Shown here: in pieces, positions 1 through 64,000 of the stretch
Numbering within the stretch: position 1 is the first letter of the stretch
Layout of the letters: each line of letters begins with the position of its first letter
NCBI RefSeq assembly: GCF_014926585.1
Contig: NZ_CP045422.1
Span: 558,001-622,000, forward strand
DNA: 64,000 nucleotides
Direction of reading: 5' to 3'
From: Devosia beringensis
GTDB taxonomy: Bacteria; Pseudomonadota; Alphaproteobacteria; Rhizobiales; Devosiaceae
Program-made: the position numbers and the translations under genes
Notes under the pieces: model-generated
Told to the model about the DNA's origin: nothing
Seen by the model: the letters and a program-made list of their open reading frames with translations, nothing else
Databases searched by the model: none

Positions 1-1
1 C

Positions 2-727
2 ACCGCCCGCGTCGATGGGCGGCTGGTCAGCGTCGGCTCGCAGCGTCATCTCGGCCATCTCGATTTCAGCGACTTCAAGGACGCCATCGAAAAGCTCGCC
101 GACCAGGGCAAGACGCCGGTCTTTGTCGCCATTGACGACAAGCTCGCCGCCGCCATCGTCGTTGCCGATACCATCAAGCCGACCAGCGTGGCGGTGATAT
201 CAGCGCTGCACGCCATGGGTCTGAAGGTCGCGATGATTTCGGGCGACAATCGGCGCACTGCCGAGGCGATTGCCCGCCAGCTGGGCATTGACGAGGTACG
301 CGCCGAGGTGCTGCCGGCCGACAAGGTCGCCGCAATCAAGTCGCTGCGGTCGCTGGGCAAGGTGGCCTTTGTCGGCGACGGCATCAATGACGCCCCGGCT
401 TTGGCCGAGGCCGATGTCGGCATTGCCGTGGGCACCGGCACCGATGCGGCCATTGAAAGCGCCGACGTGGTGCTGCTGGGTGGCGACCTCAAGGGCGTAC
501 TCGATGCGCTGCGCCTCAGCCGGGCGACCATGCGCAATATCTGGCAGAACCTGTTCTGGGCCTTTGGCTACAATGTGCTGCTGATCCCGGTCGCGGCCGG
601 CGCGCTCTATCCGGGTTACGGCATCCTGCTCTCGCCGATGATCGGGGCCGGCGCCATGGCCCTGTCCTCAATCATGGTGGTTTCCAATGCCCAGCGCCTG
701 CGCGCGGTGAAGGGGGTCACGCTATGA
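2..727 (+). CDS. copA: Cu(I)-translocating P-type ATPase, C-terminal part (5' end outside window)
   Basis: C-terminal third of a P1B-type ATPase that exports Cu(I) across the inner membrane. The frame is open from the window edge, so the metal-binding domains, the first membrane helices and the DKTGT phosphorylation site are missing. Visible are the ATP-binding domain, [14 protein letters not shown], the [10 protein letters not shown] hinge motif, and the last two helices with YN in the first and [15 protein letters not shown] in the second. The YN and MxxSS residues are the Cu(I)-site signature of the CopA subgroup. The stop overlaps the cueR start by four bases (ATGA), so the two are translationally coupled. 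The identity is secure; only the N-terminus is unseen. Confidence 0.95.
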
Positions 728-1134
728 ATATCGGGGAAGCCGCCAGCGCCTCGGGCGTTTCGGCCAAGATGATCCGCTATTACGAATCCATCGGCCTGAT
801 CCGCCCGCCGCATCGCACCGACAGCAATTACCGCATCTATGGCCAGGACGAGGTGCACGTGCTGGCCTTTATCCGCCGCGCCCGCGACCTCGGTTTTTCG
901 GTGGATGAAACCGCCACCCTGCTCGGCCTCTGGCAGGACAAGAGCCGCGCCAGCGCCGAGGTCAAGGACATCGCCGTCAGCCATATCGCGGCGCTGCAGG
1001 GCAAGATCGATGCGCTGCAATCAATGGTCCGAACCCTGCAGCACCTGACCCATTGCTGCGGCGGCGACCACCGCCCCGACTGCCCGATCCTCGACGACCT
1101 GGCCGGTACCCCACCCCGTTCCAAAGGACACTGA
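724..1134 (+). CDS. cueR: Cu(I)-responsive MerR-family regulator CueR
   Basis: Copper sensor of the MerR family that activates copper-export genes by distorting the promoter. The N-terminal winged helix-turn-helix (residues 1-70, with [11 protein letters not shown]) is followed by a dimerisation helix and a metal loop holding Cys112 and Cys120, the same spacing and numbering as in E. coli CueR. Ser77, which marks monovalent-ion sensors, is also present. An extra Cys111 and the [11 protein letters not shown] loop are typical of alphaproteobacterial forms. At 136 residues it has the normal length. It sits between copA and copZ in one transcription unit. Confidence 0.95.
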
Positions 1135-1135
1135 C

Positions 1136-1336
1136 ATGACCGACAAGACCACTTTCGCCGTCAACGACATGACCTGCAACCACTGCGTCGGCACAGTCCG
1201 CCAGGCGCTGGAACAGGCGCTGCCCGGCGCCGATATCACGGTCGACCTGGCCACCCACCGCGTGGAATTCACCGGCGACCGCGCCACGGGCGAAGCGGCC
1301 ATCCGCGAAGCCGGCTACACGCCTGAGGCTGGCTAA
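1136..1336 (+). CDS. copZ: Copper chaperone, heavy-metal-associated domain
   Basis: Single HMA domain of 66 residues with the Cu-binding motif MTCNHC (Cys14 and Cys17). Proteins of this family carry Cu(I) in the cytosol and hand it to CopA or CueR. It starts one base after the cueR stop codon, with the AAAGGA of the cueR 3' end serving as ribosome binding site, and it closes the copA-cueR-copZ unit. A hairpin follows directly. Identity is clear from motif, size and neighbours. Confidence 0.93.
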   Translation: MTDKTTFAVNDMTCNHCVGTVRQALEQALPGADITVDLATHRVEFTGDRATGEAAIREAGYTPEAG

Positions 1337-1347
1337 GCAGCAAAAAC

Positions 1348-1373
1348 AAAGGGCGCCCCGAGGGACGCCCTTT
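1348..1373. terminator. Bidirectional hairpin terminator between copZ and a sugar-binding protein gene
   Basis: An inverted repeat with AAAGGGCG and CGCCCTTT as outer arms and CCC/GGG as inner arms lies between two convergent genes. The A-rich stretch on one side and the T-run on the other let it act for both directions. Confidence 0.75.
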
Positions 1374-1395
1374 GCCGGTCCGTTCTTTGGGAGGC

Positions 1396-2346
1396 CTAGA
1401 ACGGGCTGTCGGGGAAGTAGAACTGGGCGGCGTTTTCCTGGGTGATCAGCGGCGAGCCCAGGATATAGGAGCCGGTGACCGGGCCGTTGGAAGTGAAGTG
1501 CGCGACGGTCACGTCCATGGCCGTGGCGATCTGTGCCGGCGGATAGAGCACGTCGACGGGCACCAGCGGATCGCCATCCATCACGCCCTTGATGATTTCC
1601 TTCATGCCGGCGCCCCCGACCACGAACATCTCGCTTTCGCGGCCAGCCTGCTTGATGGCCTCGACCACGCCCAGCGTGATGTCGTCATCCTGGGCCCAGA
1701 CGCCATCGATATCGGGGAAGCGCGAGAGGAAATCCTGCATCACTTCAAAGCCGTCATCGCGGTTCCAGTTGGCGAATTCATCATCCAGCACATTGATGCC
1801 GGTGCCTTCCATGGCGCCCATGAAGGCGTCGAAGCGCTCGGTGTCGAGCACGGTGGGAATGCCGCGCAGGATAACGATATTGTCGCCATCGCCGAGACGG
1901 GTCTTCATGTACTCGGCCGAGTTCACGCCCATTTCAGTGTTGTTGCCCGACACATAGACATCCTGGATGGTCGGGTCGGTGAGACCGCGATCAACCACGG
2001 TGATGAAGGCGCCGGTATCGGCAACGGCGCGGACCGGTTCGGTCAGCGGCTCGGATTCAAACGGCAGCACCACCAAGGCGTCGATCTGCTGCACCGAGAC
2101 CAGGTCCTCGAGATCGGAGGCCTGGTCTTCCGGACCATCGGCGGTGACGATGATCAGGTCGATATTGGGATGGGCCGCTTCGAGGCGCTTTTCGGCCTCG
2201 GCGGCGTGCCAGTTGAGGCCGCCCATGAAGCCATGCGTTGCGGCCGGAATCGATACGCCGATGACGATCTTTTCATCCTGCGCGACGGCGACGCCGCCCA
2301 GGGCGCTGGTGGCCATCAGGCCCAGCACGATTGCCTTAAGAGACAT
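1396..2346 (-). CDS. Sugar ABC transporter periplasmic binding protein (ribose/galactose type)
   Basis: Periplasmic binding protein of the type I sugar (Peripla_BP_4) fold, 316 residues. A Sec signal peptide (about residues 1-22, cleavage near GVAVAQ) is followed by IVIGVSIPAATHGFMGG, the usual first strand of ribose/galactose binders, and by VDRGLTD and WAQDDDITLGV in the positions where these proteins contact sugar. It is the last gene of a three-gene operon, after the ATPase and the permease; more often the binding protein comes first. The ligand cannot be read from sequence; a pentose or hexose is likely. Confidence 0.85.
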   Translation of the reverse strand: MSLKAIVLGLMATSALGGVAVAQDEKIVIGVSIPAATHGFMGGLNWHAAEAEKRLEAAHPNIDLIIVTADGPEDQASDLEDLVSVQQIDALVVLPFESEPLTEPVRAVADTGAFITVVDRGLTDPTIQDVYVSGNNTEMGVNSAEYMKTRLGDGDNIVILRGIPTVLDTERFDAFMGAMEGTGINVLDDEFANWNRDDGFEVMQDFLSRFPDIDGVWAQDDDITLGVVEAIKQAGRESEMFVVGGAGMKEIIKGVMDGDPLVPVDVLYPPAQIATAMDVTVAHFTSNGPVTGSYILGSPLITQENAAQFYFPDSPF

Positions 2347-2430
2347 ATTGTAGTCCTCCCTACCATTGGGGCATCCCGTTGGAATGCCGGTGATCCCGCC
2401 CGTTCGGGGCGTGGAATTCAGTTAGGCGCT

Positions 2431-3453
2431 CTACTCCGCCGCTTTCTTGCGCCGGGCGCGGAACGAGCCGCGCTGCAGATAGACCGCCGCCACGATGATC
2501 ACGCCCTGCACTGCCCCGTTGAGGTAGTTGGAGATGATCTCGGTGAGATTGAGAATATTGCCGATCGCCGTCAGGATCAGGGCGCCGATCACGGTGCCGC
2601 CGACCCGGCCGAAGCCGCCCTTGAGCATGGTGCCGCCGATGATCACCGCGGCAATGGCCTCGAGCTCCCAGAGCACGCCGGTGGCCGAGGAGGCCGAGCC
2701 GAGGCGCGGCACATAGATGATGGTGGCCAGCGAAACGCACAGCCCCTGCAGGATATAGGTGGCGGTCTTGACCTGGTCGACCTTGATGGCCGAATAGCGC
2801 GCCACATGCTCATTGCTGCCAATGGCCATGCAATAGCGGCCAAAGGCGGTGCGGTTCATCAGCACCCAGCCGACTATGGCCACGGCGATGAACACCCAGA
2901 CCGGATAGGGAATGCGCAGGAAGCTGTCGTAATAGACCGGGCGATAGAAATCGCGCGCGCCATTGTTGAGCGACAGCGTGCCGCCATCGGCGAAATAGGT
3001 CACCAGCGAGCGGTAGATGCCCATCGTGCCCAGCGTGACGATAAAGGCCTCGATCTTGCCTTTGGTGGTGAGAAAGCCGTTGATGAAGCCGGCGCCCACG
3101 CCCAGGATCAGCGAACAGCCGATGCCCAGCAGCACGGTCCAGATCGAGGCGCCCATGGCGTCGACGGCGCTGTTCATGATGATGATCATCACGCCGGCAA
3201 TGAAGGCGGCCATGGAGCCCACCGACAGGTCGATGCCGCCGGCGGTGATAACGAAAGTGGCGCCCACCGCGATGATGCCGATAAAGGCCGAGCGGGTCAG
3301 GATATTGGTGACATTGCCCTCCCCCAGAAACAGCGGGTTGAGACTATAGCCCAGGATGACCAGCAGGATCAGCGCCAGCAGCGGCCCCGCCGTCTTGAGG
3401 TCGATCCTGAAGCCCTTGCCCGGCTTGGCTGCTTCATGCGCTGATACGCTCAT
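2431..3453 (-). CDS. Sugar ABC transporter permease (RbsC/BPD_transp_2 family)
   Basis: Inner-membrane permease with about ten hydrophobic segments and the family motif VITAGGIDLSVGSM near residue 75, plus AVIIGGTMLKGGFGRVGGTVIGA near the end. It partners the ATPase encoded just upstream, whose 3' end it overlaps by 20 bases. I chose the ATG at 3453 because GGATGGGG lies at ribosome-binding distance; an ATG three codons earlier (3462) has no spacing to a ribosome site. It should form a homodimeric channel for the same sugar as the neighbouring binding protein. Confidence 0.88.
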   Translation of the reverse strand: MSVSAHEAAKPGKGFRIDLKTAGPLLALILLVILGYSLNPLFLGEGNVTNILTRSAFIGIIAVGATFVITAGGIDLSVGSMAAFIAGVMIIIMNSAVDAMGASIWTVLLGIGCSLILGVGAGFINGFLTTKGKIEAFIVTLGTMGIYRSLVTYFADGGTLSLNNGARDFYRPVYYDSFLRIPYPVWVFIAVAIVGWVLMNRTAFGRYCMAIGSNEHVARYSAIKVDQVKTATYILQGLCVSLATIIYVPRLGSASSATGVLWELEAIAAVIIGGTMLKGGFGRVGGTVIGALILTAIGNILNLTEIISNYLNGAVQGVIIVAAVYLQRGSFRARRKKAAE

Positions 3454-4975
3454 CGTCCCCATCCTGCTTGATGCCTGCGGCGTACCGCATGATTTGTGCT
3501 TCGCCGATTTCGGCGCCCTCGAGCATGCCGGCCAGACGGCCTTCGCGCATGACCAGCACGCGGTGGCTGAGCCCGATCACCTCCTGCATCTCCGAGGAGA
3601 TGAGGATGATCGATTTGCCCTCGGCCGCCAGCGCCGCGATGATGTGATAGATCTGCTGCTTGGTGCCCACATCGATGCCACGCGTCGGCTCATCCATGAT
3701 GATGATGTCGGGTTCGCTTTCCATGGTCTTGCCCAGCATCAGCTTCTGCTGGTTGCCGCCCGAGAGCTGGCCGACCCGCACCGAGGCGTCGCGCGCCCGG
3801 ATGTCGAAGCGGCGCGTGGCGCGCTCCAGCGCCGCTGCCTCGCTCTTGCCGTCGAGAAAGCCATGCTTGAGGTGCTTGCTGAGCGTCAGCAGCGTCAGGT
3901 TGGGTTCAAGGCCCACATTGAGCAGCAGGCCCCGTCCCTTGCGGTCCTTGGTCATATAGGCCAGGCCCGCATCGACCGACTGGGCCACTTCGGTAAAGTC
4001 CTGCGCCACGCCGTTGACGCTGATCTCGCCGGCCACGCGCTGGACGAGGCCCACCACCGCTTCGGCCACCGCCGTGCGGCCCGAGCCGATCAGGCCGGCA
4101 AAGCCGAGAATTTCGCCGCGGCGCAGGTCAAAGGAGAACTCCTTGACCCCGGGCGCCACCAGGTTGCGCACCGAAAGCACGACATCAGCATCGACATCGG
4201 GCTCGTGCTTGGGCGGATAGAGGTTGGAGAGCTCGCGCCCCACCATCATCTGGGCGATGGAATCGGCGGTCAGCGCCTCGGTGCCGACGGTGGCGATCAG
4301 CTGGCCGTCGCGCAGCACCGTAACCCGGTCGGCCAGTTCCATGATCTCGCCCAGCTTGTGGGAAATAAAGACCACCGCCACGCCACGCGCCGTCAGGCGA
4401 CGGATCTGGTCGAACAGGGTCGCCGTCTCGCCCGCCGACAGCACCGCCGTCGGTTCGTCCATGATCAGCACCCGCGCGTCGCGGCTGATGGCCTTGGCGA
4501 TTTCCACCATCTGCTTGTCGGCGACCGAGAGCGTATGGATGCGCGCGTCCGGATCGACATGGACATGCAGCGTCTCAAGGATCGCCGCGGCCTGTTCGCG
4601 CATCTCCTTGAGCTGCAAAAAGCCGTGCTTGGTCAGTTCGCGGCCGAGAAAGATCGAATCGGCCACCGTCAGGTGTTCGGCCAGCAGCAGTTCCTGGTGA
4701 ATGACGACGATGCCCATGGATTCGGCCTGGCCATTGGGCGGCAGCACCACGGTCTTGCCGTCATAGGCAATCGAGCCCGATGTGGGCTGTTCGAGGCCGG
4801 ACAGCACCTTGATGAGGGTGGATTTGCCGGCGCCGTTCTCGCCGATAATGGCGTGCACTTCGCCCGGCTTGATGTCGAAATCCACGCTGAACAGCACCGG
4901 GATTTCGCCAAAGGACTTGGAAATGCGGTGCGCCGTCAGAATGGCGGGCGTGGTTGCGCCGTCAGCGATGGACAT
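3434..4975 (-). CDS. Sugar ABC transporter ATPase with two nucleotide-binding domains (RbsA/MglA type)
   Basis: Fused double ATPase of about 513 residues that powers sugar import. The first half has Walker A GENGAGKSTLIK, an intact LSVADKQMVEIAKA signature and Walker B VLIMDEPTAVL. The second half has the degenerate P-loop usual for this family (FAGLIGSGRTAVAEA), the signature LSGGNQQKLMLGK and IIIMDEPTRGIDVG. The start at 4975 is preceded by GAGGGAGGGG; an in-frame ATG at 5026 would add 17 residues of low-complexity sequence and has no clear ribosome site. It is first in the operon and is probably repressed through the two operators upstream. Confidence 0.9.
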   Translation of the reverse strand: MSIADGATTPAILTAHRISKSFGEIPVLFSVDFDIKPGEVHAIIGENGAGKSTLIKVLSGLEQPTSGSIAYDGKTVVLPPNGQAESMGIVVIHQELLLAEHLTVADSIFLGRELTKHGFLQLKEMREQAAAILETLHVHVDPDARIHTLSVADKQMVEIAKAISRDARVLIMDEPTAVLSAGETATLFDQIRRLTARGVAVVFISHKLGEIMELADRVTVLRDGQLIATVGTEALTADSIAQMMVGRELSNLYPPKHEPDVDADVVLSVRNLVAPGVKEFSFDLRRGEILGFAGLIGSGRTAVAEAVVGLVQRVAGEISVNGVAQDFTEVAQSVDAGLAYMTKDRKGRGLLLNVGLEPNLTLLTLSKHLKHGFLDGKSEAAALERATRRFDIRARDASVRVGQLSGGNQQKLMLGKTMESEPDIIIMDEPTRGIDVGTKQQIYHIIAALAAEGKSIILISSEMQEVIGLSHRVLVMREGRLAGMLEGAEIGEAQIMRYAAGIKQDGDDERISA

Positions 4976-5036
4976 CTCGAACCCCTCCCTCGAACGCGGC
5001 GGGGTTGACCCCATCTCTTCGTTCACTGCTCCATGA

Positions 5037-5071
5037 TGTAAAGGTTTTCATGGATCATGTAAAGGTTTACA
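5037..5071. promoter_or_regulatory. Two tandem LacI-type operators
   Basis: TGTAAAGGTTTTCA (5037-5050) and TGTAAAGGTTTACA (5058-5071) sit 21 bp apart, two helical turns, so they face the same side of the DNA. The second is a perfect six-base inverted repeat; the first has one mismatch. Their place between the divergent ABC operon and the LacI gene makes that LacI protein the likely ligand. The GG centre differs from the usual CG of LacI-family sites. Confidence 0.7.
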
Positions 5072-5171
5072 AGGATGGAAACGGCACAAGCCGTGCGGAG
5101 GGGTCTGGCGCTGCCCGCGCCATCTGCTACAGGCAGCACAGGCGGGCGCCAGGGGGCGTGCGAGGCACAGA

Positions 5172-6197
5172 TTGCAGCACCGGAAACTGGCCACCATAGA
5201 AGACGTCGCGGCGATCGCCGGCGTATCCATCGCCACGGTCAGCCGCGCCATCAATGAGCCCACCAAGGTCGCCGTCGAAACCCGCCGGAGGGTGACCGAG
5301 GCGGTGGCCCGCACCGGCTATACTACCAATGCCATGGCGCGCTCGCTGCGCATGCGTCGCTCCAACATGATCCTGATTCTGGCGCCCGATGTGGGCGACC
5401 CGAACTTTTCCAATATCCTGGTGGGCCTTGAGACCGAGGCGAGCAAGCGCGGCTATGGCGTGCTGATCGGCAATACCCAGAACGATCCGGCGCGCGAGAC
5501 CGACTATCTGCGCTTCATCAATTCCAACCAGGCCGACGGGCTGATCCTGTTCACCGGCCACCTGCCCTATGGCATTGCCGCCGCCGGCAGCGAGCTGCGC
5601 CTGCCGCCCATGGTGGCGGTCAACGAGCCGGTGGCCAATAGCGAGGTGCCCTTTGTCGGCGTCGACAATTTCGAGGGGGCGCGCCTGGCCGCCGAGCACC
5701 TGATTGCCCAGGGTCATCGCCGCATCGCCTTTATCGGGCACTCTACCGCCAAGGCCGTCAACCAGCTGCGCGAAGCGGGCTACCGGGCAGCGCTGGCCGG
5801 CGCCGGGCTGGCGCTCGATCCGCGCCTGGTGCTCGATGGCGACGGCACCACCGAAAGCGGCCGCGCCGCCACCGAGCATATGTTTGTGCGCGATGTGCTG
5901 CCGACCGCCTTCCTCTGCGTCAACGACGCCACGGCCCTGGGTGTCATCATCTCGCTGAGTGCGCGGAAATATGATCTGCCGCGCGACTTCTCGGTAATGG
6001 GCTTTGACGACATTTCCTTTGCCAGCTTCGTCACCCCCTCGCTGACCACGATGAAGCAGCCGCGCCTCAAGATCGGCGAAGAGGCGATGGACCTGCTGCT
6101 GGCTTTGCTGGCCGGCGACACGCCGGCCCGGACCGAGGTGCTGCTGCGCGCCGAACTGATCGTGCGCAACTCGGTCAGCGGTCCGCGCCGGACCTAG
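5172..6197 (+). CDS. LacI-family transcriptional regulator of the adjacent sugar operon
   Basis: 341 residues. The N-terminal LacI helix-turn-helix (ATIEDVAAIAGVSIATVSRAI) and hinge are followed by a periplasmic-binding-protein-like sensor domain (ILILAPDVGDPNFSNILVGLE, then FAGH-type sugar contacts and VMGFDDISFASFVTPSLTT). The reading frame opens with TTG; no ATG or GTG lies in frame close upstream, and the TTG places the HTH at the normal distance from the N-terminus. It is transcribed away from the sugar operon and probably represses both directions in the absence of sugar. Confidence 0.9.
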   Translation: MQHRKLATIEDVAAIAGVSIATVSRAINEPTKVAVETRRRVTEAVARTGYTTNAMARSLRMRRSNMILILAPDVGDPNFSNILVGLETEASKRGYGVLIGNTQNDPARETDYLRFINSNQADGLILFTGHLPYGIAAAGSELRLPPMVAVNEPVANSEVPFVGVDNFEGARLAAEHLIAQGHRRIAFIGHSTAKAVNQLREAGYRAALAGAGLALDPRLVLDGDGTTESGRAATEHMFVRDVLPTAFLCVNDATALGVIISLSARKYDLPRDFSVMGFDDISFASFVTPSLTTMKQPRLKIGEEAMDLLLALLAGDTPARTEVLLRAELIVRNSVSGPRRT

Positions 6198-6209
6198 GGT
6201 CCGGCTGGA

Positions 6210-6563
6210 TCAGAGCCCCTTCTTGGCCAGCCAGGCCTGCATCCAGGCGATCTCGCTTTCCTGCGCGGCGATCACTGCTTCGGCCAGGGCTTTGACCTCG
6301 GGATCGGCGCCATGCTCGAGCACGATCTTGGCCATGGCCACCGCCCCCTGGTGGTGCGGGATCATCGACTTGATGAAGTCGACGTCCGCGTCGCCGGAAA
6401 ACTCGATCGCCATGTCCGCATGCATCTGCATATTGGCCTCCTCATAGGCCATGGTCGCCGGGTTGTCGGAAGGCGCCATGCCCGCCATGGCGGCGTGATC
6501 CTGCCCGATTGCGGGCAGCGACAGGGTCAGGGCAATCGTGGCGGCGGCAAGAAGCAGTTTCAT
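6210..6563 (-). CDS. DUF305 (CopM-like) secreted protein
   Basis: Short exported protein of about 117 residues. A signal peptide (MKLLLAAATIALTLSLPAIG) precedes a His/Met-rich helical DUF305 domain with FIKSMIPHHQGAVAMAKIVLEHG and a C-terminal helix AQESEIAWMQAWLAKKG. The ferritin-like DUF305 family includes CopM, a periplasmic copper binder. Starting at 6563 gives a clean signal peptide; an ATG at 6611 would add 16 polar residues before it. It converges with the LacI gene with only 12 bases between them. A copper role fits the cop genes 5 kb away but is not proved by them. Confidence 0.8.
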   Translation of the reverse strand: MKLLLAAATIALTLSLPAIGQDHAAMAGMAPSDNPATMAYEEANMQMHADMAIEFSGDADVDFIKSMIPHHQGAVAMAKIVLEHGADPEVKALAEAVIAAQESEIAWMQAWLAKKGL

Positions 6564-6667
6564 CGTGGGATCCGTTCGCTTGGAGACGGAACCAGCTTGG
6601 CGGCTTGCCATCTGGGAAGGTCAAGCCGCTGCCGCGCCGCGCGCGCAACCGTGATCGAAGGCCGCGC

Positions 6668-7168
6668 CTAGCGGCCGCCCAGTCGCCGCAGCAGTTCGTC
6701 GACCTTGGCCATGGAGGCATTGGCGCCCTGTTCCATGCCGCTGTCGATGACGCCCTGGCGGGCCTCGAAGCTGTCAAGCTTGGACACCGAGCGGTAGAAC
6801 ACCTTGCCGTCGCGTTCCTCGAAATTGTGCTCCTCGTAGAAGCGATCGTCCTCCTCGAACATGCCCTCGACCACAAAGGTATTGCGGATCATCGTCTTGG
6901 GCGTGACGGCCAGATAGGTGCCGAAGAACACGACCTCGGTGCCATCCCCCATGGAGGAGACGATGCGCCATTTGCCGCCGGTGCGGACGTCGAGCTCAAC
7001 CACGCGATTGTCCTCGCGCGGCCCCCACCAATAGGCGACGTGTTCAGGCTGCGTCCACACCGTCCACAGCAGGTCGAGCGGCGCGTCGAAGGTGCGCGTC
7101 ATGATGATCAGCGGTTCGTCGGCTGGCAGTTCGGTCTTCAACAGGTTCGGTTTCAGGGCGTCATGCAT
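6668..7168 (-). CDS. SRPBCC/AHSA1-like domain protein
   Basis: About 166 residues of the START-like (SRPBCC, Aha1-type) fold: IIMTRTFDAPLDLLWTVWTQPEHVAYWWGPRE at the N-terminus is the family hallmark, followed by GGKWRIV and a C-terminal helix EQGANASMAKVDELLRRL. Members bind hydrophobic ligands; the true ligand is unknown. AGGAG precedes the chosen ATG. It lies 22 bases after an ArsR regulator gene, a pairing seen very often in proteobacteria, and both are probably co-regulated by that ArsR protein. Confidence 0.87.
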   Translation of the reverse strand: MHDALKPNLLKTELPADEPLIIMTRTFDAPLDLLWTVWTQPEHVAYWWGPREDNRVVELDVRTGGKWRIVSSMGDGTEVVFFGTYLAVTPKTMIRNTFVVEGMFEEDDRFYEEHNFEERDGKVFYRSVSKLDSFEARQGVIDSGMEQGANASMAKVDELLRRLGGR

Positions 7169-7190
7169 GGGTCGTCTCCTCTGCTGGGGT

Positions 7191-7532
7191 TCAGTTCTTG
7201 CTGTCCGATTTGGGGGTCTGCAGGGTCTTGAGATAGCCATCGAGCTGGTCGAGGTTCTGTTCCCAGAACTGCCGGTAGGACTGGATCAACGCGGCGACAT
7301 CGCGCATCGGCGCGGCCTCCAGCCGGCAGGGGCGCCATTGCGCCCGCTTGCTGCGGCTCACCAGCCCGGCGGTTTCGAGCACCTTGATATGCTTGGACAC
7401 AGCCGCCAGCGTCATGTCGAAGGGTTCGGCCAGTTCGTTGACGCTGGCTTCGCCCAGCGCGAGACGGGCCAGGATGGCGCGTCTTGTCGGGTCGGCCAGG
7501 GCGGTCAGGGTGGCGCTCAGCGAGTCGGACAT
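7191..7532 (-). CDS. ArsR-family regulator paired with the SRPBCC protein
   Basis: Winged-helix repressor of 113 residues: LADPTRRAILARLALGEASVNELAEPFDMTLAAVSKHIKVLETAGLVSR covers the HTH and recognition helix. No metal-binding cysteine box (ELCVCDL) is present, so it belongs to the non-metal ArsR group that accompanies SRPBCC proteins. I placed the start at MSDSLSATL, the normal ArsR N-terminus, not at the upstream alternative (7595), which would run through the AT-rich promoter. It is divergent from cobF, with a palindrome between the two. Confidence 0.88.
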   Translation of the reverse strand: MSDSLSATLTALADPTRRAILARLALGEASVNELAEPFDMTLAAVSKHIKVLETAGLVSRSKRAQWRPCRLEAAPMRDVAALIQSYRQFWEQNLDQLDGYLKTLQTPKSDSKN

Positions 7533-7548
7533 TTGTATTCTACCATTT

Positions 7549-7574
7549 TGTATAATACTAATTGGTTTAATACA
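7549..7574. promoter_or_regulatory. Candidate ArsR operator and promoter region
   Basis: TGTATAATAC and GTTTAATACA form an imperfect inverted repeat (8 of 10 positions) in an AT-rich stretch just upstream of the ArsR start. AT-rich dyads in this position are typical autoregulatory sites. It might also affect cobF, which starts 51 bases away on the other strand. Confidence 0.45.
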
Positions 7575-7624
7575 GAGAGATGCGCCGCTTGTCAACGGTC
7601 CTGCCCTGGGGCAGAACGCCAGCC

Positions 7625-8359
7625 ATGAAGACAGTTCTCGTCGTGGGCATCGGCGCCGGCCATCCCGAGCACATCACCATGCAGGCCATCAATGCGCTCA
7701 ACCGCGCCGATGTGCTGTTCATCCCCGACAAGGGGGCGAGCAAGGCGGACCTCGCCGACCTGCGCCGCGACATCATCGCGCGCTATGTCACCAATCCGGC
7801 CAGCCGCAGCCTCTCCTATGCCGTGCCGCAGCGCGATGCCGCCCATCCCGATTACGCCGCCGGCGTCGATGCCTGGCACGCGGCGCTGGCGCAGCGCTTC
7901 GGCACCCTGCTCGACGCTGTTCCCGAGCATGGCCATGGCGCCTTCCTCGTCTGGGGCGATCCCAGCCTCTACGATTCCACCATCCGCATTCTCGAGCGGC
8001 TGCGCGCCAGCCGGGATTTTGTCATGGAAGTCATCCCCGGCATCACGTCGGTGCAGGCGCTGACCGCCGCGCATGGCATCGCGCTTAACCGCATCGGCGA
8101 GCCGGTGCTGATCACCACCGGGCGGCGGCTCGGCCCGGTCACGGACGACACCGTGGTCATGCTCGACGGCCAGACGGCGTTCATGGACGCCGATCCCGAC
8201 CTCTTTATCTTCTGGGGCGCCTATCTGGGCACGCCCGACCAGATCACCATTGCCGGTCGCCTGGGCGATGTGCGCGACGAGATCGTCGCCACGCGAAAAG
8301 CCGCCCGCGCCCGCCATGGCTGGATCATGGACACCTATCTGCTGCGGCAGGCGGAATAG
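7625..8359 (+). CDS. cobF: Precorrin-6A synthase (deacetylating)
   Basis: SAM-dependent C1-methyltransferase of the aerobic cobalamin pathway, which methylates C1 of precorrin-5 and releases the acetyl group. The 244-residue protein begins with VLVVGIGAGHPEHITMQAINALNRADVLFIPDKG, the tetrapyrrole-methylase first motif, and has GHGAFLVWGDPSLYDSTIRILERL and VIPGITSVQALTAAHGI. The ATG at 7625 gives the standard N-terminus. It leads the corrin cluster, 51 bases before cobG. No cobalamin riboswitch is visible in the short leader. Confidence 0.93.
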   Translation: MKTVLVVGIGAGHPEHITMQAINALNRADVLFIPDKGASKADLADLRRDIIARYVTNPASRSLSYAVPQRDAAHPDYAAGVDAWHAALAQRFGTLLDAVPEHGHGAFLVWGDPSLYDSTIRILERLRASRDFVMEVIPGITSVQALTAAHGIALNRIGEPVLITTGRRLGPVTDDTVVMLDGQTAFMDADPDLFIFWGAYLGTPDQITIAGRLGDVRDEIVATRKAARARHGWIMDTYLLRQAE

Positions 8360-8410
8360 CGGACAAACCGGATATTCCCCCGCCCGCCTCAATGGGCTAA
8401 ACCACTGAAC

Positions 8411-9571
8411 ATGTCCCACGCTCTCCCCCTTGCCCCCAGCCGGCGCGGCGCCTGTCCGACGCTGGAGGCGCCCATGCAGACCGGCGATGGCCTCCTGGCC
8501 CGGCTGCGCGTCGTCGATGGCATGCTGACCCCGGCGCAGCTGGGCGAGATCGCCCGTCTCGCCGCCCTGCATGGCAATGGCCTCGTGGAAGTCACCGCGC
8601 GCGGTAATCTCCAGGTGCGCGGCCTTACCGAAGCCAGCACGTCCCCCTTTGCCAATGCGGTGCGCGCCGTGGTCGAGATCGAGACCGGCCTTGTGGTCGA
8701 AACCCCGCCTTTGGCCGGCGATGACCCGACCGAACTGGCCGACCCGCGCCCCCTTGCCGCGACGATCCGCGCTCTGGCCGCGCCGCTGGGCGAGCGGCTC
8801 GGCCCCAAGGTCACCGTGGTGGTTGATGGCATGGGCCAGCTCAGCCGCGCCGCGCTCAAGGCCGATATCCGCCTTACCGCCAGCGCCGCCGACAGCTGGG
8901 CGTTGGCACTGGCCGACCAGAAACAGGCCAGCCTGAGCACGGACGAGGCCGCCGCAGCGGTCTTTGCCATCCTCTCCGAACTGGCCGCGCGCGGCCCGAC
9001 GGCCCGGGCCAGCGACCTGGTGCCGGCCACTCCCGCCGCGACGCAAATCACCCGGCCGCCCATTGGCAGCTTCACCCGCCGCAGCGGCACCGCTAGCGGC
9101 ATTGCCCTGCCCTTTGGCGCCAGCGACAGCACGGCGCTGATCGCTCTCGCCGCCTTGGCGTCCCGCCACGGTATCGGGGCCTTCCGGCTCGCGCCGCAGC
9201 ATGCGCTGCTCGCTTTGGACGCGCCACCGGCTTTCGCGATCGACGCCGCGGCGCTTGGCTTTGTCACCGACCGGGCCGATCCGCGCCTGCGCATCAGCGC
9301 CTGCATCGGCAGCATGGGCTGCGCCTCCGGCCACATCCCGGCGCGCCTCCTGGCCGAAAAGCTGGCGCCCGCTTTGCCCGCCGACCGGCAGCTGCATGTC
9401 TCGGGCTGTGCCAAGGGCTGCGCCCATCCGCGGCGTGCCGCATTGACGCTGGTCGGGCGGGACGACGGTTACGGTCTTGTCATCGATGGCACGGCAGGCG
9501 ATACGCCACAGTCAGTGTTGCGCCCGGACGCCAGCGAGTCCGTTCTGGCCGCAGCCATCCGGCAAGGATGA
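8411..9571 (+). CDS. cobG: Precorrin-3B synthase
   Basis: Monooxygenase of the nitrite/sulfite-reductase-like fold that makes precorrin-3B, the step that defines the oxygen-dependent route. The 386-residue protein has the ferredoxin-like half (GLLARLRVVDGMLTPAQLGEIARLA, VEVTARGNLQVRGL) and the [4Fe-4S] cysteines Cys298, Cys304, Cys333 and Cys337 in CIGSMGC and CAKGC. Its presence shows that the organism makes B12 aerobically. It is coupled to cobH by ATGA overlap. Confidence 0.93.
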   Translation: MSHALPLAPSRRGACPTLEAPMQTGDGLLARLRVVDGMLTPAQLGEIARLAALHGNGLVEVTARGNLQVRGLTEASTSPFANAVRAVVEIETGLVVETPPLAGDDPTELADPRPLAATIRALAAPLGERLGPKVTVVVDGMGQLSRAALKADIRLTASAADSWALALADQKQASLSTDEAAAAVFAILSELAARGPTARASDLVPATPAATQITRPPIGSFTRRSGTASGIALPFGASDSTALIALAALASRHGIGAFRLAPQHALLALDAPPAFAIDAAALGFVTDRADPRLRISACIGSMGCASGHIPARLLAEKLAPALPADRQLHVSGCAKGCAHPRRAALTLVGRDDGYGLVIDGTAGDTPQSVLRPDASESVLAAAIRQG

Positions 9572-10206
9572 CGATGATCGACTACGACTATATCAAGGAC
9601 GGCGACGCCATTTACCGGCAGTCCTTCGCCATTATCCGCGCCGAAGCGGATCTGTCGGCCTTTGCGCCGGCCGAGGCGGAACTCGCCATCCGCATGATCC
9701 ACGCTGCCGGCGCGGTCGAGGCGGCGCAGCATTTCGAATTCGGTCGCGGCTTTGTCGCCGCCGCCCAGGCGGCTCTGGCTGCCGGCGCGCCGATCTTCTG
9801 CGATGCCGAAATGGTCGCGCGCGGCGTCACCGCCGCCCGCCTGCCCGCCAACAATGAAGTGCTCTGTACGCTGCGCGATCCGCAGACCCCGGTCATCGCC
9901 GCCGAGATCGGCAATACAAGATCGGCCGCCGCGCTCCGCCTCTGGCTGCCCCGTCTTGAGGGCGCCGTGGTGGCCATCGGCAATGCGCCCACCGCCCTGT
10001 TCTACCTGCTCGAACTGCTGCGCGACGGCGCGCCCAAGCCGGCCGCCATCATCGGCATGCCCGTGGGCTTTGTCGGCGCCGCCGAATCCAAGGCGGCCCT
10101 GGCCAGCCATTCCTATGGCGTGCCCTATGCCATCGTCCGTGGTCGCCTTGGCGGCTCCGCCATGACGGCCGCCGCGCTCAATGCCTTGGCGAGGAGCGGC
10201 ATATGA
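9568..10206 (+). CDS. cobH: Precorrin-8X methylmutase
   Basis: Moves the C11 methyl group of precorrin-8X to C12, giving hydrogenobyrinate. The 212-residue protein has YIKDGDAIYRQSFAIIRAEADL at the start, AGAPIFCDAEMVARGV in the middle and AIIGMPVGFVGAAESKAAL near the end, all conserved in CobH/CbiC. It contains the catalytic-histidine region HFEFGRGF only in part; the usual histidine position should be checked by alignment. Overlaps both neighbours by four bases. Confidence 0.93.
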   Translation: MTMIDYDYIKDGDAIYRQSFAIIRAEADLSAFAPAEAELAIRMIHAAGAVEAAQHFEFGRGFVAAAQAALAAGAPIFCDAEMVARGVTAARLPANNEVLCTLRDPQTPVIAAEIGNTRSAAALRLWLPRLEGAVVAIGNAPTALFYLLELLRDGAPKPAAIIGMPVGFVGAAESKAALASHSYGVPYAIVRGRLGGSAMTAAALNALARSGI

Positions 10207-10943
10207 CCGGCAGGCTGATCGGCGTCGGCACCGGCCCGGGCGATCCCGAACTGCTCACGCTCAAGGCGGTGCGGGCGATTCAGACCGCCGATGTGGTGGC
10301 CTATTTCGCCAAAAAGGGCAATTCCAGCAATGCCCGCGCCATTGTCGCCGATCTCATCACCACCCAGATCGAGGAACAGCTCGGCTATCCGGTGACCACC
10401 GAGATCGACCGGCGCCACGATGACTACAAGAGCGCCACTGCCGGCTTTTATGCCGAGGCCGCCGCCCGCGTCGCCGCCCATCTCGATGCCGGGCGGACAG
10501 TGGCCGTGCTCAGCGAGGGCGATCCGCTGTTTTACGGCAGCTATATGCATATCCATGTCCGGCTGGCCCATCTCTACCCCACCGAGGTGGTGGCCGGGAT
10601 CACCGCCATGTCGGGCTGCTGGTCGCAGGCTGGCCTGCCACTGGTGCAGGGCGACGATATCCTCGCCGTCCTGCCCGGCACGCTGGAAGAAGCCGATCTC
10701 ACCGCCCGCCTCGACAATACCGATGGTGCCGTCATCATGAAGGTCGGCCGCAACATGGCCAAGATCCGCCGCGCCATTGCCGCCGCCGGTCGGCTCGACA
10801 CCGCCGTCTATGTCGAGCGCGGCACCATGGCCAATGGCCTTTCCATGCTGCTGGCCGACAAGCCGGACGATGTCGCCCCCTATTTCGCGCTGATCCTGCT
10901 GCCCGGCTGGCGCACCAAGCCCCTGGCCGAGGGTGCAGCATGA
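10203..10943 (+). CDS. cobI: Precorrin-2 C20-methyltransferase
   Basis: Tetrapyrrole methylase that adds the C20 methyl to precorrin-2. Residues 1-35 carry LIGVGTGPGDPELLTLKAVRAIQTADVVAYFAKKG, the family opening; GRTVAVLSEGDPLFYGSYMHIHVRL and VVAGITAMSGCWSQAGLPL follow. 246 residues is the normal length. It stands in translational coupling (ATGA) with cobH and cobJ. Confidence 0.94.
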   Translation: MTGRLIGVGTGPGDPELLTLKAVRAIQTADVVAYFAKKGNSSNARAIVADLITTQIEEQLGYPVTTEIDRRHDDYKSATAGFYAEAAARVAAHLDAGRTVAVLSEGDPLFYGSYMHIHVRLAHLYPTEVVAGITAMSGCWSQAGLPLVQGDDILAVLPGTLEEADLTARLDNTDGAVIMKVGRNMAKIRRAIAAAGRLDTAVYVERGTMANGLSMLLADKPDDVAPYFALILLPGWRTKPLAEGAA

Positions 10944-11701
10944 CGGGTAAACTCACCGTCGTCGGCACCGGTCCCGGCAATCCCGATCAGGCCACGCCCG
11001 AAGCGCTGGCCGCCATTGCCGCCAGCCATGTCTTCTTCGGCTATGGCCCCTATCTCGATCGCCTGACCCTGCGCGATGACCAGCGCCGCGTCGCCTCGGA
11101 CAATCGCGAGGAACTCGCCCGCGCCAAGGATGCGCTGATGACCGCCGCCTCCGGCGAGCAGGTCTGCGTCGTCTCGGGCGGCGATCCCGGCGTCTTTGCC
11201 ATGGCGGCGGCGATCTGCGAAGCCATCGAGGCCGGCCCGCCGGCCTGGCGGGCGCTGGACGTGGTCATCGTGCCCGGCGTCACCGCCATGCTGGCCGTTG
11301 CCGCCCGCGCCGGCGCGCCCCTGGGCCATGATTTTTGCGCCATTTCGCTGTCGGACAATCTCAAGCCCTGGACCGTCATCGAGGCCCGGCTGCGCGCCGT
11401 GGCCGGGGCGGGCCTCGTCATCGCGCTCTATAACCCCATTTCCAAGGCGCGCCCCTGGCAGCTGGGCAGTGCCTTTTCCATCCTGCGCGAGGTGCTGCCC
11501 TGGACCACGCCGGTGATCTTCGGCCGCGCCGCCGGCCGGCCCGACGAGGCGATCAGCGTCGTCACCCTGGCCGATGCCGATCCCGCCAAGGCGGACATGG
11601 CCACCTGCGTGATCATCGGCTCGCCCGAAACCCGGGTCATCGAGCGGCCAGGCTTGGCCCCGCTGGTCTATTCGCCGCGCTCCACTGGTGAAGCCAAATG
11701 A
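10940..11701 (+). CDS. cobJ: Precorrin-3B C17-methyltransferase
   Basis: Ring-contracting methyltransferase that converts precorrin-3B to precorrin-4. The 253-residue single-domain form has LTVVGTGPGNPDQATPEALAAIAASHVFFGYGPYLDRL, VCVVSGGDPGVFAMAAA, VPGVTAMLAVAARAGAPLGHDFCAISLSD and IALYNPISKARPWQL, all CobJ/CbiH hallmarks. Overlaps cobI and cobL by four bases each. Confidence 0.95.
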   Translation: MTGKLTVVGTGPGNPDQATPEALAAIAASHVFFGYGPYLDRLTLRDDQRRVASDNREELARAKDALMTAASGEQVCVVSGGDPGVFAMAAAICEAIEAGPPAWRALDVVIVPGVTAMLAVAARAGAPLGHDFCAISLSDNLKPWTVIEARLRAVAGAGLVIALYNPISKARPWQLGSAFSILREVLPWTTPVIFGRAAGRPDEAISVVTLADADPAKADMATCVIIGSPETRVIERPGLAPLVYSPRSTGEAK

Positions 11702-12903
11702 GCTGGCTGTCGGTCGTGGGCATTGGCGAGGATGGCCTCGATGGTCTCGGCCATGCCGCCAAGGCGGCCATTGCCGAGGCCGAACTGGTGTTTGGCGGCG
11801 TGCGCCATCTCGAGCTCGCCGCGCCGCTCATCACGGGCCACAGCCAGCCCTGGCTGTCACCGTTCTCGGCCTCCATCGACGCCGTCCTCGCGGCACGCGG
11901 GCGAAAAGTCTGCGTGCTGGCCTCGGGCGATCCGTTCCATTTCGGCGTCGGCGCCACCCTGGCCCGCCATATCGATGCCAGCCAGATGGCGGTTTATCCG
12001 CATCCCTCCTCCTTCAGCCTCGCCGCCGCCCGCCTCGGCTGGCCGCTGCAGGAGGTCGTGACGCTGTCGCTGCATGGCCGCCCGCTCGAGCTGATCCGCC
12101 CGCATCTGCATGCCGGGGCGCGCATCCTGGCGCTGACCTCGGACGAGCATGGCCCGACGCTCTTGGCGACCCTGCTCACCCAAACCGGGTTCGGCATTTC
12201 CATCATCAGCGTGCTCGAGGCTTTGGGTGGGCCCGATGAGCGGGTGCGCAGCCAGGTGGCGATGAGCTTTGGGCTCGATGATATCAACCCGCTCAATATC
12301 TGCGCCATCAGCGTCGTCGCCCTGCCCCATGCCCGCGTGCTGCCGCTGACGCCGGGCCTGGCCGACAGCCTCTTCGAGCATGACGGGCAGATTACCAAGC
12401 GCGAGGTCCGCGCGCTGACCCTCGCCGCCCTCGCCCCCCGCCGCGGCGAAACCCTCTGGGATATCGGCGCCGGTTCGGGTTCGGTCGCCATCGAGTGGAT
12501 GCTGGCCGATCCGAGCCTTTCTGCCGTGGCCGTGGAAGCCGATCCCGAGCGCGCCGCCCGTATCGCCCGCAATGCCAGCGCCTTCGGCGTGCCGGATCTA
12601 GCGATCACCGTGGGCAAAGCGCCCGAAGCCTTGGTGGGCCTCGCCCCGCCCCACGCCATCTTCATCGGCGGCGGCGGCTCCGATCCCGGCGTGCTGGACG
12701 CCGCCATCGCCGCCTTGCGGCCGGGCGGACGGCTGGTGGCCAATGCGGTGACACTCGAACTCGAAGCCCTGCTTCTGGCGTGTCACGCCGATCTCGGCGG
12801 TAGCCTCAGCCGCATTGCCATTGCCCGCGCCGATGCTGTGGGCAGCATGACCGGCTGGCGCCCGTCCATGCCGATCACCCAATGGGTCTGGAGCAAGCCA
12901 TGA
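11698..12903 (+). CDS. cobL: Precorrin-6Y C5,15-methyltransferase (decarboxylating)
   Basis: Two-domain enzyme of 401 residues that methylates C5 and C15 and decarboxylates the C12 acetate chain. The N-terminal half is a CbiE-like methylase ([43 protein letters not shown]); the C-terminal half is a CbiT-like Rossmann methylase with the SAM loop [17 protein letters not shown] and [16 protein letters not shown]. The expected neighbour cobK, for precorrin-6A reductase, is absent between cobJ and cobL, which overlap directly. Confidence 0.94.
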
Positions 12904-13667
12904 CGGTCCATTTCATCGGCGCCGGTCCGGGCGCGGCCGACCTCATCACCGTGCGCGGCATGAAGCTGCTGCAAAGCTGCCCGGTCTGCCTTTATGCCGG
13001 CTCCATCGTGCCGCCGGACATGCTGGCCTGGTGCGGTCCGGGCACGCGCCTGGTCGATACGGCGCCAATGTCGCTCGACGAAATCGAGGCTGAATATGTC
13101 GCTGCCCAGGCGGCCGGCCAGGACGTGGCGCGGCTGCATTCGGGCGATCTCTCCATGTGGAGCGCCGTGGCCGAGCAGATGCGCCGGCTCGATGCCCTCG
13201 CCATCCCCTATACGCTGACGCCCGGCGTGCCCGCCTTTGCCGCTGCCGCCGCCGCTTTGGGGCGCGAACTGACCCTGCCCGCCACCGCGCAGAGCCTGGT
13301 GCTGACCCGCATTTCCGGCCGCGCCTCCGCCATGCCGGCGGGCGAGACACTGGCCGGTTTCGGCGCTACCGGGGCGACACTGGCCATTCACCTCGCCATT
13401 CATGCGCTCGATCGGGTGGTTGGGGAGCTCACGCCGCATTACGGCGCCGACTGCCCGGTGGCGATCGTTTTCCATGCCTCCTGGCCGGACGAAAAAATCA
13501 TCCGCGGCACGCTGGGCACTATCGTGGCGCTGTTTGCCGCCGATCCGGTGGAGCGCACGGCGATCATCTTTGTCGGCCGTACCCTCAGCGCCGCCGATTT
13601 CCGCGACAGCGCGCTCTACGATCCGGATTATCAGCGCCGATTCAGGGACCGCAAGGGCGTGATCTGA
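12900..13667 (+). CDS. cobM: Precorrin-4 C11-methyltransferase
   Basis: Methylates C11 of precorrin-4. The 255-residue protein has [57 protein letters not shown] and [24 protein letters not shown]. Starting at the ATG that overlaps the cobL stop gives the standard N-terminus. Its last 37 bases overlap the 3' end of the convergent GGDEF-EAL gene, so neither gene has room for its own terminator. Confidence 0.94.
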
Positions 13668-16078
13668 GCGCTGGGCAGGCCGGCGATTTCGGCGCTGCTC
13701 CAGGTCATGGCGCCCGGCCGCCCGAGCAGGAAGCCCTGGGCCTCGGTGCAGCCCTCGGCCCGCAGCACGGCGAGCTGGGCAGCCGTCTCGACGCCCTCGG
13801 CCAGCACCGGCATGGAGAGGCTGTTCCCCAGCGCCAGAATGGCCCGCACGATGGCGCGCGACTGGTCGTTGTGGTCGACCGAGGTCATGAAGGAGCGGTC
13901 GATCTTGATCTTGTCGAAGGGGAAGCTGCGCAGCGTGTCGAGCGAGGAATAGCCGGTGCCGAAATCGTCGATGGCGATGGAGACGCCCATGGCCTTGATC
14001 TGGCGCAGGATATGGAGGGCACGCTGCTTGTCGGCGATGATCGAGGTCTCGGTCACTTCCAGTTCCAGCCGCGACGGCGCCAGGCCACTGAGCAGCAAAG
14101 CGTCGCGCACGGTCTCGATCAGCTCGGGCTGGCCGAGCTGGACGCCCGAAATATTTACGGCGATCTTGTAGGGCTCCGGCCAGCTCGCCGCGTGCTGGCA
14201 GGCGGTGTTGAGCACCCAGGCGCCGATGGCGCCGATGGCGCCGCTCTCCTCGGCGATCGGGATGAAATCGCCAGGTGACACCAAGCCATGACCGGGGCGC
14301 TCCCAGCGCAGCAGCACCTCATAGCCGGTGATCTGGCTGGTCTCGACCGATTTCTGCACCTGGTAGACGAGGTGAAAGCCCTGCTCCTCCAGCGCCACCC
14401 AGAGATCGCGCGCCATGGCGCGGCGCTGGCGAGCATGCTCGTCCATGTCCTCTTCATAGTAGCAAAGGTGCCGCTCGACATCGGCCTTGGCGCGATACAT
14501 GGCCAGGTCGGCATTGTTGAGCAGGCGTGAGCGGTCGCCGCCATCATCGGGAAAGATGGATACCCCGATGCTGGCCGCGGTGGAGATCACCACCTGGCCG
14601 GCGGGAATGCGGGCAAACAGGGCCGCTTCGATACGCGCGAGGAACTCGCGCAGGCTGTCCATGGAGCTGAAGCGCTTGAGCGCGGCGAATTCATCGCCGC
14701 CCATGCGCGCCACCACTTCGCCCTCCTTGAGGCCGGCACTCAGCCGTGTCCCCAGGGCCTGTAGCACCTGGTCGCCGACGGCATGGCCATAGGTGTCGTT
14801 GATGTCCTTGAAACGGTCGAGATCGATGGCGACCACGGCAAAGTTGAGGTCATTGGCATCGGCCTCTTCGAGCGCCAGGTCCAGCTCGTCGTTGAAGGCG
14901 GCACGATTGAGGATATTGGTCAGCGAGTCGCGATAGGCGAGCCGGGAAATCTCGGCCTGGGCGCGCTGCTGATCGGTCACATCGTCCAGCGTGGTCACCC
15001 AGCCGCCGGCGGCAATGGGGATGTGCAGGAAGCGGATGATGCGGCCGTCATTGAGGGTCCGCAGATAGTCGAGGCTCTCGCCGCTCTCGATCTTGGCAAT
15101 CATGCCCTCGATGCGCTGCGCCGCGGCAGCTTCGGCCAGGTGCAGGTCGCCGGCGGTGGTCTGCAGCGCCCGTGACAGGTCGCGGAAATGCCAGCCCACC
15201 ATCGAGCGGCGGCCCATGGATGGGCCGATGAGCTCGCCGACACGGACATTGTGGAACTGCATGATGCCGGCCGGGCTGAACAGGCACAGGCCCTGCGCCA
15301 TATGGGTGGTGGCCAGTTCGAGGATGACGCTGACCTCGGCCAGCCGCTCGGCCGTATGCACCCGCCGCCGGTCGGCCTGGTCGAGCAGGGCACTGCCGGT
15401 GGCGGCGCCCAGCACCAGCAACGAAACCAGCGCAACACCCACCGAAAGCAAGCCATTGTCGACGCCGCCGGCCCCGTTGAGCGGGAAGCAGCGCGACAGG
15501 TCGGCCGCGCCCATGGCGGTGAAATGCATGCCGCAAATGGCCAGGGTCAGCAGCACGGCGCCGAGCAGCAGGCGGTCGCGATGCGCCGCCCAGAACGAGA
15601 GCGCCCCCAGGCCCATGCCGGCCAGGACCGACAGCGCCACCAGGCTCATGTTCCAGCCGATCGCGCCGCCCATGACCAAGGCGGCGATGCCGGTAAAGTG
15701 CATGCCGGCAATGGCGATGCCGACGACGGCGCCGCCCAGCAGATGATCGGCAGCGGTGCGGCCGCGCGCCGCCAGCGCAATGCCCAGGCCGCAGATGGCA
15801 ATGGCGATCAGCAGCGAGACAGCCGTCAGTGCCAGATCGTAGCTCAGGGTGAAGCCCGGCCGCAGCGCCAGCATGCCGATGAAATGGGTCGACCAGATGC
15901 CCAGCCCGACCGCCACGGCGGCTACCCCGACCCAGACCAGCCGCAGCCGGCTCGTCGCGTGCCGGGCATGGCGCAGCAGGCTCATGCAGGCATAGGCGGC
16001 CATCAGGCATACCAGGGCGGCAAGGCCGACATAGCGCCAATCGTGCTGCCGCAGAAGAAAATCGAACAGATATACCAC
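13631..16078 (-). CDS. MHYT-GGDEF-EAL membrane c-di-GMP enzyme
   Basis: 815-residue inner-membrane signalling protein. Residues 1-230 form a seven-helix MHYT sensor with three motif copies, THFIGM near 64, MHFTG near 126 and MHFTA near 184; MHYT domains are thought to bind Cu or another metal and sense diatomic gas. A PAS-like part (250-370) precedes a GGDEF domain with intact GGDEF at 460-464 and an EAL domain from about 560 with EVLLRW in place of [16 protein letters not shown] at 704-713 and KIDRSF at 725-730. No RxxD inhibitory site precedes GGDEF. Both synthesis and breakdown of c-di-GMP are possible. The gene stands alone. Confidence 0.92.
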
Positions 16079-16150
16079 GGCATTGATCCGGTGGACGATG
16101 TGCCAGCATAGCGCCCGCCGCTTAAGCCAGCGTTGCGGATCAGGGTTTCC

Positions 16151-16166
16151 TGTACGTTAACGTACA
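16151..16166. promoter_or_regulatory. Perfect 16-bp palindrome upstream of the MHYT-GGDEF-EAL gene
   Basis: TGTACGTTAACGTACA reads the same on both strands. It lies 73 bp upstream of the c-di-GMP gene and 39 bp past the end of phnE2. TetR-family operators often have this form. No TetR gene is in the window, so the binding protein is unknown. Confidence 0.55.
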
Positions 16167-16204
16167 GTGCAAATCTGCAGGTATCGGCAATGCCCCCGGC
16201 GCGC

Positions 16205-17548
16205 TCAATGCGCGGCCGGGCCGATCAGCCGCGAGCGGATGGCGTTGGAGAGGTTGTCGAACAGGAAGACCACGCCCAGGATCAGCAGCACCATATAGGC
16301 CACCTTGTCCCAGTCCGAATTGGTGCCCATGGCTTCGAGCAGCTTGAGGCCGATGCCGCCGGCGCCCACGGCACCGATGACGGTGGCCGAGCGGGTATTG
16401 CTCTCCCAGAAATAGAGCGACTGCGAGACAAAGACCGGCAGTACCTGCGGCACGACCCCGAAGCGGTTGACCGCGGCCGGGCTGGCGCCGACCGACTGGA
16501 TACCCTCGCGCTGCTTGTCATCGACATTTTCCAGCGCCTCGGCATAGACCTTGCCCAGGGCGCCGGTATCGGTGAAGAAAATCGCCGCAATGCCCGGAAT
16601 CGGACCCGGCCCGAAGCCACGGGTAAAGAACAGCGCCCAGATCAGCATGTCGATGGAGCGCAGGAAGTCAAAGCTGCGCTTCATCATCCAGTTGGCCGTG
16701 CGGTTTGGGGTAATGCTGCGCGCGGCGATGAAGGCCAACGGGAAGGCCACCAGGGTTGCCAGCAGCGTGCCGACAAAGGCCATGACCAGGGTCTGCATCA
16801 GTTTGGCGAGGATGTCGGCATGCTGCCAGGCGCGGTTGCCCAGCCACTCGTCAAGGATCAGATGCGCATTGGCCCGGGCCGGATCGACGCGGTCGCCGCT
16901 AAAGGCCAGGCCGATGCTGCTCAACAGGTCATTGCCCCAGAGCGGGGAAGCCGGATCGTAGAGGAAATTGGCCCAGCCCAGGAAACGGCGCTGCACCACG
17001 ACCTGGTTGTTGCGGATTTCCGCCTGCCCGGCAAAGCCATAGTCGACCAGCACCTTGGCGCCATCCTGCTCGATCGCCGGCGGTGCGCCTGCCGGCGCCA
17101 GGGCGGCATTTGCGGTGATGGCGATGGGCCAGACCACGCCGTCGACATAGACATCGACCGCCGTGGTGGCGATCTCGAGCCGGTCGGCTTCATTGCCGAA
17201 GGTGGCGGTCATGCTGCCATCGGCATGCGGGGTGAGCCAGTCGATGGTGGCGCCATCGGCATATTGGCCGCGGCTCGACCATTGCGGCACCACGGCGCCG
17301 CCCTCGAAGCGCAGGCGTGGCTGGGCGCGCCAGGAATACCAATCCTGGACATAGATGGCGGCGCGGTCCCATTTGCCGTTTTGCAAGGCGGGGCCGACGC
17401 TGAAGAAGAACCAGCAGAAGGTCAGGTAGAGCAGCGCGGCGCCCAGGCCGATCAGCAGGCCCCAGCGCTGCAGCAGGTTGGGGCGGAAGACGTCGGGATA
17501 TTTCTTTTCGAGGCGGTGACGTTCGCTGAGGCTGATCGTGCTCATCAT
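16205..17548 (-). CDS. phnE: Phosphonate ABC transporter permease, second PhnE with long insert
   Basis: Permease of about 447 residues for phosphonate uptake. After a first membrane helix (LLIGLGAALLYLTFCWFFFSVGPAL) there is an insert of some 200 mostly polar residues before the conserved permease core (MQTLVMAFVGTLLATLVAFPLAFIAARSI, FLRSIDMLIWALFFTRGFGPGPI, and the EAA-type loop EALENVDDKQREGIQSVGASPAAV). Ordinary PhnE proteins are about 260-300 residues; this longer form is common as the second copy in rhizobial phnCDE1E2 operons. It starts by overlap with the phnE1 stop. It is last in the operon. Confidence 0.92.
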   Translation of the reverse strand: MMSTISLSERHRLEKKYPDVFRPNLLQRWGLLIGLGAALLYLTFCWFFFSVGPALQNGKWDRAAIYVQDWYSWRAQPRLRFEGGAVVPQWSSRGQYADGATIDWLTPHADGSMTATFGNEADRLEIATTAVDVYVDGVVWPIAITANAALAPAGAPPAIEQDGAKVLVDYGFAGQAEIRNNQVVVQRRFLGWANFLYDPASPLWGNDLLSSIGLAFSGDRVDPARANAHLILDEWLGNRAWQHADILAKLMQTLVMAFVGTLLATLVAFPLAFIAARSITPNRTANWMMKRSFDFLRSIDMLIWALFFTRGFGPGPIPGIAAIFFTDTGALGKVYAEALENVDDKQREGIQSVGASPAAVNRFGVVPQVLPVFVSQSLYFWESNTRSATVIGAVGAGGIGLKLLEAMGTNSDWDKVAYMVLLILGVVFLFDNLSNAIRSRLIGPAAH

Positions 17549-18516
17549 GCCGCTCCCCTTCCCAGTTCGAAGCTCTGCTTGCCCACCAGCTTGTAGCGCA
17601 GCCAGCCCGAGAACTGGTCGATGCAGACAATGGTAATCAGCAGCAGGATGACGATGGCATAGGTCTTGGCGGCATGGTCGCGGCCAATGGAGAGGCGGAA
17701 GACCTCGCCGATGCCGCCGCCGCCGACCGCGCCGATAATGGTGGAGGCGCGCACATTGATCTCGGTGCGCAGCAGCGCATAGGAGACGAAATTGGGCATG
17801 ACCTGGGGCACGATGCCAAAGCGCACCCGCTCCAGCCAGGTGGCGCCCACCGAGCGCAGCCCTTCCTCGGGCTTCATGTCGGCATTCTCGACCACTTCGA
17901 AGAACAGTTTGCCCAGCGCGCCGATGGTGTGAAACGAGATGGCGGCGATGGCGGCAATCGGACCGATCGAGAGCACGGCAGTCAGCAGGCCGGCAATGAC
18001 GATCTCGGGAAAGGCGCGCATGATTTCCATGATGCGCCGCACCACGAAGCGCAGCGGCCCGGCGCCGACCAGGTTGGTGGCGGCGAAAAAGCAAAGGATG
18101 AAGGCCAGGCCGCCGCCGATAATGGTCGAGACAATGGCAATATTGACCGTGACGATGAGCTGGTAAATGAAGTTGGGAATATAGAGGCTCTCGGTCACAT
18201 AGACCCGGTCCGAGGTATAGTCGAACTTGAGCGAGCCATCATAATAGGGTGACTCGATATCGAACATGGCGCGCACGATCTCGAAGGGATCCTCGGGCAC
18301 GAAGTTCTTGAGAAAATCGAACATGTACGGAATACGGTCGAAGAACTTGCCCGAATTGGCGGCATTGGCGTAGTTCATCGCCGCGCCCAGCGCGACCAGT
18401 ACCAGCACGACCCCGATGATCGAATAGACCCGCCGCGTCAGCACCTGGCTGCGATAGTGGCGCAGCAGGGTCTGGCTGGCGGCGCTGAGGCCGGATGTCG
18501 GGGCGATATCGGTCAT
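17545..18516 (-). CDS. phnE: Phosphonate ABC transporter permease, first PhnE
   Basis: Inner-membrane permease of 323 residues. One N-terminal helix (VYSIIGVVLVLVALGAAM) precedes the permease core with IIGGGLAFILCFFAATNL and the EAA loop FEVVENADMKPEEGLRSVGATWLERVRFG. The start at MTDIAPTSG avoids the repeat sequence just upstream that would otherwise be translated. It overlaps phnE2 by four bases and pairs with it to form the channel fed by PhnD. Confidence 0.92.
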   Translation of the reverse strand: MTDIAPTSGLSAASQTLLRHYRSQVLTRRVYSIIGVVLVLVALGAAMNYANAANSGKFFDRIPYMFDFLKNFVPEDPFEIVRAMFDIESPYYDGSLKFDYTSDRVYVTESLYIPNFIYQLIVTVNIAIVSTIIGGGLAFILCFFAATNLVGAGPLRFVVRRIMEIMRAFPEIVIAGLLTAVLSIGPIAAIAAISFHTIGALGKLFFEVVENADMKPEEGLRSVGATWLERVRFGIVPQVMPNFVSYALLRTEINVRASTIIGAVGGGGIGEVFRLSIGRDHAAKTYAIVILLLITIVCIDQFSGWLRYKLVGKQSFELGRGAA

Positions 18517-18548
18517 GGGCAAACTGCTCGCTGAGGTTTCAGTCGTCT

Positions 18549-18647
18549 CCCTCCCCCTTGTGGGGAGGGATAAAGGGTGGGGGTATCTGTCCGCGCATCC
18601 GGTGCACGGCTCCCCCACCCTCATTCCCTCCCCACAAGGGGGAGGGA
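18549..18647. repeat. Long imperfect inverted repeat between phnD and phnE1
   Basis: The left arm (18549-18583) and right arm (18612-18647) are near reverse complements, built on CCCTCCCCCTTGTGGGGAGGG and a GGGTGGGGG tail, with an unmatched centre of about 28 bases. Each arm is itself partly palindromic. The RNA would fold into a large hairpin inside the operon, after the binding-protein gene. Confidence 0.75.
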
Positions 18648-18679
18648 AGCCCGTCTCTTGCTTGTTGGACGTTCAGAAA

Positions 18680-19588
18680 TCAGCCGCCGATGACCGACTT
18701 ACGGGCGTCGATGATGGTCTGGTACATGGTCTGGTCGGCGTCGACGAAGTTGGTGTAACCGCCGGCGGTGAAGGCGTCGAAGCACTCGAAGTCGGCTTCG
18801 GGCAGGCCCTTGAAGAAGGCGGTGACCTTTTCCTTCATGTCGGCGCTGAGCTTGTTGGAGACCATGAGCGGGCCGTTCGGGATGATTGGCGACTGCCAGA
18901 CTTCCACCAGGTCGTCCATGTCGAGCAGGCCCTTGTCGACCATGATCTTGAGGTTGCCCGAGGTATAGCCTTCGGAGAATTCACCCTGGCCCGAGCCGAA
19001 GGTGGTGCCGGCATCCCAGGTGCCGTCGAGCACGCCGAGAACCAGGTTTTCGTGACCGCCGCCGAAGCCGGTTTCGCTGTAGAATTCAGCGATGGGGGCG
19101 CCGAGCTCGGCTGGCAGGGCGACGTTGGGAACCAGGTAGCCCGAGGTCGAGTCAGGATCGGCAAAGCCGAGCTTCTTGCCCTTGGTCGAGGCCAGGTCGG
19201 TGATGCCGCTGTCCTTGCGGGCAACCATGATCGAGTGGTAGCCGGTCGAGCCGTCTTCCTGCTGGGTGGTCAGGACCGGATCAACGGCCTCTGGGTCCGA
19301 CAGGTAGATCGAGGCATAGGACGAGGCGCCCATGATGGCGATGTCGATGGTGCCGCCGAGCAGGCCCTGGATCACGCCATTATAGTCGGGCGATGGGAAG
19401 AACTGGACTTCGGTGGCGCCGGTTGCGGCCTTGAGCGGCTCGGCAACGCATTCGGAGCGACGCAGCTGGTCGCTCTCGTTCTCGCCGCCATCGAGGCCGA
19501 TGCGCAGGACGGTGGCGTCCTGGGCGAAGGCTGCAGTGGTCATGGTGAGGGCCACGGAGGCCAGCAGGATTTTGCGGATCGCGGTCAT
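18680..19588 (-). CDS. phnD: Phosphonate ABC transporter periplasmic binding protein
   Basis: 302-residue periplasmic protein with signal peptide (cleavage near TAAFAQ) and the PhnD/SsuA-type opening LRIGLDGGENESDQLRRSECVAEPLKAATG. IAIMGASSYASIYL and YHSIMVARKDSGITDLASTKGKKLGFADPDSTSGYLVP are typical of the phosphonate and phosphite binders. It lies second in the phnCDEE operon. Whether it prefers 2-aminoethylphosphonate or another phosphonate cannot be told. Confidence 0.93.
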   Translation of the reverse strand: MTAIRKILLASVALTMTTAAFAQDATVLRIGLDGGENESDQLRRSECVAEPLKAATGATEVQFFPSPDYNGVIQGLLGGTIDIAIMGASSYASIYLSDPEAVDPVLTTQQEDGSTGYHSIMVARKDSGITDLASTKGKKLGFADPDSTSGYLVPNVALPAELGAPIAEFYSETGFGGGHENLVLGVLDGTWDAGTTFGSGQGEFSEGYTSGNLKIMVDKGLLDMDDLVEVWQSPIIPNGPLMVSNKLSADMKEKVTAFFKGLPEADFECFDAFTAGGYTNFVDADQTMYQTIIDARKSVIGG

Positions 19589-19649
19589 GGATATCTTCCT
19601 TTGGTGACGCGGGTTGGTCGGCGGGCCCGAAAAGGGCCGCGGAACGGGG

Positions 19650-20477
19650 TTACGAAGCGGGATTGGCGCTTGCGGGATGGATGACGGGCGGCGCCAGCGG
19701 CGCCAGCGATGTCGAGGTCATGGCTTCCGAGAAAGCCTCCTTGAGCCCATCGGCGCCGTAGAGCGTGCGGGCGACATCGGTGGTCAGCTCGTCGGGCGTG
19801 CCGTCGAACACCACCTTGCCCTGCGCCATGCCGATGATGCGCTCGCAATAGGCGCGGGCGGTGTCGAGCGTGTGCAGGTTGGTGATGACGGTAATGCCCT
19901 CGGCATTGATGTCGCGCAGGCTGTCCATGACGATCTGGGCATTGCGCGGGTCGAGGCTGGCGATCGGCTCGTCGGCCAGGATCATCTTGGGCCCCTGCAT
20001 CAGCGCCCGGGCGATGGCGACGCGCTGCTGCTGGCCGCCCGACAGGGTCTGCGCCCACTGCAAGGCGGTCGGGGCGATGTCGAGGCGCTCGAGCGCCTTG
20101 AGCGCCTCGAGCTGCTCATCGGCGGAAAAGATCTGCAGCAGGTTGAGCAGGGGATGGCGGCCATTGAGGCGGCCGAGCATGACATTGGTGATGACGTCGA
20201 GGCGGGGCACCAGGTTGAACTGCTGGAAGATCATGGCGCAGTCGCGCTGCCAGTTGCGCAGGGCCTGGCCGCGCAGCTCGGAGGTGCGCACGCCGTCATA
20301 TTCGATATAGCCCGACGAGACGTCGGCGAGGCGGTTGATCATGCGCAGCAGGGTCGACTTGCCGGCGCCGGAGCGGCCGATGACGCCGACCATCTGGCCC
20401 TGCGGGATTTCGAGGCTGACGCTGTCGACAGCGAGCTTGTCACCAAATCGTCGCGAAACATTGGAGATCTTCAGCAT
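19650..20477 (-). CDS. phnC: Phosphonate ABC transporter ATPase
   Basis: ATPase of 275 residues for phosphonate import: Walker [13 protein letters not shown]-loop region [25 protein letters not shown], signature [15 protein letters not shown], Walker [13 protein letters not shown] and switch [19 protein letters not shown] with NVMLGRL is the PhnC hallmark. It opens the phnCDEE operon, 67 bp downstream of a PHO-box-like repeat. Confidence 0.94.
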
Positions 20478-20543
20478 CAGGACGCCCCACTTCTCGAGTG
20501 TGGCAGACCTAGGGCGGCCAGATTACGTGCGCATGTAGATTTG

Positions 20544-20561
20544 GTGACGGTTCGATGACTG
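20544..20561 (-). promoter_or_regulatory. PHO box upstream of phnC
   Basis: On the minus strand CAGTCAT, four bases, CCGTCAC form a direct repeat of 11-bp period. The rhizobial PhoB site is CTGTCAT-N4-CTGTCAT; the two halves match it at 6 and 5 of 7 bases. It suggests that phnCDEE is induced by phosphate starvation independently of phnG-L. Confidence 0.65.
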
Positions 20562-20626
20562 TGAACAGGGGGGTGTGGTGGGTTTGCCGAGTGCCCGGAA
20601 GCACGTGATGCAATGCAGCCACCGGC

Positions 20627-20712
20627 CGTCACCCTCGGGCTTGACCCGAGGGCTCTATACTGGCGGCGCGCGGGTCAAGTGCAGTGCCCTCGGGTCAGGC
20701 CCGAGGGTGACG
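20627..20712. repeat. 86-bp palindromic repeat, copy 1
   Basis: Begins CGTCACCCTCGGGCTTGACC and ends with its near reverse complement, with inner CCCTCGGG/CCCGAGGG stems that can also fold locally. The copy at 22878 has the same length and almost the same arms. It lies between the hexapeptide transferase and phnC, and probably separates the two transcripts. Confidence 0.8.
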
Positions 20713-20728
20713 ATCGCGGACGGTCGCC

Positions 20729-21343
20729 CTACCCCTCATACTTCTCCAGAAACGCCTCGATCCCCAGCTTGCGGAAATCGGGCAGCGCCTGGTGCAGCTT
20801 GTCGTGGCTCCAGTCCCACCACTTCATCGCATCGAGCCGTGATGCCACGTCGTCGGAAAAGCGCTGCTTGATGGTCCGGGCGGGAACACCCACGGCAATG
20901 GCGAAATCGGCGACGTCCTTGGTCACCACCGCATTGGAGCCGATAATGGCGCCATTGCCGATGGTGATGCCGGGCATGATCACCGCGCCATGGCCGATCC
21001 AGGTGTCGTGGCCGATGCTGATGGGCGTGCTCTCGCGCCAGTCGAAAAAGCTCTGATCATCCTCCTCGCCCTCGAAATACTGCGCCGAGCGATAGGTGAA
21101 ATGGTGCAGCGAGGCGCGTTCCATCGGGTGCATGCTGGCATAGATGCGCACATGGGCGGCGATATTGGCGAACTTGCCGATGCTGGAATAGGCGATCTGG
21201 GTATTGCTGACGCAGTAGGAATAGTCGCCCAGGCTAGAATAGGCGACGGTGCAGCCGGCGCCCACTTCGGTATAGCGGCCAAGGGTCGACTCCATGACAT
21301 GGGCGGTCGGATTAATGGAGGGTTCGAGACCAAGCTTTTTCAT
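20729..21343 (-). CDS. Phosphonate-cluster hexapeptide-repeat acetyltransferase
   Basis: 204-residue left-handed beta-helix transferase with isoleucine-patch repeats (VGAGCTVAYSSLGDYSYCVSNTQIAYSSIGKFANIAAHVRIYA and ISIGHDTWIGHGAVIMPGITIGNGAIIGSNAVVTKDV). This family is found almost only in phn operons, next to phnL, and probably acetylates an aminophosphonate or a pathway intermediate, as the unrelated PhnO does. Its start overlaps the phnL stop. The substrate is not known from sequence. Confidence 0.88.
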   Translation of the reverse strand: MKKLGLEPSINPTAHVMESTLGRYTEVGAGCTVAYSSLGDYSYCVSNTQIAYSSIGKFANIAAHVRIYASMHPMERASLHHFTYRSAQYFEGEEDDQSFFDWRESTPISIGHDTWIGHGAVIMPGITIGNGAIIGSNAVVTKDVADFAIAVGVPARTIKQRFSDDVASRLDAMKWWDWSHDKLHQALPDFRKLGIEAFLEKYEG

Positions 21344-22044
21344 GCTGCCATCCTCGGGGCAAAGGCGGTGACGTCGAGAATGCGGTCGGCGACTGCCTCG
21401 CGCACTTCCTCGTCGTGGAAAATCCCCAGCAGCGCCACGCCGGCCGCCTTCTTCTCGCCGATCATGGCGACGACGACAGCGCGATTGGTGGCGTCGAGCG
21501 AGGCGGTCGGCTCGTCGAGCAGCAGCACCGGATGATCGGTGATGAAGCCGCGGGCAATGTTGACGCGCTGCTGTTCGCCGCCCGAAAAGGTCGCCGGCGG
21601 CAGGCTCCAGAGCCGTTCGGGCAGGTTGAGCCGGGCCAGCAAAGCGCGCGCCCTGCCCTGCGCCTCGCCCTTGTCCACCCCGCGGATCACCAGCGGCTCG
21701 GCCACGACGTCGAGCGCCGAAACGCGCGGCACGGTGCGCAGGAACTGGCTGACATAGCCGATGGAGTCCCGCCGCAGCGTCAGCACGGTGCGCGGATCGG
21801 CCGTGGCCAGATCCACGGCCTCGCCATGATGCTGGATGACGATGGCGCCGGCATCGACGCCATAATTGCCATATACCATTTTGAGGATCGAGCTCTTGCC
21901 GGCCCCTGACGGCCCGCCCAGCACGACGCATTCGCCGGGCTGGACGTGAAAGTTCACATTCTCCACCACCGGCAGCACGACCCCGTCGCGCAGATGCATG
22001 GTAAAGGTCTTTGAGAGATTTTTGACGGTAAGGGCGGTCATCAT
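21340..22044 (-). CDS. phnL: C-P lyase-associated ABC-type ATPase PhnL
   Basis: ABC-type ATPase of 234 residues found in the C-P lyase system: Walker A GPSGAGKSSILKMVYGN, signature FSGGEQQRVNIARGF, Walker B VLLLDEPTASLD. No permease belongs to it; PhnL associates with PhnK and the PhnGHIJ core. The region starts GTG-ATG-ATG across the phnK stop codon; I chose the first ATG. Confidence 0.94.
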   Translation of the reverse strand: MMTALTVKNLSKTFTMHLRDGVVLPVVENVNFHVQPGECVVLGGPSGAGKSSILKMVYGNYGVDAGAIVIQHHGEAVDLATADPRTVLTLRRDSIGYVSQFLRTVPRVSALDVVAEPLVIRGVDKGEAQGRARALLARLNLPERLWSLPPATFSGGEQQRVNIARGFITDHPVLLLDEPTASLDATNRAVVVAMIGEKKAAGVALLGIFHDEEVREAVADRILDVTAFAPRMAA

Positions 22045-22820
22045 CACACCTGCAGGATCGAGGAAACGAGCAGCTGGGTATAGGGTTCGCGCGGATCGTC
22101 GAGCACGCGGTCGGTCAGGCCCGCCTCGATGACATAGCCGTCCTTCATCACCATCATGCGGTGGCTCAAAAGGCGCGCCACGGCCAGGTCATGGGTGACG
22201 ACGATGGCCGCCAGCCCCAGTTCGCCCACCAGGCCACGCAGCAGATCGAGCAGGCGCGCCTGCACCGACACGTCGAGCCCGCCGGTCGGCTCGTCCATGA
22301 AGACCAGCCGTGGCCCGGTCACGAGGTTACGGGCGATCTGCAGGCGCTGCCGCATGCCGCCCGAGAAGGATCGCGGCTGGTCGTCGATACGGTCGGCGGC
22401 GATTTCCACGCGACCCAGCCAGTCGAGCGCCGTGTCGCGGATATGACCATAGTGGCGGTCGCCCACCGCCATCAGCCGCTCGCCGACATTGGCGCCGGCC
22501 GAAACGGTCATGCGCAGCCCGTCGGCCGGGTTCTGGTGCACGAAGCCCCAGTCCGTCCGCACGAGAAAGCGCCGCTCGGCTTCGCTGAGGTCATAGATAT
22601 TGCGCCATTCCCCGTCCCGCATGCGGTAATGCGTCTGGCCCGACGTCGGCTCGAGCGTCGCCGACAGCGAATTGAGCAAGGTGGTCTTGCCCGAGCCGGA
22701 TTCCCCGACAATGGCCAGCACTTCGCCGGGCCAGAGCTCGAAGCTGACATCGGCGCAGCCGAGGCGCGAGCCGTAATATTTGGTCAGGTTGTCGACCTTG
22801 AGGAGGGGTTCAGTGCTCAT
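22044..22820 (-). CDS. phnK: C-P lyase-associated ABC-type ATPase PhnK
   Basis: 258-residue ATPase that docks on the PhnGHIJ complex and couples ATP use to phosphonate breakdown. Walker A GESGSGKTTLLNSL, signature FSGGMRQRLQIARNL and Walker B LVFMDEPTGGLDVS are intact, and VRTDWGFVHQNPADGLRM is the PhnK-specific Q-loop region. It overlaps phnL. It is separated from phnJ by a palindromic repeat of 86 bp. Confidence 0.94.
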   Translation of the reverse strand: MSTEPLLKVDNLTKYYGSRLGCADVSFELWPGEVLAIVGESGSGKTTLLNSLSATLEPTSGQTHYRMRDGEWRNIYDLSEAERRFLVRTDWGFVHQNPADGLRMTVSAGANVGERLMAVGDRHYGHIRDTALDWLGRVEIAADRIDDQPRSFSGGMRQRLQIARNLVTGPRLVFMDEPTGGLDVSVQARLLDLLRGLVGELGLAAIVVTHDLAVARLLSHRMMVMKDGYVIEAGLTDRVLDDPREPYTQLLVSSILQV

Positions 22821-22877
22821 GGCGTTGCTCCTTCAGTACCGCTGCCAGTCGACGCAAAGTGTTGCCCCATCCCCGAT

Positions 22878-22963
22878 CGTCACCCTCGGGCTTGACCCGA
22901 GGGCTCTGCACTTGCGGTGCGCTGGCGAAGTGAAGTGCCCTCGGGTCAAGCCCGAGGGTGACG
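22878..22963. repeat. 86-bp palindromic repeat, copy 2
   Basis: Same length as copy 1 at 20627 and nearly the same outer arms; the centres differ. It lies in the gap between phnJ and phnK and would form a hairpin in the operon mRNA. The arms begin CGTCACCCTCGGGCTTGACC. Confidence 0.8.
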
Positions 22964-22988
22964 CGCGGTGGGTGTGAAAGATACAGCA

Positions 22989-23867
22989 TCATTCCGCTGC
23001 CTCCTGGGCCACGCCCAGCGTGCCCACATGTCCCGCCGCGCGCCGTTCCTCGCAATTGTCGGTATCGGAGCACACATACATATGCCCGCCCTGGTCATCG
23101 AGAATGACCTCGTCGAGATAGACCTGCTCGGCGCCGCAGAGGGCGCAGGGCTGCTCGAAATGCTGGATGGCGAAGGGATGGTCCTCGAAGTCGAGGCTCA
23201 CCACTTGCGTATGCGGCGGCACGGCATAAATCCGGTGCTCGCGCCCGGCGCCGAACAACTGCAGCGCCTCTGACATGTGCATCTTGGGATTGTCGAATTT
23301 CGGCGTCGGACTGGGGTCCATGACGTAACGCCCCTCGACCTTGACCGGATAGGCATAGGTGGTGGCGATGCGGCCGTGCCGGGCAATGTCCTCATAGAGC
23401 TTGACGTGCATCAGCCCATATTCCTCGAGCGCGTGCATTTTCCGCGTTTCGGTTTCGCGCGGTTCGAGGAAGCGCAAAGGCTCGGGGATAGGCACCTGGT
23501 AGACCAGGATCTGCCCGGCCCCGAGCTTCTTTTCGGGAATGCGGTGGCGGGTCTGGATGATGGTCGCCTCGGCCGTATGGGTGGTGGTGGCCACCTGCGC
23601 CACCTTGGCGAAGAAGGCGCGGATCGAGACCGCATTGGTGGTGTCGTCGGCGCCCTGGTCGATGACCTTGAGCACGTCATCGGGTCCGATGATCGAGGCC
23701 GTCACCTGCACGCCGCCGGTGCCCCAGCCATAGGGCATGGGCATTTCGCGGGAGCTGAATGGCACCTGATAGCCGGGAATGGCAATGGCCTTGAGAATGG
23801 CCCTGCGGATCATCCTTTTGGTCTGCTCGTCGAGATAGGCAAAGTTGTACTGGGCGACGGCGTTCAT
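22989..23867 (-). CDS. phnJ: Carbon-phosphorus lyase, radical-SAM subunit PhnJ
   Basis: Catalytic subunit that cleaves the C-P bond of ribose 1-phosphonate 5-phosphate using a [4Fe-4S] cluster and SAM. The 292-residue protein carries the full cysteine set Cys241, Cys244, Cys266 and Cys272 in QPCALCGAEQ and CSDTDNCEERR, at the same numbers as in E. coli PhnJ. It overlaps phnI by four bases. All known catalytic residues appear present, so the pathway should work. Confidence 0.96.
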   Translation of the reverse strand: MNAVAQYNFAYLDEQTKRMIRRAILKAIAIPGYQVPFSSREMPMPYGWGTGGVQVTASIIGPDDVLKVIDQGADDTTNAVSIRAFFAKVAQVATTTHTAEATIIQTRHRIPEKKLGAGQILVYQVPIPEPLRFLEPRETETRKMHALEEYGLMHVKLYEDIARHGRIATTYAYPVKVEGRYVMDPSPTPKFDNPKMHMSEALQLFGAGREHRIYAVPPHTQVVSLDFEDHPFAIQHFEQPCALCGAEQVYLDEVILDDQGGHMYVCSDTDNCEERRAAGHVGTLGVAQEAAE

Positions 23868-24952
23868 TCCGCGGCCTCCTTGAGTTCGGCAGCTTCATGC
23901 TCCGCGCGCATGCGGCGGATCATGTCGAGCTCGGCCTGGAAATCCACGTAATGGGGGAGTTTGAGATGTTCGACGAAGCCGGTCGCCTGCACATTGTCGC
24001 AATGGGCAATGACGAATTCCTCGTCCTGGGCGGGGGCCACCAGGTCCTCGCCAAATTCCCGCGCCCGCAGCGCCCGGTCGACCAATGACATGGCCATGGC
24101 CTTGCGCTCGGCCTGGCCGAAGACCAGGCCATAGCCGCGGGTGAACTGCGGCGCCAGCTTGGCCGAGCCCTTGAACTGGTTGACCATCTGGCATTCGGTG
24201 ACGCGGATGCGCCCCAGATTGACGGCAAAGCCGAGCTCGGGCACGTCGAATTCCACATCGACTTCGCCGATGCGGATTTCGCCGACGAAAGGATGGCTGC
24301 GGCCATAGCCGCGCTGGGTGGAATAGGCCAGAGCCAGCAGGAACCCCTCGTCGCCGCGGGCCAGAGCCTGCAGCCGCAGGTCGCGGTTGAGCGGAAAGTC
24401 CAGGGGTTCGCGCGTCAGGTCGCCCACTTCGGCATCGGGGTCGGTGTCGCCATCGGGCTCCATCAGCCCCTGGCGGCCCAGCAGGTCGGTGACCCGGGGT
24501 GCGGCTTCGACCTCGGCCGGGCGGGTCACCGGCGCCGGCACGGTGCCGCCCACCAGCGAAGCGTCGAGCAGGCGGTGGGTATAGTCGAAGGTCGGGCCCA
24601 GCAGCTGGCCGCCGGGCAGGTCCTTGAAGGTGGCCGAGATGCGGCGCTCGATCAGCATGGCCCCGGTATCGATTGGCTGGCTATAGCCAAAGCGCGGCAA
24701 AGTGGTGCGATAGGCGCGCACCAGGAAGATCGCCTCGATCAGGTCGCCGCGCGCCTGCAGCAGCGCCAGGGCTGCCAATTCGGTATCGTAGAGCGAGCCC
24801 TCGCCCATGGTGCGGTCGACGGCGAGGCCGAGCTGCTCGACGATCTGGTCGAGCCGCAAGCCGGGCACCGAGCGGTCGCCGCGACGGCGGTCGGCCAGCA
24901 AGGCATGGGCATTGGCAATGGCGGCTTCACCGCCCTTTACGGCTACATACAT
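23864..24952 (-). CDS. phnI: Alpha-D-ribose 1-methylphosphonate 5-triphosphate synthase subunit PhnI
   Basis: 362-residue subunit that attaches phosphonate to the ribose of ATP with release of adenine, together with PhnG, PhnH and PhnL. MYVAVKGGEAAIANAHALLADRRRGD opens the protein and matches the family N-terminus; RGYGRSHPFVGEIRIGEVDVE and LPHYVDFQAELDMIRRMRAEHEA lie near the end. The long upstream open frame (to 25153) is phnH sequence read out of frame. Followed by phnJ in overlap. Confidence 0.95.
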   Translation of the reverse strand: MYVAVKGGEAAIANAHALLADRRRGDRSVPGLRLDQIVEQLGLAVDRTMGEGSLYDTELAALALLQARGDLIEAIFLVRAYRTTLPRFGYSQPIDTGAMLIERRISATFKDLPGGQLLGPTFDYTHRLLDASLVGGTVPAPVTRPAEVEAAPRVTDLLGRQGLMEPDGDTDPDAEVGDLTREPLDFPLNRDLRLQALARGDEGFLLALAYSTQRGYGRSHPFVGEIRIGEVDVEFDVPELGFAVNLGRIRVTECQMVNQFKGSAKLAPQFTRGYGLVFGQAERKAMAMSLVDRALRAREFGEDLVAPAQDEEFVIAHCDNVQATGFVEHLKLPHYVDFQAELDMIRRMRAEHEAAELKEAAE

Positions 24953-24953
24953 C

Positions 24954-25553
24954 TTAGTGTCCTTCCGCAATGCGCGTCGAGCGCGGTAGGCCCATGACTT
25001 GGCCATCAGCCACCAGCAGCAGGTCGACGCCGCGCGGAAATAATTCGCGGTTGGCGCTCCACTGCGCGATGAAATCCGCGGGCAGCCCCTGTGGGCTAAT
25101 ATGGAGGTGATCCTTGATGCCGGGTCCGCGCAGCACCAGCATCTCGCCGCCACTCAGTGAAGGCACGGCCAGCACCACTGTGGTCGAGCGATCGGGATAT
25201 TCCTGGGTCCCGAGGTTGAACTGGTCGAGCGCCGGCAACTGCCCTGCCCCGCTGGCCGCGGCAAAAGTCGCCTTTTCCGGCGCATCCACCAGCGGCGCGC
25301 CGCTGTGAAAGCCCAGCCATGTTCCGATAGTACCATCGGCGCGCAGGCGCGCATCCAGCCAGACGGGGGTGTCATGGTCGCTCAAGGTTAACAGTGTGCT
25401 AACCAATTCGGGGGACAGGCTGTGCGAAATCGACTGCGGTGTGACGAGGTCTTGCGGCGTGCCGGGATTGGCCAGCGCGTCCATGATGGCGCGGAAACTG
25501 GTCTGGCTGTTCAGCACCGGATCGGCGAAACCGCCCTGAAGTAGGCTATCCAT
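24954..25553 (-). CDS. phnH: C-P lyase core subunit PhnH
   Basis: 199-residue structural subunit of the PhnGHIJ complex. FADPVLNSQTSFRAIMDALANPGTPQDL near the start and PRGVDLLLVADGQVMGLPRSTRI at the end are the conserved ends of PhnH. One base separates it from phnI and one from phnG, so the three are read as a coupled set. Confidence 0.95.
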   Translation of the reverse strand: MDSLLQGGFADPVLNSQTSFRAIMDALANPGTPQDLVTPQSISHSLSPELVSTLLTLSDHDTPVWLDARLRADGTIGTWLGFHSGAPLVDAPEKATFAAASGAGQLPALDQFNLGTQEYPDRSTTVVLAVPSLSGGEMLVLRGPGIKDHLHISPQGLPADFIAQWSANRELFPRGVDLLLVADGQVMGLPRSTRIAEGH

Positions 25554-25554
25554 C

Positions 25555-26010
25555 TCAGTTATCCCCGCGCACCATGGTGAAGAAATCGACCCGCGTGGCC
25601 GCCGTCTCGTCGCGCTTGTGCTGGTCGCCGCGCTGCGCCAAAGCCGCCAAAGGCGCGACAATCTCGGCCTCGACCGCCTCGGGCGCGCGCTGGAACAGCG
25701 CATCGATCACCGCGATGACTTCTGCCTTGGCGAGGTCACGACCCAGGCAATACCCATGCCCCACCTGCCCGGTTACAATACGCACGCTGGCGCGGCTGAC
25801 CGAGGCTTCACCCATATTGAAAGGCGCACCACCGCCGCCGGCCCGGCCGCGCACCATGACCAGGCCCGTTTCGGGGCCGCGGATGCGGGTAAAGTCGGGC
25901 TTGTCGGCCCAGGCGTCCCAGACGGCGGCCAGTTCGCGCGCCGGCGCGGCAGCCAGCACGTCCAGCGCCGCCTTGCGACGGCCGATATCCTTGGGGTCAG
26001 TGTGCAACAT
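25555..26010 (-). CDS. phnG: C-P lyase core subunit PhnG
   Basis: 151-residue subunit with RGPETGLVMVRGRAGGGGAPFNMGEASVSRASVRIVTGQVGHGYCLGRD, the conserved centre of PhnG. It is the first gene of the phnGHIJKL-transferase operon, transcribed from the gap with phnF where a perfect operator-like palindrome lies 13 bp before its start. Confidence 0.95.
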   Translation of the reverse strand: MLHTDPKDIGRRKAALDVLAAAPARELAAVWDAWADKPDFTRIRGPETGLVMVRGRAGGGGAPFNMGEASVSRASVRIVTGQVGHGYCLGRDLAKAEVIAVIDALFQRAPEAVEAEIVAPLAALAQRGDQHKRDETAATRVDFFTMVRGDN

Positions 26011-26022
26011 GCTTGCCTCTAT

Positions 26023-26042
26023 TTGTCTAATGGATTAGACAA
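26023..26042. promoter_or_regulatory. Perfect palindrome between phnG and phnF, likely PhnF operator
   Basis: TTGTCTAATGGATTAGACAA has nine-base arms with a GG centre. It lies between the divergent phnG and phnF starts (26010 and 26087). GntR/HutC regulators bind dyads of this size, and PhnF is encoded next to it. Confidence 0.7.
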
Positions 26043-26086
26043 CTAATGTCCTGATTTCCGTCTTAGGCTTTCCATGTGACTTTGCA

Positions 26087-26812
26087 ATGACAAAAACCAG
26101 GGATGAACTGGGCGGGGTCGCGCTGTGGCGCCGCATCGCTGACGCCATTCGCCTCGATATCATTGGCGGCAAGCTCGCCAGTGGTGACAGGCTTCCCACC
26201 GAAGCCGTTCTGGCAGCACGCTTTTCCGCCAATCGTCACACCGTGCGGCGGGCCTTGGCCGTGCTGGCCGAAGAGGGGGTGGTGGGGGCCGAACAGGGGC
26301 GCGGCACCTTTGTGCGCAGCGCCAGGCGGCTGAGCTATCCGATCGGCCGGCGCACCCGATTCTCCGAAGGCCTGGCCGGCCAGGCCCGCAGCATCAGCAC
26401 GCAGCATCTGGGCGACAAGATCGAAAATGCCAGCGCTACGGTAGCGGCGGCGCTGGGCATCAAACCGGGCGCCAAGGTGGTCCGCATCGACGGCCTGTCA
26501 TCGGCCGACGGGATACCGCTGTCGCGCGCCACCACCTGGCTGGCCTACCGGCAATTTCCCGATGTGGCGCAGCGGCTGATCGAGAGCCACTCGTTCACGG
26601 TGGTCTTTGCCAGCTATGGCATTGCCGATTACGCGCGGGCCACCACCCGCATCTCCGCCCGGCACGCCGATGTCGAGGAAACCCAGCTGCTGGGCCTCTC
26701 GGCCGGAGCGATCCTCTTGGTCTCGGAAGCCATTGACGAGGATGGCGCGGGCAATCCCATCTCCTACGCCCTCAGCCGCTTTCCGGCCGAACGGATGGAG
26801 CTGGTGGTGTAG
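26087..26812 (+). CDS. phnF: GntR/HutC-family regulator of the phn operon
   Basis: 241 residues with a GntR winged helix (ALWRRIADAIRLDIIGGKLASGDRLPTEAVLAARFSANRHTVRRALAVLAEEGVV) and a UTRA ligand-binding domain from about residue 85 (RTRFSEGLAGQ, then ATTWLAYRQFP and RISARHADVEETQLLGL). PhnF proteins repress phn genes until phosphate runs short. It is divergent from phnG. A repeat begins directly after its stop. Confidence 0.92.
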   Translation: MTKTRDELGGVALWRRIADAIRLDIIGGKLASGDRLPTEAVLAARFSANRHTVRRALAVLAEEGVVGAEQGRGTFVRSARRLSYPIGRRTRFSEGLAGQARSISTQHLGDKIENASATVAAALGIKPGAKVVRIDGLSSADGIPLSRATTWLAYRQFPDVAQRLIESHSFTVVFASYGIADYARATTRISARHADVEETQLLGLSAGAILLVSEAIDEDGAGNPISYALSRFPAERMELVV

Positions 26813-26836
26813 TTCCCCCACCTGACCTCCCCCTGA

Positions 26837-26939
26837 AGGGGCTTGAGAGCGACCCGAAGGGACAAATCGCTCCAGTGGAGCGATTTGAGCGAACAAGGCC
26901 ATGAGAGCTGCGCTCGAATGGCCGGTTAGGTGGGGGTTG
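26837..26939. repeat. About 100-bp dispersed repeat, copy A, overlapping the 3' end of phnN
   Basis: Shares most of its sequence with 35441-35540. Both copies run from AGGGGCTTGAGAGCGACC through a ten-base dyad, AAATCGCTCC and GGAGCGATTT around a three-base centre, to GGTGGGGGTTG. Here the right end forms the last codons and stop of phnN. Confidence 0.8.
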
Positions 26940-27534
26940 CTCGGGGGAGGCTAGAGGGGGCATTTCTCCGCTCATCAGCCCGCGGCAGCCCCGCAACATC
27001 TTGCAGCAGCTGCACGAACTGCTCGCCCGCCGTTTCCAGCGCGCCGGAATTGTCGATGCGCACCGTGCTGGCCGGCAGGCGGTCGGCAACCTGGCGCGCG
27101 ATACGCTGCTGGATCGATTCCGCCGTTTCACGGCCCCGTCCGGCCAGCCGCCGCGCGATGACATCGCGGTCGGCCGATACCGCCACGACCACCGTATCGG
27201 GATAGCGTGCGACCAGCGCCGGGATCATGGCGCGTGACAGGTTGGCCACCACCACCCTGCCCGCGCGCAGATCGTCTTCCAGCGAAATGGGCAGGCCATA
27301 GCGCAGGCCGTGCGCCTCCCAGGTCAGGGCAAAGGCGCCGTCCTGCTCGGCCTGGGCAAAGCTGGCCTCGTCCATGCTGTCATGATCTTCGCTGCCGCCA
27401 TCGGCCAGCCGCGTCACCACGCGACGCACGACATGGATCAGCCCGGTGGGCTCAAGCCGCTCGCGGGCAAAGCCGATCAGGCTGTCCTTGCCGGCGCCGC
27501 TGGGCCCGACCACGGCGACAAAATTGCCCTTCAT
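26926..27534 (-). CDS. phnN: Ribose 1,5-bisphosphate phosphokinase
   Basis: 202-residue kinase that makes 5-phosphoribosyl diphosphate from ribose 1,5-bisphosphate, returning the sugar of the C-P lyase pathway to metabolism. Guanylate-kinase-like: P-loop VAVVGPSGAGKDSLIGF, then ALTWEAHGLRYGLP and VAVSADRDVIARRLAGRGRETAESIQQRI. The last 14 residues (RRNAPSSLPRATPT) are unlike the family and come partly from repeat DNA. It starts in overlap with the phnM stop. Confidence 0.93.
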   Translation of the reverse strand: MKGNFVAVVGPSGAGKDSLIGFARERLEPTGLIHVVRRVVTRLADGGSEDHDSMDEASFAQAEQDGAFALTWEAHGLRYGLPISLEDDLRAGRVVVANLSRAMIPALVARYPDTVVVAVSADRDVIARRLAGRGRETAESIQQRIARQVADRLPASTVRIDNSGALETAGEQFVQLLQDVAGLPRADERRNAPSSLPRATPT

Positions 27535-28679
27535 ATGACGCGGCGACCTTCCCGATAGACGGTAAGGACGATGGGAATACCGTCCTCGATGCGCAGATGC
27601 ACGAAATCGGCGCGCTTGCCCACTTCGATCTCGCCGCGATCACTGAAACCACCGGCCTCGGCCGGGCGCTTGGTCACCAGCTGCACCGCCTTGGGCAAAC
27701 TTATCCCCTCCACGTTCTCGGCGAGCGAAAATGCCGACTGCAGCATGGAGAAGGGAATGTAGTCGGACGACAGAATATCGAGCAGGTCGGCCTCGGCCAG
27801 AACCCGCGCCGAGACATTGCCGGAATGCGATCCGCCACGCACCACATTGGGGCCGCCCATCAGGATGGACATGCCGGCCTGGCGCGAGGCCCGGGCCGCT
27901 TCCAGCGTGGTGGGGAATTCGGCAATGTGCAGGCCCAGATCGACGGCTTCCTCGACATGGGCGCGGGTGGCGTCGTCATGGCTGGCCAGTACGATGCCCT
28001 TGTCATGGCAGATGTCGGCGATGGCGCGGCGGAACGGGCCGGCATGGGTCTGGGACTGGCGGTTGCGGCGCTCGGAAAACTCGTCGAGCTGGGCGTCGCT
28101 CATCTTGGTCTTGCCCTGGTAATAGGCCTTGTAGGCGTCGAGGCTGGCGAACTGGCGCTGGCCGGGGGCGTGGTCCATCAGCGAGGCCAGGCGCACCTGC
28201 GGATCGTCGATGATGGCGAGGAAACTGTCGAGGCAATCGGGGGCCGAGACCTCGCAGCGCAGGTGGATGAAGTGTTCCGCCCGCAGCCGACCGGCTTCGT
28301 TGCCGGCGCGGATGGCGCCAGCCAGGGTGCGCATGTCCTCGGCGCCGATATCGGTCTGCTCGTCCAGCCCGATGCGGATGGCGTCGAGCACGGTGGTAAT
28401 GCCCGAGGCGGCGATCTGGGCGTCATGCGCCTGCACCGCGGCGACGGGGTTCCAGCGCACCTTGGGGCGCGGCGCATAATGGGTCTCGAGGTGGTCGGTA
28501 TGCAGCTCCACGAGACCGGGAATCAAATAATCCCCGTCGAGGTCAGTGCCGGTGCGGCTGGGCGTGCCGATATCGGTGATGACGCCGCCGTCCACGCGCA
28601 CGGAGCCCTCCAATACCTCATTGGCCAGCACGATGCGGGCATTGGTGAGGACGAGTTCTCCGAGGGCGACACTGTTCAT
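27531..28679 (-). CDS. phnM: Alpha-D-ribose 1-methylphosphonate 5-triphosphate diphosphatase
   Basis: 382-residue amidohydrolase-fold enzyme that removes diphosphate to give the substrate of PhnJ. The metal motif LVELHTDHLETHYAPRPKV (His60, His63) and the later ASHDDAT, FPTTLEAA and LMGGPNVVRGGSHSGNVSA are diagnostic. It is transcribed with phnN from a PHO-box promoter shared with ugpB, separately from phnG-L. The ribosome site is weak. Confidence 0.94.
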   Translation of the reverse strand: MNSVALGELVLTNARIVLANEVLEGSVRVDGGVITDIGTPSRTGTDLDGDYLIPGLVELHTDHLETHYAPRPKVRWNPVAAVQAHDAQIAASGITTVLDAIRIGLDEQTDIGAEDMRTLAGAIRAGNEAGRLRAEHFIHLRCEVSAPDCLDSFLAIIDDPQVRLASLMDHAPGQRQFASLDAYKAYYQGKTKMSDAQLDEFSERRNRQSQTHAGPFRRAIADICHDKGIVLASHDDATRAHVEEAVDLGLHIAEFPTTLEAARASRQAGMSILMGGPNVVRGGSHSGNVSARVLAEADLLDILSSDYIPFSMLQSAFSLAENVEGISLPKAVQLVTKRPAEAGGFSDRGEIEVGKRADFVHLRIEDGIPIVLTVYREGRRVI

Positions 28680-28739
28680 GGGCGGATCATTTCTGCGTTC
28701 TTTTGACGGGCATGGGCGCCCCTGCGCTAGCGCAAGATG

Positions 28740-28757
28740 ATGACAGTTTGGCGACTG
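28740..28757 (-). promoter_or_regulatory. PHO box upstream of phnM
   Basis: On the minus strand CAGTCGC, four bases, CTGTCAT. The second half is a perfect PHO half-site. It is 61 bp from the phnM start and faces away from the ugpB array. Confidence 0.65.
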
Positions 28758-28762
28758 AGGCA

Positions 28763-28824
28763 CGTTCATCGACTCGTCATGCAACTGTCGGTGAACAGTC
28801 ACTAATCCGCAAGGGAACTGTCAA
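28763..28824 (+). promoter_or_regulatory. Five-unit 11-bp-phased PHO array upstream of ugpB
   Basis: Seven-base units CGTTCAT, TCGTCAT, CTGTCGG and CAGTCAC start at 28763, 28774, 28785 and 28796, exactly 11 bp apart, and a fifth, CTGTCAA, starts at 28818, two periods later. Each matches the PHO half-site CTGTCAT at 5 or 6 of 7 bases. Such spacing lets PhoB dimers line up on one DNA face. Confidence 0.65.
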
Positions 28825-28887
28825 ACAGGGGTTCTAGGAGTCCGCCCGCCAACCCTTGGCACAAGCTTTCCCGGAGACGTTCCACAA

Positions 28888-30228
28888 ATGACACGCAACA
28901 CGCTGCTCGGTGCAGCCTCAACCCTCGCCGTAATCGCGCTGACCGCGTCCCCCGTCATGGCTCAGACCAAGTTCGAGTTCTGGTATGGCTTGTCGGGTGA
29001 CCTGAGCGATCGCATTCAGGACATGTGCAAGACCTTCAACGAGTCGCAGGCCGACTACGAGATCGTCTGCATCAGCCAGAACGACTACGACACCAATCTG
29101 CAGAACACGATTGCCGCCTTCCGCGCCAACAAGCAGCCCACCGTCACCCAGATTTTCGACGCCGGCACGCTCGACCTGATGCTGAGCGAGGCCTATCTGC
29201 CGATCGGCCAGCTGATGACCGACAATGGCTTCGACATCGACTGGTCGAACTATTTCTCCGGCATCGCCTCCTATTATTCGACCTCGAAGGGCGAACTGCT
29301 GTCGATGCCGTTCAACTCCTCGACGGCGATGATCTATTACAATACCGACGCGCTGGCCAAGGTCGGCTTTGACGGCCTGCCCACCACCTGGACCGAAGTC
29401 GAAGACATTGCCCGCAAGATGAAGGCAGCTGGCTACGAGTGCCCCGTCGCGTTTGACCCGGCTGGCGCCTGGCAGTGGTTCGAGCAGTTCTCGGCCATCC
29501 ACAACCAGCCCATCGCCACCAAGGGCAATGGCTTTGGCGGCCTCGACGCCGAAATGGTCGTCAGCAAGGGCCTCTTCGTGGACCAGCTGACCTGGTTCAA
29601 GGCCATGTATGACGAAGGCCTGTTTGTCCATAAGGGCAAGGATGTCGGCGAGGGTGACCTCGACTCGTTCGCCAATGGCAATTGCCAGATCTTTTCGGGT
29701 TCGATCGCCAGCCATGGCAGCGTCACTGCCAAGGCCATCGACGGCCTGAACTGGGACGTTGCCATGCTGCCCATGCTCGAAGGTCATGAGCGCACCAACA
29801 GCCTCGTGGGCGGCGCTTCGCTGTGGACCCTCAAGGGCAAGTCGGAAGAAGAATACAAGGGCGCTGCCGCGTTCTACAACTTCCTGGCCACCCCTGAGCA
29901 GACCGAATGGTGGTCGACCGTGACCGGCTATATCCCCGTCACCAATACCGGCTTTGAAGCCATGACCGAAAAGGGCTTCTACACCGAAGCTCCCTATAAG
30001 GGCCGCGAAAAGGCCATTGAAAGCCTGACCTTCACCCCACCGACCGAAAATACCCGCGGCATCCGCCTGGGCAATTACGCCTCGATCCGCGCCGAGATGG
30101 TCAAGACCATGCAGGACGTGATGTTCAACAATGCACCGGTCCAGGCCGCGCTGGAAAGCTTCGATGCCAAGGGCAACGACATCCTGCGCCGCTTCCAGGC
30201 CACCTACAAGGACGCCGTTCTCCCCTGA
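28888..30228 (+). CDS. ugpB: sn-Glycerol-3-phosphate ABC transporter binding protein
   Basis: 446-residue periplasmic protein with signal peptide (cleavage near SPVMAQ). FEFWYGLSGDLSDRIQDMCKTFNESQADYEIVCISQNDYD is the UgpB opening, and LLSMPFNSSTAMIYYNTDALAKVGFD and GGASLWTL match the substrate cleft of UgpB. First gene of ugpBAEC. It lies 64 bp after the PHO array. A hairpin terminator follows the gene and probably makes the binding protein more abundant than the membrane parts. Confidence 0.93.
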   Translation: MTRNTLLGAASTLAVIALTASPVMAQTKFEFWYGLSGDLSDRIQDMCKTFNESQADYEIVCISQNDYDTNLQNTIAAFRANKQPTVTQIFDAGTLDLMLSEAYLPIGQLMTDNGFDIDWSNYFSGIASYYSTSKGELLSMPFNSSTAMIYYNTDALAKVGFDGLPTTWTEVEDIARKMKAAGYECPVAFDPAGAWQWFEQFSAIHNQPIATKGNGFGGLDAEMVVSKGLFVDQLTWFKAMYDEGLFVHKGKDVGEGDLDSFANGNCQIFSGSIASHGSVTAKAIDGLNWDVAMLPMLEGHERTNSLVGGASLWTLKGKSEEEYKGAAAFYNFLATPEQTEWWSTVTGYIPVTNTGFEAMTEKGFYTEAPYKGREKAIESLTFTPPTENTRGIRLGNYASIRAEMVKTMQDVMFNNAPVQAALESFDAKGNDILRRFQATYKDAVLP

Positions 30229-30240
30229 TCGGTTCACCAC

Positions 30241-30280
30241 AGGTGCGGGCGACGAGGTCGCCCGCACCTTTTCTTGTTGT
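30241..30280 (+). terminator. Hairpin terminator/attenuator between ugpB and ugpA
   Basis: Arms AGGTGCGGGCGAC and GTCGCCCGCACCT pair perfectly over 13 bp around a GAG loop, followed by a T-rich tract. In place between two genes of one operon, it should end most transcripts after ugpB. Confidence 0.8.
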
Positions 30281-30298
30281 TTTCAAAGCGGGTGCCCC

Positions 30299-31183
30299 AT
30301 GGAACGTCGCGCATTTTTCAACAATGGCTCCCTGCCCTGGCTGCTGATCGGGCCGCAATTGCTGCTGGTCATGGTATTTTTCTACTGGCCCACGACGCAG
30401 GCGCTCTATTGGGCGTTCACGCTCGAGCAGCCCTGGGGCGGCGGCAATAGCTGGGTCGGCTGGGAGAATTTCCTCAACATCTTCCGCGACAGTGACTACT
30501 GGAGCACCGTGATCCGCAGCGCCTTTTACGCCAGCTGCACCACCGTGCTGTCCATGGCCATGGCGCTGACCCTGGCGGTGTTCGTCGATCGCTCGCTCAA
30601 GGGCACACGGCTGTTCCAGTCGGTCTTTGTCTGGCCCTATGCCATTGCCGCCCCCGCTGCCGGGGTGGCCTTCCGCTTCATCTTTGCCCCCGAGGCCGGT
30701 CTCGTCGGCGCCATCAACGACGTCTTTCCCGGCATCTGGAACCCGGCCATCAATGGCTTCCAGGCGCTGGCCATGATCATCGTCTGCCATTCCTGGCTGG
30801 GCATCGGCTACAATTTCATCTTCTTCCTCGCCGCCCTGCAGATGATCCCGCGCTCGATTTCCGAGGCCGGGGCCATGGACGGCGCGCGGCCCTTTACCCG
30901 CATGATCGACCTGCAGCTGCCGCTGATCGCACCGACCGCCTTCTTCCTGCTCATCATCAACCTGATTTCGAGCTTCACCGACAGCTTCGGCCTGATCGAC
31001 ACCATGACCGAAGGCGGCCCGTTCGGGAGCACCGAGGTGATGGTCTACAAGATCTATTTCGACGGCTTCAAGGGGCTCGACTATTCGGGCGCCGCCGCCC
31101 AGTCGATCGTGCTCATGCTGCTCGTCATCTCGCTCACCTTCGTCCAGTTCAAATGGGTCGAAAAGCGCATCCACTATACCTGA
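30299..31183 (+). CDS. ugpA: sn-Glycerol-3-phosphate ABC transporter permease UgpA
   Basis: 294-residue inner-membrane permease with six helices, including [18 protein letters not shown] and the periplasmic loop before [30 protein letters not shown]. The EAA loop is [25 protein letters not shown]. Start at MERRAFF; the earlier in-frame ATGs lie inside ugpB. Partner of UgpE. Confidence 0.93.
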
Positions 31184-31192
31184 GGTCCGGTC

Positions 31193-32110
31193 ATGATCGA
31201 ACGTTCGCCTTTCTTCGACTTCGTTACCTATGCGGTGATGGTGTTCGGCATGTTCTTCGTGCTGGTGCCGTTCTGGATCACCTTCGTGGCCGGCTCGCAG
31301 TCGCTGCAGGAAGTCAGCCAGGTGCCGATTTCGCTGCTGCCCTCGAGCCATCTGCTCGACAACCTGCAGGCCGCCTGGGCGCGGGCCGATCTCGGCCCGA
31401 AAATGCTCAACAGTTTCATCGTGGCGGTCGGGGTCACCACCGGCAAGATCATCCTGGCGGCCCTGTCGGCCTTTGCCATCGTGTTCTTCAACTTCCGCGG
31501 CCGGATGATCTGCTTCTGGCTGATCTTTGCCACGCTGATGCTGCCGCTCGAAGTGCGCATCGTGCCGACCTATGCCATCGCCGCCAATGCGCTGCAGCCC
31601 TTCCAGTTCATCCTCGACACGCTGGGGCTGACCGGGCTGGTCGAGACGCTTTCGGGGATCCGCATAGGGCTGGAATGGAACCTGCTCAACTCCTATCCCG
31701 GGCTGATCCTGCCGCTGGTGGCCACCGCCACCGGCACCTTTCTCTACCGCCAGTTCTTCATGACCATTCCCGACGAGCTGGTGGAAGCCTCCAAGATGGA
31801 TGGCGCCGGGCCGATGCGCTTCTTCTTCGAAGTGCTGATCCCGCTCAGCCGCACCAATATGCTGGCGCTGGCCACGATCATGTTCGTCTCGAGCTGGAAC
31901 CAGTATCTGTGGCCGCTGCTGATCACCACCGACCGGGCCAATTTCGGCACCGTGGTGATGCAGCTCAAGGCCCTGATCCCCGATCCCAATGGCACGCCCG
32001 ACTGGAACGTCACCATGGCGGGCGCCCTCATCATCATGCTGCCGCCTTTGCTGGTCGTAGCCTTCATGCAGCGCTGGTTCGTGCGCGGCCTCATCTCCAA
32101 CGACAAGTGA
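31193..32110 (+). CDS. ugpE: sn-Glycerol-3-phosphate ABC transporter permease UgpE
   Basis: 305-residue permease: [25 protein letters not shown] as first helix, [13 protein letters not shown] before the core and the EAA loop [29 protein letters not shown]. Nine bases separate it from ugpA. The family usually has about 280 residues, so this one is normal. Confidence 0.93.
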
Positions 32111-32118
32111 GACAATCC

Positions 32119-33240
32119 ATGTCAGCCATCAGCATTTCCGGCGTCAAGAAGCGCTATGCCAAGAGCAAGGCCCATGTCATCCATGGCGTGGATGTCGAGA
32201 TCGAAGCCGGCGAATTCGTCGTCATCCTGGGGCCATCGGGCTGCGGCAAGTCCACTTTGCTGCGCATGATTGCCGGGCTTGAAGAGATCAGCGAAGGCGA
32301 GATCGCCATCGGCGGCACCGTGGTCAACAAGCTCGAGCCGCGCGAGCGTGGCTGCGCCATGGTGTTCCAGAACTATGCGCTCTATCCGCATATGACGGTG
32401 CGTCAGAATGTCGGCTATGCCCTCAAGGTGGCCGGCATGAAAAAGCCCGAGCGCGAGATCAAGGTGATGAAGGTCGCCACCTCGGTGGGCCTTGAACCCT
32501 ATCTCGACCGCAAGCCGGGCGAACTGTCGGGCGGCCAGCGCCAGCGCGTCGCCATGGCCCGCGCCATGGTGCGCGAGCCCAAGGTGTTCCTGTTCGACGA
32601 GCCCTTTTCCAACCTCGATGCCAAGCTGCGCGTGGCCATGCGCGCCGAGGTGCGGGGCCTGCATCGCAGCCTTGGCGTCACCTCGGTGTTCGTCACCCAT
32701 GACCAGACCGAAGCCATGACCCTGGCCGACCGGCTGATCATCATGAACCAGGGCGTGGTCGAGCAGGTGGGCCGGCCCAGCGAGGTCTATCACCGCCCCG
32801 CCAGCCTCTTTGTCGCCGATTTCATCGGCTCCCCCGCCATGAACCTGATCCGCGGCTTTTTCAGCGATGACGGCTATTTCCGCCATGGCCAGGGCGGCAT
32901 GATCCATCTGCCCAGCCTCTCGTCGGGCCTGGCCAGCCAGGAAGTGTCGCTGGGCGTGCGGCCCGAGCTGGTGCGCCGCGTCCCCGCCGGCACCAAGGGC
33001 GCCATCGCCGCCGTGGTCGATTATACCGAAGAGCTGGGCGCTGCCCGGCTGGTCTATGCCAATGCCGATGGCAGCCGCATCATCGCCATCGATACCGGCA
33101 ATGACGCGCTGGGCACCGGCCTGCCGATCCACCTGAGCTTCGAAGCCGTCGACACGCATGTCTTCAGCCACGATACCGGCCGCCGCGTCGATCTGGGCGC
33201 CGCCAATACGTCTGCCACCAATGCCCGCATCAACGCCTGA
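32119..33240 (+). CDS. ugpC: sn-Glycerol-3-phosphate ABC transporter ATPase UgpC
   Basis: 373-residue ATPase of the MalK/UgpC group. Walker [16 protein letters not shown]-loop [24 protein letters not shown], signature [15 protein letters not shown], Walker [17 protein letters not shown] and switch [10 protein letters not shown] are intact. A TOBE-type regulatory domain begins near residue 240. I chose the ATG just after the ugpE stop. UgpC proteins can be inhibited by PhoU or phosphate in other bacteria. Confidence 0.94.
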
Positions 33241-33254
33241 TCTGGAGATTTTTC

Positions 33255-34166
33255 ATGAGCAATATCATTGCAACGGGTTTCAATGCCGGTTCGGATGACG
33301 GCGAACTGTTCAGCCTCGAGGCTGACCTGCGCCGTCTGGCCGATATCGGCGTCGACACGGTCGAGCTGGGCTTGACCAGCATTGACCTCATCACCGGCGG
33401 CCGCATCCTGCCCGAGCGGCTCGAGCGCCTGCTCGCCATCACCAGCCAGTTCGATTTCCGCTACACCGTGCATGGCCTGGTCTCGTCCAACTTCATGGAC
33501 CCGGACACGCAGAAGTACCAGTTGGCCGCCGCCAAGGCGCTAGTGGAAGTCTGCGACCGCCTTGACTCCCGTATCCTCGTGCAGCATGGCGGGTGCCTGC
33601 GCGCCGACCAGATCCATGAGCGTGCCGGCGCCGACCAGCGCGAGCGCGAAGCCCTGACCGAGCTGGCCGATTTTGCCCGCCCCTATGGTGTGCGCATTGC
33701 GCTGGAAAACATCTTCACCACCGAGCTGGGTCAGTATCGCCAGACCCCCAGCGAAGTGGCCGCGACGGTCAAGGCCGTCAACCACCCCCATGTCGTGGCG
33801 CTGATCGACTTCAGCCACGCCTATATCGAGAGCACCTATAAGGGCCTGAGCTTTTACGAAGAGATCGCCGCCATGGCGCCGGTCACCGGCCATCTGCACG
33901 TGCATGACAGCTTCGGCCGCCCGCAGGGCTTCTACAAGCCGTTCTTCCCGCAGGAAAACACAGCCATGGGTATTGGCGACCTGCACATGCCGCTGGGCTG
34001 GGGCGATATCGACTGGGACCGCATTTTCGGCGGCCTGCAGTTCCTGCCCGAGACCGTGATGATGATGGAAATCGGCCACCGTCACCGCAGCGAACAGCCC
34101 GAAAGCCTGCGCCGCGCCCGCCAGCTCGCCGGGCTGGATCAGCCGCAGTCTGTCGCGGCACAGTAA
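33255..34166 (+). CDS. TIM-barrel (xylose isomerase-like, AP endonuclease 2 family) protein in the ugp operon
   Basis: 303 residues of the PF01261 sugar-phosphate isomerase/epimerase fold: IGVDTVELGLTSIDLI, RYTVHGLVSSN, RILVQHGGCLRADQ, IALENIFTTELGQYRQTPSEVAATVKAVNHPHVVALIDFSHAYIES, TGHLHVHDSFG and MMMEIGHRH. These supply the His, Glu and Asp ligands of a metal-binding barrel. It stands 14 bases after ugpC, where many bacteria carry ugpQ, a glycerophosphodiester phosphodiesterase. PF01261 includes endonuclease IV, a phosphodiesterase, so a role in splitting an imported phosphodiester is possible but only an inference. A true isomerase cannot be excluded. Confidence 0.8.
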   Translation: MSNIIATGFNAGSDDGELFSLEADLRRLADIGVDTVELGLTSIDLITGGRILPERLERLLAITSQFDFRYTVHGLVSSNFMDPDTQKYQLAAAKALVEVCDRLDSRILVQHGGCLRADQIHERAGADQREREALTELADFARPYGVRIALENIFTTELGQYRQTPSEVAATVKAVNHPHVVALIDFSHAYIESTYKGLSFYEEIAAMAPVTGHLHVHDSFGRPQGFYKPFFPQENTAMGIGDLHMPLGWGDIDWDRIFGGLQFLPETVMMMEIGHRHRSEQPESLRRARQLAGLDQPQSVAAQ

Positions 34167-34174
34167 GGCCCAAA

Positions 34175-34196
34175 GGCCCCCACCTAGCCTCCCCCT
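34175..34196. repeat. Left half of a 45-bp palindrome interrupted by the IS
   Basis: These 22 bases are the exact reverse complement of 35414-35435. Joined without the insertion they form a 45-bp palindrome with one central base (35413). The palindrome is part of the copy B repeat element that continues to 35540. Confidence 0.85.
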
Positions 34197-34214
34197 GAGC
34201 AACCGTGTTTGCGG

Positions 34215-35156
34215 TCAAGCTGTGTTGGTGTGCCAGGGGGTGTTGTTGGCAAGGACGGCATTGGCTGTCGTGATGAGTTTGCGCATGGCGGCGACGATGG
34301 CGAGCTTTCCCGGTTTGCCCTGGGCGCGCAGCCTTTTGTAGAAGTCGCGGATGGGCGGGTTAGCACGGATGGCCGACAGGGTGGCCATATAGAGAGCGCA
34401 GCGCACCGAGAGGCGTCCGCCGGCGATATGGGCCTGGCCGCGCATCTCACCACTATCGCGGTTGAAGGGGGCGACTCCGGCCAAGGCGGCCGCCTGCTTG
34501 TTGCCGATGCCGCCCAGCTCGGGCATTTCGGCCAGCAGCACGGCGGCCGTAGTCTGGCCGATGCCGGGGATGGTGGTGAGTAGTTCGGCCCGGCGCCGTA
34601 GCGTCGCATCGCTATCGATCTGGCGGGTAATGGCCCGATCCATCTCGCCGATCTGGCTGCTCAAGAAGCCTATATGAGCATCGATGCTGGCTTGCGCCAG
34701 CGCAGCTTCAGGGTGCTCGCGACGCTGCTTTTCCATGGCCAGCATATCCACCATCTGGCGGCGCCGGCGCACCAGATCGGCCATTTCCACGGCATTTGGA
34801 TCGTAGAGGGGGTCGGGATCTGGGTGCATCAGGTGAGCGAAGCGCAGGATCGCCGCGGCGTCAATCGCATCGGTCTTGGCCAGCAGCCCGTCGGCCCGAG
34901 CCAGATCGCGCACCCGGCGCGGGTTAATCGTGCTCAGCGCGATGCCATGCTGGCTGAGCGAGCGGGCCATCAGCCGCGTATAGCTGCCGGTGGCCTCACA
35001 GACCAGATGGGGCCGGGTCAGGCTGGAGATCTTTTGCACCAACCGAGCCATGCCAGCCGGATTATTGGACACGCGCAACCTGCTCGAGCCGGTGATGGCC
35101 AGATCCAGGTGCTTCTTGGAGACGTCGACACCAACATAGTCTGGGGAAAAAATCAT
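34215..35156 (-). CDS. IS110-family transposase (DEDD/serine recombinase)
   Basis: 313-residue recombinase. The RuvC-like N-terminal domain has the DEDD residues Asp11 (VGVDVSKKHLDL), Glu54 (VCEATGSY), Asp96 and Asp99 (KTDAIDAAA). The C-terminal transposase-20 domain has TTIPGIGQTTAAVLLAEMPELGGIGNKQAAALAGVAPFNRDSGEMRG and GGRLSVRCALYMATLSAIR, where Ser250 is the likely nucleophile. All catalytic residues and the full length are present, so it may be active. Start at MIFSPDYVG; the earlier frame belongs to the leader RNA region. Confidence 0.93.
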   Translation of the reverse strand: MIFSPDYVGVDVSKKHLDLAITGSSRLRVSNNPAGMARLVQKISSLTRPHLVCEATGSYTRLMARSLSQHGIALSTINPRRVRDLARADGLLAKTDAIDAAAILRFAHLMHPDPDPLYDPNAVEMADLVRRRRQMVDMLAMEKQRREHPEAALAQASIDAHIGFLSSQIGEMDRAITRQIDSDATLRRRAELLTTIPGIGQTTAAVLLAEMPELGGIGNKQAAALAGVAPFNRDSGEMRGQAHIAGGRLSVRCALYMATLSAIRANPPIRDFYKRLRAQGKPGKLAIVAAMRKLITTANAVLANNTPWHTNTA

Positions 35157-35400
35157 GATCGCTCTGCCTTGTATGCGGGCATGTCGCCCAACCAACCGTT
35201 CGAGACAGTCAAGATGGGCCGGACGCGTCTGCTCAGGGGCGAGCTTGCTGGCTCTTGGGGGACACACGCTATCCAGCCCGGGAGCCCGGTAAACCCAAAG
35301 CTCCCAGGCCGATCATCGCCAATCACGGCCTCCAAGCAAACATACAAGGGGGAGGAACCGCACAGTGGATTTGGCGAGATCTTGCCTCCACCCCCGATCT
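35157..35400 (-). ncRNA. Candidate bridge RNA region of the IS110 element
   Basis: Known IS110-group elements express a structured guide RNA from this leader. Here the minus strand has GGGAGC and GCTCCC stems around 35280-35310 and other short stems. CCTCCCCCT at 35355-35347 is identical to the target half-site next to the insertion, and GCCCCTGAGC near 35236 resembles its centre. The RNA boundaries are not determined; the call rests on position and these matches. Confidence 0.4.
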
Positions 35401-35413
35401 GTCCCTCCCCCTC

Positions 35414-35540
35414 AGGGGGAGGCTAGGTGGGGGCCCCTTCAGGGGCTTGAGAGCGACCGAAGGCAAATCGCTCCGGTGGAGCGATTTGAGCGATCAAGGC
35501 CATGAGAGCTGCGCTCGAATGGCCGGTCAGGTGGGGGTTG
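35414..35540. repeat. Right half of the palindrome and dispersed repeat copy B, forming the 3' end of mce
   Basis: Positions 35414-35435 mirror 34175-34196. From 35441 the sequence follows copy A (26837-26939) closely, including the AAATCGCTCC/GGAGCGATTT dyad with only a few changed bases. The right end carries the last codons and the stop of mce. Confidence 0.8.
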
Positions 35541-35943
35541 GAACCTCTTCCAGCTCGATCAGCGTGCCGTCGAAATCCTTGGGATGCAGGAACAGCACCG
35601 GATTGCCGTGTGCCCCGGTCTTGGCTTTTCCATCGCCCAGCACCCGCGCCCCGCCGGCGGTGAGCGCCGCCGCCGCCACGGCGATGTCGGCCACCTCAAA
35701 GCAGATATGGTGCATGCCGCCGCTCGGGTTCTTGGCGAGAAACGCCGCAATTGGTGAGGTGGCGCCCAGCGGCTCGAGCAGTTCCACCTTGGTATTGCCG
35801 GTATCGATGAACACCACAGTGACGCCATGCTCGGGCAGTGCCTGGGGCTGGCCGACATGGGCGCCCAGCAGGTCGCGATATTTGGCCGAGGCCGCTGCCA
35901 GGTCCGGCACGGCGATGGCGATATGGTTGAGCCGGCCGATCAT
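35527..35943 (-). CDS. mce: Methylmalonyl-CoA epimerase
   Basis: 138-residue metalloenzyme of the glyoxalase/VOC fold that turns (S)- into (R)-methylmalonyl-Co[29 protein letters not shown] supplies the first metal His, [21 protein letters not shown] and [13 protein letters not shown] the next, and [18 protein letters not shown] the final Glu. It overlaps the mcmA stop by four bases. The tail PTPT and the stop codon lie in the repeat, as in phnN. Confidence 0.93.
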
Positions 35944-38060
35944 CGATTGCTCAGCCTTCCCTCGATCTGGCTGAGCACCGAAAAGGCCGCGCTCAGCACA
36001 TTGGTCCCCGGCCCGAAAATCGCCGCAACGCCGCAATCGAGCAGGAAGTCGTAATCCTGCTCGGGGATGACGCCGCCGACGATGACGGTGACATGTTCGA
36101 GTTCGCGATCCCTGAGCGCCGCGATCAGTTCGGGCACCAGCGTCTTGTGCCCCGCCGCCAGCGAGGAGACGCCCACCGCATCGACCTTGAGATCGTCGGC
36201 ATGGGCGGCCACTTCGCCGGCGGTTTCGAACAGGTCCCCCATATGGACGAGGAACCCCAGATCGGCGAAGGCGCTGGCAATCACCTTGGCGCCGCGATCA
36301 TGGCCATCCTGGCCCATCTTGGCGATAAAGATCGAGGGCGCCCGGCCCCGTGCCGCCTTAAAGGCGGCGATGCGGCCGGCAATGGCGGCAAATTCGGGGT
36401 CGTCGCCATAGCCCTTGGCATAGACGCCAGAGATCACGCGCGTGACGGCATGGTGGCGGCCAAACACGTCTTCGAGCGCCAGGCTGATCTCGCCCAATGT
36501 CGCCCGGGCCCGCGCCGCGGCCACGGCCGCTTCGAGCAGGTTGCCCTCGTCCATGGCCGCATATTCGCGCAGCGCATCGAGCATGGATTGGCATTTCTCC
36601 TCGTCGCGGCCGGCGCGGACGCGGGCCAGCAGCGCGATCTGTTCGAGGCGCACCTTGGCATTGTCGATGTCGCGCACCTCAAGGGCGTCCTCGACATCGA
36701 GCCGGTAGCGGTTGACGCCGACAATGACATCCTCGCCCCGGTCCACCCGGGCCTGGCGCAAGGCCGCAGCGGTTTCGATGGCCAGCTTTGGCCCGCCGCT
36801 CTGCACCGCCTTGGTCATGCCACCTTCGGCCTCGGCCTGGGCGATCAGTTTTTTCGCCCCCTCAACCAGCTCTGCGGTCAGCGCTTCCACATAGTAAGAC
36901 CCTCCTAGAGGGTCGACCACGTCGGTGATGCGGCTTTCATGCTGCAGGATCAGCTGGGTATTGCGGGCGATGCGGCTGGAAAACTCCGTCGGCAGCGCGA
37001 TGGCTTCGTCAAAGCTGTTGGTATGGAGGCTCTGCGTGCCGCCCAAAGTCGCGGCCAACGCCTCGATAGTGGTGCGCACGATATTGTTGTGCGGGTCCTG
37101 CTCGGTCAGCGACACGCCCGAGGTCTGGCAATGGGTGCGCAGCATCTTGGACCGCGGGTCCTTGGCCCCCAGCCCGGTCATGATCCCGCTCCAGAGCTGG
37201 CGCGCGGCGCGCAGCTTGCTGACTTCGAGAAAGAAGTTCATGCCGATGCCGAAAAAGAAGCTCAGTCGCCCGGCAAAGGCGTCGATATCGAGCCCGCGGG
37301 CCTGGGCGGCGCGGACATAGTCCATGCCGTCGGCCAGGGTAAAGGCCAGCTCCTGCACCGCCGTCGCCCCGGCCTCGTGCATGTGATAGCCCGAAATCGA
37401 GATCGAGTTGAACTTGGGCATGTGCTGGGCGGTATAGGCGATGATATCGCCGACGATGCGCATGCTGGGTTCGGGCGGATAGATATAGGTATTGCGGACC
37501 ATGAACTCCTTGAGCACATCGTTCTGGATGGTGCCCTCGAGCTTGGCCTGGCTGACGCCCTGCTCTTCGGCGGCGACGATGAACATGGCCAGCACTGGGA
37601 TCACCGCGCCATTCATGGTCATGGAGACGCTCATCTGGTCGAGCGGAATGCCGTCAAAGAGAATCTTCATATCCTCGACGCTATCGATGGCGACGCCCGC
37701 CTTGCCGACATCGCCGACCACGCGCGGATGGTCGCTGTCATAGCCGCGATGGGTGGCCAGGTCGAAGGCGACCGAGAGCCCCTTCTGCCCCTTTTCCAGC
37801 GCCTGGCGGTAGAAGGCATTGCTCTCCTTGGCCGTCGAGAAGCCGGCATATTGCCTGATGGTCCAGGGCCGGTTGGCGTACATGGTCGCCCGCACACCGC
37901 GGGTAAACGGCTCGGCCCCCGGCACCTCGCCGCCGTCGCCGAAATAGACCGGCTTGACGGCCACGCCACCATAATCGCGATCAAGCGACGATAGCGGGGT
38001 GTCCCGCAATTCCTTCTGGGCGAGCTCGGCCCAGCGGGCGAAATTGGTCTTGTCGCTCAT
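35940..38060 (-). CDS. mcmA: Methylmalonyl-CoA mutase (single-chain, B12-dependent)
   Basis: 706-residue enzyme that isomerises (R)-methylmalonyl-CoA to succinyl-CoA with adenosylcobalamin. The TIM-barrel substrate domain has [32 protein letters not shown] and [21 protein letters not shown]; the C-terminal cobalamin domain has [11 protein letters not shown] with the axial ligand His587, then [17 protein letters not shown] and [12 protein letters not shown]. Full length and no lesions. It uses the cofactor whose ring is made by the cob genes elsewhere in the window. Its G-protein chaperone (MeaB) is not seen nearby. Confidence 0.95.
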
Positions 38061-40039
38061 GCCACCGCCTCAAATTCGAGGATCACCTGATCGACCGCCA
38101 GTACCGACCCAGCGACGGCATGGACCTTGCTGACGCGGGCGCGCTTTTCCGCCTTGAGCACGTTTTCCATCTTCATGGCCTCGACCACCGCCAGCGTCTG
38201 GCCGTCCTCGACAATGTCTCCCTCGGCCACATCGATCCGCACCACCTGCCCCGGCATGGGGCAGAGCAGATATTTGCTCATGTCGGGCGGCACCTTGACC
38301 GGCATATGCTTGAGCAGGCTCGCCACATGCGGGGCCAGCACCTGCACCTTGAGGTCGGCGCCGCGATAGCGGATACGGAAACCCGTCGTCGTCGCCTTGA
38401 CCTTGAACACCGACTGGCGGCCATCGGACCACTCGACCCGGGCTAGGCCGGCCCCGGGCACCCAGTCGAGCCGCGCCGCGATACTCCGCCAGTCGGCGCC
38501 CACCGTATAGCCATCGGCCGTCTCGCCCACCGTCACCGGCAGTGCCTGCTCACCGATCTGCACATGCCAGTGCCACTCGCTCGCGGCAAAGCCGTGCCGC
38601 GCCTCGCGCCGGCTCATCAGCAGCGCCGCCGCGGCGGCCACATCGAGCTGGTGCTGTTCGCTCAGTGTGGCGCCGCTAAACCCTTCAGGGAATTCCTCGG
38701 CAATATAGCCGGTGGTCAGCCGGCCTTCGCGGAACCGCTCCTGCTCCATTACCGTGGCGAGGAAGGGCAGATTATTGCCCACGCCCTCGACCTCAAAACT
38801 GTCCAGCGCCACAGCCATGGCGTCGATGGCTTCGATCCGGGTCGGCGCCCAGGTGCAGAGCTTGGCGATCATCGGGTCGTAAAAGGTCGAGATATCCCCG
38901 CCCTCGAAAACCCCGGTATCATTGCGCACATGCAGCGTCTCGGACGCGCTTTCGGCCGGTGGCCGATATTTGGTGAGACGACCGGTGGAGGGCAGGAAGT
39001 TGCGATAGGGATCTTCGGCATAGAGGCGGCTTTCAATGGCCCAGCCCTTGCGCTGTACCTGGTCCTGCGTCAGCGGTAGTTTTTCACCATTGGCAGCGCG
39101 CAGCATCAGCTCGACCAGATCCAGTCCGGTGATCAGTTCGGTGACCGGATGCTCCACCTGCAGGCGGGTGTTCATTTCGAGGAAGTAGAATTTTCTATCC
39201 TTGTCGACGATGAACTCCACCGTGCCGGCGCTTTGGTAGCCGACGGCCTTGGCCAAAGCCACCGACTGCTCGCCCATGGCCTTGCGCGTCGCCTCGTCGA
39301 GAAAGGGTGATGGCGCCTCCTCGATGACCTTCTGGTTGCGCCGCTGGATCGAGCATTCGCGCTCGTTGAGATAGAGCACATTGCCATGACTATCGCCGAT
39401 CAGCTGGATCTCGATATGGCGCGGCTCGGTGACGAATTTCTCGATGAAAATACGATCGTCGCCAAAGCTCGCCGCGGCCTCCGACTTGGAGCGGGCAAAG
39501 CCCTCGCGCGCCTCTTCGTCGTCATGGGCAATGCGCATGCCCTTGCCGCCGCCGCCGGCCGAAGCCTTGATCATCACCGGATAGCCGATGGAGCGGGAGA
39601 TGATCACGGCATGTTCGGCGTCGTCGATCAGCCCCATATGGCCGGGCACGGTCGAGACCCCCGCCGCCGCGGCGAGCTTCTTGCTGGTAATCTTGTCGCC
39701 CATGGCCTCGATCGCCTTGACCGGCGGACCGACAAAGATAATCCCCGCCGCCTCCAGCGCCTCGGTAAACTTTGGATTTTCGCTCAGAAAACCATAGCCG
39801 GGATGCACCGCCTGCGCTCCCGTCGCCTGACAGGCCGCGATGATCTTGTCGATCCGCAGGTAAGAATCCTTGGCCGGCGACGGCCCGATATGCACCGCCT
39901 CGTCGGCCATGCGCACATGCAGCGCTTCCCTGTCGGCGTCCGAATAGACGGCGACGGTGGCAATGCCCATCTTCTTGGCCGTCTTGATGACCCGACAGGC
40001 AATCTCGCCCCGATTGGCGATGAGGAGTTTGGTGATCAT
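38057..40039 (-). CDS. pccA: Propionyl-CoA carboxylase, biotin carboxylase and carrier subunit
   Basis: About 660 residues. ATP-grasp biotin carboxylase ([68 protein letters not shown]), a central domain, and a C-terminal biotinyl domain with the acceptor Lys623 in [15 protein letters not shown] stands before the ATG at 40039, within 12 bases of the pccB stop. Overlaps mcmA by four bases. With pccB it makes methylmalonyl-CoA from propionyl-CoA. Confidence 0.95.
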
Positions 40040-40050
40040 GCTGTCGCTCC

Positions 40051-41583
40051 TCACAGTGGGATATTCCCGTGCTTCTTCATCGGTCCCTGCACGTTTTTCG
40101 TGCGCAGGGTCGACAGCGCCCGGATCACCCGCCGTCTCGTGCCATGCGGCATGATCACGTCGTCGATGAAGCCCCGCTCCGCCGCCACGAACGGGTTGGC
40201 GAAGCGCGCTTCATAGTCCGCCGTGCGCTGGGCGATCTTTTCCTTGTCGCCGAGTTCGGAGCGATAGAGGATTTCGGTGGCGCCTTTGGCGCCCATGACG
40301 GCGATCTCGGCCGAGGGCCAGGCATAGTTGACGTCGGCCTTGATGTGCTTACTGGCCATCACGTCATAGGCGCCGCCATAGGCCTTTCGCGTGATGACGG
40401 TGACCAGCGGCACAGAGGCCTCGGCATAGGCGAAGAGCAGCTTGGCGCCATGCTTGATGATGCCGCCATATTCCTGGGCCACGCCGGGCAGGAAGCCGGG
40501 CACGTCGACCAGGGTCAGGATGGGGATTTCAAAGCTGTCGCAGAAGCGGATGAAGCGGGCGGCTTTCTTGGAGGCATTGATATCGAGGCACCCGGCCAGC
40601 ACCAGCGGCTGGTTGGCCACGACGCCCACCGGGTGGCCGTCCATGCGGATGAAGCCGATCAATATATTGCCGGCATGGTCCTTCTGCAGCTCCAGGAAAT
40701 CGCCCTCGTCGGCGATCTTTTCGATCACCTCGCGCATGTCATAGGGCTGGTTGGCGCTGGCGGGGATGATGGTGTCGAGGCTGGCATCGTCGCGATTGGC
40801 GGGGTCCGCCGTCACCCGATGCGGCGGCTTCTGCCCCGCCATGAGCGGCAAAAATCCATAGAGCCGGCGCACCTCGGCCAGGGTCTCGATATCGTTGTCG
40901 AAGGCCGCATCGGCCACCGAGGAAATCTTGGTATGGGTCGACGCGCCGCCCAGCTCTTCCTGGGTCACGCTCTCATTGGTCACCGTCTTGACCACATCGG
41001 GGCCGGTGACGAACATGTAGCTGGTGTCTTTGACCATATAGATGAAGTCGGTCATGGCCGGCGAATAGACGGCGCCGCCGGCGCAGGGGCCCATGATGAC
41101 CGAGATCTGCGGCACGGCGCCCGAGGCCTGGACATTGCGCCAGAAGACGTCGGCATAGCCGCCGAGGCTCGCCACACCCTCCTGGATGCGGGCACCACCG
41201 CTATCGTTCAGGCCGATCACCGGCGCGCCATTCTGCATGGCCAGGTCCATGATCTTGCAGATCTTCTTGGCATGGGTCTCGCTCAGCGAGCCGCCGAAGA
41301 CGGTAAAGTCCTGGCTGAAGACATAGACCAGGCGCCCGTCGATCGTGCCCCAGCCAGTGACCACGCCGTCGCCGGGAATGATGGTGTCGGCCATGTCGAA
41401 ATCGGTCGCCCGATGGGTGACGAACATGTCGTATTCTTCGAAACTGCCCGGATCGAGCAGCACGCTCAGCCGCTCGCGCGCCGTCAGTTTGCCCTTGCCG
41501 TGCTGGGTATCGATGCGGCGCTGGCCGCCGCCCAGCCGCGCCTCGCCGCGCTTGGCTTCCAGTTGGGCAATGATTTCCTGCAT
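40051..41583 (-). CDS. pccB: Propionyl-CoA carboxylase, carboxyltransferase subunit
   Basis: 510-residue carboxyltransferase subunit: [82 protein letters not shown] and [20 protein letters not shown], all typical of PccB. It is first in the pccB-pccA-mcmA-mce operon, divergent from the regulator gene, with 119 bases between. Confidence 0.95.
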
Positions 41584-41659
41584 GCGCGCATCTCCCCTGC
41601 TGGCGCCACCCTAGCGCGTCAGTTCGCTTCTCCCAAGACAGCAAAGCGCGCGGCTGTTA

Positions 41660-41691
41660 CAATCGCACAACCCCATCGTTGCAATGTTGTG
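41660..41691. promoter_or_regulatory. Candidate PccR site between pccB and pccR
   Basis: CACAAC (41666) and GTTGTG (41686) form an inverted pair around TTGCAA (41679-41684). PccR/RamB-type regulators are reported to bind TTTGCAA-like half-sites. It lies 77 bp from pccB and 12 bp from pccR. Confidence 0.4.
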
Positions 41692-41702
41692 GAGTTGTGT
41701 GA

Positions 41703-43115
41703 ATGGCCAACCGCAAAGTCTTTGCCGGCGCCCGGTTGCGGGCGCTTCGGGCGCAACACAAGCTCACACAGGGCGAGCTGGCGGCGCGGCTCGATATCTC
41801 GGCCTCCTATGTCAACCAGATCGAATCCAACCAGCGCCCGCTGACCGCCTCGGTGATGCTGGCCTTGGCCGATGGCTTCAATCTCGATCTGACGAGTCTG
41901 ATGACCGATGGCTCGGATCGCCTCTTGGCCGACCTGCGCGAGGCTTTGGCCGATCCGGTCTTCGGCGAGACCATGCCCAACCTGCAGGAACTCAAGACCG
42001 TCACCGCCAATGCCCCCGACGTGGCCCGGGCCATGCTCTCGCTCTACGAAACCTATCGCAAGACCAATGAGCGGCTGGCCAGCGTCGATGCCGAATTGAC
42101 GCGCAATCCGCAGGCGGGGCTGCAGACCGCCTATGAGGAGGTGCGCGATTTCTTCCACTATGCCGACAATTATTTCGATCCGCTCGACCGCGCCGCCGAG
42201 GCTTTGGCCGCCGAGCTGGGCATTTTCGCGCCTGACCGGCTCAGCCGGCTGATCGCCTATTGCGGCGAAGCGCATGACCTGCGGGTGGTGCTGAGTGCCC
42301 CTGCCCGCGCCGACCTGATCAAGGACTATGACCGCTCGACCCGCACACTGGCCATCAATGCGCGGCTCGAACCGGCGACGCAGTTCTTCCAGATTGCCGC
42401 CCATCTGGCCGGCATCGAACAGACGACCCTTTTGGCGCAACTGCTCGACGCGGCCAGCTTCAAGACCGAGGAGGCGCGCTCGATTGCCCGCATGGGCCTG
42501 GCCAATTATTTCGCCGGCGCGCTGCACATGCCCTATGGCGCCTTTCTCAAGGCGGCCGAGGCCCATCGCTACGATATCGAGGAACTGGCCCATCTGTTCG
42601 GCGCCAGCCTCGAACAGGTGGCGCATCGCCTCTCCAGCATGCAGCGGCAGCGCGAAAAGGGGGTGCCGTTCTTTTTTGCCCGCGTCGACGCCGCCGGCAC
42701 CATTACCAAGCGCCATTCAGCCACGCCGCTGCAGTTTGCCCGCTTTGGCGGCGCCTGTCCGCTGTGGAATGTGCACCGGGCCTTCGAGGCGCATGGCCAG
42801 ATCATCCGGCAGCTGGCCGAGACGCCGGATGGCAACCGCTATCTGTGCCTGGCCTGGTCGAGCGAGAAGCGCAGCGGCGGCTTCAACGGGATTACCCGCC
42901 GCTATGCCTATGCTTTGGGCTGCGAAATCAGCCATGCCAGCCGGCTGGTCTATGGCAGCGATGTCGACCTGGCCCGGGCCCGTTTCGACCCCATTGGCGT
43001 CGCCTGCCGCATCTGCGAGCGGCGCAGCTGCCCCCAGCGTTCGGTGCCGCCGCTGGCGGTCGATATCGTCGTCGACGCCGACCGGCGCAGCATCGTGCCC
43101 TACCAGATCGGCTGA
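41703..43115 (+). CDS. pccR: XRE-family regulator of propionyl-CoA carboxylase (ScfR/PccR type)
   Basis: 470 residues. An XRE helix-turn-helix (AGARLRALRAQHKLTQGELAARLDISASYVNQIESNQRPL) is followed by an IrrE/DUF955-like middle part (FKTEEARSIARMGLANYFAGALHMPYGAFLKAAE) that lacks a clear HExxH, and a C-terminal short-chain fatty acyl-CoA domain with GACPLWNVHRAF and the Cys-rich CRICERRSCPQRS. Members such as PccR and RamB sense acyl-CoA and control propionate or glyoxylate genes. Divergent from pccB. Confidence 0.9.
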   Translation: MANRKVFAGARLRALRAQHKLTQGELAARLDISASYVNQIESNQRPLTASVMLALADGFNLDLTSLMTDGSDRLLADLREALADPVFGETMPNLQELKTVTANAPDVARAMLSLYETYRKTNERLASVDAELTRNPQAGLQTAYEEVRDFFHYADNYFDPLDRAAEALAAELGIFAPDRLSRLIAYCGEAHDLRVVLSAPARADLIKDYDRSTRTLAINARLEPATQFFQIAAHLAGIEQTTLLAQLLDAASFKTEEARSIARMGLANYFAGALHMPYGAFLKAAEAHRYDIEELAHLFGASLEQVAHRLSSMQRQREKGVPFFFARVDAAGTITKRHSATPLQFARFGGACPLWNVHRAFEAHGQIIRQLAETPDGNRYLCLAWSSEKRSGGFNGITRRYAYALGCEISHASRLVYGSDVDLARARFDPIGVACRICERRSCPQRSVPPLAVDIVVDADRRSIVPYQIG

Positions 43116-43138
43116 TCCCGGCCGGGCAAGGAACTCCT

Positions 43139-43174
43139 ACGGCAAGTCCCTGATACGATTTAAACCCTTGCCGT
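43139..43174. other. Inverted repeat between pccR and the response regulator
   Basis: ACGGCAAG and CTTGCCGT, eight-base perfect arms about 20 bases apart, with an AT-rich middle. It could be a weak terminator or an operator. Confidence 0.35.
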
Positions 43175-43244
43175 CGGCCACGAAGTGGTCAGACTGCCGG
43201 TTGCAGGAGTCTTCCTGTTGCTTGGACTAACTGTCGAGAACACC

Positions 43245-43889
43245 ATGCATACTGGCGACAGCGCACCGACGACAATTTACCTGGTGGATGACCATCCCCT
43301 GGTGATTGAAGCGTTGCGCGCGCTGATCGGACAGGCCGAGGATCTGGCGGTCATCGGCGCCACCACCTCCGGGCGGCATGCCATGTGTGAAATTCCCATG
43401 CTCCTTCCGGATATCGTGGTGGCCGACCTGGGCATGCCGGACGTGCCGGGCGAAGAGGTGATCCGCTGGATGCGGGCCAACCATCCCGACATTGCCATCA
43501 TCGTGCTGACGGCGCGGCGCAATCTGGCGGCCCTGCGCCCCCTGGTGGATGACGGGGTCCTGGGCATTATCGGCAAGACGGCAGTGGGCAGCGAATTGCT
43601 CAACTGCATCCGCACCGTGGCGGCCGGCGAGGTGTTTCTCGAAATCGAGCACACTGCCAATGAGGCGACGCCCACCAGCGCGAGCGTCGAGGCGCTGAGC
43701 AAGCGCGAACTCGAAGTGCTGCAGATGGTGGCACGGGGACTGTCGGGCAAGCAGATTGCCGCCCAGCTCGGCATTGCCGCCAAGACCGCCGAGACTCACA
43801 AGGCGCGGGGCCTGGCCAAGCTCGGCCTGTTCAGCCGGTCCGACATCTTTCAGTTCGCTCAGAACGAGGGCTGGCTCGACAACAGCTGA
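43245..43889 (+). CDS. NarL/FixJ-type response regulator (orphan)
   Basis: 214 residues. Receiver domain with Asp15/Asp16, phosphoacceptor Asp61 (DIVVADLGMPDVPGEE), IIVLTARRN and the Lys of GIIGKTA; LuxR-type HTH at the end (LSKRELEVLQMVARGLSGKQIAAQLGIAAKTAETHKARGLAKLGL). The ATG at 43245 gives the usual short lead into the receiver. No histidine kinase is near; the next gene encodes a phosphotransfer protein, so both may serve a kinase located elsewhere. Confidence 0.9.
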   Translation: MHTGDSAPTTIYLVDDHPLVIEALRALIGQAEDLAVIGATTSGRHAMCEIPMLLPDIVVADLGMPDVPGEEVIRWMRANHPDIAIIVLTARRNLAALRPLVDDGVLGIIGKTAVGSELLNCIRTVAAGEVFLEIEHTANEATPTSASVEALSKRELEVLQMVARGLSGKQIAAQLGIAAKTAETHKARGLAKLGLFSRSDIFQFAQNEGWLDNS

Positions 43890-43906
43890 CCGGCAGCCTG
43901 CTCGCA

Positions 43907-43929
43907 CGCGTCAGGAAAAACCTGACGCG
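43907..43929. terminator. Hairpin after the response regulator gene
   Basis: CGCGTCAGG, AAAAA loop, CCTGACGCG: nine-base perfect stem. Only a short TCTT follows, so it may be a weak terminator or may protect the RNA end. Confidence 0.55.
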
Positions 43930-44001
43930 CTCTTGGTGCCGATTAGGGCATGATCAGTTTGTGGGGGGCGCGCGCTGCGTCAACATCCGTATGGATCGAA
44001 T

Positions 44002-44319
44002 ATGACTGAGCCAATACCCTTCGACATCAGAATGGCAGCGCTGCGCGCCCATTTCACCACGCGTGCCCGTCGGGAAGGTGACGAACTGAAAGAGCTGGCG
44101 ACCCGGATGGACGCTGACGACGAGGCCCGCAGCCGGATCGGCCATATTGCCCATGGCCTGGCTGGCGCCGGGGCTATCTTCGGCATGCCGCAGGTATCGA
44201 CACGGGCCGCAGAGCTGGAAGAGGCGATACTCGCCGGGGCGGCACCGGGTGACGTCGCCAGCCAAAGCCTGGCGCTGGCCTGCATGCTGTCCAAGCTGGG
44301 CTTTCAGCCGTCAGCCTGA
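44002..44319 (+). CDS. Hpt-domain phosphotransfer protein
   Basis: 105-residue, mostly helical protein with the Hpt motif HGLAGAGAIFGM, in which His51 matches the phospho-accepting His of HxLKGxxxxxG. RIGHIAHGLAGAG and ELEEAILAG form the two central helices. It has no other domain. It follows an orphan response regulator, and the two may be linked parts of one phosphorelay; this is inferred from adjacency. The gene is preceded by no strong ribosome site. Confidence 0.8.
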   Translation: MTEPIPFDIRMAALRAHFTTRARREGDELKELATRMDADDEARSRIGHIAHGLAGAGAIFGMPQVSTRAAELEEAILAGAAPGDVASQSLALACMLSKLGFQPSA

Positions 44320-44350
44320 TCCTCGCACAGCACTGGACTTTGCTGGCCCC

Positions 44351-44566
44351 CTAACGCCGGTAGTCGGGCTTAGGCGGCGCGGTACCATCATGGACATAGC
44401 TGTTGGGGCCGATATCGGGACCCGGGCGCTGGGGCGTGCCGCCGGGATGAGGCACCTTGTCAGTGTCTTCATGCACTTCGGGGTGCGGATCGGCGACATC
44501 CGTGCCGGACGCCGTATCGGCGCCGGTGGGCAGGCTATTGGGCCGGACGGGCGATTTCTCGGTCAT
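44351..44566 (-). CDS. Small proline-rich protein of unknown function
   Basis: 71 residues, rich in Pro, Asp, Gly and His, without helix-forming or hydrophobic stretches; likely disordered. Segments include PHPEVHEDTDKVPHPG and RPGPDIGPNSYVHDG. GGAG lies at ribosome-binding distance from the ATG, which favours a real gene. No signal peptide. It points toward the Hpt gene. No function is proposed. Confidence 0.6.
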   Translation of the reverse strand: MTEKSPVRPNSLPTGADTASGTDVADPHPEVHEDTDKVPHPGGTPQRPGPDIGPNSYVHDGTAPPKPDYRR

Positions 44567-44705
44567 GGTCGAACTCCAGCATGATCACGATTGATACAGG
44601 GACGATGGATCGCGTTGTTGTCGGGCAGAAAGGCATTCGGCCCGACACCGCAGATCGAAATCTGTTGCGCCGGGCCGAGCACTGCACGGTTTGGAGGTCG
44701 GCAGT

Positions 44706-44894
44706 TCAGTGAAGGGCAGTCGGAATCATGATGGCGCCCAGCGGGCTGACGGCAACGCTGGCATTCCTGATTTCGGCCAGCCCCAGATTACGCAATTGCT
44801 CGACGAGCTCGAGATCAATGCCGCTCTGGCCAGCGCACAGGGCACTGAGGGCCTGCTGCTGCGGAAAAGTCAGTTGGGTCCAGGACAGGGTCAT
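44706..44894 (-). CDS. Small protein of unknown function
   Basis: 62 residues: WTQLTFPQQQALSALCAGQ, then VEQLRNLGLAEIRN and VAVSPLGAIMIPTAL. The pattern of a helix, a loop and LxNLGLxEIxxxxxVSPLG resembles a small winged-helix fold, in which the final strand reads like a wing. GGTGAG stands before the ATG. The 230 bases between this start and the hemerythrin-like gene hold nothing else that I can identify. No function is proposed. Confidence 0.5.
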   Translation of the reverse strand: MTLSWTQLTFPQQQALSALCAGQSGIDLELVEQLRNLGLAEIRNASVAVSPLGAIMIPTALH

Positions 44895-45124
44895 CGTGCT
44901 CACCAGAATGTTTGTGCACGATAAACCACTGAGCGCCGCAAGAGTTCCCGGCGCGGCGATCACTTCGGCAATCGCGGGACGATTGGTGTGTGAAGTCCCG
45001 ATCGCGCATCGTGGCGCGTGCGGCCGATCCAGGGCGGGCCAAGTCCAGCGCAGTTGATCGGGGTCAAAAAGTCCCGGTCCGGCGATGCTATCATGCCGGT
45101 TCACCCAGGAAACCGGATTCCGCG

Positions 45125-45574
45125 ATGAGCGAACCCCACCACCGCCTAGAGGCGCTGGAACAGACTTATGGAGAATTGCTGGCGCTCTGCGACGGCCTGG
45201 AAACCGTGGCTGACAGCCTGCCCCATGCGGTGACGCCTCGGATGTGCCTGACCCTGGCCGCCAGCCTCGAACCGCTGGTGGCGCGGACGCACCGGCTGGA
45301 AGAGGAAGGCCTGTTTCCCCTTCTGGAGGCCAGTCAGGGCCGGCAATGGGGCCCCACGCTGGCACGGCTGCGTGCCGAACACCTGGCCGATCAGAGCGCC
45401 ACGGCAGAGGTCAGCGAAGCCCTGCACGATCTGGGCAATGGCCGCTCGGCCCTGTCGCCCGATGCCATGGGCTATCTGCTGCGCTCGTTCTTCGACAGCA
45501 TGCGGCGGCATGTGCAGAGCGAGCAGGAACTGATCGCCATGGCGCGGCGCGACCCCGGCAACGCCCCGGACTGA
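45125..45574 (+). CDS. Hemerythrin-like (HHE) domain protein
   Basis: 149-residue helical protein with the HHE pattern: ARTHRLEEEGLFPLLEAS (His and Glu), RLRAEHLADQ (His) and RRHVQSEQELIAMA (His, Glu). HHE proteins bind two irons and can carry oxygen or sense redox state. The start at MSEPHHRLE agrees with the family N-terminus. A hairpin terminator follows. Confidence 0.8.
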   Translation: MSEPHHRLEALEQTYGELLALCDGLETVADSLPHAVTPRMCLTLAASLEPLVARTHRLEEEGLFPLLEASQGRQWGPTLARLRAEHLADQSATAEVSEALHDLGNGRSALSPDAMGYLLRSFFDSMRRHVQSEQELIAMARRDPGNAPD

Positions 45575-45585
45575 GCGGAAGACGG

Positions 45586-45613
45586 CGGCGGGATTGCGCC
45601 CGCCGACTTTTTT
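45586..45613 (+). terminator. Intrinsic terminator after the hemerythrin-like gene
   Basis: CGGCGGG, six-base loop, CCCGCCG, then AC and six T. It overlaps the last codons of the convergent emrB. Confidence 0.8.
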
Positions 45614-47186
45614 ATTCCGCCATGGCGTGGGCGCGCTCGATGGCCTTTTCCTCGGCGGTCATCTCCCGCGCCGCCTTCTTGGGGCCGCGCATGAGCAGGA
45701 TCAGCGGCAGCACGGCCAGACTGAGCAGCAGCATGAGCCAGAAGTCGTCGAGATAGGCCAGCATGGCCGACTGCTGCGTGACGAGGCCATTGATGGTGGC
45801 GATGACGGTTGGGTTGCCGGTCAGCAGGCTTGGCATCTGGTTGATGACATTCTGCGAGGTTGCCGTCAGGCGCGTGGCCAGTTCGGCGTGGTTGATCTGC
45901 ATCATGGCGGCAAGAACCGCGGTGACCAGCGAGATGCCGACGCCCTGCCCCATATTGCGCACCAAAGCGAACATGGAGGTGGCGTCGCCGCGGAAGCGCG
46001 GGGCGATGGTTGAAAAGGCCATGGTCGAGAGCGGCACGAAGAGGAAGCCCATGCCGAAGCCCTGCATCACGCCGGTGGTCACCACCGGCCAGTAATCCAT
46101 CTCCAGGTTGAAGCTGGTCATGCCATAGAGCGAATAGGCCATGCACAGCGTGCCGAACAGCATCATGATGCGCGGATCCACCTTGCCGCTGAGGCGGCCG
46201 ACCACCACCATGGACAGCAGCGTCGCCACGCCACGCGGCGCCATGATGACGCTCGAAAAGATCACCGGATAGCCCATTAAGGTCTGCAGCAGCGGCGGTA
46301 GCAAAGCGAGGCCCGAGAACAGGGTGATGCCGACGACGAACATCATCACCGAGGCCAGCACGAAGTTGCGGTCCTTGAAGATGCGGATGTCGATGAAGGG
46401 ATTTTCCGCGGTCAGGCAGTGGACGATGAAGACCCAGAGACCCGAAATCACCAGGCCCAGCTCGATCCAGGTTTCCACCGAGGAAAACCAGAAATTGTCG
46501 GCGCCGCGGTCGAGCATGAGCTGGAGCGCGCCGACGCTGATGGCCAGCATGGCAAAGCCGAAAAAGTCGAAGCGTCTTATCTTGATATCGGTGGTGGGCA
46601 TGAAGGCCCACAGCATGAAGGCGGCGGCGATACCCACCGGCAGGTTGATCAAAAACACCCAGCGCCAGTCAAAGCTTTCGGTCAGCCAGCCGCCCAGAGT
46701 TGGCCCGATAATGGGGGCCACCATGATACCCATGCCGTAGATGGCCATGGCCTGGCCGATCTTTTCGCGCGGGTTGATGTTGAGCAGCACGGTCTGGGCC
46801 AGCGGCGCGATGACGGCGCCGAACAGGCCCTGGATCAGCCGGAACACCACCATTTCGGGCAGGCTGGTGGCAATGCCGCACAGCGCCGAGGCCACGGTAA
46901 AGCCGATCACGGCGATCAGGAACAGCCGCTTCTGCCCGAGCCGGTCGGCCAACCAGCCGGTCAGCGGCGTGGCGATGGCGGCGGCCACGATATAGGAAGT
47001 CAGCACCCAGGTGATTTCGTTCTGCGCGGCGCCCAGCGAGGCAGCCATATGCGGCAGCGCGACATTGGCGATGGTGGTGTCGAGCACCTGCATGATCGTC
47101 GCCAGCATCAGGGCCGCGGTGAGCATGGCCTTGTTGCGGACGACGACGCTGGGGGCAGAAAGAGCAGGCGCGGCTGTGCTGGCCAT
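45612..47186 (-). CDS. emrB: MFS multidrug efflux transporter of the DHA2 (EmrB/QacA) family
   Basis: 524-residue membrane protein with about 14 helices. The DHA2 motif LDTTIANVALPHMAASLGA appears in the first helix, WVLTSYIVAAAIATPLTGWLADRLGQKRLF in helix 2 and loop 2-3, and GPTLGGWLTESFDWRWVFLINLPVGIAAA in helix 5. With the HlyD-type protein encoded upstream it should pump drugs across both membranes via a TolC-like channel that is encoded elsewhere. Confidence 0.92.
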   Translation of the reverse strand: MASTAAPALSAPSVVVRNKAMLTAALMLATIMQVLDTTIANVALPHMAASLGAAQNEITWVLTSYIVAAAIATPLTGWLADRLGQKRLFLIAVIGFTVASALCGIATSLPEMVVFRLIQGLFGAVIAPLAQTVLLNINPREKIGQAMAIYGMGIMVAPIIGPTLGGWLTESFDWRWVFLINLPVGIAAAFMLWAFMPTTDIKIRRFDFFGFAMLAISVGALQLMLDRGADNFWFSSVETWIELGLVISGLWVFIVHCLTAENPFIDIRIFKDRNFVLASVMMFVVGITLFSGLALLPPLLQTLMGYPVIFSSVIMAPRGVATLLSMVVVGRLSGKVDPRIMMLFGTLCMAYSLYGMTSFNLEMDYWPVVTTGVMQGFGMGFLFVPLSTMAFSTIAPRFRGDATSMFALVRNMGQGVGISLVTAVLAAMMQINHAELATRLTATSQNVINQMPSLLTGNPTVIATINGLVTQQSAMLAYLDDFWLMLLLSLAVLPLILLMRGPKKAAREMTAEEKAIERAHAMAE

Positions 47187-47239
47187 GATCGGCTTCCAAA
47201 AAGGGCGGGGCGAGAGAGGCGCGGCCGCAGCCGCGCCGC

Positions 47240-48385
47240 CTAGTTGCCGGCGAGCTTGTCGAGCGTGCTGCGGCCGGTATCGACCGTCACCATGGCGCTC
47301 ATGCCAGTCTTGAGCACCGCGTCGGCCGCTTCGGAGAGAGCAATGCGCACCGGCAGGCGCTGCACCACCTTGACCCAGTTACCGGTAGCGTTCTGCGCCG
47401 GGATCAGAGCGAATTCGGAGCCGGTGGCGGCGCCGAAGCTCTCCACCGTGCCATGCATGGGCGCGCCATAGGCATCGACCTTGATCTCAACCGGCTGGCC
47501 AACCTTGAGCTCGGCCAGCTGGGTTTCCTTGAAATTGGCCTGGATCCAGGTGTTGTCGGTTTCCACCAGCGAGGCGATCATCGAGCCGGCGGCGATGAAC
47601 TGGCCGACATTCAGACTGGATACATTGGAGACCACGCCGCCGGCCGGGGCGGTCACTGTGGCATGGGTCAGGTTGCGCTGGGCCTGCTCGACGGCAGCCA
47701 GAGCGGCCAGCACGGCGGGATGGGCGTCGGTGGCAATGGCTGGGTCGCCGGCCAAAGCCGCCGTCGCCGCGGCCACCTGCTGACGGGCGAGGTCGACGGC
47801 GCTCTGGGCCTGCTGCAGGGTCAGCTTGGACTCATCGAGCGAGGCATCGGCCGACACGCCTTGGTCGACCAGGGCCTGCTTGCGGTCATAGGCGGCCTGG
47901 CGGATGGCCAGGGTCTGTTCATTGGCCTTGAGCTGAGCCTGCGCCGTGCCAAAGCTCACCTTGAGCTGCTCGACATTGACGCGGGCCGAGGCCAAAGCCG
48001 CATCGGCCTGGCTGAGGGCGATCTCGAAGGGCTGCGGGTCGATGGCAAACAGGACGTCGCCGGCGGCAACGACCTGGTTGTCATGCACCTTCACGTCGGA
48101 GACGCGCCCCGAGACATCAGCGCTGATCGACACCTTGGCCTGCTGCACATAGGCATTGTCGGTTTCTTCGTAGCGCCCGCCAGTCAGCCAGAACCAGCCG
48201 CCGCCGGCGACCAGCAGCAGTGGCACGCCAGCCATCAGCAGGATGCGGCCGGCGCCAGACTTGCGGGGCGCGGCGGTCTCGACCGCCGGCTTGGGCGCAT
48301 TGGCGGCAACCGGGGGCGGCACCGGGCGCAGCTTGGTATCGGCGATCTTTCCGGCGGCGGCCGGTTCGGTGGCGCGAGCGTTCAT
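47240..48385 (-). CDS. emrA: HlyD-family membrane fusion protein (EmrA type)
   Basis: 381 residues. A Pro/Ala-rich cytosolic N-terminus, one helix (ILLMAGVPLLLVAGGGWFWLTGG), the lipoyl half-motif YVQQAKVSISADVSGRVSDVKVHDNQVVAAGDVLFAIDPQPFE, a coiled-coil hairpin (about 100-200) and the beta-barrel domain with ATVTAPAGGVVSNVSSLNVGQF. I chose the ATG at 48385 next to the marR stop; an earlier ATG at 48424 lies inside marR. Confidence 0.9.
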   Translation of the reverse strand: MNARATEPAAAGKIADTKLRPVPPPVAANAPKPAVETAAPRKSGAGRILLMAGVPLLLVAGGGWFWLTGGRYEETDNAYVQQAKVSISADVSGRVSDVKVHDNQVVAAGDVLFAIDPQPFEIALSQADAALASARVNVEQLKVSFGTAQAQLKANEQTLAIRQAAYDRKQALVDQGVSADASLDESKLTLQQAQSAVDLARQQVAAATAALAGDPAIATDAHPAVLAALAAVEQAQRNLTHATVTAPAGGVVSNVSSLNVGQFIAAGSMIASLVETDNTWIQANFKETQLAELKVGQPVEIKVDAYGAPMHGTVESFGAATGSEFALIPAQNATGNWVKVVQRLPVRIALSEAADAVLKTGMSAMVTVDTGRSTLDKLAGN

Positions 48386-48386
48386 T

Positions 48387-48890
48387 TCAGGAGGCTTTCC
48401 CTGGTTCGGCATTGTCTTGGTCAAAATTGCTCAGATTGGTGCGGATACGCGTCAGGTGCTCGATCAGCTGCGCCAGATCGGTCGGGGTCAGCCCCTCCAT
48501 TGCCTGGCCAAACACGGTCGCGCCGACATGGCGGGCCACGCCGACGATCTCGATCCCTTCGGGGGTGAGGCGCGTCAGCTTGGCGCGGCTGTCATCGGGA
48601 TGGACGAAACGTTCGACCAGGCCGCGCTTTTCCAGCCGGTCGAGAATGCCGCTGAGCGTCATGGCGTCGATGTCGAGCGCGCTGGCCAGCGCCACCTGGG
48701 TGATGTCGTTTTCCCGGTGGATGGCGCCAAGCGCCTTCCACTGCGGCAGCGTCAGGCCATAGGCCTTGGCCTCGACGTCAAAGCGGCGGCGCAGCAGGCG
48801 CGTCGTGTCATGGAGCAGGGTCGCGATCTGCCGGGGCTGCTCCTGCAGCAATCCGGCAATGATGGGCTCCCGGTCGGGCTTGGTTTCCAT
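48387..48890 (-). CDS. MarR-family repressor of the emrAB genes
   Basis: 167-residue winged-helix regulator: LHDTTRLLRRRFDVEAKAYGLTLPQWKALGAIHRENDITQVALASALDIDAMTLSGILDRLEKRGLVERFVHPDDSRAKLTRLTPEG covers the full MarR core with its DxRxxxxxLT wing. The first ATG (48929) would start inside the operator, so METKPD is preferred. First gene of the marR-emrA-emrB operon, an arrangement in which the regulator senses the drug. Confidence 0.9.
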   Translation of the reverse strand: METKPDREPIIAGLLQEQPRQIATLLHDTTRLLRRRFDVEAKAYGLTLPQWKALGAIHRENDITQVALASALDIDAMTLSGILDRLEKRGLVERFVHPDDSRAKLTRLTPEGIEIVGVARHVGATVFGQAMEGLTPTDLAQLIEHLTRIRTNLSNFDQDNAEPGKAS

Positions 48891-48910
48891 GCGGCGCAAT
48901 CCATAAGCGT

Positions 48911-48938
48911 ACTTATTATAACCGCACATATAGTAAGT
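48911..48938. promoter_or_regulatory. MarR operator and promoter
   Basis: ACTTATTATA and TATAGTAAGT are inverted copies with one mismatch, eight bases apart, in an AT-rich island that also holds likely -10 sequence. It lies 21 bp before the marR start, the usual site of autoregulation. Confidence 0.65.
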
Positions 48939-49058
48939 GCACTTTCTAAGTCAATCGGCCGTGGTTGTAGAACAGCCATGCGCGGCGTGCAGCTAATGGA
49001 ATGGTGAATGATCCGGCATGCACAAGCCGCCATTTGTGCCGATCGGCTATGCCGGCGA

Positions 49059-49871
49059 TCAGCCCAGTTCGAGGCTGGTAATGCCGAAGACCTGCTGCAT
49101 GGCCATGTCTGGCGGCGTGCCGCGATACATGCGAGCGGTGGCAAAGCCGGGTGTGAAGCCGCGCTGCGCCAGCAGTCCCATCCAGGCGGCCTGCGCCTGT
49201 GGCACGTCGATCTGCACCGGCCCCTCGATCTGGTCGAGCAGGGCGGTAGCCGCGTCAGAATCGCGGGCGAAGACCGGCCCGAGCTTGCTGCCTTCCCGGC
49301 AGGGCCGCAGCACGGCATAGCCGGCTAAGGCCCCGTCGCGCATCACCGTCAGCAGACGGTGCGGCGGCGCCAGCCAGGCGCGCAGGAAATCCGGTCGCGC
49401 TGCCGGAAAGCAGGCCGCGTCATAAGCCAGGATCGCCTCGGTCGGGACGGGCGCCACGACCGCCCCTGTCACGCCCTGCCCCGCCAGCGTCCCGCTCATG
49501 CGCAGGCTCTTATAGGCGGTGACGAAACCCATGCTGGCATAATTGGCCTGCTGCTCCGGCACGCCGTCGAGGCCGATGGTGCGGGTGTCGAGATAGGCCA
49601 TGCCGGCGTCCCACACTGCCTTGCCATGCCCCTGCCCGCGCCAATGCGGATGGCAGATATAAAGCCCGATAAAGCCGAAGCGATCGTCATAGGCCACGGC
49701 GGCAATGCCGGCGACCATTGTGTCGCCGGCAAAGGCCCCGAAGAAACCAGCGGGGTCAGCGGCGTGGAAGGCGGCAGCATCAGCGAGGCCGGGGTTCCAG
49801 CCCTCGGCCGCCGCCCAGTCGAACAGGGTTTCGATCTCGGCCAGCGTCAGGGTGCGGAAGGTGCGGCTCAT
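49059..49871 (-). CDS. GNAT-family acetyltransferase with two domains
   Basis: 270 residues. The first half has the acetyl-CoA site GLYICHPHWRGQGHGKAVWDAGMAYL (the R-GQGHG loop); the second half (residues 140-270) resembles the C-terminal GNAT-like domain of the YitH/acetyltransf_18 group. It is last in the ABC/racemase operon and overlaps the racemase stop by four bases. The substrate is unknown, though an amine or amino acid would suit the neighbours. Confidence 0.83.
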   Translation of the reverse strand: MSRTFRTLTLAEIETLFDWAAAEGWNPGLADAAAFHAADPAGFFGAFAGDTMVAGIAAVAYDDRFGFIGLYICHPHWRGQGHGKAVWDAGMAYLDTRTIGLDGVPEQQANYASMGFVTAYKSLRMSGTLAGQGVTGAVVAPVPTEAILAYDAACFPAARPDFLRAWLAPPHRLLTVMRDGALAGYAVLRPCREGSKLGPVFARDSDAATALLDQIEGPVQIDVPQAQAAWMGLLAQRGFTPGFATARMYRGTPPDMAMQQVFGITSLELG

Positions 49872-50602
49872 GCCGGGGCAAAATCCTTGAGCGCGCCGGC
49901 ATAGGGCTTGGCCAGAGGCGCGGCATAGGCGCCGCGCTTGCTGGTGCGCAGGCCCAGGGCCACCAAAGCCTCGGCCTGTTTGACCGCGGCACCGACCCCG
50001 TCGATCACCGGCAGGCCGAATTCCCCGCTCAGCGTATGCGCCAGGTCGGCCATGCCGGCGCAGCCCAGCACGATGGCCTCGGCATTGTCCTCGGCGATAG
50101 CGCGGACGATCTCGTTGCGCAGCTTGTCGCGGGCGCCCGAATTGGGGTCTTCCAGCGCCAGCACGGCGATATTGGCGGCGCGCACCCGCGCCCGGCCTGC
50201 CACGCCATAGCGCTGCACCAGTTCCTCGATGGGCACGCGCGAGCGCTCCATGGTGGTGACCACGGTAAAGCGCTTGGCGATGAAGCCGGCCACGGTCAGC
50301 GCCGCTTCGCAGATGCCGATGACCGGGATCTGTGCCATGGCCCGGGCCGCATCGAGGCCGGTATCGTCGAAACAGGCAATGACGGCCGCCTGGGCCCCTG
50401 CCCGTTCGGCGGCGGCGATTTCCCTGAGCAGGCCGGGCAGCGCGAACGCCTCGTCATAATAGCCTTCGATGGAGGCCGGCCCCATGCTGGACGTGGCGGC
50501 GATAATCTCCGTCCCCGGCGCCGCCACCAGTCGCGCGGCGGCGGCTATGGTCAGTGTCATGGAGGCCGTGGTGTTGGGATTGACGACGAGGATGCTGGTC
50601 AT
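49868..50602 (-). CDS. Aspartate/glutamate/hydantoin racemase family protein
   Basis: 244 residues of the Asp/Glu racemase fold. VVNPNTTASMTLTIAAAARL at the start is the hydantoin-racemase hallmark, and the two catalytic cysteines are in VIACFDDTG and VLGCAGMADL. Enzymes of this group racemise 5-substituted hydantoins or related amides. It is coupled by ATGA overlap to a permease gene, so the imported compound may be a hydantoin, an amino acid derivative or a similar amide. Confidence 0.87.
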   Translation of the reverse strand: MTSILVVNPNTTASMTLTIAAAARLVAAPGTEIIAATSSMGPASIEGYYDEAFALPGLLREIAAAERAGAQAAVIACFDDTGLDAARAMAQIPVIGICEAALTVAGFIAKRFTVVTTMERSRVPIEELVQRYGVAGRARVRAANIAVLALEDPNSGARDKLRNEIVRAIAEDNAEAIVLGCAGMADLAHTLSGEFGLPVIDGVGAAVKQAEALVALGLRTSKRGAYAAPLAKPYAGALKDFAPA

Positions 50603-51417
50603 GCGCGGGCCCGACGCCGGCCCATCAGCAGGATCACGCCGACGGTCACCAGGATGATGAGGAAGGAAAACACGGTGGTCACCGTACCCAAAGCATAGAG
50701 CACGGGCGTCGTCACATTGGTGGTCATGCCGTAGATTTCGAGCGGCAGCGTATTGGAACTGCCCGAAGTCATCAGCGTGCGGGCGAATTCGTCATAGCTC
50801 AGCGAAAAGCCGAACAGGCCCACCCCGATCAGGCTGGGGGCGATCATGGGCAGCACGACATGGGCAAAGGTCTGCCAGGAACTGGCGCCGAGGTCGCGCG
50901 CCGCCTCCTCATAGCTGGGCGAGAAGCGGTTGAAGACGGCGAACATGATCAGCACGCCAAAGGGCAGCGTCCAGGTGAGATGGGCGCCAAAGGCCGAGCT
51001 GAACCAGGCGGGCCGGAAGCCGAGCTGCTGGAACAGCACGCCAATGCCCAGCGAGACGATGATGGAGGGGACGACGAGGCTCGCCACCGTCAGGTAGAAC
51101 AGCGGCGTGGCGCCGACGAACTTGCGGCGGAAGGCCAGGCCCGCCAGCAGCGAGACCAGCACGGTCGAGGCCATGACCAGCAGTCCGAGCAGGAAAGAGC
51201 GGGTGAAGCTGGCGCCGAAATCACCCACCGCCTGTGTTTCGAACAGGTTCTGAAACCAGCGCAGCGACACGCCATTGAGCGGAAAGGTCAGCCCGCCCTG
51301 CGGCCCCTGGAAGCTGAGGATGAACACAGCCGAAAGCGGCCCATAGAGGAACAGCACGAAGAGGCCGAAAAAGGCCGCGAGGACGTAAAAACCGAAACTG
51401 CGTTTTTCCTGGCCCAT
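50599..51417 (-). CDS. ABC transporter permease (PotC type)
   Basis: 272-residue permease with six helices (FYVLAAFFGLFVLFLYGPLSAVFILSF first) and the EAA loop EEAARDLGASSWQTFAHVVLPMIAPSLIG. PotC proteins form the channel for polyamines or similar cations. Start at MGQEKR. Follows the PotB-type gene by one base. Confidence 0.9.
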   Translation of the reverse strand: MGQEKRSFGFYVLAAFFGLFVLFLYGPLSAVFILSFQGPQGGLTFPLNGVSLRWFQNLFETQAVGDFGASFTRSFLLGLLVMASTVLVSLLAGLAFRRKFVGATPLFYLTVASLVVPSIIVSLGIGVLFQQLGFRPAWFSSAFGAHLTWTLPFGVLIMFAVFNRFSPSYEEAARDLGASSWQTFAHVVLPMIAPSLIGVGLFGFSLSYDEFARTLMTSGSSNTLPLEIYGMTTNVTTPVLYALGTVTTVFSFLIILVTVGVILLMGRRRARA

Positions 51418-51418
51418 G

Positions 51419-52276
51419 TCACAGCTCCTTGCGAATATCGACGATGCGCAGGATGCCGGCCACCATGAACAGCACCAGCACCAGCAGCACGATGGCATTG
51501 GCCGCGGCGGCCGGATATTGCAGCAGGCTCATCTGGTTGCGCATCATCAGCGCCACCGAGGCGGACTGGCCGCCTGACATCACCTGCACGGTGGAAAAAT
51601 CGGCCATGACCAGCGTCACCACGAAGATCGAGCCGATGGCGATGCCCGGCTTGGCCAAAGGCAGGATGACGTTCCAGATGATCTGCCAGTCCCGCGCGCC
51701 GGCATCGCGCGCGGCCTCGACCAGGGAATGATCGATACGCATCATGGTGTTGAAGATCGGGGTCACCATGAAGAGCGTATAGAGATGCACCATGGCCAGG
51801 ATCACCGCGAAGTCCGAATAGAGCAGCCATTCGACCGGCTGCTCGACAATGCCGGCGCCGACCAGGCCCGAATTGATCAGGCCATTGCGCCCGAGCACGG
51901 GGATCCAGGAAATCATGCGGATGATATTGGAGGTGAGGAAGGGCACGGTGCAGACCAGGAACAGTACCATCTGCGTCGTCGCCGAACGGACATGGAAAGC
52001 CAGGAAATAGGCGACCCAGAAGCCGACAAAGGCGGTGATGGCCCAGACAATGGCGGCGAATTTGAGCGTGTTGAGATAGGTCTTCCAGGTGACCCAGGAG
52101 CCCAGGCTCTCGGCGTAGTTCAGCGTCATGAAGTCCGGATACATGCCAGCAAAGTCATAGTCCCAGAAGCTGACGACCAGCAGCAGCAGGATGGGCAGCG
52201 CCAGAAAGAAACCCAGGATCAGCAGCAGCGGCGTGGCCTGCAGATAGGGCGTAGCGCGGCTCAACAGCGTGTTCAT
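51419..52276 (-). CDS. ABC transporter permease (PotB type)
   Basis: 285-residue permease: LLLILGFFLALPILLLLVVSFWDYDFAG first, EAA loop VEAARDAGARDWQIIWNVILPLAKPGIA. Start at MNTLLSRA; the upstream frame would enter the hairpin region. Pairs with the PotC-type protein. Confidence 0.9.
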   Translation of the reverse strand: MNTLLSRATPYLQATPLLLILGFFLALPILLLLVVSFWDYDFAGMYPDFMTLNYAESLGSWVTWKTYLNTLKFAAIVWAITAFVGFWVAYFLAFHVRSATTQMVLFLVCTVPFLTSNIIRMISWIPVLGRNGLINSGLVGAGIVEQPVEWLLYSDFAVILAMVHLYTLFMVTPIFNTMMRIDHSLVEAARDAGARDWQIIWNVILPLAKPGIAIGSIFVVTLVMADFSTVQVMSGGQSASVALMMRNQMSLLQYPAAAANAIVLLVLVLFMVAGILRIVDIRKEL

Positions 52277-52318
52277 GTCTGATCGTTCTCCTGCTCGCAG
52301 TCTATGCCTCGCCCTGGC

Positions 52319-52348
52319 GGGGAGGATAACGCCGTGGCTCCCCTCCCC
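52319..52348. repeat. Hairpin-forming G/C-rich segment between binding protein and permease genes
   Basis: GGGGAGG and CCTCCCC arms about 16 bases apart, followed by CCACACGGGAGAGGG, which can pair with the same arms. It may lower expression of the membrane genes relative to the binding protein. Confidence 0.45.
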
Positions 52349-52384
52349 CACACGGGAGAGGGAAGCCGAGTGTCGGGGCTGCGT

Positions 52385-53674
52385 TTAGGCCGCGATGAAC
52401 TCGTTCCAGCGGCGGACCATGTAGCGGTCTTCGTCCATCACCGAGTTCCAGCAGGCGACCTTGCCCATGCGTTCCTCGAAGGAGCCGCCGTCGCGCACGG
52501 CGCCGGCCTTTTCCATCACCGTGCCATCGGGAGCGAGGATATCGCCCTGGGCCGGCTTGCCTTCGATCCAGTAGCCCCATTCGTCGGGCGACATGTGTTC
52601 CTTGGCGGTGTCCATGGCCGCCGAGTAATAGCCCTGGCGGTTGAGATAGCCGCCGACCCAGCCAGAGGTGTACCAGTTGATATATTCATAGGCGGCGTCG
52701 AGCTGGGCGCCCTCGAGATGGGCAGCCAGGCCGAGGCCACCGCCCCAGGAGCGATAGCCTTCCTTGAGCGGCTGGTACTTGCAGGCAATGCCCTTGGAGC
52801 GCACGGCAGCGACAGCCGGCGACCACATGGACTGGATCACCACTTCGCCCGAGCTCATCAGGTTCACGCTCTCGTCAAAGCTCTTCCAGAAGGCGCGGAA
52901 CTGGCCGTCCTGCTTGGCCTTGATCAGAAAATCGATGGTGGCATCGATCTCGGCGGTGGTCATGTTGCCCTTGTCGCCATAGGTGATATTGCCCATGGCT
53001 TCCATGATCATGGCCGCATCCATGATGCCGATGGACGGCACATTGATGATGGCGGTCTTGCCCTTGAAGGCCGGGTCCATGATGTCGGCCCAGGTGGTGA
53101 TGTCGCGGCCGACCAGGTCGGGGCGTATGCCCAGCGTATCGGCATTGTAGATGGTGGGGACCATGGTGAACCAGCCGGTTTCGCCGGCGGCGAAGGTGGT
53201 GCTGTCGGGGCCATCGACAAAGCCCACGGTATGGGGCGCGGTGCCTTGGGCGATGACGCTGTCGGGCAGCAGTTTGCCGGTTTTGAACAGCGGCACGATC
53301 TTGTCGTAATAGGTCAGCTTGGACGTATCCATGGGCTGGATGACGCCCGAGGGGAACACCTTCTTGAGGATCCAGTATTCGATATCGGCAATGTCATAGC
53401 TGTCGGGCTGGGTGACGGCGCGCTGGGCAGCGGCGTCGGAATCGGTTGCCGTCATTTCCAGCGTGATGCCGAGGTCTTCCTTGCACTTTTCAGCAATGGC
53501 ATTGAGGTTGGACACGCCGGTGCCGAACTGGCGCAGCGTGATCGGGTTCTGCGCCCAGATGGTGGGGAAGCCGGTAATGGCGCCCGTGCCCAGGGCCGTA
53601 CCGGCCACGGCGGCAGCGCCGGTCTTGAGCAGATTGCGGCGGGTAATGCCGGTCGTCTTGGTGGTCTCTGTCAT
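52385..53674 (-). CDS. ABC transporter periplasmic binding protein with Tat signal (PotD type)
   Basis: 429 residues. The N-terminus TTGITRRNLLKTGAAAVAGTALGTGA is a twin-arginine signal, so the protein is folded before export. The mature part has the type 2 binding fold of the spermidine/putrescine group (DIADIEYWILKKVFPSG, PTIYNADTLGIRPDLVG, SSGEVVIQSMWSPAVAAV, YEYINWYTSGWVGGYLNRQGYYSA). The last residue set resembles putrescine/amide binders, but the ligand cannot be fixed. Confidence 0.88.
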   Translation of the reverse strand: MTETTKTTGITRRNLLKTGAAAVAGTALGTGAITGFPTIWAQNPITLRQFGTGVSNLNAIAEKCKEDLGITLEMTATDSDAAAQRAVTQPDSYDIADIEYWILKKVFPSGVIQPMDTSKLTYYDKIVPLFKTGKLLPDSVIAQGTAPHTVGFVDGPDSTTFAAGETGWFTMVPTIYNADTLGIRPDLVGRDITTWADIMDPAFKGKTAIINVPSIGIMDAAMIMEAMGNITYGDKGNMTTAEIDATIDFLIKAKQDGQFRAFWKSFDESVNLMSSGEVVIQSMWSPAVAAVRSKGIACKYQPLKEGYRSWGGGLGLAAHLEGAQLDAAYEYINWYTSGWVGGYLNRQGYYSAAMDTAKEHMSPDEWGYWIEGKPAQGDILAPDGTVMEKAGAVRDGGSFEERMGKVACWNSVMDEDRYMVRRWNEFIAA

Positions 53675-53706
53675 AGCCTTAACGTCCCTGTTTGCTTTGC
53701 TGAGAT

Positions 53707-54795
53707 CTAGGAATTGAGCGTGCCGAGGATGATGGCGTCCTCGGCATCCCAATGGAGGGGCACCGCATCGCCCACCGCGACGGGCGTCGCGTAAAAGGCG
53801 CGGTCGGTGATGATGGCGGTGAATTCGGCAATGCCGGCGCCTTCGATGGTCAGTTTGACAGTGGCGCCGCGATATTCGAGATTGGTGACAAGGCCGGTAA
53901 AGCCGAGCCCTTTGACGGGGCTTTCGCCGATGCGAACGTGATCCGTGCGGATGGCGGCATCGACATTGCTGTCGGCCGGCACGGGCGCACCCGAGGCCGT
54001 GAAGGTGCCGCCGCCCGACACTTCGAAACTGACCAGCCCATCGGCCGCGCCAATGGCCTTGCCGGCAATGACATTGTGGTCGCCCATGAAGCGGGCGACG
54101 AAGGCGGTGGCCGGGCGTTCGAAGACCTCGCGCGGGCTGGCCGCCTGTTCGATCCGGCCATCGTTCATCACCACGACCAGGTCGGCCAAAGCCATGGCCT
54201 CTTCCTGGCTATGGGTGACGTGGACAAAGGTGATGCCGAGCTGCTTCTGCAATTTCTTGAGTTCGGCACGCATGCGGATCTTGAGGAAGGGATCGAGTGC
54301 CGAGAGCGGCTCGTCGAGCAGCAGAGCTTCGGGGTCGGTGATCAGCGCGCGAGCCAAAGCCACGCGTTGCTGCTGGCCGCCCGAGAGCTGGGCTGGCCGG
54401 CGGTCGGCATAGGCCTCCATCTGCATCAGCTTGAGCATGTCGAGCGCCCGCGCCCGGCGGGTGTCCTTGTCGACGCCACTCATCTTGAGGCTGAAGGCCA
54501 CATTGTCGACCAGGTCGAGATGGGGAAACAGCGCATAGGACTGGAACATCATGGCCGTGCCGCGGCTGGCCGGCGGCAGGTCGGTCACTACATTATTGCC
54601 CAGGCGGATATCGCCGATGGAGACGCTCTCGTGCCCGGCGATCATGCGCAGGGTCGAGGATTTGCCGCAGCCGGAGGGCCCGAGCAGGCAGCAATAGCTG
54701 CCCGCAGGGATGCGCAGCGAAATGGCGTCGACGGCGGTCGTCTTGCCGTAGATCTTGGACACCAGCGCCATCTCAATCTCGGCAGCTTTGGTCAT
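53707..54795 (-). CDS. ABC transporter ATPase (PotA type)
   Basis: 362 residues: Walker [38 protein letters not shown], signature [15 protein letters not shown], Walker B ALLLDEPLSALDPFLKIRMR, switch VTHSQEEAM and a TOBE domain from about 270. It is the first gene of a six-gene operon: ATPase, binding protein, PotB, PotC, racemase, GNAT. The 259 bases before the GntR gene hold its promoter and a likely operator. Confidence 0.92.
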   Translation of the reverse strand: MTKAAEIEMALVSKIYGKTTAVDAISLRIPAGSYCCLLGPSGCGKSSTLRMIAGHESVSIGDIRLGNNVVTDLPPASRGTAMMFQSYALFPHLDLVDNVAFSLKMSGVDKDTRRARALDMLKLMQMEAYADRRPAQLSGGQQQRVALARALITDPEALLLDEPLSALDPFLKIRMRAELKKLQKQLGITFVHVTHSQEEAMALADLVVVMNDGRIEQAASPREVFERPATAFVARFMGDHNVIAGKAIGAADGLVSFEVSGGGTFTASGAPVPADSNVDAAIRTDHVRIGESPVKGLGFTGLVTNLEYRGATVKLTIEGAGIAEFTAIITDRAFYATPVAVGDAVPLHWDAEDAIILGTLNS

Positions 54796-54965
54796 GCAGC
54801 ACTCCCCGGGTTGCGGGGATTACCATGCATCTGTCATGCCAATCCGAGAGTGGCGCCGCAAGTTATTGATTGTGAATGATAATTTCTAGATCGATAAATG
54901 CCGATAGATTGCGCACTCTGATCCGCCGCCCATATTTTGCTCAATTGGACGCAAGGCGCGCTGAA

Positions 54966-54977
54966 ATTGTATGCAAT
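54966..54977. promoter_or_regulatory. Candidate GntR (FCD) operator
   Basis: ATTGTATGCAAT is an inverted repeat (ATTG/CAAT, inner TGNATGCA) between the divergent ATPase and GntR genes. FCD-type GntR sites such as ATTGTATACAAT have the same form. Confidence 0.45.
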
Positions 54978-55054
54978 CCGTGGGCGGATCGTGTGCGACA
55001 ATTTTCTTTTACATGGGCGCGATTGTTTCTATGAAGGAGCCAACAGGTGATTTC

Positions 55055-55768
55055 ATGACGCTCGACGACTCCCCTATTGCCTCTCCCTTTGCTGGCGAAG
55101 ATCGCGCTGCCACCATCCGCGATCATCTGCGCGACGCCATTGTGGACCGAAGGCTGGCGCCGGGGACAAAACTGTCGGAAGCCGAAGTGGGCGTGCTGTT
55201 CGATGTCAGCCGCACCGTGGTGCGCGCGGCCCTGCAGGCGCTGGCCTTTGAGGGTCTGGTCAAGACCGAGCGCAATCGCGGCGCCTTTGTCGCCAATCCC
55301 TCGCCCGAGGAAGCCCGCCAGGTGTTCGACTCGCGCCGGCTGATCGAACCGGGCATTGCCCGCGCCGCTGCGGCAGCCGGCCTCACCCCAGCAGATCGCG
55401 ACCTCTTCACCACCCTGCTGGCCGAGGAAACCCGCCTGCTCGACGAACGCGGGCCGGTTGCGCGGCGGGCGGAAATCCGCGCGTCAGGGGATTTTCACCT
55501 GTTGCTGGCCAGCGTGGCGGGCAATGTCATCCTGCTGCGCTTCATGGAAGAACTGGTGGCCCGCTCGTCGCTGGTCATCGCGCTCTATGGCAATTCGGGC
55601 GCCTCGAGCTGCGGCCATGGCGAGCATGCCGAAATCCTGGCGGCGCTGGAAGCCGGCGATGGCGAGCGGGCGGCGGCGTTGCTGGTCAGCCATATCGACC
55701 ATATCGAGGCCGATCTCGACCTGCGCAGCACCACCGGCCTGCCGCTGCGCGAGGCGCTGGCGCGCTAG
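55055..55768 (+). CDS. GntR-family regulator with FCD domain
   Basis: 237 residues: HTH of GntR type (IRDHLRDAIVDRRLAPGTKLSEAEVGVLFDVSRTVVRAALQALAFEGLVKTERNRGAFVANPSPEEARQVFDSRRLIEPG) and an all-helical FCD ligand domain (DFHLLLASVAGNVILLRFMEELVARSSLVIALYG, HAEILAALEAGDGERAAALLVSHIDHIE) with the Asp and His residues that bind metal and a carboxylate effector. AGGTGA precedes the ATG at 55055; one at 55031 is possible. It probably controls the divergent ABC operon. Confidence 0.9.
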   Translation: MTLDDSPIASPFAGEDRAATIRDHLRDAIVDRRLAPGTKLSEAEVGVLFDVSRTVVRAALQALAFEGLVKTERNRGAFVANPSPEEARQVFDSRRLIEPGIARAAAAAGLTPADRDLFTTLLAEETRLLDERGPVARRAEIRASGDFHLLLASVAGNVILLRFMEELVARSSLVIALYGNSGASSCGHGEHAEILAALEAGDGERAAALLVSHIDHIEADLDLRSTTGLPLREALAR

Positions 55769-55822
55769 CCGTTTTTAGTCATCATGCATTCATGGTGGTG
55801 ACCGATTGGCGGCAGAACGGGT

Positions 55823-56644
55823 CTAGAGCTTGTAGATGCGCTCGGCATTGCCATGCAGCAGTCTGGCCTTTTCGTCGTCGCTGGCGCCGGCAATAATGGC
55901 CTGCGTGGCCTCGACCCAGCGGGTCAGCGAGCCGGTCAGGCAGACCACCGGATGGTCCGATCCCCAGACCACGCGATCCCAGCCAAAGGCGTGGATAATG
56001 TGCTCGACATAGGGGCGGATGGTGTCGACGCTCCAGTCGGCGCCGGCATAGGCCACTACACCCGAAATCTTGGCCATCACATTGGGCAGCCTGGCGATTT
56101 TGCTGATATTCTCACGCCATGGATCAAGTCCGGTGCCGGTGACGTCGGGTACGCCGCAATGGTCGAGGATAAAGGTGACGTCCGGCGCGCGCTCGGCCAG
56201 CATCTGGCCGATGCGTAGCTGGTCGGCGCGGACACAGAGGTCAAAGCTCAGGTCGTAATCGGGCAGATGGCGGATGTTCTCGACGAAGAGGTCGGACTGG
56301 CTGAGGTCGTCCGGCGCTTCATGCAGGATGCGGCGCACGCCCTTGACGTGGGCATGGTCGCTAAGTCGTTCAATCTGATCGACAAAATTCATGTGCTCGG
56401 GGCGGCAGGCGGCGATGGCGCCGGCGATGCGCGGCAGGGTGAGGACGAATTCGGTCTCGGCCAGCATGTCGGCTTCGGCGACATCGACCTCCATATGCAG
56501 CGCGGATTGAATGCCCAGTGGGAGCGCCTCGGCGAAATAGTCGTTGATATTCCATGGCTTATCGATGCTTGGTCGCCTGCTGAGCCAAGGATAGTGGAAG
56601 CGATCCGGATAGATCAGGTGCAGGTGCGTATCGATAATGCGCAT
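55823..56644 (-). CDS. Amidohydrolase-family hydrolase, L-fucono-1,5-lactonase-like
   Basis: 273 residues of the COG3618 group: MRIIDTHLHLIYPDRFHYPWL with the His-x-His, ILDHCGVPDV and VVWGSDHPVV with the metal Asp. COG3618 contains lactonases for fuconate and galactonate. GGAGGAAG lies before the ATG at 56644. Divergent from the SDR gene with 151 bases between. Confidence 0.82.
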   Translation of the reverse strand: MRIIDTHLHLIYPDRFHYPWLSRRPSIDKPWNINDYFAEALPLGIQSALHMEVDVAEADMLAETEFVLTLPRIAGAIAACRPEHMNFVDQIERLSDHAHVKGVRRILHEAPDDLSQSDLFVENIRHLPDYDLSFDLCVRADQLRIGQMLAERAPDVTFILDHCGVPDVTGTGLDPWRENISKIARLPNVMAKISGVVAYAGADWSVDTIRPYVEHIIHAFGWDRVVWGSDHPVVCLTGSLTRWVEATQAIIAGASDDEKARLLHGNAERIYKL

Positions 56645-56795
56645 GGTTTTTCTTCCTCCGGGGGTGCCGGACATTCGATCTCACACACCCTTTTGCTGTT
56701 AAGTGTTAGCACATAGTGAGCATTGAGCATGACCTATCGCGCATAGTGCTACGTCGGGGTCCCAACCGACGCGCAGCCGACAAGAGGAAATCAGC

Positions 56796-57527
56796 ATGGC
56801 CGACCTGACCGGTAAAACCGTTCTCATCACTGCCGCCGCGCAGGGCATTGGCCGGGCTTCCGTGGAAGCCTTTGTCGCGGCCGGCGCCAAGGTGATAGCC
56901 ACCGATGTGAACGAAGCCAAGCTGGCCGAGCTTGCGGGGCTGGCGAATGTGACGACACGCGTGCTCGACGTGCTGTCGGCCGAGGCCGTACAGCAGGCAG
57001 TGGCCGAGATCGGCCATATCGACGTGCTGTTCAACTGCGCCGGGGTGGTGCATTCGGGGACGGTGCTGGAGATGAGCGACGCCGATCTCGACTTCGCGTT
57101 CAACCTCAACATCAAGGCGCAGATCCGCACCGTGCAGGCGGTGCTGCCGCAGATGCTGGCGCGGCGGGACGGCGCCATCATCAATATGGCGACGGTGGCC
57201 AGCTCGGTCAAAGGCGTGCCCAACCGCGCCGCCTATACGATTTCCAAGGCAGCGGTGATCGGCCTGACCAAATCGATCGCCGCCGATTTCACCACGCAGG
57301 GCATTCGCGTCAATGCCATCTGCCCGGGCACGGTGGACAGCCCGTCTCTGCATGAGCGCTGGCACGCCACGGGCGATTTCGAAGCGGCCAAGGCGGCCTT
57401 TATCGCTCGCCAACCGATCGGCCGCATTGCCCGTCCGGAGGAAGTGGCGGACCTAGCCGTCTACCTGGCAGGCGCCACCTATACGACAGGCCAGATCCAC
57501 ATTATCGATGGCGGCTGGACGGCCTGA
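56796..57527 (+). CDS. SDR dehydrogenase, 2-keto-3-deoxy-fuconate dehydrogenase-like
   Basis: 243 residues of the classical short-chain dehydrogenase fold: VLITAAAQGIGRASVEAF (a TAAAQGIG variant of the nucleotide loop), DVLFNCAGVV, YTISKAAV with the catalytic Tyr and Lys, and GQIHIIDGGWTA at the end. It resembles enzymes that oxidise 2-keto-3-deoxy-L-fuconate; this assignment is uncertain and rests partly on the nearby lactonase. 180 bases with an AT-rich palindrome separate it from ytfQ. Confidence 0.78.
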   Translation: MADLTGKTVLITAAAQGIGRASVEAFVAAGAKVIATDVNEAKLAELAGLANVTTRVLDVLSAEAVQQAVAEIGHIDVLFNCAGVVHSGTVLEMSDADLDFAFNLNIKAQIRTVQAVLPQMLARRDGAIINMATVASSVKGVPNRAAYTISKAAVIGLTKSIAADFTTQGIRVNAICPGTVDSPSLHERWHATGDFEAAKAAFIARQPIGRIARPEEVADLAVYLAGATYTTGQIHIIDGGWTA

Positions 57528-57630
57528 AAGCCGCAGAAATGCTGGGGACTTGCCGCGTGAACCGGCCTGTCGAGCAGCTGGAAAGCCGGGAGAAAACCAT
57601 TCTCCCGCCGCCGCCACAATCCATCTTTAC

Positions 57631-57649
57631 ATATAATAGTACTTTATAT
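57631..57649. promoter_or_regulatory. AT-rich palindrome upstream of ytfQ
   Basis: ATATAATAGTACTTTATAT: arms ATATAA and TTATAT, centre TAGTACT. It stands out from the GC-rich flanks and lies 59 bp before ytfQ. It may be promoter and operator together. Confidence 0.5.
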
Positions 57650-57707
57650 AGCGTCCCCTCATCGCCGCAGGTGAACACACCGCAGCGACCATTTTTGGGA
57701 GGACATC

Positions 57708-58682
57708 GTGACCATCATCACCAAGCTTGCCATCGCGGCAAGCCTCGCTACCGCTTTGACTTCTGTCAGTATCGCTCAGGAAAACCTCAACGGCCTCGTC
57801 GTCGGTTTCAGCCAGATCGGCTCGGAATCGGGCTGGCGCGCCGCCGAGACCTCGGTGACCAAGCAGGAAGCCGAAGCCCGCGGCGTCGACCTCAAGTTTG
57901 CCGATGCGCAGCAGAAGCAGGAAAACCAGATCAAGGCCATTCGCGGCTTCATCGCCCAGGGCGTTGACGCCATCATGGTGGCGCCCGTCGTCGCCACCGG
58001 CTGGGACGATGTGCTGACCGAAGCCAAGGAAGCCGAAATTCCGGTGATCCTGCTCGATCGCGGCGTGGACTCGGCAGAAGACCTTTACCTGACCTCCGTG
58101 GCCTCCGATCAGGTCAAGGAAGGCCGCGTTGCTGGCGAATGGCTCGTCGCCGAAGTTGGCGATGCGGATTGCAAGATCGTCGAGCTGCAGGGCACCGTCG
58201 GCTCGACCCCGGCGATCAACCGCAAGCAGGGCTTTGAAGAGGCGATTGCCGGCCATGCCAACCTGACCATTGCCCGCAGCCAGACCGGCGACTTCACCCG
58301 TTCCAAGGGCAAGGAAGTGATGGAAGGCTTCATCAAGGCGGAGAATGGCGGCGCCGATATCTGCGCGGTCTATGCCCATAATGACGACATGGCCGTTGGC
58401 GCCATCCAGGCGATCAAGGATGCCGGCCTCAAGCCCGGCACCGACATCAAGGTGGTTTCCATCGACGCCGTGCCGGACATCTTTGCCGCCATGGTGGCCG
58501 GCGAGGCCAATGCCACGGTCGAGCTGACCCCGAACATGGCCGGCCCGGCCTTCGATGCGCTGTCTGCCTACCTGGCCGACGGCACCATGCCCGCCAAGTT
58601 CATCATCACCGAGTCCAAGCTCTATACGCCGGCTGACAATCCGCAGGGCGAATACGACACCCGTAAGGGTCTGGGCTACTAA
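57708..58682 (+). CDS. ytfQ: Sugar ABC transporter binding protein (YtfQ type, galactofuranose-like)
   Basis: 324 residues with signal peptide (cleavage near SVSIAQ). VVGFSQIGSESGWRAAETSVTKQEAEARGVDLKFADAQQKQENQIKAIRGFIAQGVDAIMVAPVVATGWDDVLTEAKEAEIPVILLDRGVD is very close to E. coli YtfQ, which binds galactofuranose. The family also includes arabinofuranose or other furanose binders. Followed by a hairpin repeat, then ytfR. Confidence 0.92.
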   Translation: MTIITKLAIAASLATALTSVSIAQENLNGLVVGFSQIGSESGWRAAETSVTKQEAEARGVDLKFADAQQKQENQIKAIRGFIAQGVDAIMVAPVVATGWDDVLTEAKEAEIPVILLDRGVDSAEDLYLTSVASDQVKEGRVAGEWLVAEVGDADCKIVELQGTVGSTPAINRKQGFEEAIAGHANLTIARSQTGDFTRSKGKEVMEGFIKAENGGADICAVYAHNDDMAVGAIQAIKDAGLKPGTDIKVVSIDAVPDIFAAMVAGEANATVELTPNMAGPAFDALSAYLADGTMPAKFIITESKLYTPADNPQGEYDTRKGLGY

Positions 58683-58712
58683 TCGGGCTGGCCCAAACCG
58701 CTGGTTTGAAAC

Positions 58713-58793
58713 CACGGTGTCATTCCGGCACAAGCCGGGATCCGTCCAGAAATCTCAGGATGGATCCCGGGTCGAGCCCGGGATGACACCGTG
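58713..58793. repeat. Long inverted repeat between ytfQ and ytfR
   Basis: CACGGTGTCAT (58713-58723) and ATGACACCGTG (58783-58793) are perfect outer arms, and CCGGGATCC/GGATCCCGG form inner arms. It would form a long hairpin in the mRNA after the binding-protein gene. It differs in sequence from the other repeats of the window. Confidence 0.8.
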
Positions 58794-58832
58794 CCTATGG
58801 GTAGCGCGGTGACGGGCATGAGGAGGGACAGC

Positions 58833-60350
58833 ATGGCCGACAGCCAATACGTGCTGCAAGCGCGCGGCATCAGCAAGATTTTCGGCGGCCACATGGCGCT
58901 CGACAATATCGACTTCGGCCTGCGCGCCGGCGAAGTGCATGCGCTGCTGGGGGAGAATGGGGCCGGCAAATCCACCCTGATCAAGATCCTGACCGGCGCC
59001 TATCAGCCCGATGGCGGCACGGTGCTGGTCGATGGCGACGTGGTGACGCTGGACAATCCGCTGCATGCCCAGACCCATGGCATTGGCACCGTCTACCAGG
59101 AGGTCAACCTGCTGCCCAATCGCTCGGTGGCGGAGAACCTTTACCTCGGGCACCAGCCGACGCGTTTCGGCCTGGTCGACTATCGCAAGATGGAGGCGGA
59201 CGCCCGGGTGCTGCTGACGCGCTACGGGCTCAAACTCGACCCCGGCAGCGAGTTGGGCAGCCATTCGGTGGCGGTGCAGCAGATCGTAGCCATTGCCCGC
59301 GCCGTGGCGCTGTCGGGCAAGGTTCTGATCCTGGACGAACCAACGGCCAGCCTTGACCGGCACGAGGTCGAACGCCTTTTCGAGGTGATTGGCGAGCTCA
59401 AGCGCAGCGGCCTCGCCATCATTTTCATCACCCATTTCCTCGACCAGGTCTTTGCCATTGCCGACCGCGTGACGGTGCTGCGCAATGGCAGGCTGGTGGA
59501 GACACGCATGCTCGATACGCTTAACCGCACCGATGTGGTGCGGCTGATGCTGGGCAAGGATATTGCCTTCAATGGCGCCACCGATCTCGAGCCGGAGACG
59601 GCCAATCAGGAGGTGCTGCTCGACTTTGTCGGCTTTGGCCGCAAGGGCAGCGTGCACCCGTTCGACCTGACCATTCACAAGGGCGAAGTGATCGGGGTGG
59701 CGGGCCTGCTGGGGTCGGGCCGGACCGAGCTGGCGCGCATCATGTTCGGCGCCGATCCGGCCGACCAGGGCAGCGTGACAATCGCCGGTAAGCCCGGGAG
59801 CATCCGCCATACCAGCGACGCCATTGGCCACCGCTTTGGCTTCTGTCCGGAAGACCGCAAGGCTGAGGGCATATTCGGCGACTTGTCGGTGCTCGAAAAC
59901 ATCGTCATCGCGCTACAGGGCAAGCTGGGTTGGTTCCGCGCCCTCAACCGCGACGAGCAGCTCGAAATTGCCGGCGCCTTTGCCGAGTCCATGGATATCC
60001 GCGCCGCCTCGCTCGACATGCCGGTCAAGCTACTGTCGGGCGGCAACCAGCAGAAGGTGATCCTGTCGCGCTGGCTCGCCACCGACCCGGCCTTCCTGAT
60101 CCTCGACGAACCGACGCGCGGCATCGATGTGGGCGCGCATGCCGAAATCGTCCGCACCATCAACCGGCTGCGCGACGACGGCATGGCCATGCTGGTGATC
60201 TCGTCCGAGCTGGACGAGGTCGTCGCCTATAGCTCGCGCATCGTGGTGATGCGCGACCGGCAAATGGTCGCCGAACTGCGCGGCAAGAACATCAATCCCG
60301 GAGTCATCGTGCAAGCCATCGCCAATCACCCCGACGAGGCCTTGTCATGA
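58833..60350 (+). CDS. ytfR: Sugar ABC transporter ATPase (YtfR type, double domain)
   Basis: 505 residues with two ATPase domains: Walker A GENGAGKSTLIKIL, signature-region LGSHSVAVQQIVAIARA, Walker B VLILDEPTASLD; second half GVAGLLGSGRTELARI, signature LSGGNQQKVILSRW and FLILDEPTRGIDVG. AGGAGGG stands six bases before the chosen ATG. Overlaps ytfT by four bases. Confidence 0.93.
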   Translation: MADSQYVLQARGISKIFGGHMALDNIDFGLRAGEVHALLGENGAGKSTLIKILTGAYQPDGGTVLVDGDVVTLDNPLHAQTHGIGTVYQEVNLLPNRSVAENLYLGHQPTRFGLVDYRKMEADARVLLTRYGLKLDPGSELGSHSVAVQQIVAIARAVALSGKVLILDEPTASLDRHEVERLFEVIGELKRSGLAIIFITHFLDQVFAIADRVTVLRNGRLVETRMLDTLNRTDVVRLMLGKDIAFNGATDLEPETANQEVLLDFVGFGRKGSVHPFDLTIHKGEVIGVAGLLGSGRTELARIMFGADPADQGSVTIAGKPGSIRHTSDAIGHRFGFCPEDRKAEGIFGDLSVLENIVIALQGKLGWFRALNRDEQLEIAGAFAESMDIRAASLDMPVKLLSGGNQQKVILSRWLATDPAFLILDEPTRGIDVGAHAEIVRTINRLRDDGMAMLVISSELDEVVAYSSRIVVMRDRQMVAELRGKNINPGVIVQAIANHPDEALS

Positions 60351-61351
60351 AGCGTCTCCGCCTCGAGCGCCTCGCCAATCCGCAGCTGATCGCGCTGGTC
60401 AGCGTGCTGCTGCTGAACTGGCTGCTGTTTCCCAATTTTTTCAACGTCACCTGGCAGGACGGGCGCTTTTTCGGCAGCTTCATCGACGTGCTCAACCGCG
60501 GCGCGCCGGTGGCTATTCTCGCCGTTGGCATGACCGGGGTGATCGCCACCAAAGGCGTGGATCTCTCCGTCGGCGCCATCATGGCGGTGTGCGGCGCGGT
60601 GGCCGCGACCATGGTGGTGTCCGGCTATCCGGCGCCGTTGGCCGTGGCGGCCGCGCTGTCGGTGGGCCTGGCCTGTGGGCTGTGGAACGGCTTTCTGGTG
60701 GCAATTCTGGATATCCAGCCCATCGTCGCCACGCTGGTGCTGATGGTGGCCGGGCGCGGCATTGCCCAGCTGATCACCGAAGGCTCGATCGTCACCTTCA
60801 ATGACCCGACGCTGATCTTCATCGGTACCGGCTCCTTCCTCGGCTTTCCCATGGCGGCCGTGATTGCCGTGGTGCTGATGGTGCTGGTGACGCTGCTGGT
60901 GCGGCGTACCGCCATTGGCCTCTTCGTCCAGGCCATCGGCGTCAACCGCGCCGCCGCCTCGCTGGCCGGCATTCGCAGCCGCATGCTGCTGATGCTGGTC
61001 TATGCGCTGTCGGGGTTCTGCGCCGCGATTGCCGGCGTCGTGGTGGCCGCCGACATCCGCGGCGCCGATGCCAACAATTCCGGGCTGTGGCTGGAACTCG
61101 ACGCCATCCTTGCGGTGGTGATCGGTGGCACCTCGCTGCTGGGCGGCAAGTTCTCCATTCCCATGGCGGTGGTCGGCGCGCTGATCATCCAGGCGATGAA
61201 TACCGGCATCCTGGTGTCGGGCTTTCCGCCCGAATTCAACCTGGTGGTCAAGGCCGGGATGATCATCCTGATCCTGCTGATCCAGTCGCCCTATGCCGCC
61301 CTGCCCTTCCAGCGCCGGTCCGCCCTTTCGAGCAAGGCAGTCTCCAAATGA
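60347..61351 (+). CDS. ytfT: Sugar ABC transporter permease (YtfT type)
   Basis: 334-residue membrane protein of the BPD_transp_2 family: AVGMTGVIATKGVDLSVGAIMAVCGAV and AILAVVIGGTSLLGGKFSIPMAVVGALIIQAMNTGILVSGFPPEFNLVVKA, close to YtfT. It overlaps yjfF. Confidence 0.93.
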   Translation: MKRLRLERLANPQLIALVSVLLLNWLLFPNFFNVTWQDGRFFGSFIDVLNRGAPVAILAVGMTGVIATKGVDLSVGAIMAVCGAVAATMVVSGYPAPLAVAAALSVGLACGLWNGFLVAILDIQPIVATLVLMVAGRGIAQLITEGSIVTFNDPTLIFIGTGSFLGFPMAAVIAVVLMVLVTLLVRRTAIGLFVQAIGVNRAAASLAGIRSRMLLMLVYALSGFCAAIAGVVVAADIRGADANNSGLWLELDAILAVVIGGTSLLGGKFSIPMAVVGALIIQAMNTGILVSGFPPEFNLVVKAGMIILILLIQSPYAALPFQRRSALSSKAVSK

Positions 61352-62325
61352 AACGCAGCCTGCGCCCCCTTGCCGCCACGGCGGTGATCTTCGTGATCGC
61401 CTATGCCTTGAGCGTGCTGCAGTTTCCCAACATGCTGTCGACCCGCGTGCTGGGCAATTTCCTCACCGACAATGCCTTTTTGGGCATTACCGCGGTGGGC
61501 ATGACCTTCGTCATCATTTCGGGCGGCATCGACCTGTCGGTGGGCGCGGTGATCGGCTTTACCGGCGTGCTGATTGCCGTGCTGGTGAGCTGGCTGGGCT
61601 TTCACCCGCTGGTGGCCTTCGTCATCGCGCTGGGCGTGGCCGGCCTGTTCGGCGCGGCGATGGGCTTTACCATCCACTATCTGCAGGTACCGCCCTTTAT
61701 CGTCACGTTGGCGGGCATGTTCCTGGCGCGCGGCGGTGCCTCGATCATCACCCAGGATTCAGTGCCGATCCGGCACGAATTCTATGACACGCTGGGCGAT
61801 CTGATGATCCGCCTGCCCGAAGGCGGCAGGCTGAGCTTTATTGGGCTCTTGATGATCGCGGTGTTCCTGGGCGGGGCACTACTGGCGCACCGCACCAAGT
61901 TCGGCTCCTATGTCTATGCGCTGGGCGGCAATCCCGTATCGGCCTCGCTGATGGGCGTGCCGGTGGCGCAGACCACGGTGCAGATCTATATGCTCTCCAG
62001 CATGCTGGCGGCCTTGGCAGGAATCGTGTTCTCGCTATACACCTCGGCCGGATATCCGCTGGCTGCGGTGGGCGTGGAGCTGGACGCCATCAGCGCGGTG
62101 GTGATCGGCGGTACGTTGCTGACGGGTGGGTATGGGTTTGTGCTGGGCACGTTTGTGGGCGTGATGCTGCTGGGCCTGGTGCAGACCTACATCATCTTTG
62201 ACGGCACGCTGTCGAGCTGGTGGACCAAGATCGTCATCGGCGTGCTGCTGTTCCTGTTCATCGTGCTGCAGCGTATCATATTCGCGGCCTCCACCCCCGG
62301 AGAGAAGTCGCCCGAGAAAGCGTAG
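61348..62325 (+). CDS. yjfF: Sugar ABC transporter permease (YjfF type)
   Basis: 325 residues, second permease of the pair: AVGMTFVIISGGIDLSVGAVIGFTGVLIAVLVSW, ARGGASIITQDSVPI, GGNPVSASLMGVPV and ISAVVIGGTLLTGGYGFVLGTFVGVMLLGLVQTYI. I set the start at the ATG that overlaps the ytfT stop. Confidence 0.93.
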   Translation: MKRSLRPLAATAVIFVIAYALSVLQFPNMLSTRVLGNFLTDNAFLGITAVGMTFVIISGGIDLSVGAVIGFTGVLIAVLVSWLGFHPLVAFVIALGVAGLFGAAMGFTIHYLQVPPFIVTLAGMFLARGGASIITQDSVPIRHEFYDTLGDLMIRLPEGGRLSFIGLLMIAVFLGGALLAHRTKFGSYVYALGGNPVSASLMGVPVAQTTVQIYMLSSMLAALAGIVFSLYTSAGYPLAAVGVELDAISAVVIGGTLLTGGYGFVLGTFVGVMLLGLVQTYIIFDGTLSSWWTKIVIGVLLFLFIVLQRIIFAASTPGEKSPEKA

Positions 62326-62326
62326 C

Positions 62327-63064
62327 ATGATCGAAGCAGGCAGCCTTATTCGCTCCCTATCCGGGCGACCCGCTGCACGGAACTTCCATACCTTCGTCAT
62401 CAACGAAATCGGGCTGGGCATTGTTACGGGCCAGTTTCCGGTCGGCTCGATCCTGGCCAATGACGCGGTGATGATGGAGACCTATGGCGTGTCGCGCACG
62501 GTGCTGCGCGAGGCGCTCAAGACGCTCGAGGCCAAGGGCATGGTGGAGGCGCGGCCCAAGGTGGGCACCCGGGTCACCCCGACCAGCCGCTGGAGCTTTT
62601 TCGATCCCCAGGTGCTGAGCTGGCACTTCTATGCCAAGCCGGACCAGCGCTTTTTCGAGAGCCTGTTCGATGTCCGCGGGGCGCTGGAAAGCCGGGCCAT
62701 TGCCCTGGCCAGTGCGCGGCGCACCGCCGAGCATGTGCGACTGATGAAATACTGGCTGCACCAGATGGACCTGGCCGAGGGGAATCTGGAAGCCCATGGT
62801 CTGTCGGCGCTGGAAATCCACCGCACCATTGCCGAGGGCTCGGGCAATGCCCTGCTCCGCTCGGTGACCGGTATTGTCGAGCTGACGCTGGCGCTGGCAC
62901 TCAAATCGCTGGATGAGGCCAGCACGGCGCCCTATTGCGCGGCCTCGCTGGCGGCCCATACGGCGCTGGTCGGTGCCATCGAAGCGGGGACGGCAGCGGC
63001 GGCCGCCCTGGCCGGCGAGGCGGTCATCGTGCTCGACAATGCGCGGGCGATGACGCTGTGCTGA
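62327..63064 (+). CDS. GntR-family regulator with FCD domain, linked to ytf genes
   Basis: 245 residues. HTH with GIVTGQFPVGSILANDAVMMETYGVSRTVLREALKTLEAKGMVEARPKVGTRVTP, then FCD domain with FDVRGALESRAIALASARRTAEHV, IHRTIAEGSGNALL and HTALVGAIEAGTAAAAALAGEAVIV. It is the last gene of the ytfQ-ytfR-ytfT-yjfF unit (one base after yjfF) and probably senses the imported sugar acid. A doubled inverted repeat lies 95 bp after it. Confidence 0.9.
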   Translation: MIEAGSLIRSLSGRPAARNFHTFVINEIGLGIVTGQFPVGSILANDAVMMETYGVSRTVLREALKTLEAKGMVEARPKVGTRVTPTSRWSFFDPQVLSWHFYAKPDQRFFESLFDVRGALESRAIALASARRTAEHVRLMKYWLHQMDLAEGNLEAHGLSALEIHRTIAEGSGNALLRSVTGIVELTLALALKSLDEASTAPYCAASLAAHTALVGAIEAGTAAAAALAGEAVIVLDNARAMTLC

Positions 63065-63159
63065 GGCCGCGCAAGCGGCTCCACACCAGCTTTTGCAAGC
63101 CGGTCATGGGGTTGCGCCAAGCGTCCGCGCCCGTCCGTATCGGCCACATGGGGGCGTTT

Positions 63160-63196
63160 TGCATACGAATGCAAAAAGCAATTGCATTCGTATGCA
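63160..63196. promoter_or_regulatory. Doubled operator before the last sugar-binding-protein gene
   Basis: TGCATACGAATGCA (63160-63173) and its exact reverse complement TGCATTCGTATGCA (63183-63196) lie nine bases apart. Each alone has TGCAT/ATGCA arms. FCD-type GntR proteins bind sites of this kind, and the FCD gene is adjacent. The rest of the gap to the start at 63348 holds only the promoter and a ribosome site (CAGGAG). Confidence 0.65.
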
Positions 63197-63347
63197 GGCT
63201 CCCTTACCAATTGTGACGTGCGGAAGACAAAGGGCCGGTGCGGGACCGATTGGACTTGTGTCAGCCGCGGGAGCGTAGATCATCAAACAGGGGATGGCGG
63301 GCGCATCTGGCCGTTGGACAGTGCAGACCGCTCATCAGGAGAACCAA

Positions 63348-64000
63348 ATGAAGCTTATGTTGAAGACGACTGTCTGCCTGGCTGCCATGTGCCTCAGCGC
63401 CGGCGCGGCCTTTGCAGACTGCGGGATCGAAGGCACCGGTTCGGTGCGGATCCTGTCCAACGATTTCGAGGCACTGCGCCTGATCAATACCACGGCTGAA
63501 GAGTGCGCTGCCGAGGGCATCACCGTTACCGCCAATGCCAATGCCGAGCACAAGAACCTGCAGGTTCCCGCGCTCTCGATCAACCCGGCCGAATATAGCG
63601 TTGCCGTTGTTGCCAACAATTCCATCGTGCCGCTGCTGAACGACGACCTGATCCGTCCGCTCGACGATCTGGTGGCCCAGTATGGCCAGGCGCTGCAGCC
63701 CAACCAGCTGATCACCATCGACGGCAAGGTGATGGCCGTGGCCTTCATGGGTAATGCCCAGCACCTGTTCTACCGCAAGGATATCCTTGATGCAGCCGGC
63801 GTTGCCGCACCAATGTCCTATGAGGACATGCTGGCGGCTGCCGAAGCGATCAAGGCCTCGGGCGCCATGGACTATCCCATTGCCGCCTCGGTCAAGCCCG
63901 GCTGGGATCTGGCCGCCGAATTCGTCAACGCCTATCTCGGCACCGGTGGCGAGTTCTTCGCGCCCGGCACCGCCGAGCTGGCCATCGACAACGAGAATGG
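63348..64000 (+). CDS. Sugar ABC transporter binding protein, family 1 (3' end outside window)
   Basis: The first 217 residues of a solute-binding protein of the MalE type. Signal peptide MKLMLKTTVCLAAMCLSAGAAFA, then GTGSVRILSNDFEALRLINTTAEEC, LLNDDLIRPLDDLVAQYGQAL, AVAFMGNAQHLFYRKDILDAAGVAAPMSYEDMLAAAEAIKASG. CAGGAG precedes the ATG. The ligand is unknown; the doubled operator upstream suggests control by the adjacent FCD regulator. It must be read on in the next window. Confidence 0.85.
   Translation, partial: MKLMLKTTVCLAAMCLSAGAAFADCGIEGTGSVRILSNDFEALRLINTTAEECAAEGITVTANANAEHKNLQVPALSINPAEYSVAVVANNSIVPLLNDDLIRPLDDLVAQYGQALQPNQLITIDGKVMAVAFMGNAQHLFYRKDILDAAGVAAPMSYEDMLAAAEAIKASGAMDYPIAASVKPGWDLAAEFVNAYLGTGGEFFAPGTAELAIDNEN

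What the first reader, a model, noticed from the sequence alone, without database searches (positions are those of the whole stretch)
34175..35435. IS110 element inserted at the exact dyad of a perfect 45-bp palindrome, with a guide-like match in its leader
The 22 bases left of the element (34175-34196) are the exact reverse complement of 35414-35435, with only base 35413 between them in the empty site. The transposase has all DEDD residues and Ser250, and a long leader lies before it, as in IS110-group elements that use a bridge RNA. The leader repeats CCTCCCCCT (minus strand 35355-35347), the target half-site. IS110 elements in REP-like palindromes are known; this one offers a readable guide and target. 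The match is short and low in complexity.
Basis: partly seen in the sequence, partly recalled or inferred. Interest (0 to 1): 0.7.

Follow-up and report, generated by a model that had tools for sequence, protein, structure and literature searches.

The report
RNA-guided insertion element in REP hairpins
This is a 1.15-kb mobile DNA element of the IS110 family with 11 copies in its genome, each splitting the middle of the same short repeated palindrome; its leader matches a model of IS110 guide RNAs built from relatives and likely steers the element there by base-pairing, as in the known element IS621, so it is a clear new example of a known mechanism.

Summary
The 22-bp arms and the IS110 recombinase are as described, but the element's end was misread. 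Eleven copies in the same genome put the IS at 34200-35348 (1149 bp with one core); 35349-35412 is host DNA. The empty site is a REPIN-like pair of inverted REPs, and the IS splits the 19-bp hairpin CCTCCCCCT-G-AGGGGGAGG of one REP. The "45-bp palindrome" joins the outer ends of the two REPs; the "guide-like" CCTCCCCCT is the target's own left half. The real guides lie further in. A covariance model from 28 relatives (window clade left out) finds the leader at 35291-35164 minus (63.2 bits, E 1e-14, only hit in the window). Right target guide: 8/8. Left target guide: 6/9, weak. Donor guides: 8/9 and 8/8. Over 44 related elements guides fit their own targets far better than shuffled ones (z 14.4 left; 12.8 right, 30 elements; 0 of 50,000 permutations each). 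A sigma70-like promoter with a 17-bp spacer would form at the circle junction. Nine insertions fit CT-core REPs and two TT-core REPs, although TT-core REPs dominate among free exact ones (20:5; Fisher p 0.0008). Verdict: an IS621-type IS110 element, a new member of a known kind.

The parts
34175..34199 (.). Host REP, right-target side: outer tail 34175-34187, hairpin arm CCTCCCCCT 34188-34196, loop base 34197, core copy AG 34198-34199 (CT on the minus strand)
   Evidence: flank comparison of 11 copies; empty site
34200..35348 (-). IS110 element, 1149 bp with one core dinucleotide (35347-35348)
   Evidence: identity limits of 11 genomic copies
34213..34218 (-). TTGACC, predicted -35 box in the right end of the circle-junction promoter
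34198..34206 (-). Left donor plus core, ACGGTTG-CT
   Evidence: element end
34215..35156 (-). IS110 DEDD recombinase, 313 aa
   Evidence: related to ISCro4 (9t56, 141.8 bits) and IS621 (8wt6, 139.1 bits)
35164..35291 (-). Bridge-RNA-like region (target-binding and donor-binding loops)
   Evidence: covariance model R1, 63.2 bits, E 1e-14
35280..35333 (-). Two predicted 5' hairpins (35306-35333 and 35280-35305)
   Evidence: predicted fold; coordinates
35256..35264 (-). Left target guide, UGUCCCC-CA; 6/9 to CCTCCCC-CT
   Evidence: register; scored
35241..35254 (-). Inner hairpin of the target loop
35232..35239 (-). Right target guide, CCCCUGAG; 8/8 to CT-CAGGGG
35191..35199 (-). Left donor guide, ACGGUUG-GU; 8/9 to the element's right end
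   Evidence: sequence
35177..35189 (-). Donor-loop inner hairpin
35168..35175 (-). Right donor guide, CAUACAAG; 8/8 to CT-TGTATG
   Evidence: sequence
35339..35344 (-). TATGTT, predicted -10 box in the left end; 17-bp spacer to the -35 box after circle closure
35341..35348 (-). Core plus right donor, CT-TGTATG
35349..35355 (.). Host REP, left-target side (CCTCCCC on the minus strand)
35356..35403 (.). Host linker between the two REPs (variable between copies)
35404..35435 (.). Second, unoccupied inverted REP of the same unit; top-scoring guide match in the window

Best explanation
The element at 34200-35348 is an IS110-family insertion sequence that splits the central hairpin of one REP in a two-REP repeat, and its leader is predicted to act as an IS621-type bridge RNA that would pair one loop with the REP and the other with the element's own joined ends. 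Shown by sequence: ends, 11 copies in the same hairpin, model match of the leader, guide matches. Inferred: the IS likely excises as a circle; the joined ends likely make a sigma70-type promoter that transcribes the leader; the recombinase then likely exchanges strands at a CT dinucleotide. The right target guide CCCCUGAG, which pairs with CT-CAGGGG, probably sets the position, and the C-rich left target guide adds weaker specificity. Because the REP loop comes in a one-base (CT-CAGGGG) and a two-base (TT-CAGGGG) form, the element lands mostly in the first, which has the CT core, and occasionally in the second.
For: 11 of 11 copies at the same dyad with different linkers and flanks, so separate insertions. 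Model R1 from 28 relatives without the window clade: 63.2 bits, E 1e-14, the only hit up to E 10 in 64 kb. Structure of those relatives: 19 of 21 pairs with compensatory changes; covariation score 0.547 against 0.192 in shuffles, 0 of 500 as high. Fixed-register guide test: left target 6.70/9 own against 4.32 shuffled (44 elements, z 14.4), right target 6.43/8 against 3.77 (30 elements, z 12.8), 0 of 50,000 permutations each; free-scan version 0 of 20,000 each, wrong-strand controls flat. Window right target guide 8/8 (others' mean 3.97). The two target guides together rank one site first among 22,716 window 15-mers with T at the core's second base: the unoccupied REP beside the IS. Junction promoter 9 of 12 consensus letters, 17-bp spacer, 0 of 200 shuffles as good; 25 of 31 elements have their best site at that same place. 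Recombinase related to IS621 and ISCro4. Free against occupied REPs by core form: Fisher p 0.0008.
Against: The window's own left target guide is weak: 6/9, one of its two core letters mismatched, 5 of 43 other elements' targets score as well on it, and in the free scan it does no better than others' targets (6 against 6.12). The minimum-energy fold gives the target loop but not the donor loop, and 8 of 200 shuffles fold as well. No pre-insertion sequence from a sister genome: the CT or TT class of occupied sites is read from the left flank only. No Rfam family reached its gathering score. No expression or excision data.
Confidence: 0.9

Rival explanations
1. One reading: the IS ends at 35412, the empty site is a perfect 45-bp palindrome and CCTCCCCCT at 35355-35347 is the guide.
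For: The two 22-bp arms are exact reverse complements.
Against: The 11 copies share no sequence alignment outside the REPs beyond TGTATG; the stretch up to 35412 varies between copies and unoccupied repeats of the same layout exist. CCTCCCCCT lies outside the element.
Confidence: 0.02
2. The recombinase itself recognises the REP hairpin or cruciform, and the leader plays no part in choosing the target.
For: All 11 targets are hairpins; the left target guide is weak.
Against: Guides of 44 related elements track targets of many different sequences. The right target guide fits 8/8. Within the REPs the CT-core form is preferred, which a shape reader would not need.
Confidence: 0.05
3. The repeat and the IS move together as one unit, so that the 11 copies reflect spread of an occupied repeat rather than 11 insertions.
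For: Every copy is in the same kind of repeat; two copies lie about 1.8 kb apart.
Against: Linkers and outer flanks differ between the 11 copies, and both core forms occur. No Y1 (RAYT-type) transposase was found in the genome.
Confidence: 0.03

Closest known systems
IS621 (E. coli, IS110 family, bridge RNA; PMC11208160 and PMC11208158)
   Same: DEDD plus serine recombinase (139.1 bits); leader in the left end with target and donor loops; CT core; right donor beginning TGTAT (read from passages); junction promoter with -35 in the right end and -10 in the left; insertion in REP elements.
   Different: Different REP and guides; the target guide is C-rich; right target match of 8 letters with the core against IS621's shorter pairing; left guide carries a core mismatch; TT-core insertions seen naturally.
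ISRm19 (Sinorhizobium meliloti, IS110; PMC1525189)
   Same: IS110 element in an alphaproteobacterium with 4 of 4 copies in REPs (table passage).
   Different: No guide was described in that 2006 paper's passages that I saw; I did not compare its sequence.
ISPa11, ISPpu9, ISPpu10 (Pseudomonas REP-targeting IS110/IS1111; PMC1525189, PMC11187229)
   Same: Insertion into REPs; seekRNA-guided targeting for IS1111 types such as ISPa11.
   Different: IS1111-type elements carry the non-coding region downstream of the gene and subterminal inverted repeats; here the guide region is upstream.
REPIN (PMC3116915, search listing only)
   Same: Two inverted REPs with a linker, many copies.
   Different: No Y1 (RAYT-type) transposase gene found in this genome.

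Membership tests
IS110 family, IS621-type | DEDD RuvC-like domain plus Tnp domain with catalytic serine | tested here: met
   Pfam domains; D11, E54, D96, D99, S235; aligned with ISCro4, related to IS621
IS110 family, IS621-type | No long terminal inverted repeats; CT core at both ends | tested here: met
   AG on the plus strand at 34198-34199 and 35347-35348; core repeat only. Inverted repeats were not searched with a dedicated tool
IS110 family, IS621-type | Left-end non-coding RNA with two guide loops | tested here: met
   Covariance model hit at E 1e-14; as DNA only, transcription not tested
IS110 family, IS621-type | Target guides match left and right target | tested here: inconclusive
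   Right 8/8; left 6/9 and not distinctive alone
IS110 family, IS621-type | Donor guides match the element's joined ends | tested here: met
   ACGGUUG-GU 8/9 and CAUACAAG 8/8; no permutation test was run for the donor guides
[quoted passage not shown]
   Predicted from sequence only
IS110 family, IS621-type | Circular intermediate and RNA-dependent recombination | not testable with these tools
   needs PCR and assay
IS1111 type | Non-coding guide region downstream of the gene | tested here: not met
   Only hit of the bridge model is upstream; the right end holds 15 bp between stop codon and core
REPIN | Two inverted REPs at fixed spacing, repeated in the genome | tested here: met
   9 of the 15 stretches printed show both hairpins; 20 + 5 exact free hairpins
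REPIN | Partner RAYT (Y1) transposase in the genome | tested here: not met
   PF01797: no match in the genome

The most novel reading that the evidence does not exclude
The run of five Cs in the left target guide lets one bridge RNA slide by one base and so read two loop forms of the same REP: one register fits CCTCCCC-CT-CAGGGG, the other fits CCTCCCCC-TT-CAGGGG, while the right guide fixes the cut. With a left guide whose core letters match neither form fully, the element would be a natural bridge RNA that gave up strict left-side pairing to cover a whole REP family, with the CT core deciding the 9:2 outcome.
Probability: 0.25. Interest if true: 0.55.

Novelty: new member of a known kind. 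Interest (0 to 1): 0.45.

Why it matters
It gives a bridge RNA, its guides, 11 natural insertions and 25 exact free target hairpins in one complete chromosome. That makes a question about IS110 elements testable from a genome: how strongly the core dinucleotide and each guide limit target choice in nature. It also shows how comparing sister copies corrects element ends that look convincing in a single copy.

Tried and rejected
Orthologous empty site: 75 genus genomes searched with the flanking gene, 30 loci read (L159 is the window's own); of the 29 others, 3 keep the same neighbour gene (L160, L161, L167) and none has the repeat. Rfam: nothing near a gathering score. Plasmids: no match. Phage records: 33, all under 60% identity. 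Free-scan guide test: shows the family signal but not the window's left guide. MAFFT plus RNAalifold over 18 mixed leaders gave little, so anchored segments were used instead. In one search the left end of L114 was picked wrongly; it was corrected by hand for and is still wrong. Of 110 loci, 42 were dropped for lack of a recognised left end or too short a flank, and the other 68 were thinned to 44. One search scored 44 of the 47 model matches (the three CC-core elements were left out; it includes L048, which the thinning had removed); one of the 48 sources (L087) did not match the model. A looser, by-eye REP count gave Fisher p 0.0003; the exact-match count is the one quoted.

Full report
What is there. 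The recombinase gene at 34215-35156 minus carries both IS110 Pfam domains and is related to the solved ISCro4 and IS621 proteins (141.8 and 139.1 bits). D11, E54, D96, D99 and S235 are present.

Where the element ends. The genome (one contig, 4.05 Mb) holds ten full-length copies and one copy in two reading frames, plus three distant IS110 genes at 31% identity. Laid side by side in gene orientation, the copies agree from TGTATGTTTGC inward and up to GGTTGCT; everything outside differs, except that all left flanks end in CCTCCCCCT or CCTCCCCCTT and all right flanks begin CAGGGGGAGG. The element is therefore 34200-35348. Four copies (L007-L010) carry a 21-bp tandem duplication at the gene's end.

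The empty site. Taking out the element leaves a tail, the hairpin CCTCCCCCT-G-AGGGGGAGG, a 48-bp linker, and a second hairpin and tail in inverted order. Unoccupied units with the same layout occur elsewhere; 9 of the 15 stretches printed show both hairpins. This is a REPIN-like arrangement. No sister-species site carries the repeat at this place: of 29 loci from other genus genomes, 3 keep the neighbour gene and none has the REP pair.

The leader as a bridge RNA. Segments from 28 relatives, without the window's closest relatives, were aligned. Their consensus has a long stem with an inner hairpin and a second hairpin; 19 of 21 pairs show compensatory changes, 87.2% of cells pair against 67.8% in shuffles, and sliding the partners by one column drops this to 44% or less. 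The model built from them hits the window once, at 35291-35164 minus, over its whole length, 63.2 bits, E 1e-14. It also matches 47 of 48 related loci given to it, 28 of which had built it. The window leader's own minimum-energy fold shows the target loop with its inner hairpin but not the donor loop, and 8 of 200 shuffles fold as well, so structure rests on the model, not on the single fold.

Do the guides fit. By the published scheme (PMC11208160 passages and its section on covariation, PMC11208158 passages), the left guide repeats the left target's top strand and the right guide is the reverse complement of the right target, both with the core. Scored at the model's register, allowing two left positions and three right, 44 elements give 6.70/9 for their own left target against 4.32 when targets are permuted, and 30 give 6.43/8 for the right target against 3.77; none of 50,000 permutations reaches either value, and 41 of 44 and 29 of 30 rows favour their own target. 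A free scan without any register gave 7.07 against 6.02 and 6.73 against 5.67, 0 of 20,000; wrong-strand versions were flat, 1536 and 2123 of 5000 permutations reaching them. The method thus works in this clade.

The window's element itself. Right target guide CCCCUGAG, 8/8 to CT-CAGGGG; only one other right target of 29 scores 8, and it is the same sequence. Left target guide UGUCCCC-CA, 6/9 to CCTCCCC-CT; 5 of 43 other left targets do as well, and the free scan shows no preference at all, so this guide is weak evidence on its own. Together the target guides score 14 of 17 on the REP, and in both strands of the window just one of 22,716 candidate sites reaches that: the unoccupied REP beside the element. 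Donor guides: ACGGUUG-GU to the right end ACGGTTG-CT, and CAUACAAG to CT-TGTATG; these were not tested by permutation.

Promoter at the closed circle. Joining right and left ends puts TTGACC 17 bases before TATGTT (9 of 12 consensus letters; 0 of 200 shuffles as good). In 25 of 31 elements the best-scoring pair is at exactly this place, one of them (L114) with a wrongly picked left end; 16 of 31 are better than 95% of their shuffles. IS621 makes its promoter the same way.

Core choice in nature. Every exact free hairpin reads outward as CCTCCCCCTTCAGGGGGAGG (20 sites, TT before CAGGGG) or CCTCCCCCTCAGGGGGAGG (5 sites, CT before CAGGGG). Nine of the 11 insertions have the left flank expected from the CT form and two (L006, L012) that from the TT form. 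Nine of 14 CT-form and two of 22 TT-form hairpins are thus occupied, p 0.0008. The IS621 papers report CT as preferred, TT as possible, and a nearly fixed T at the second place (passages). That this reading needs no pre-insertion sequence is its weakness: the class is inferred from flank length.

Known or new. REP targeting by IS110 elements is in print: IS621, ISPa11, ISPpu9, ISPpu10 and, in an alphaproteobacterium, ISRm19 with 4 of 4 copies (PMC1525189 passages; PMC11187229 passages). My searches for IS110 with REP or palindrome terms, for bridge RNA with IS621 and for REPIN with Devosia showed no paper on this element in their listings; IS databases such as ISfinder could not be searched. 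The host is probably in the Devosia family: a relative in the same family (L112) shares its element with a contig titled Devosia sp. (L031); the family name is recalled.

Noticed in passing
L113, L119, L121, L123, L125; L101-L103, L105, L106; L107; L116: A subgroup of related IS110 elements in four hosts seems to have a CC core instead of CT: ends read CC-TGTG and ACAGTTG-CC-GG, the right target guide ends in GG and the right donor guide reads CACAGG. PMC11208158 calls T at the second core place almost invariant. Fits vary: L102's left target is 6/9, and L107's left donor found no clear guide by scan. A stricter search of 297 order genomes (E up to 1e-90) found only G116.
   Followed up: partly
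window 35440-35540: About 100 bp beside the repeat is a copy of another intergenic repeat found across the genus (many hits at about 80-94% identity to this part of the query); a further copy lies beside a REP at G000:C1:584826 (L202).
   Followed up: no
G000 (whole genome): REP pairs are present but no Y1 (RAYT-type) transposase, PF01797, was found.
   Followed up: no
L114 (G037): A different IS110 lineage (39% identical) is inserted at the foot of a similar REP, flanks ACCTAGC-CT and CT-CCCCCT, with matching guides.
   Followed up: partly
L111, L118, L120, L122, L124 (G087): The nearest multi-copy relative (72-75% identity) sits in a related hairpin, CCTTCTCCC-CT and CT-CAGGGGAGAAGG or close variants.
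   Followed up: partly
G000:C1:3546284-3547223 (L011, L012): One copy's recombinase gene is split into two overlapping reading frames.
   Followed up: no
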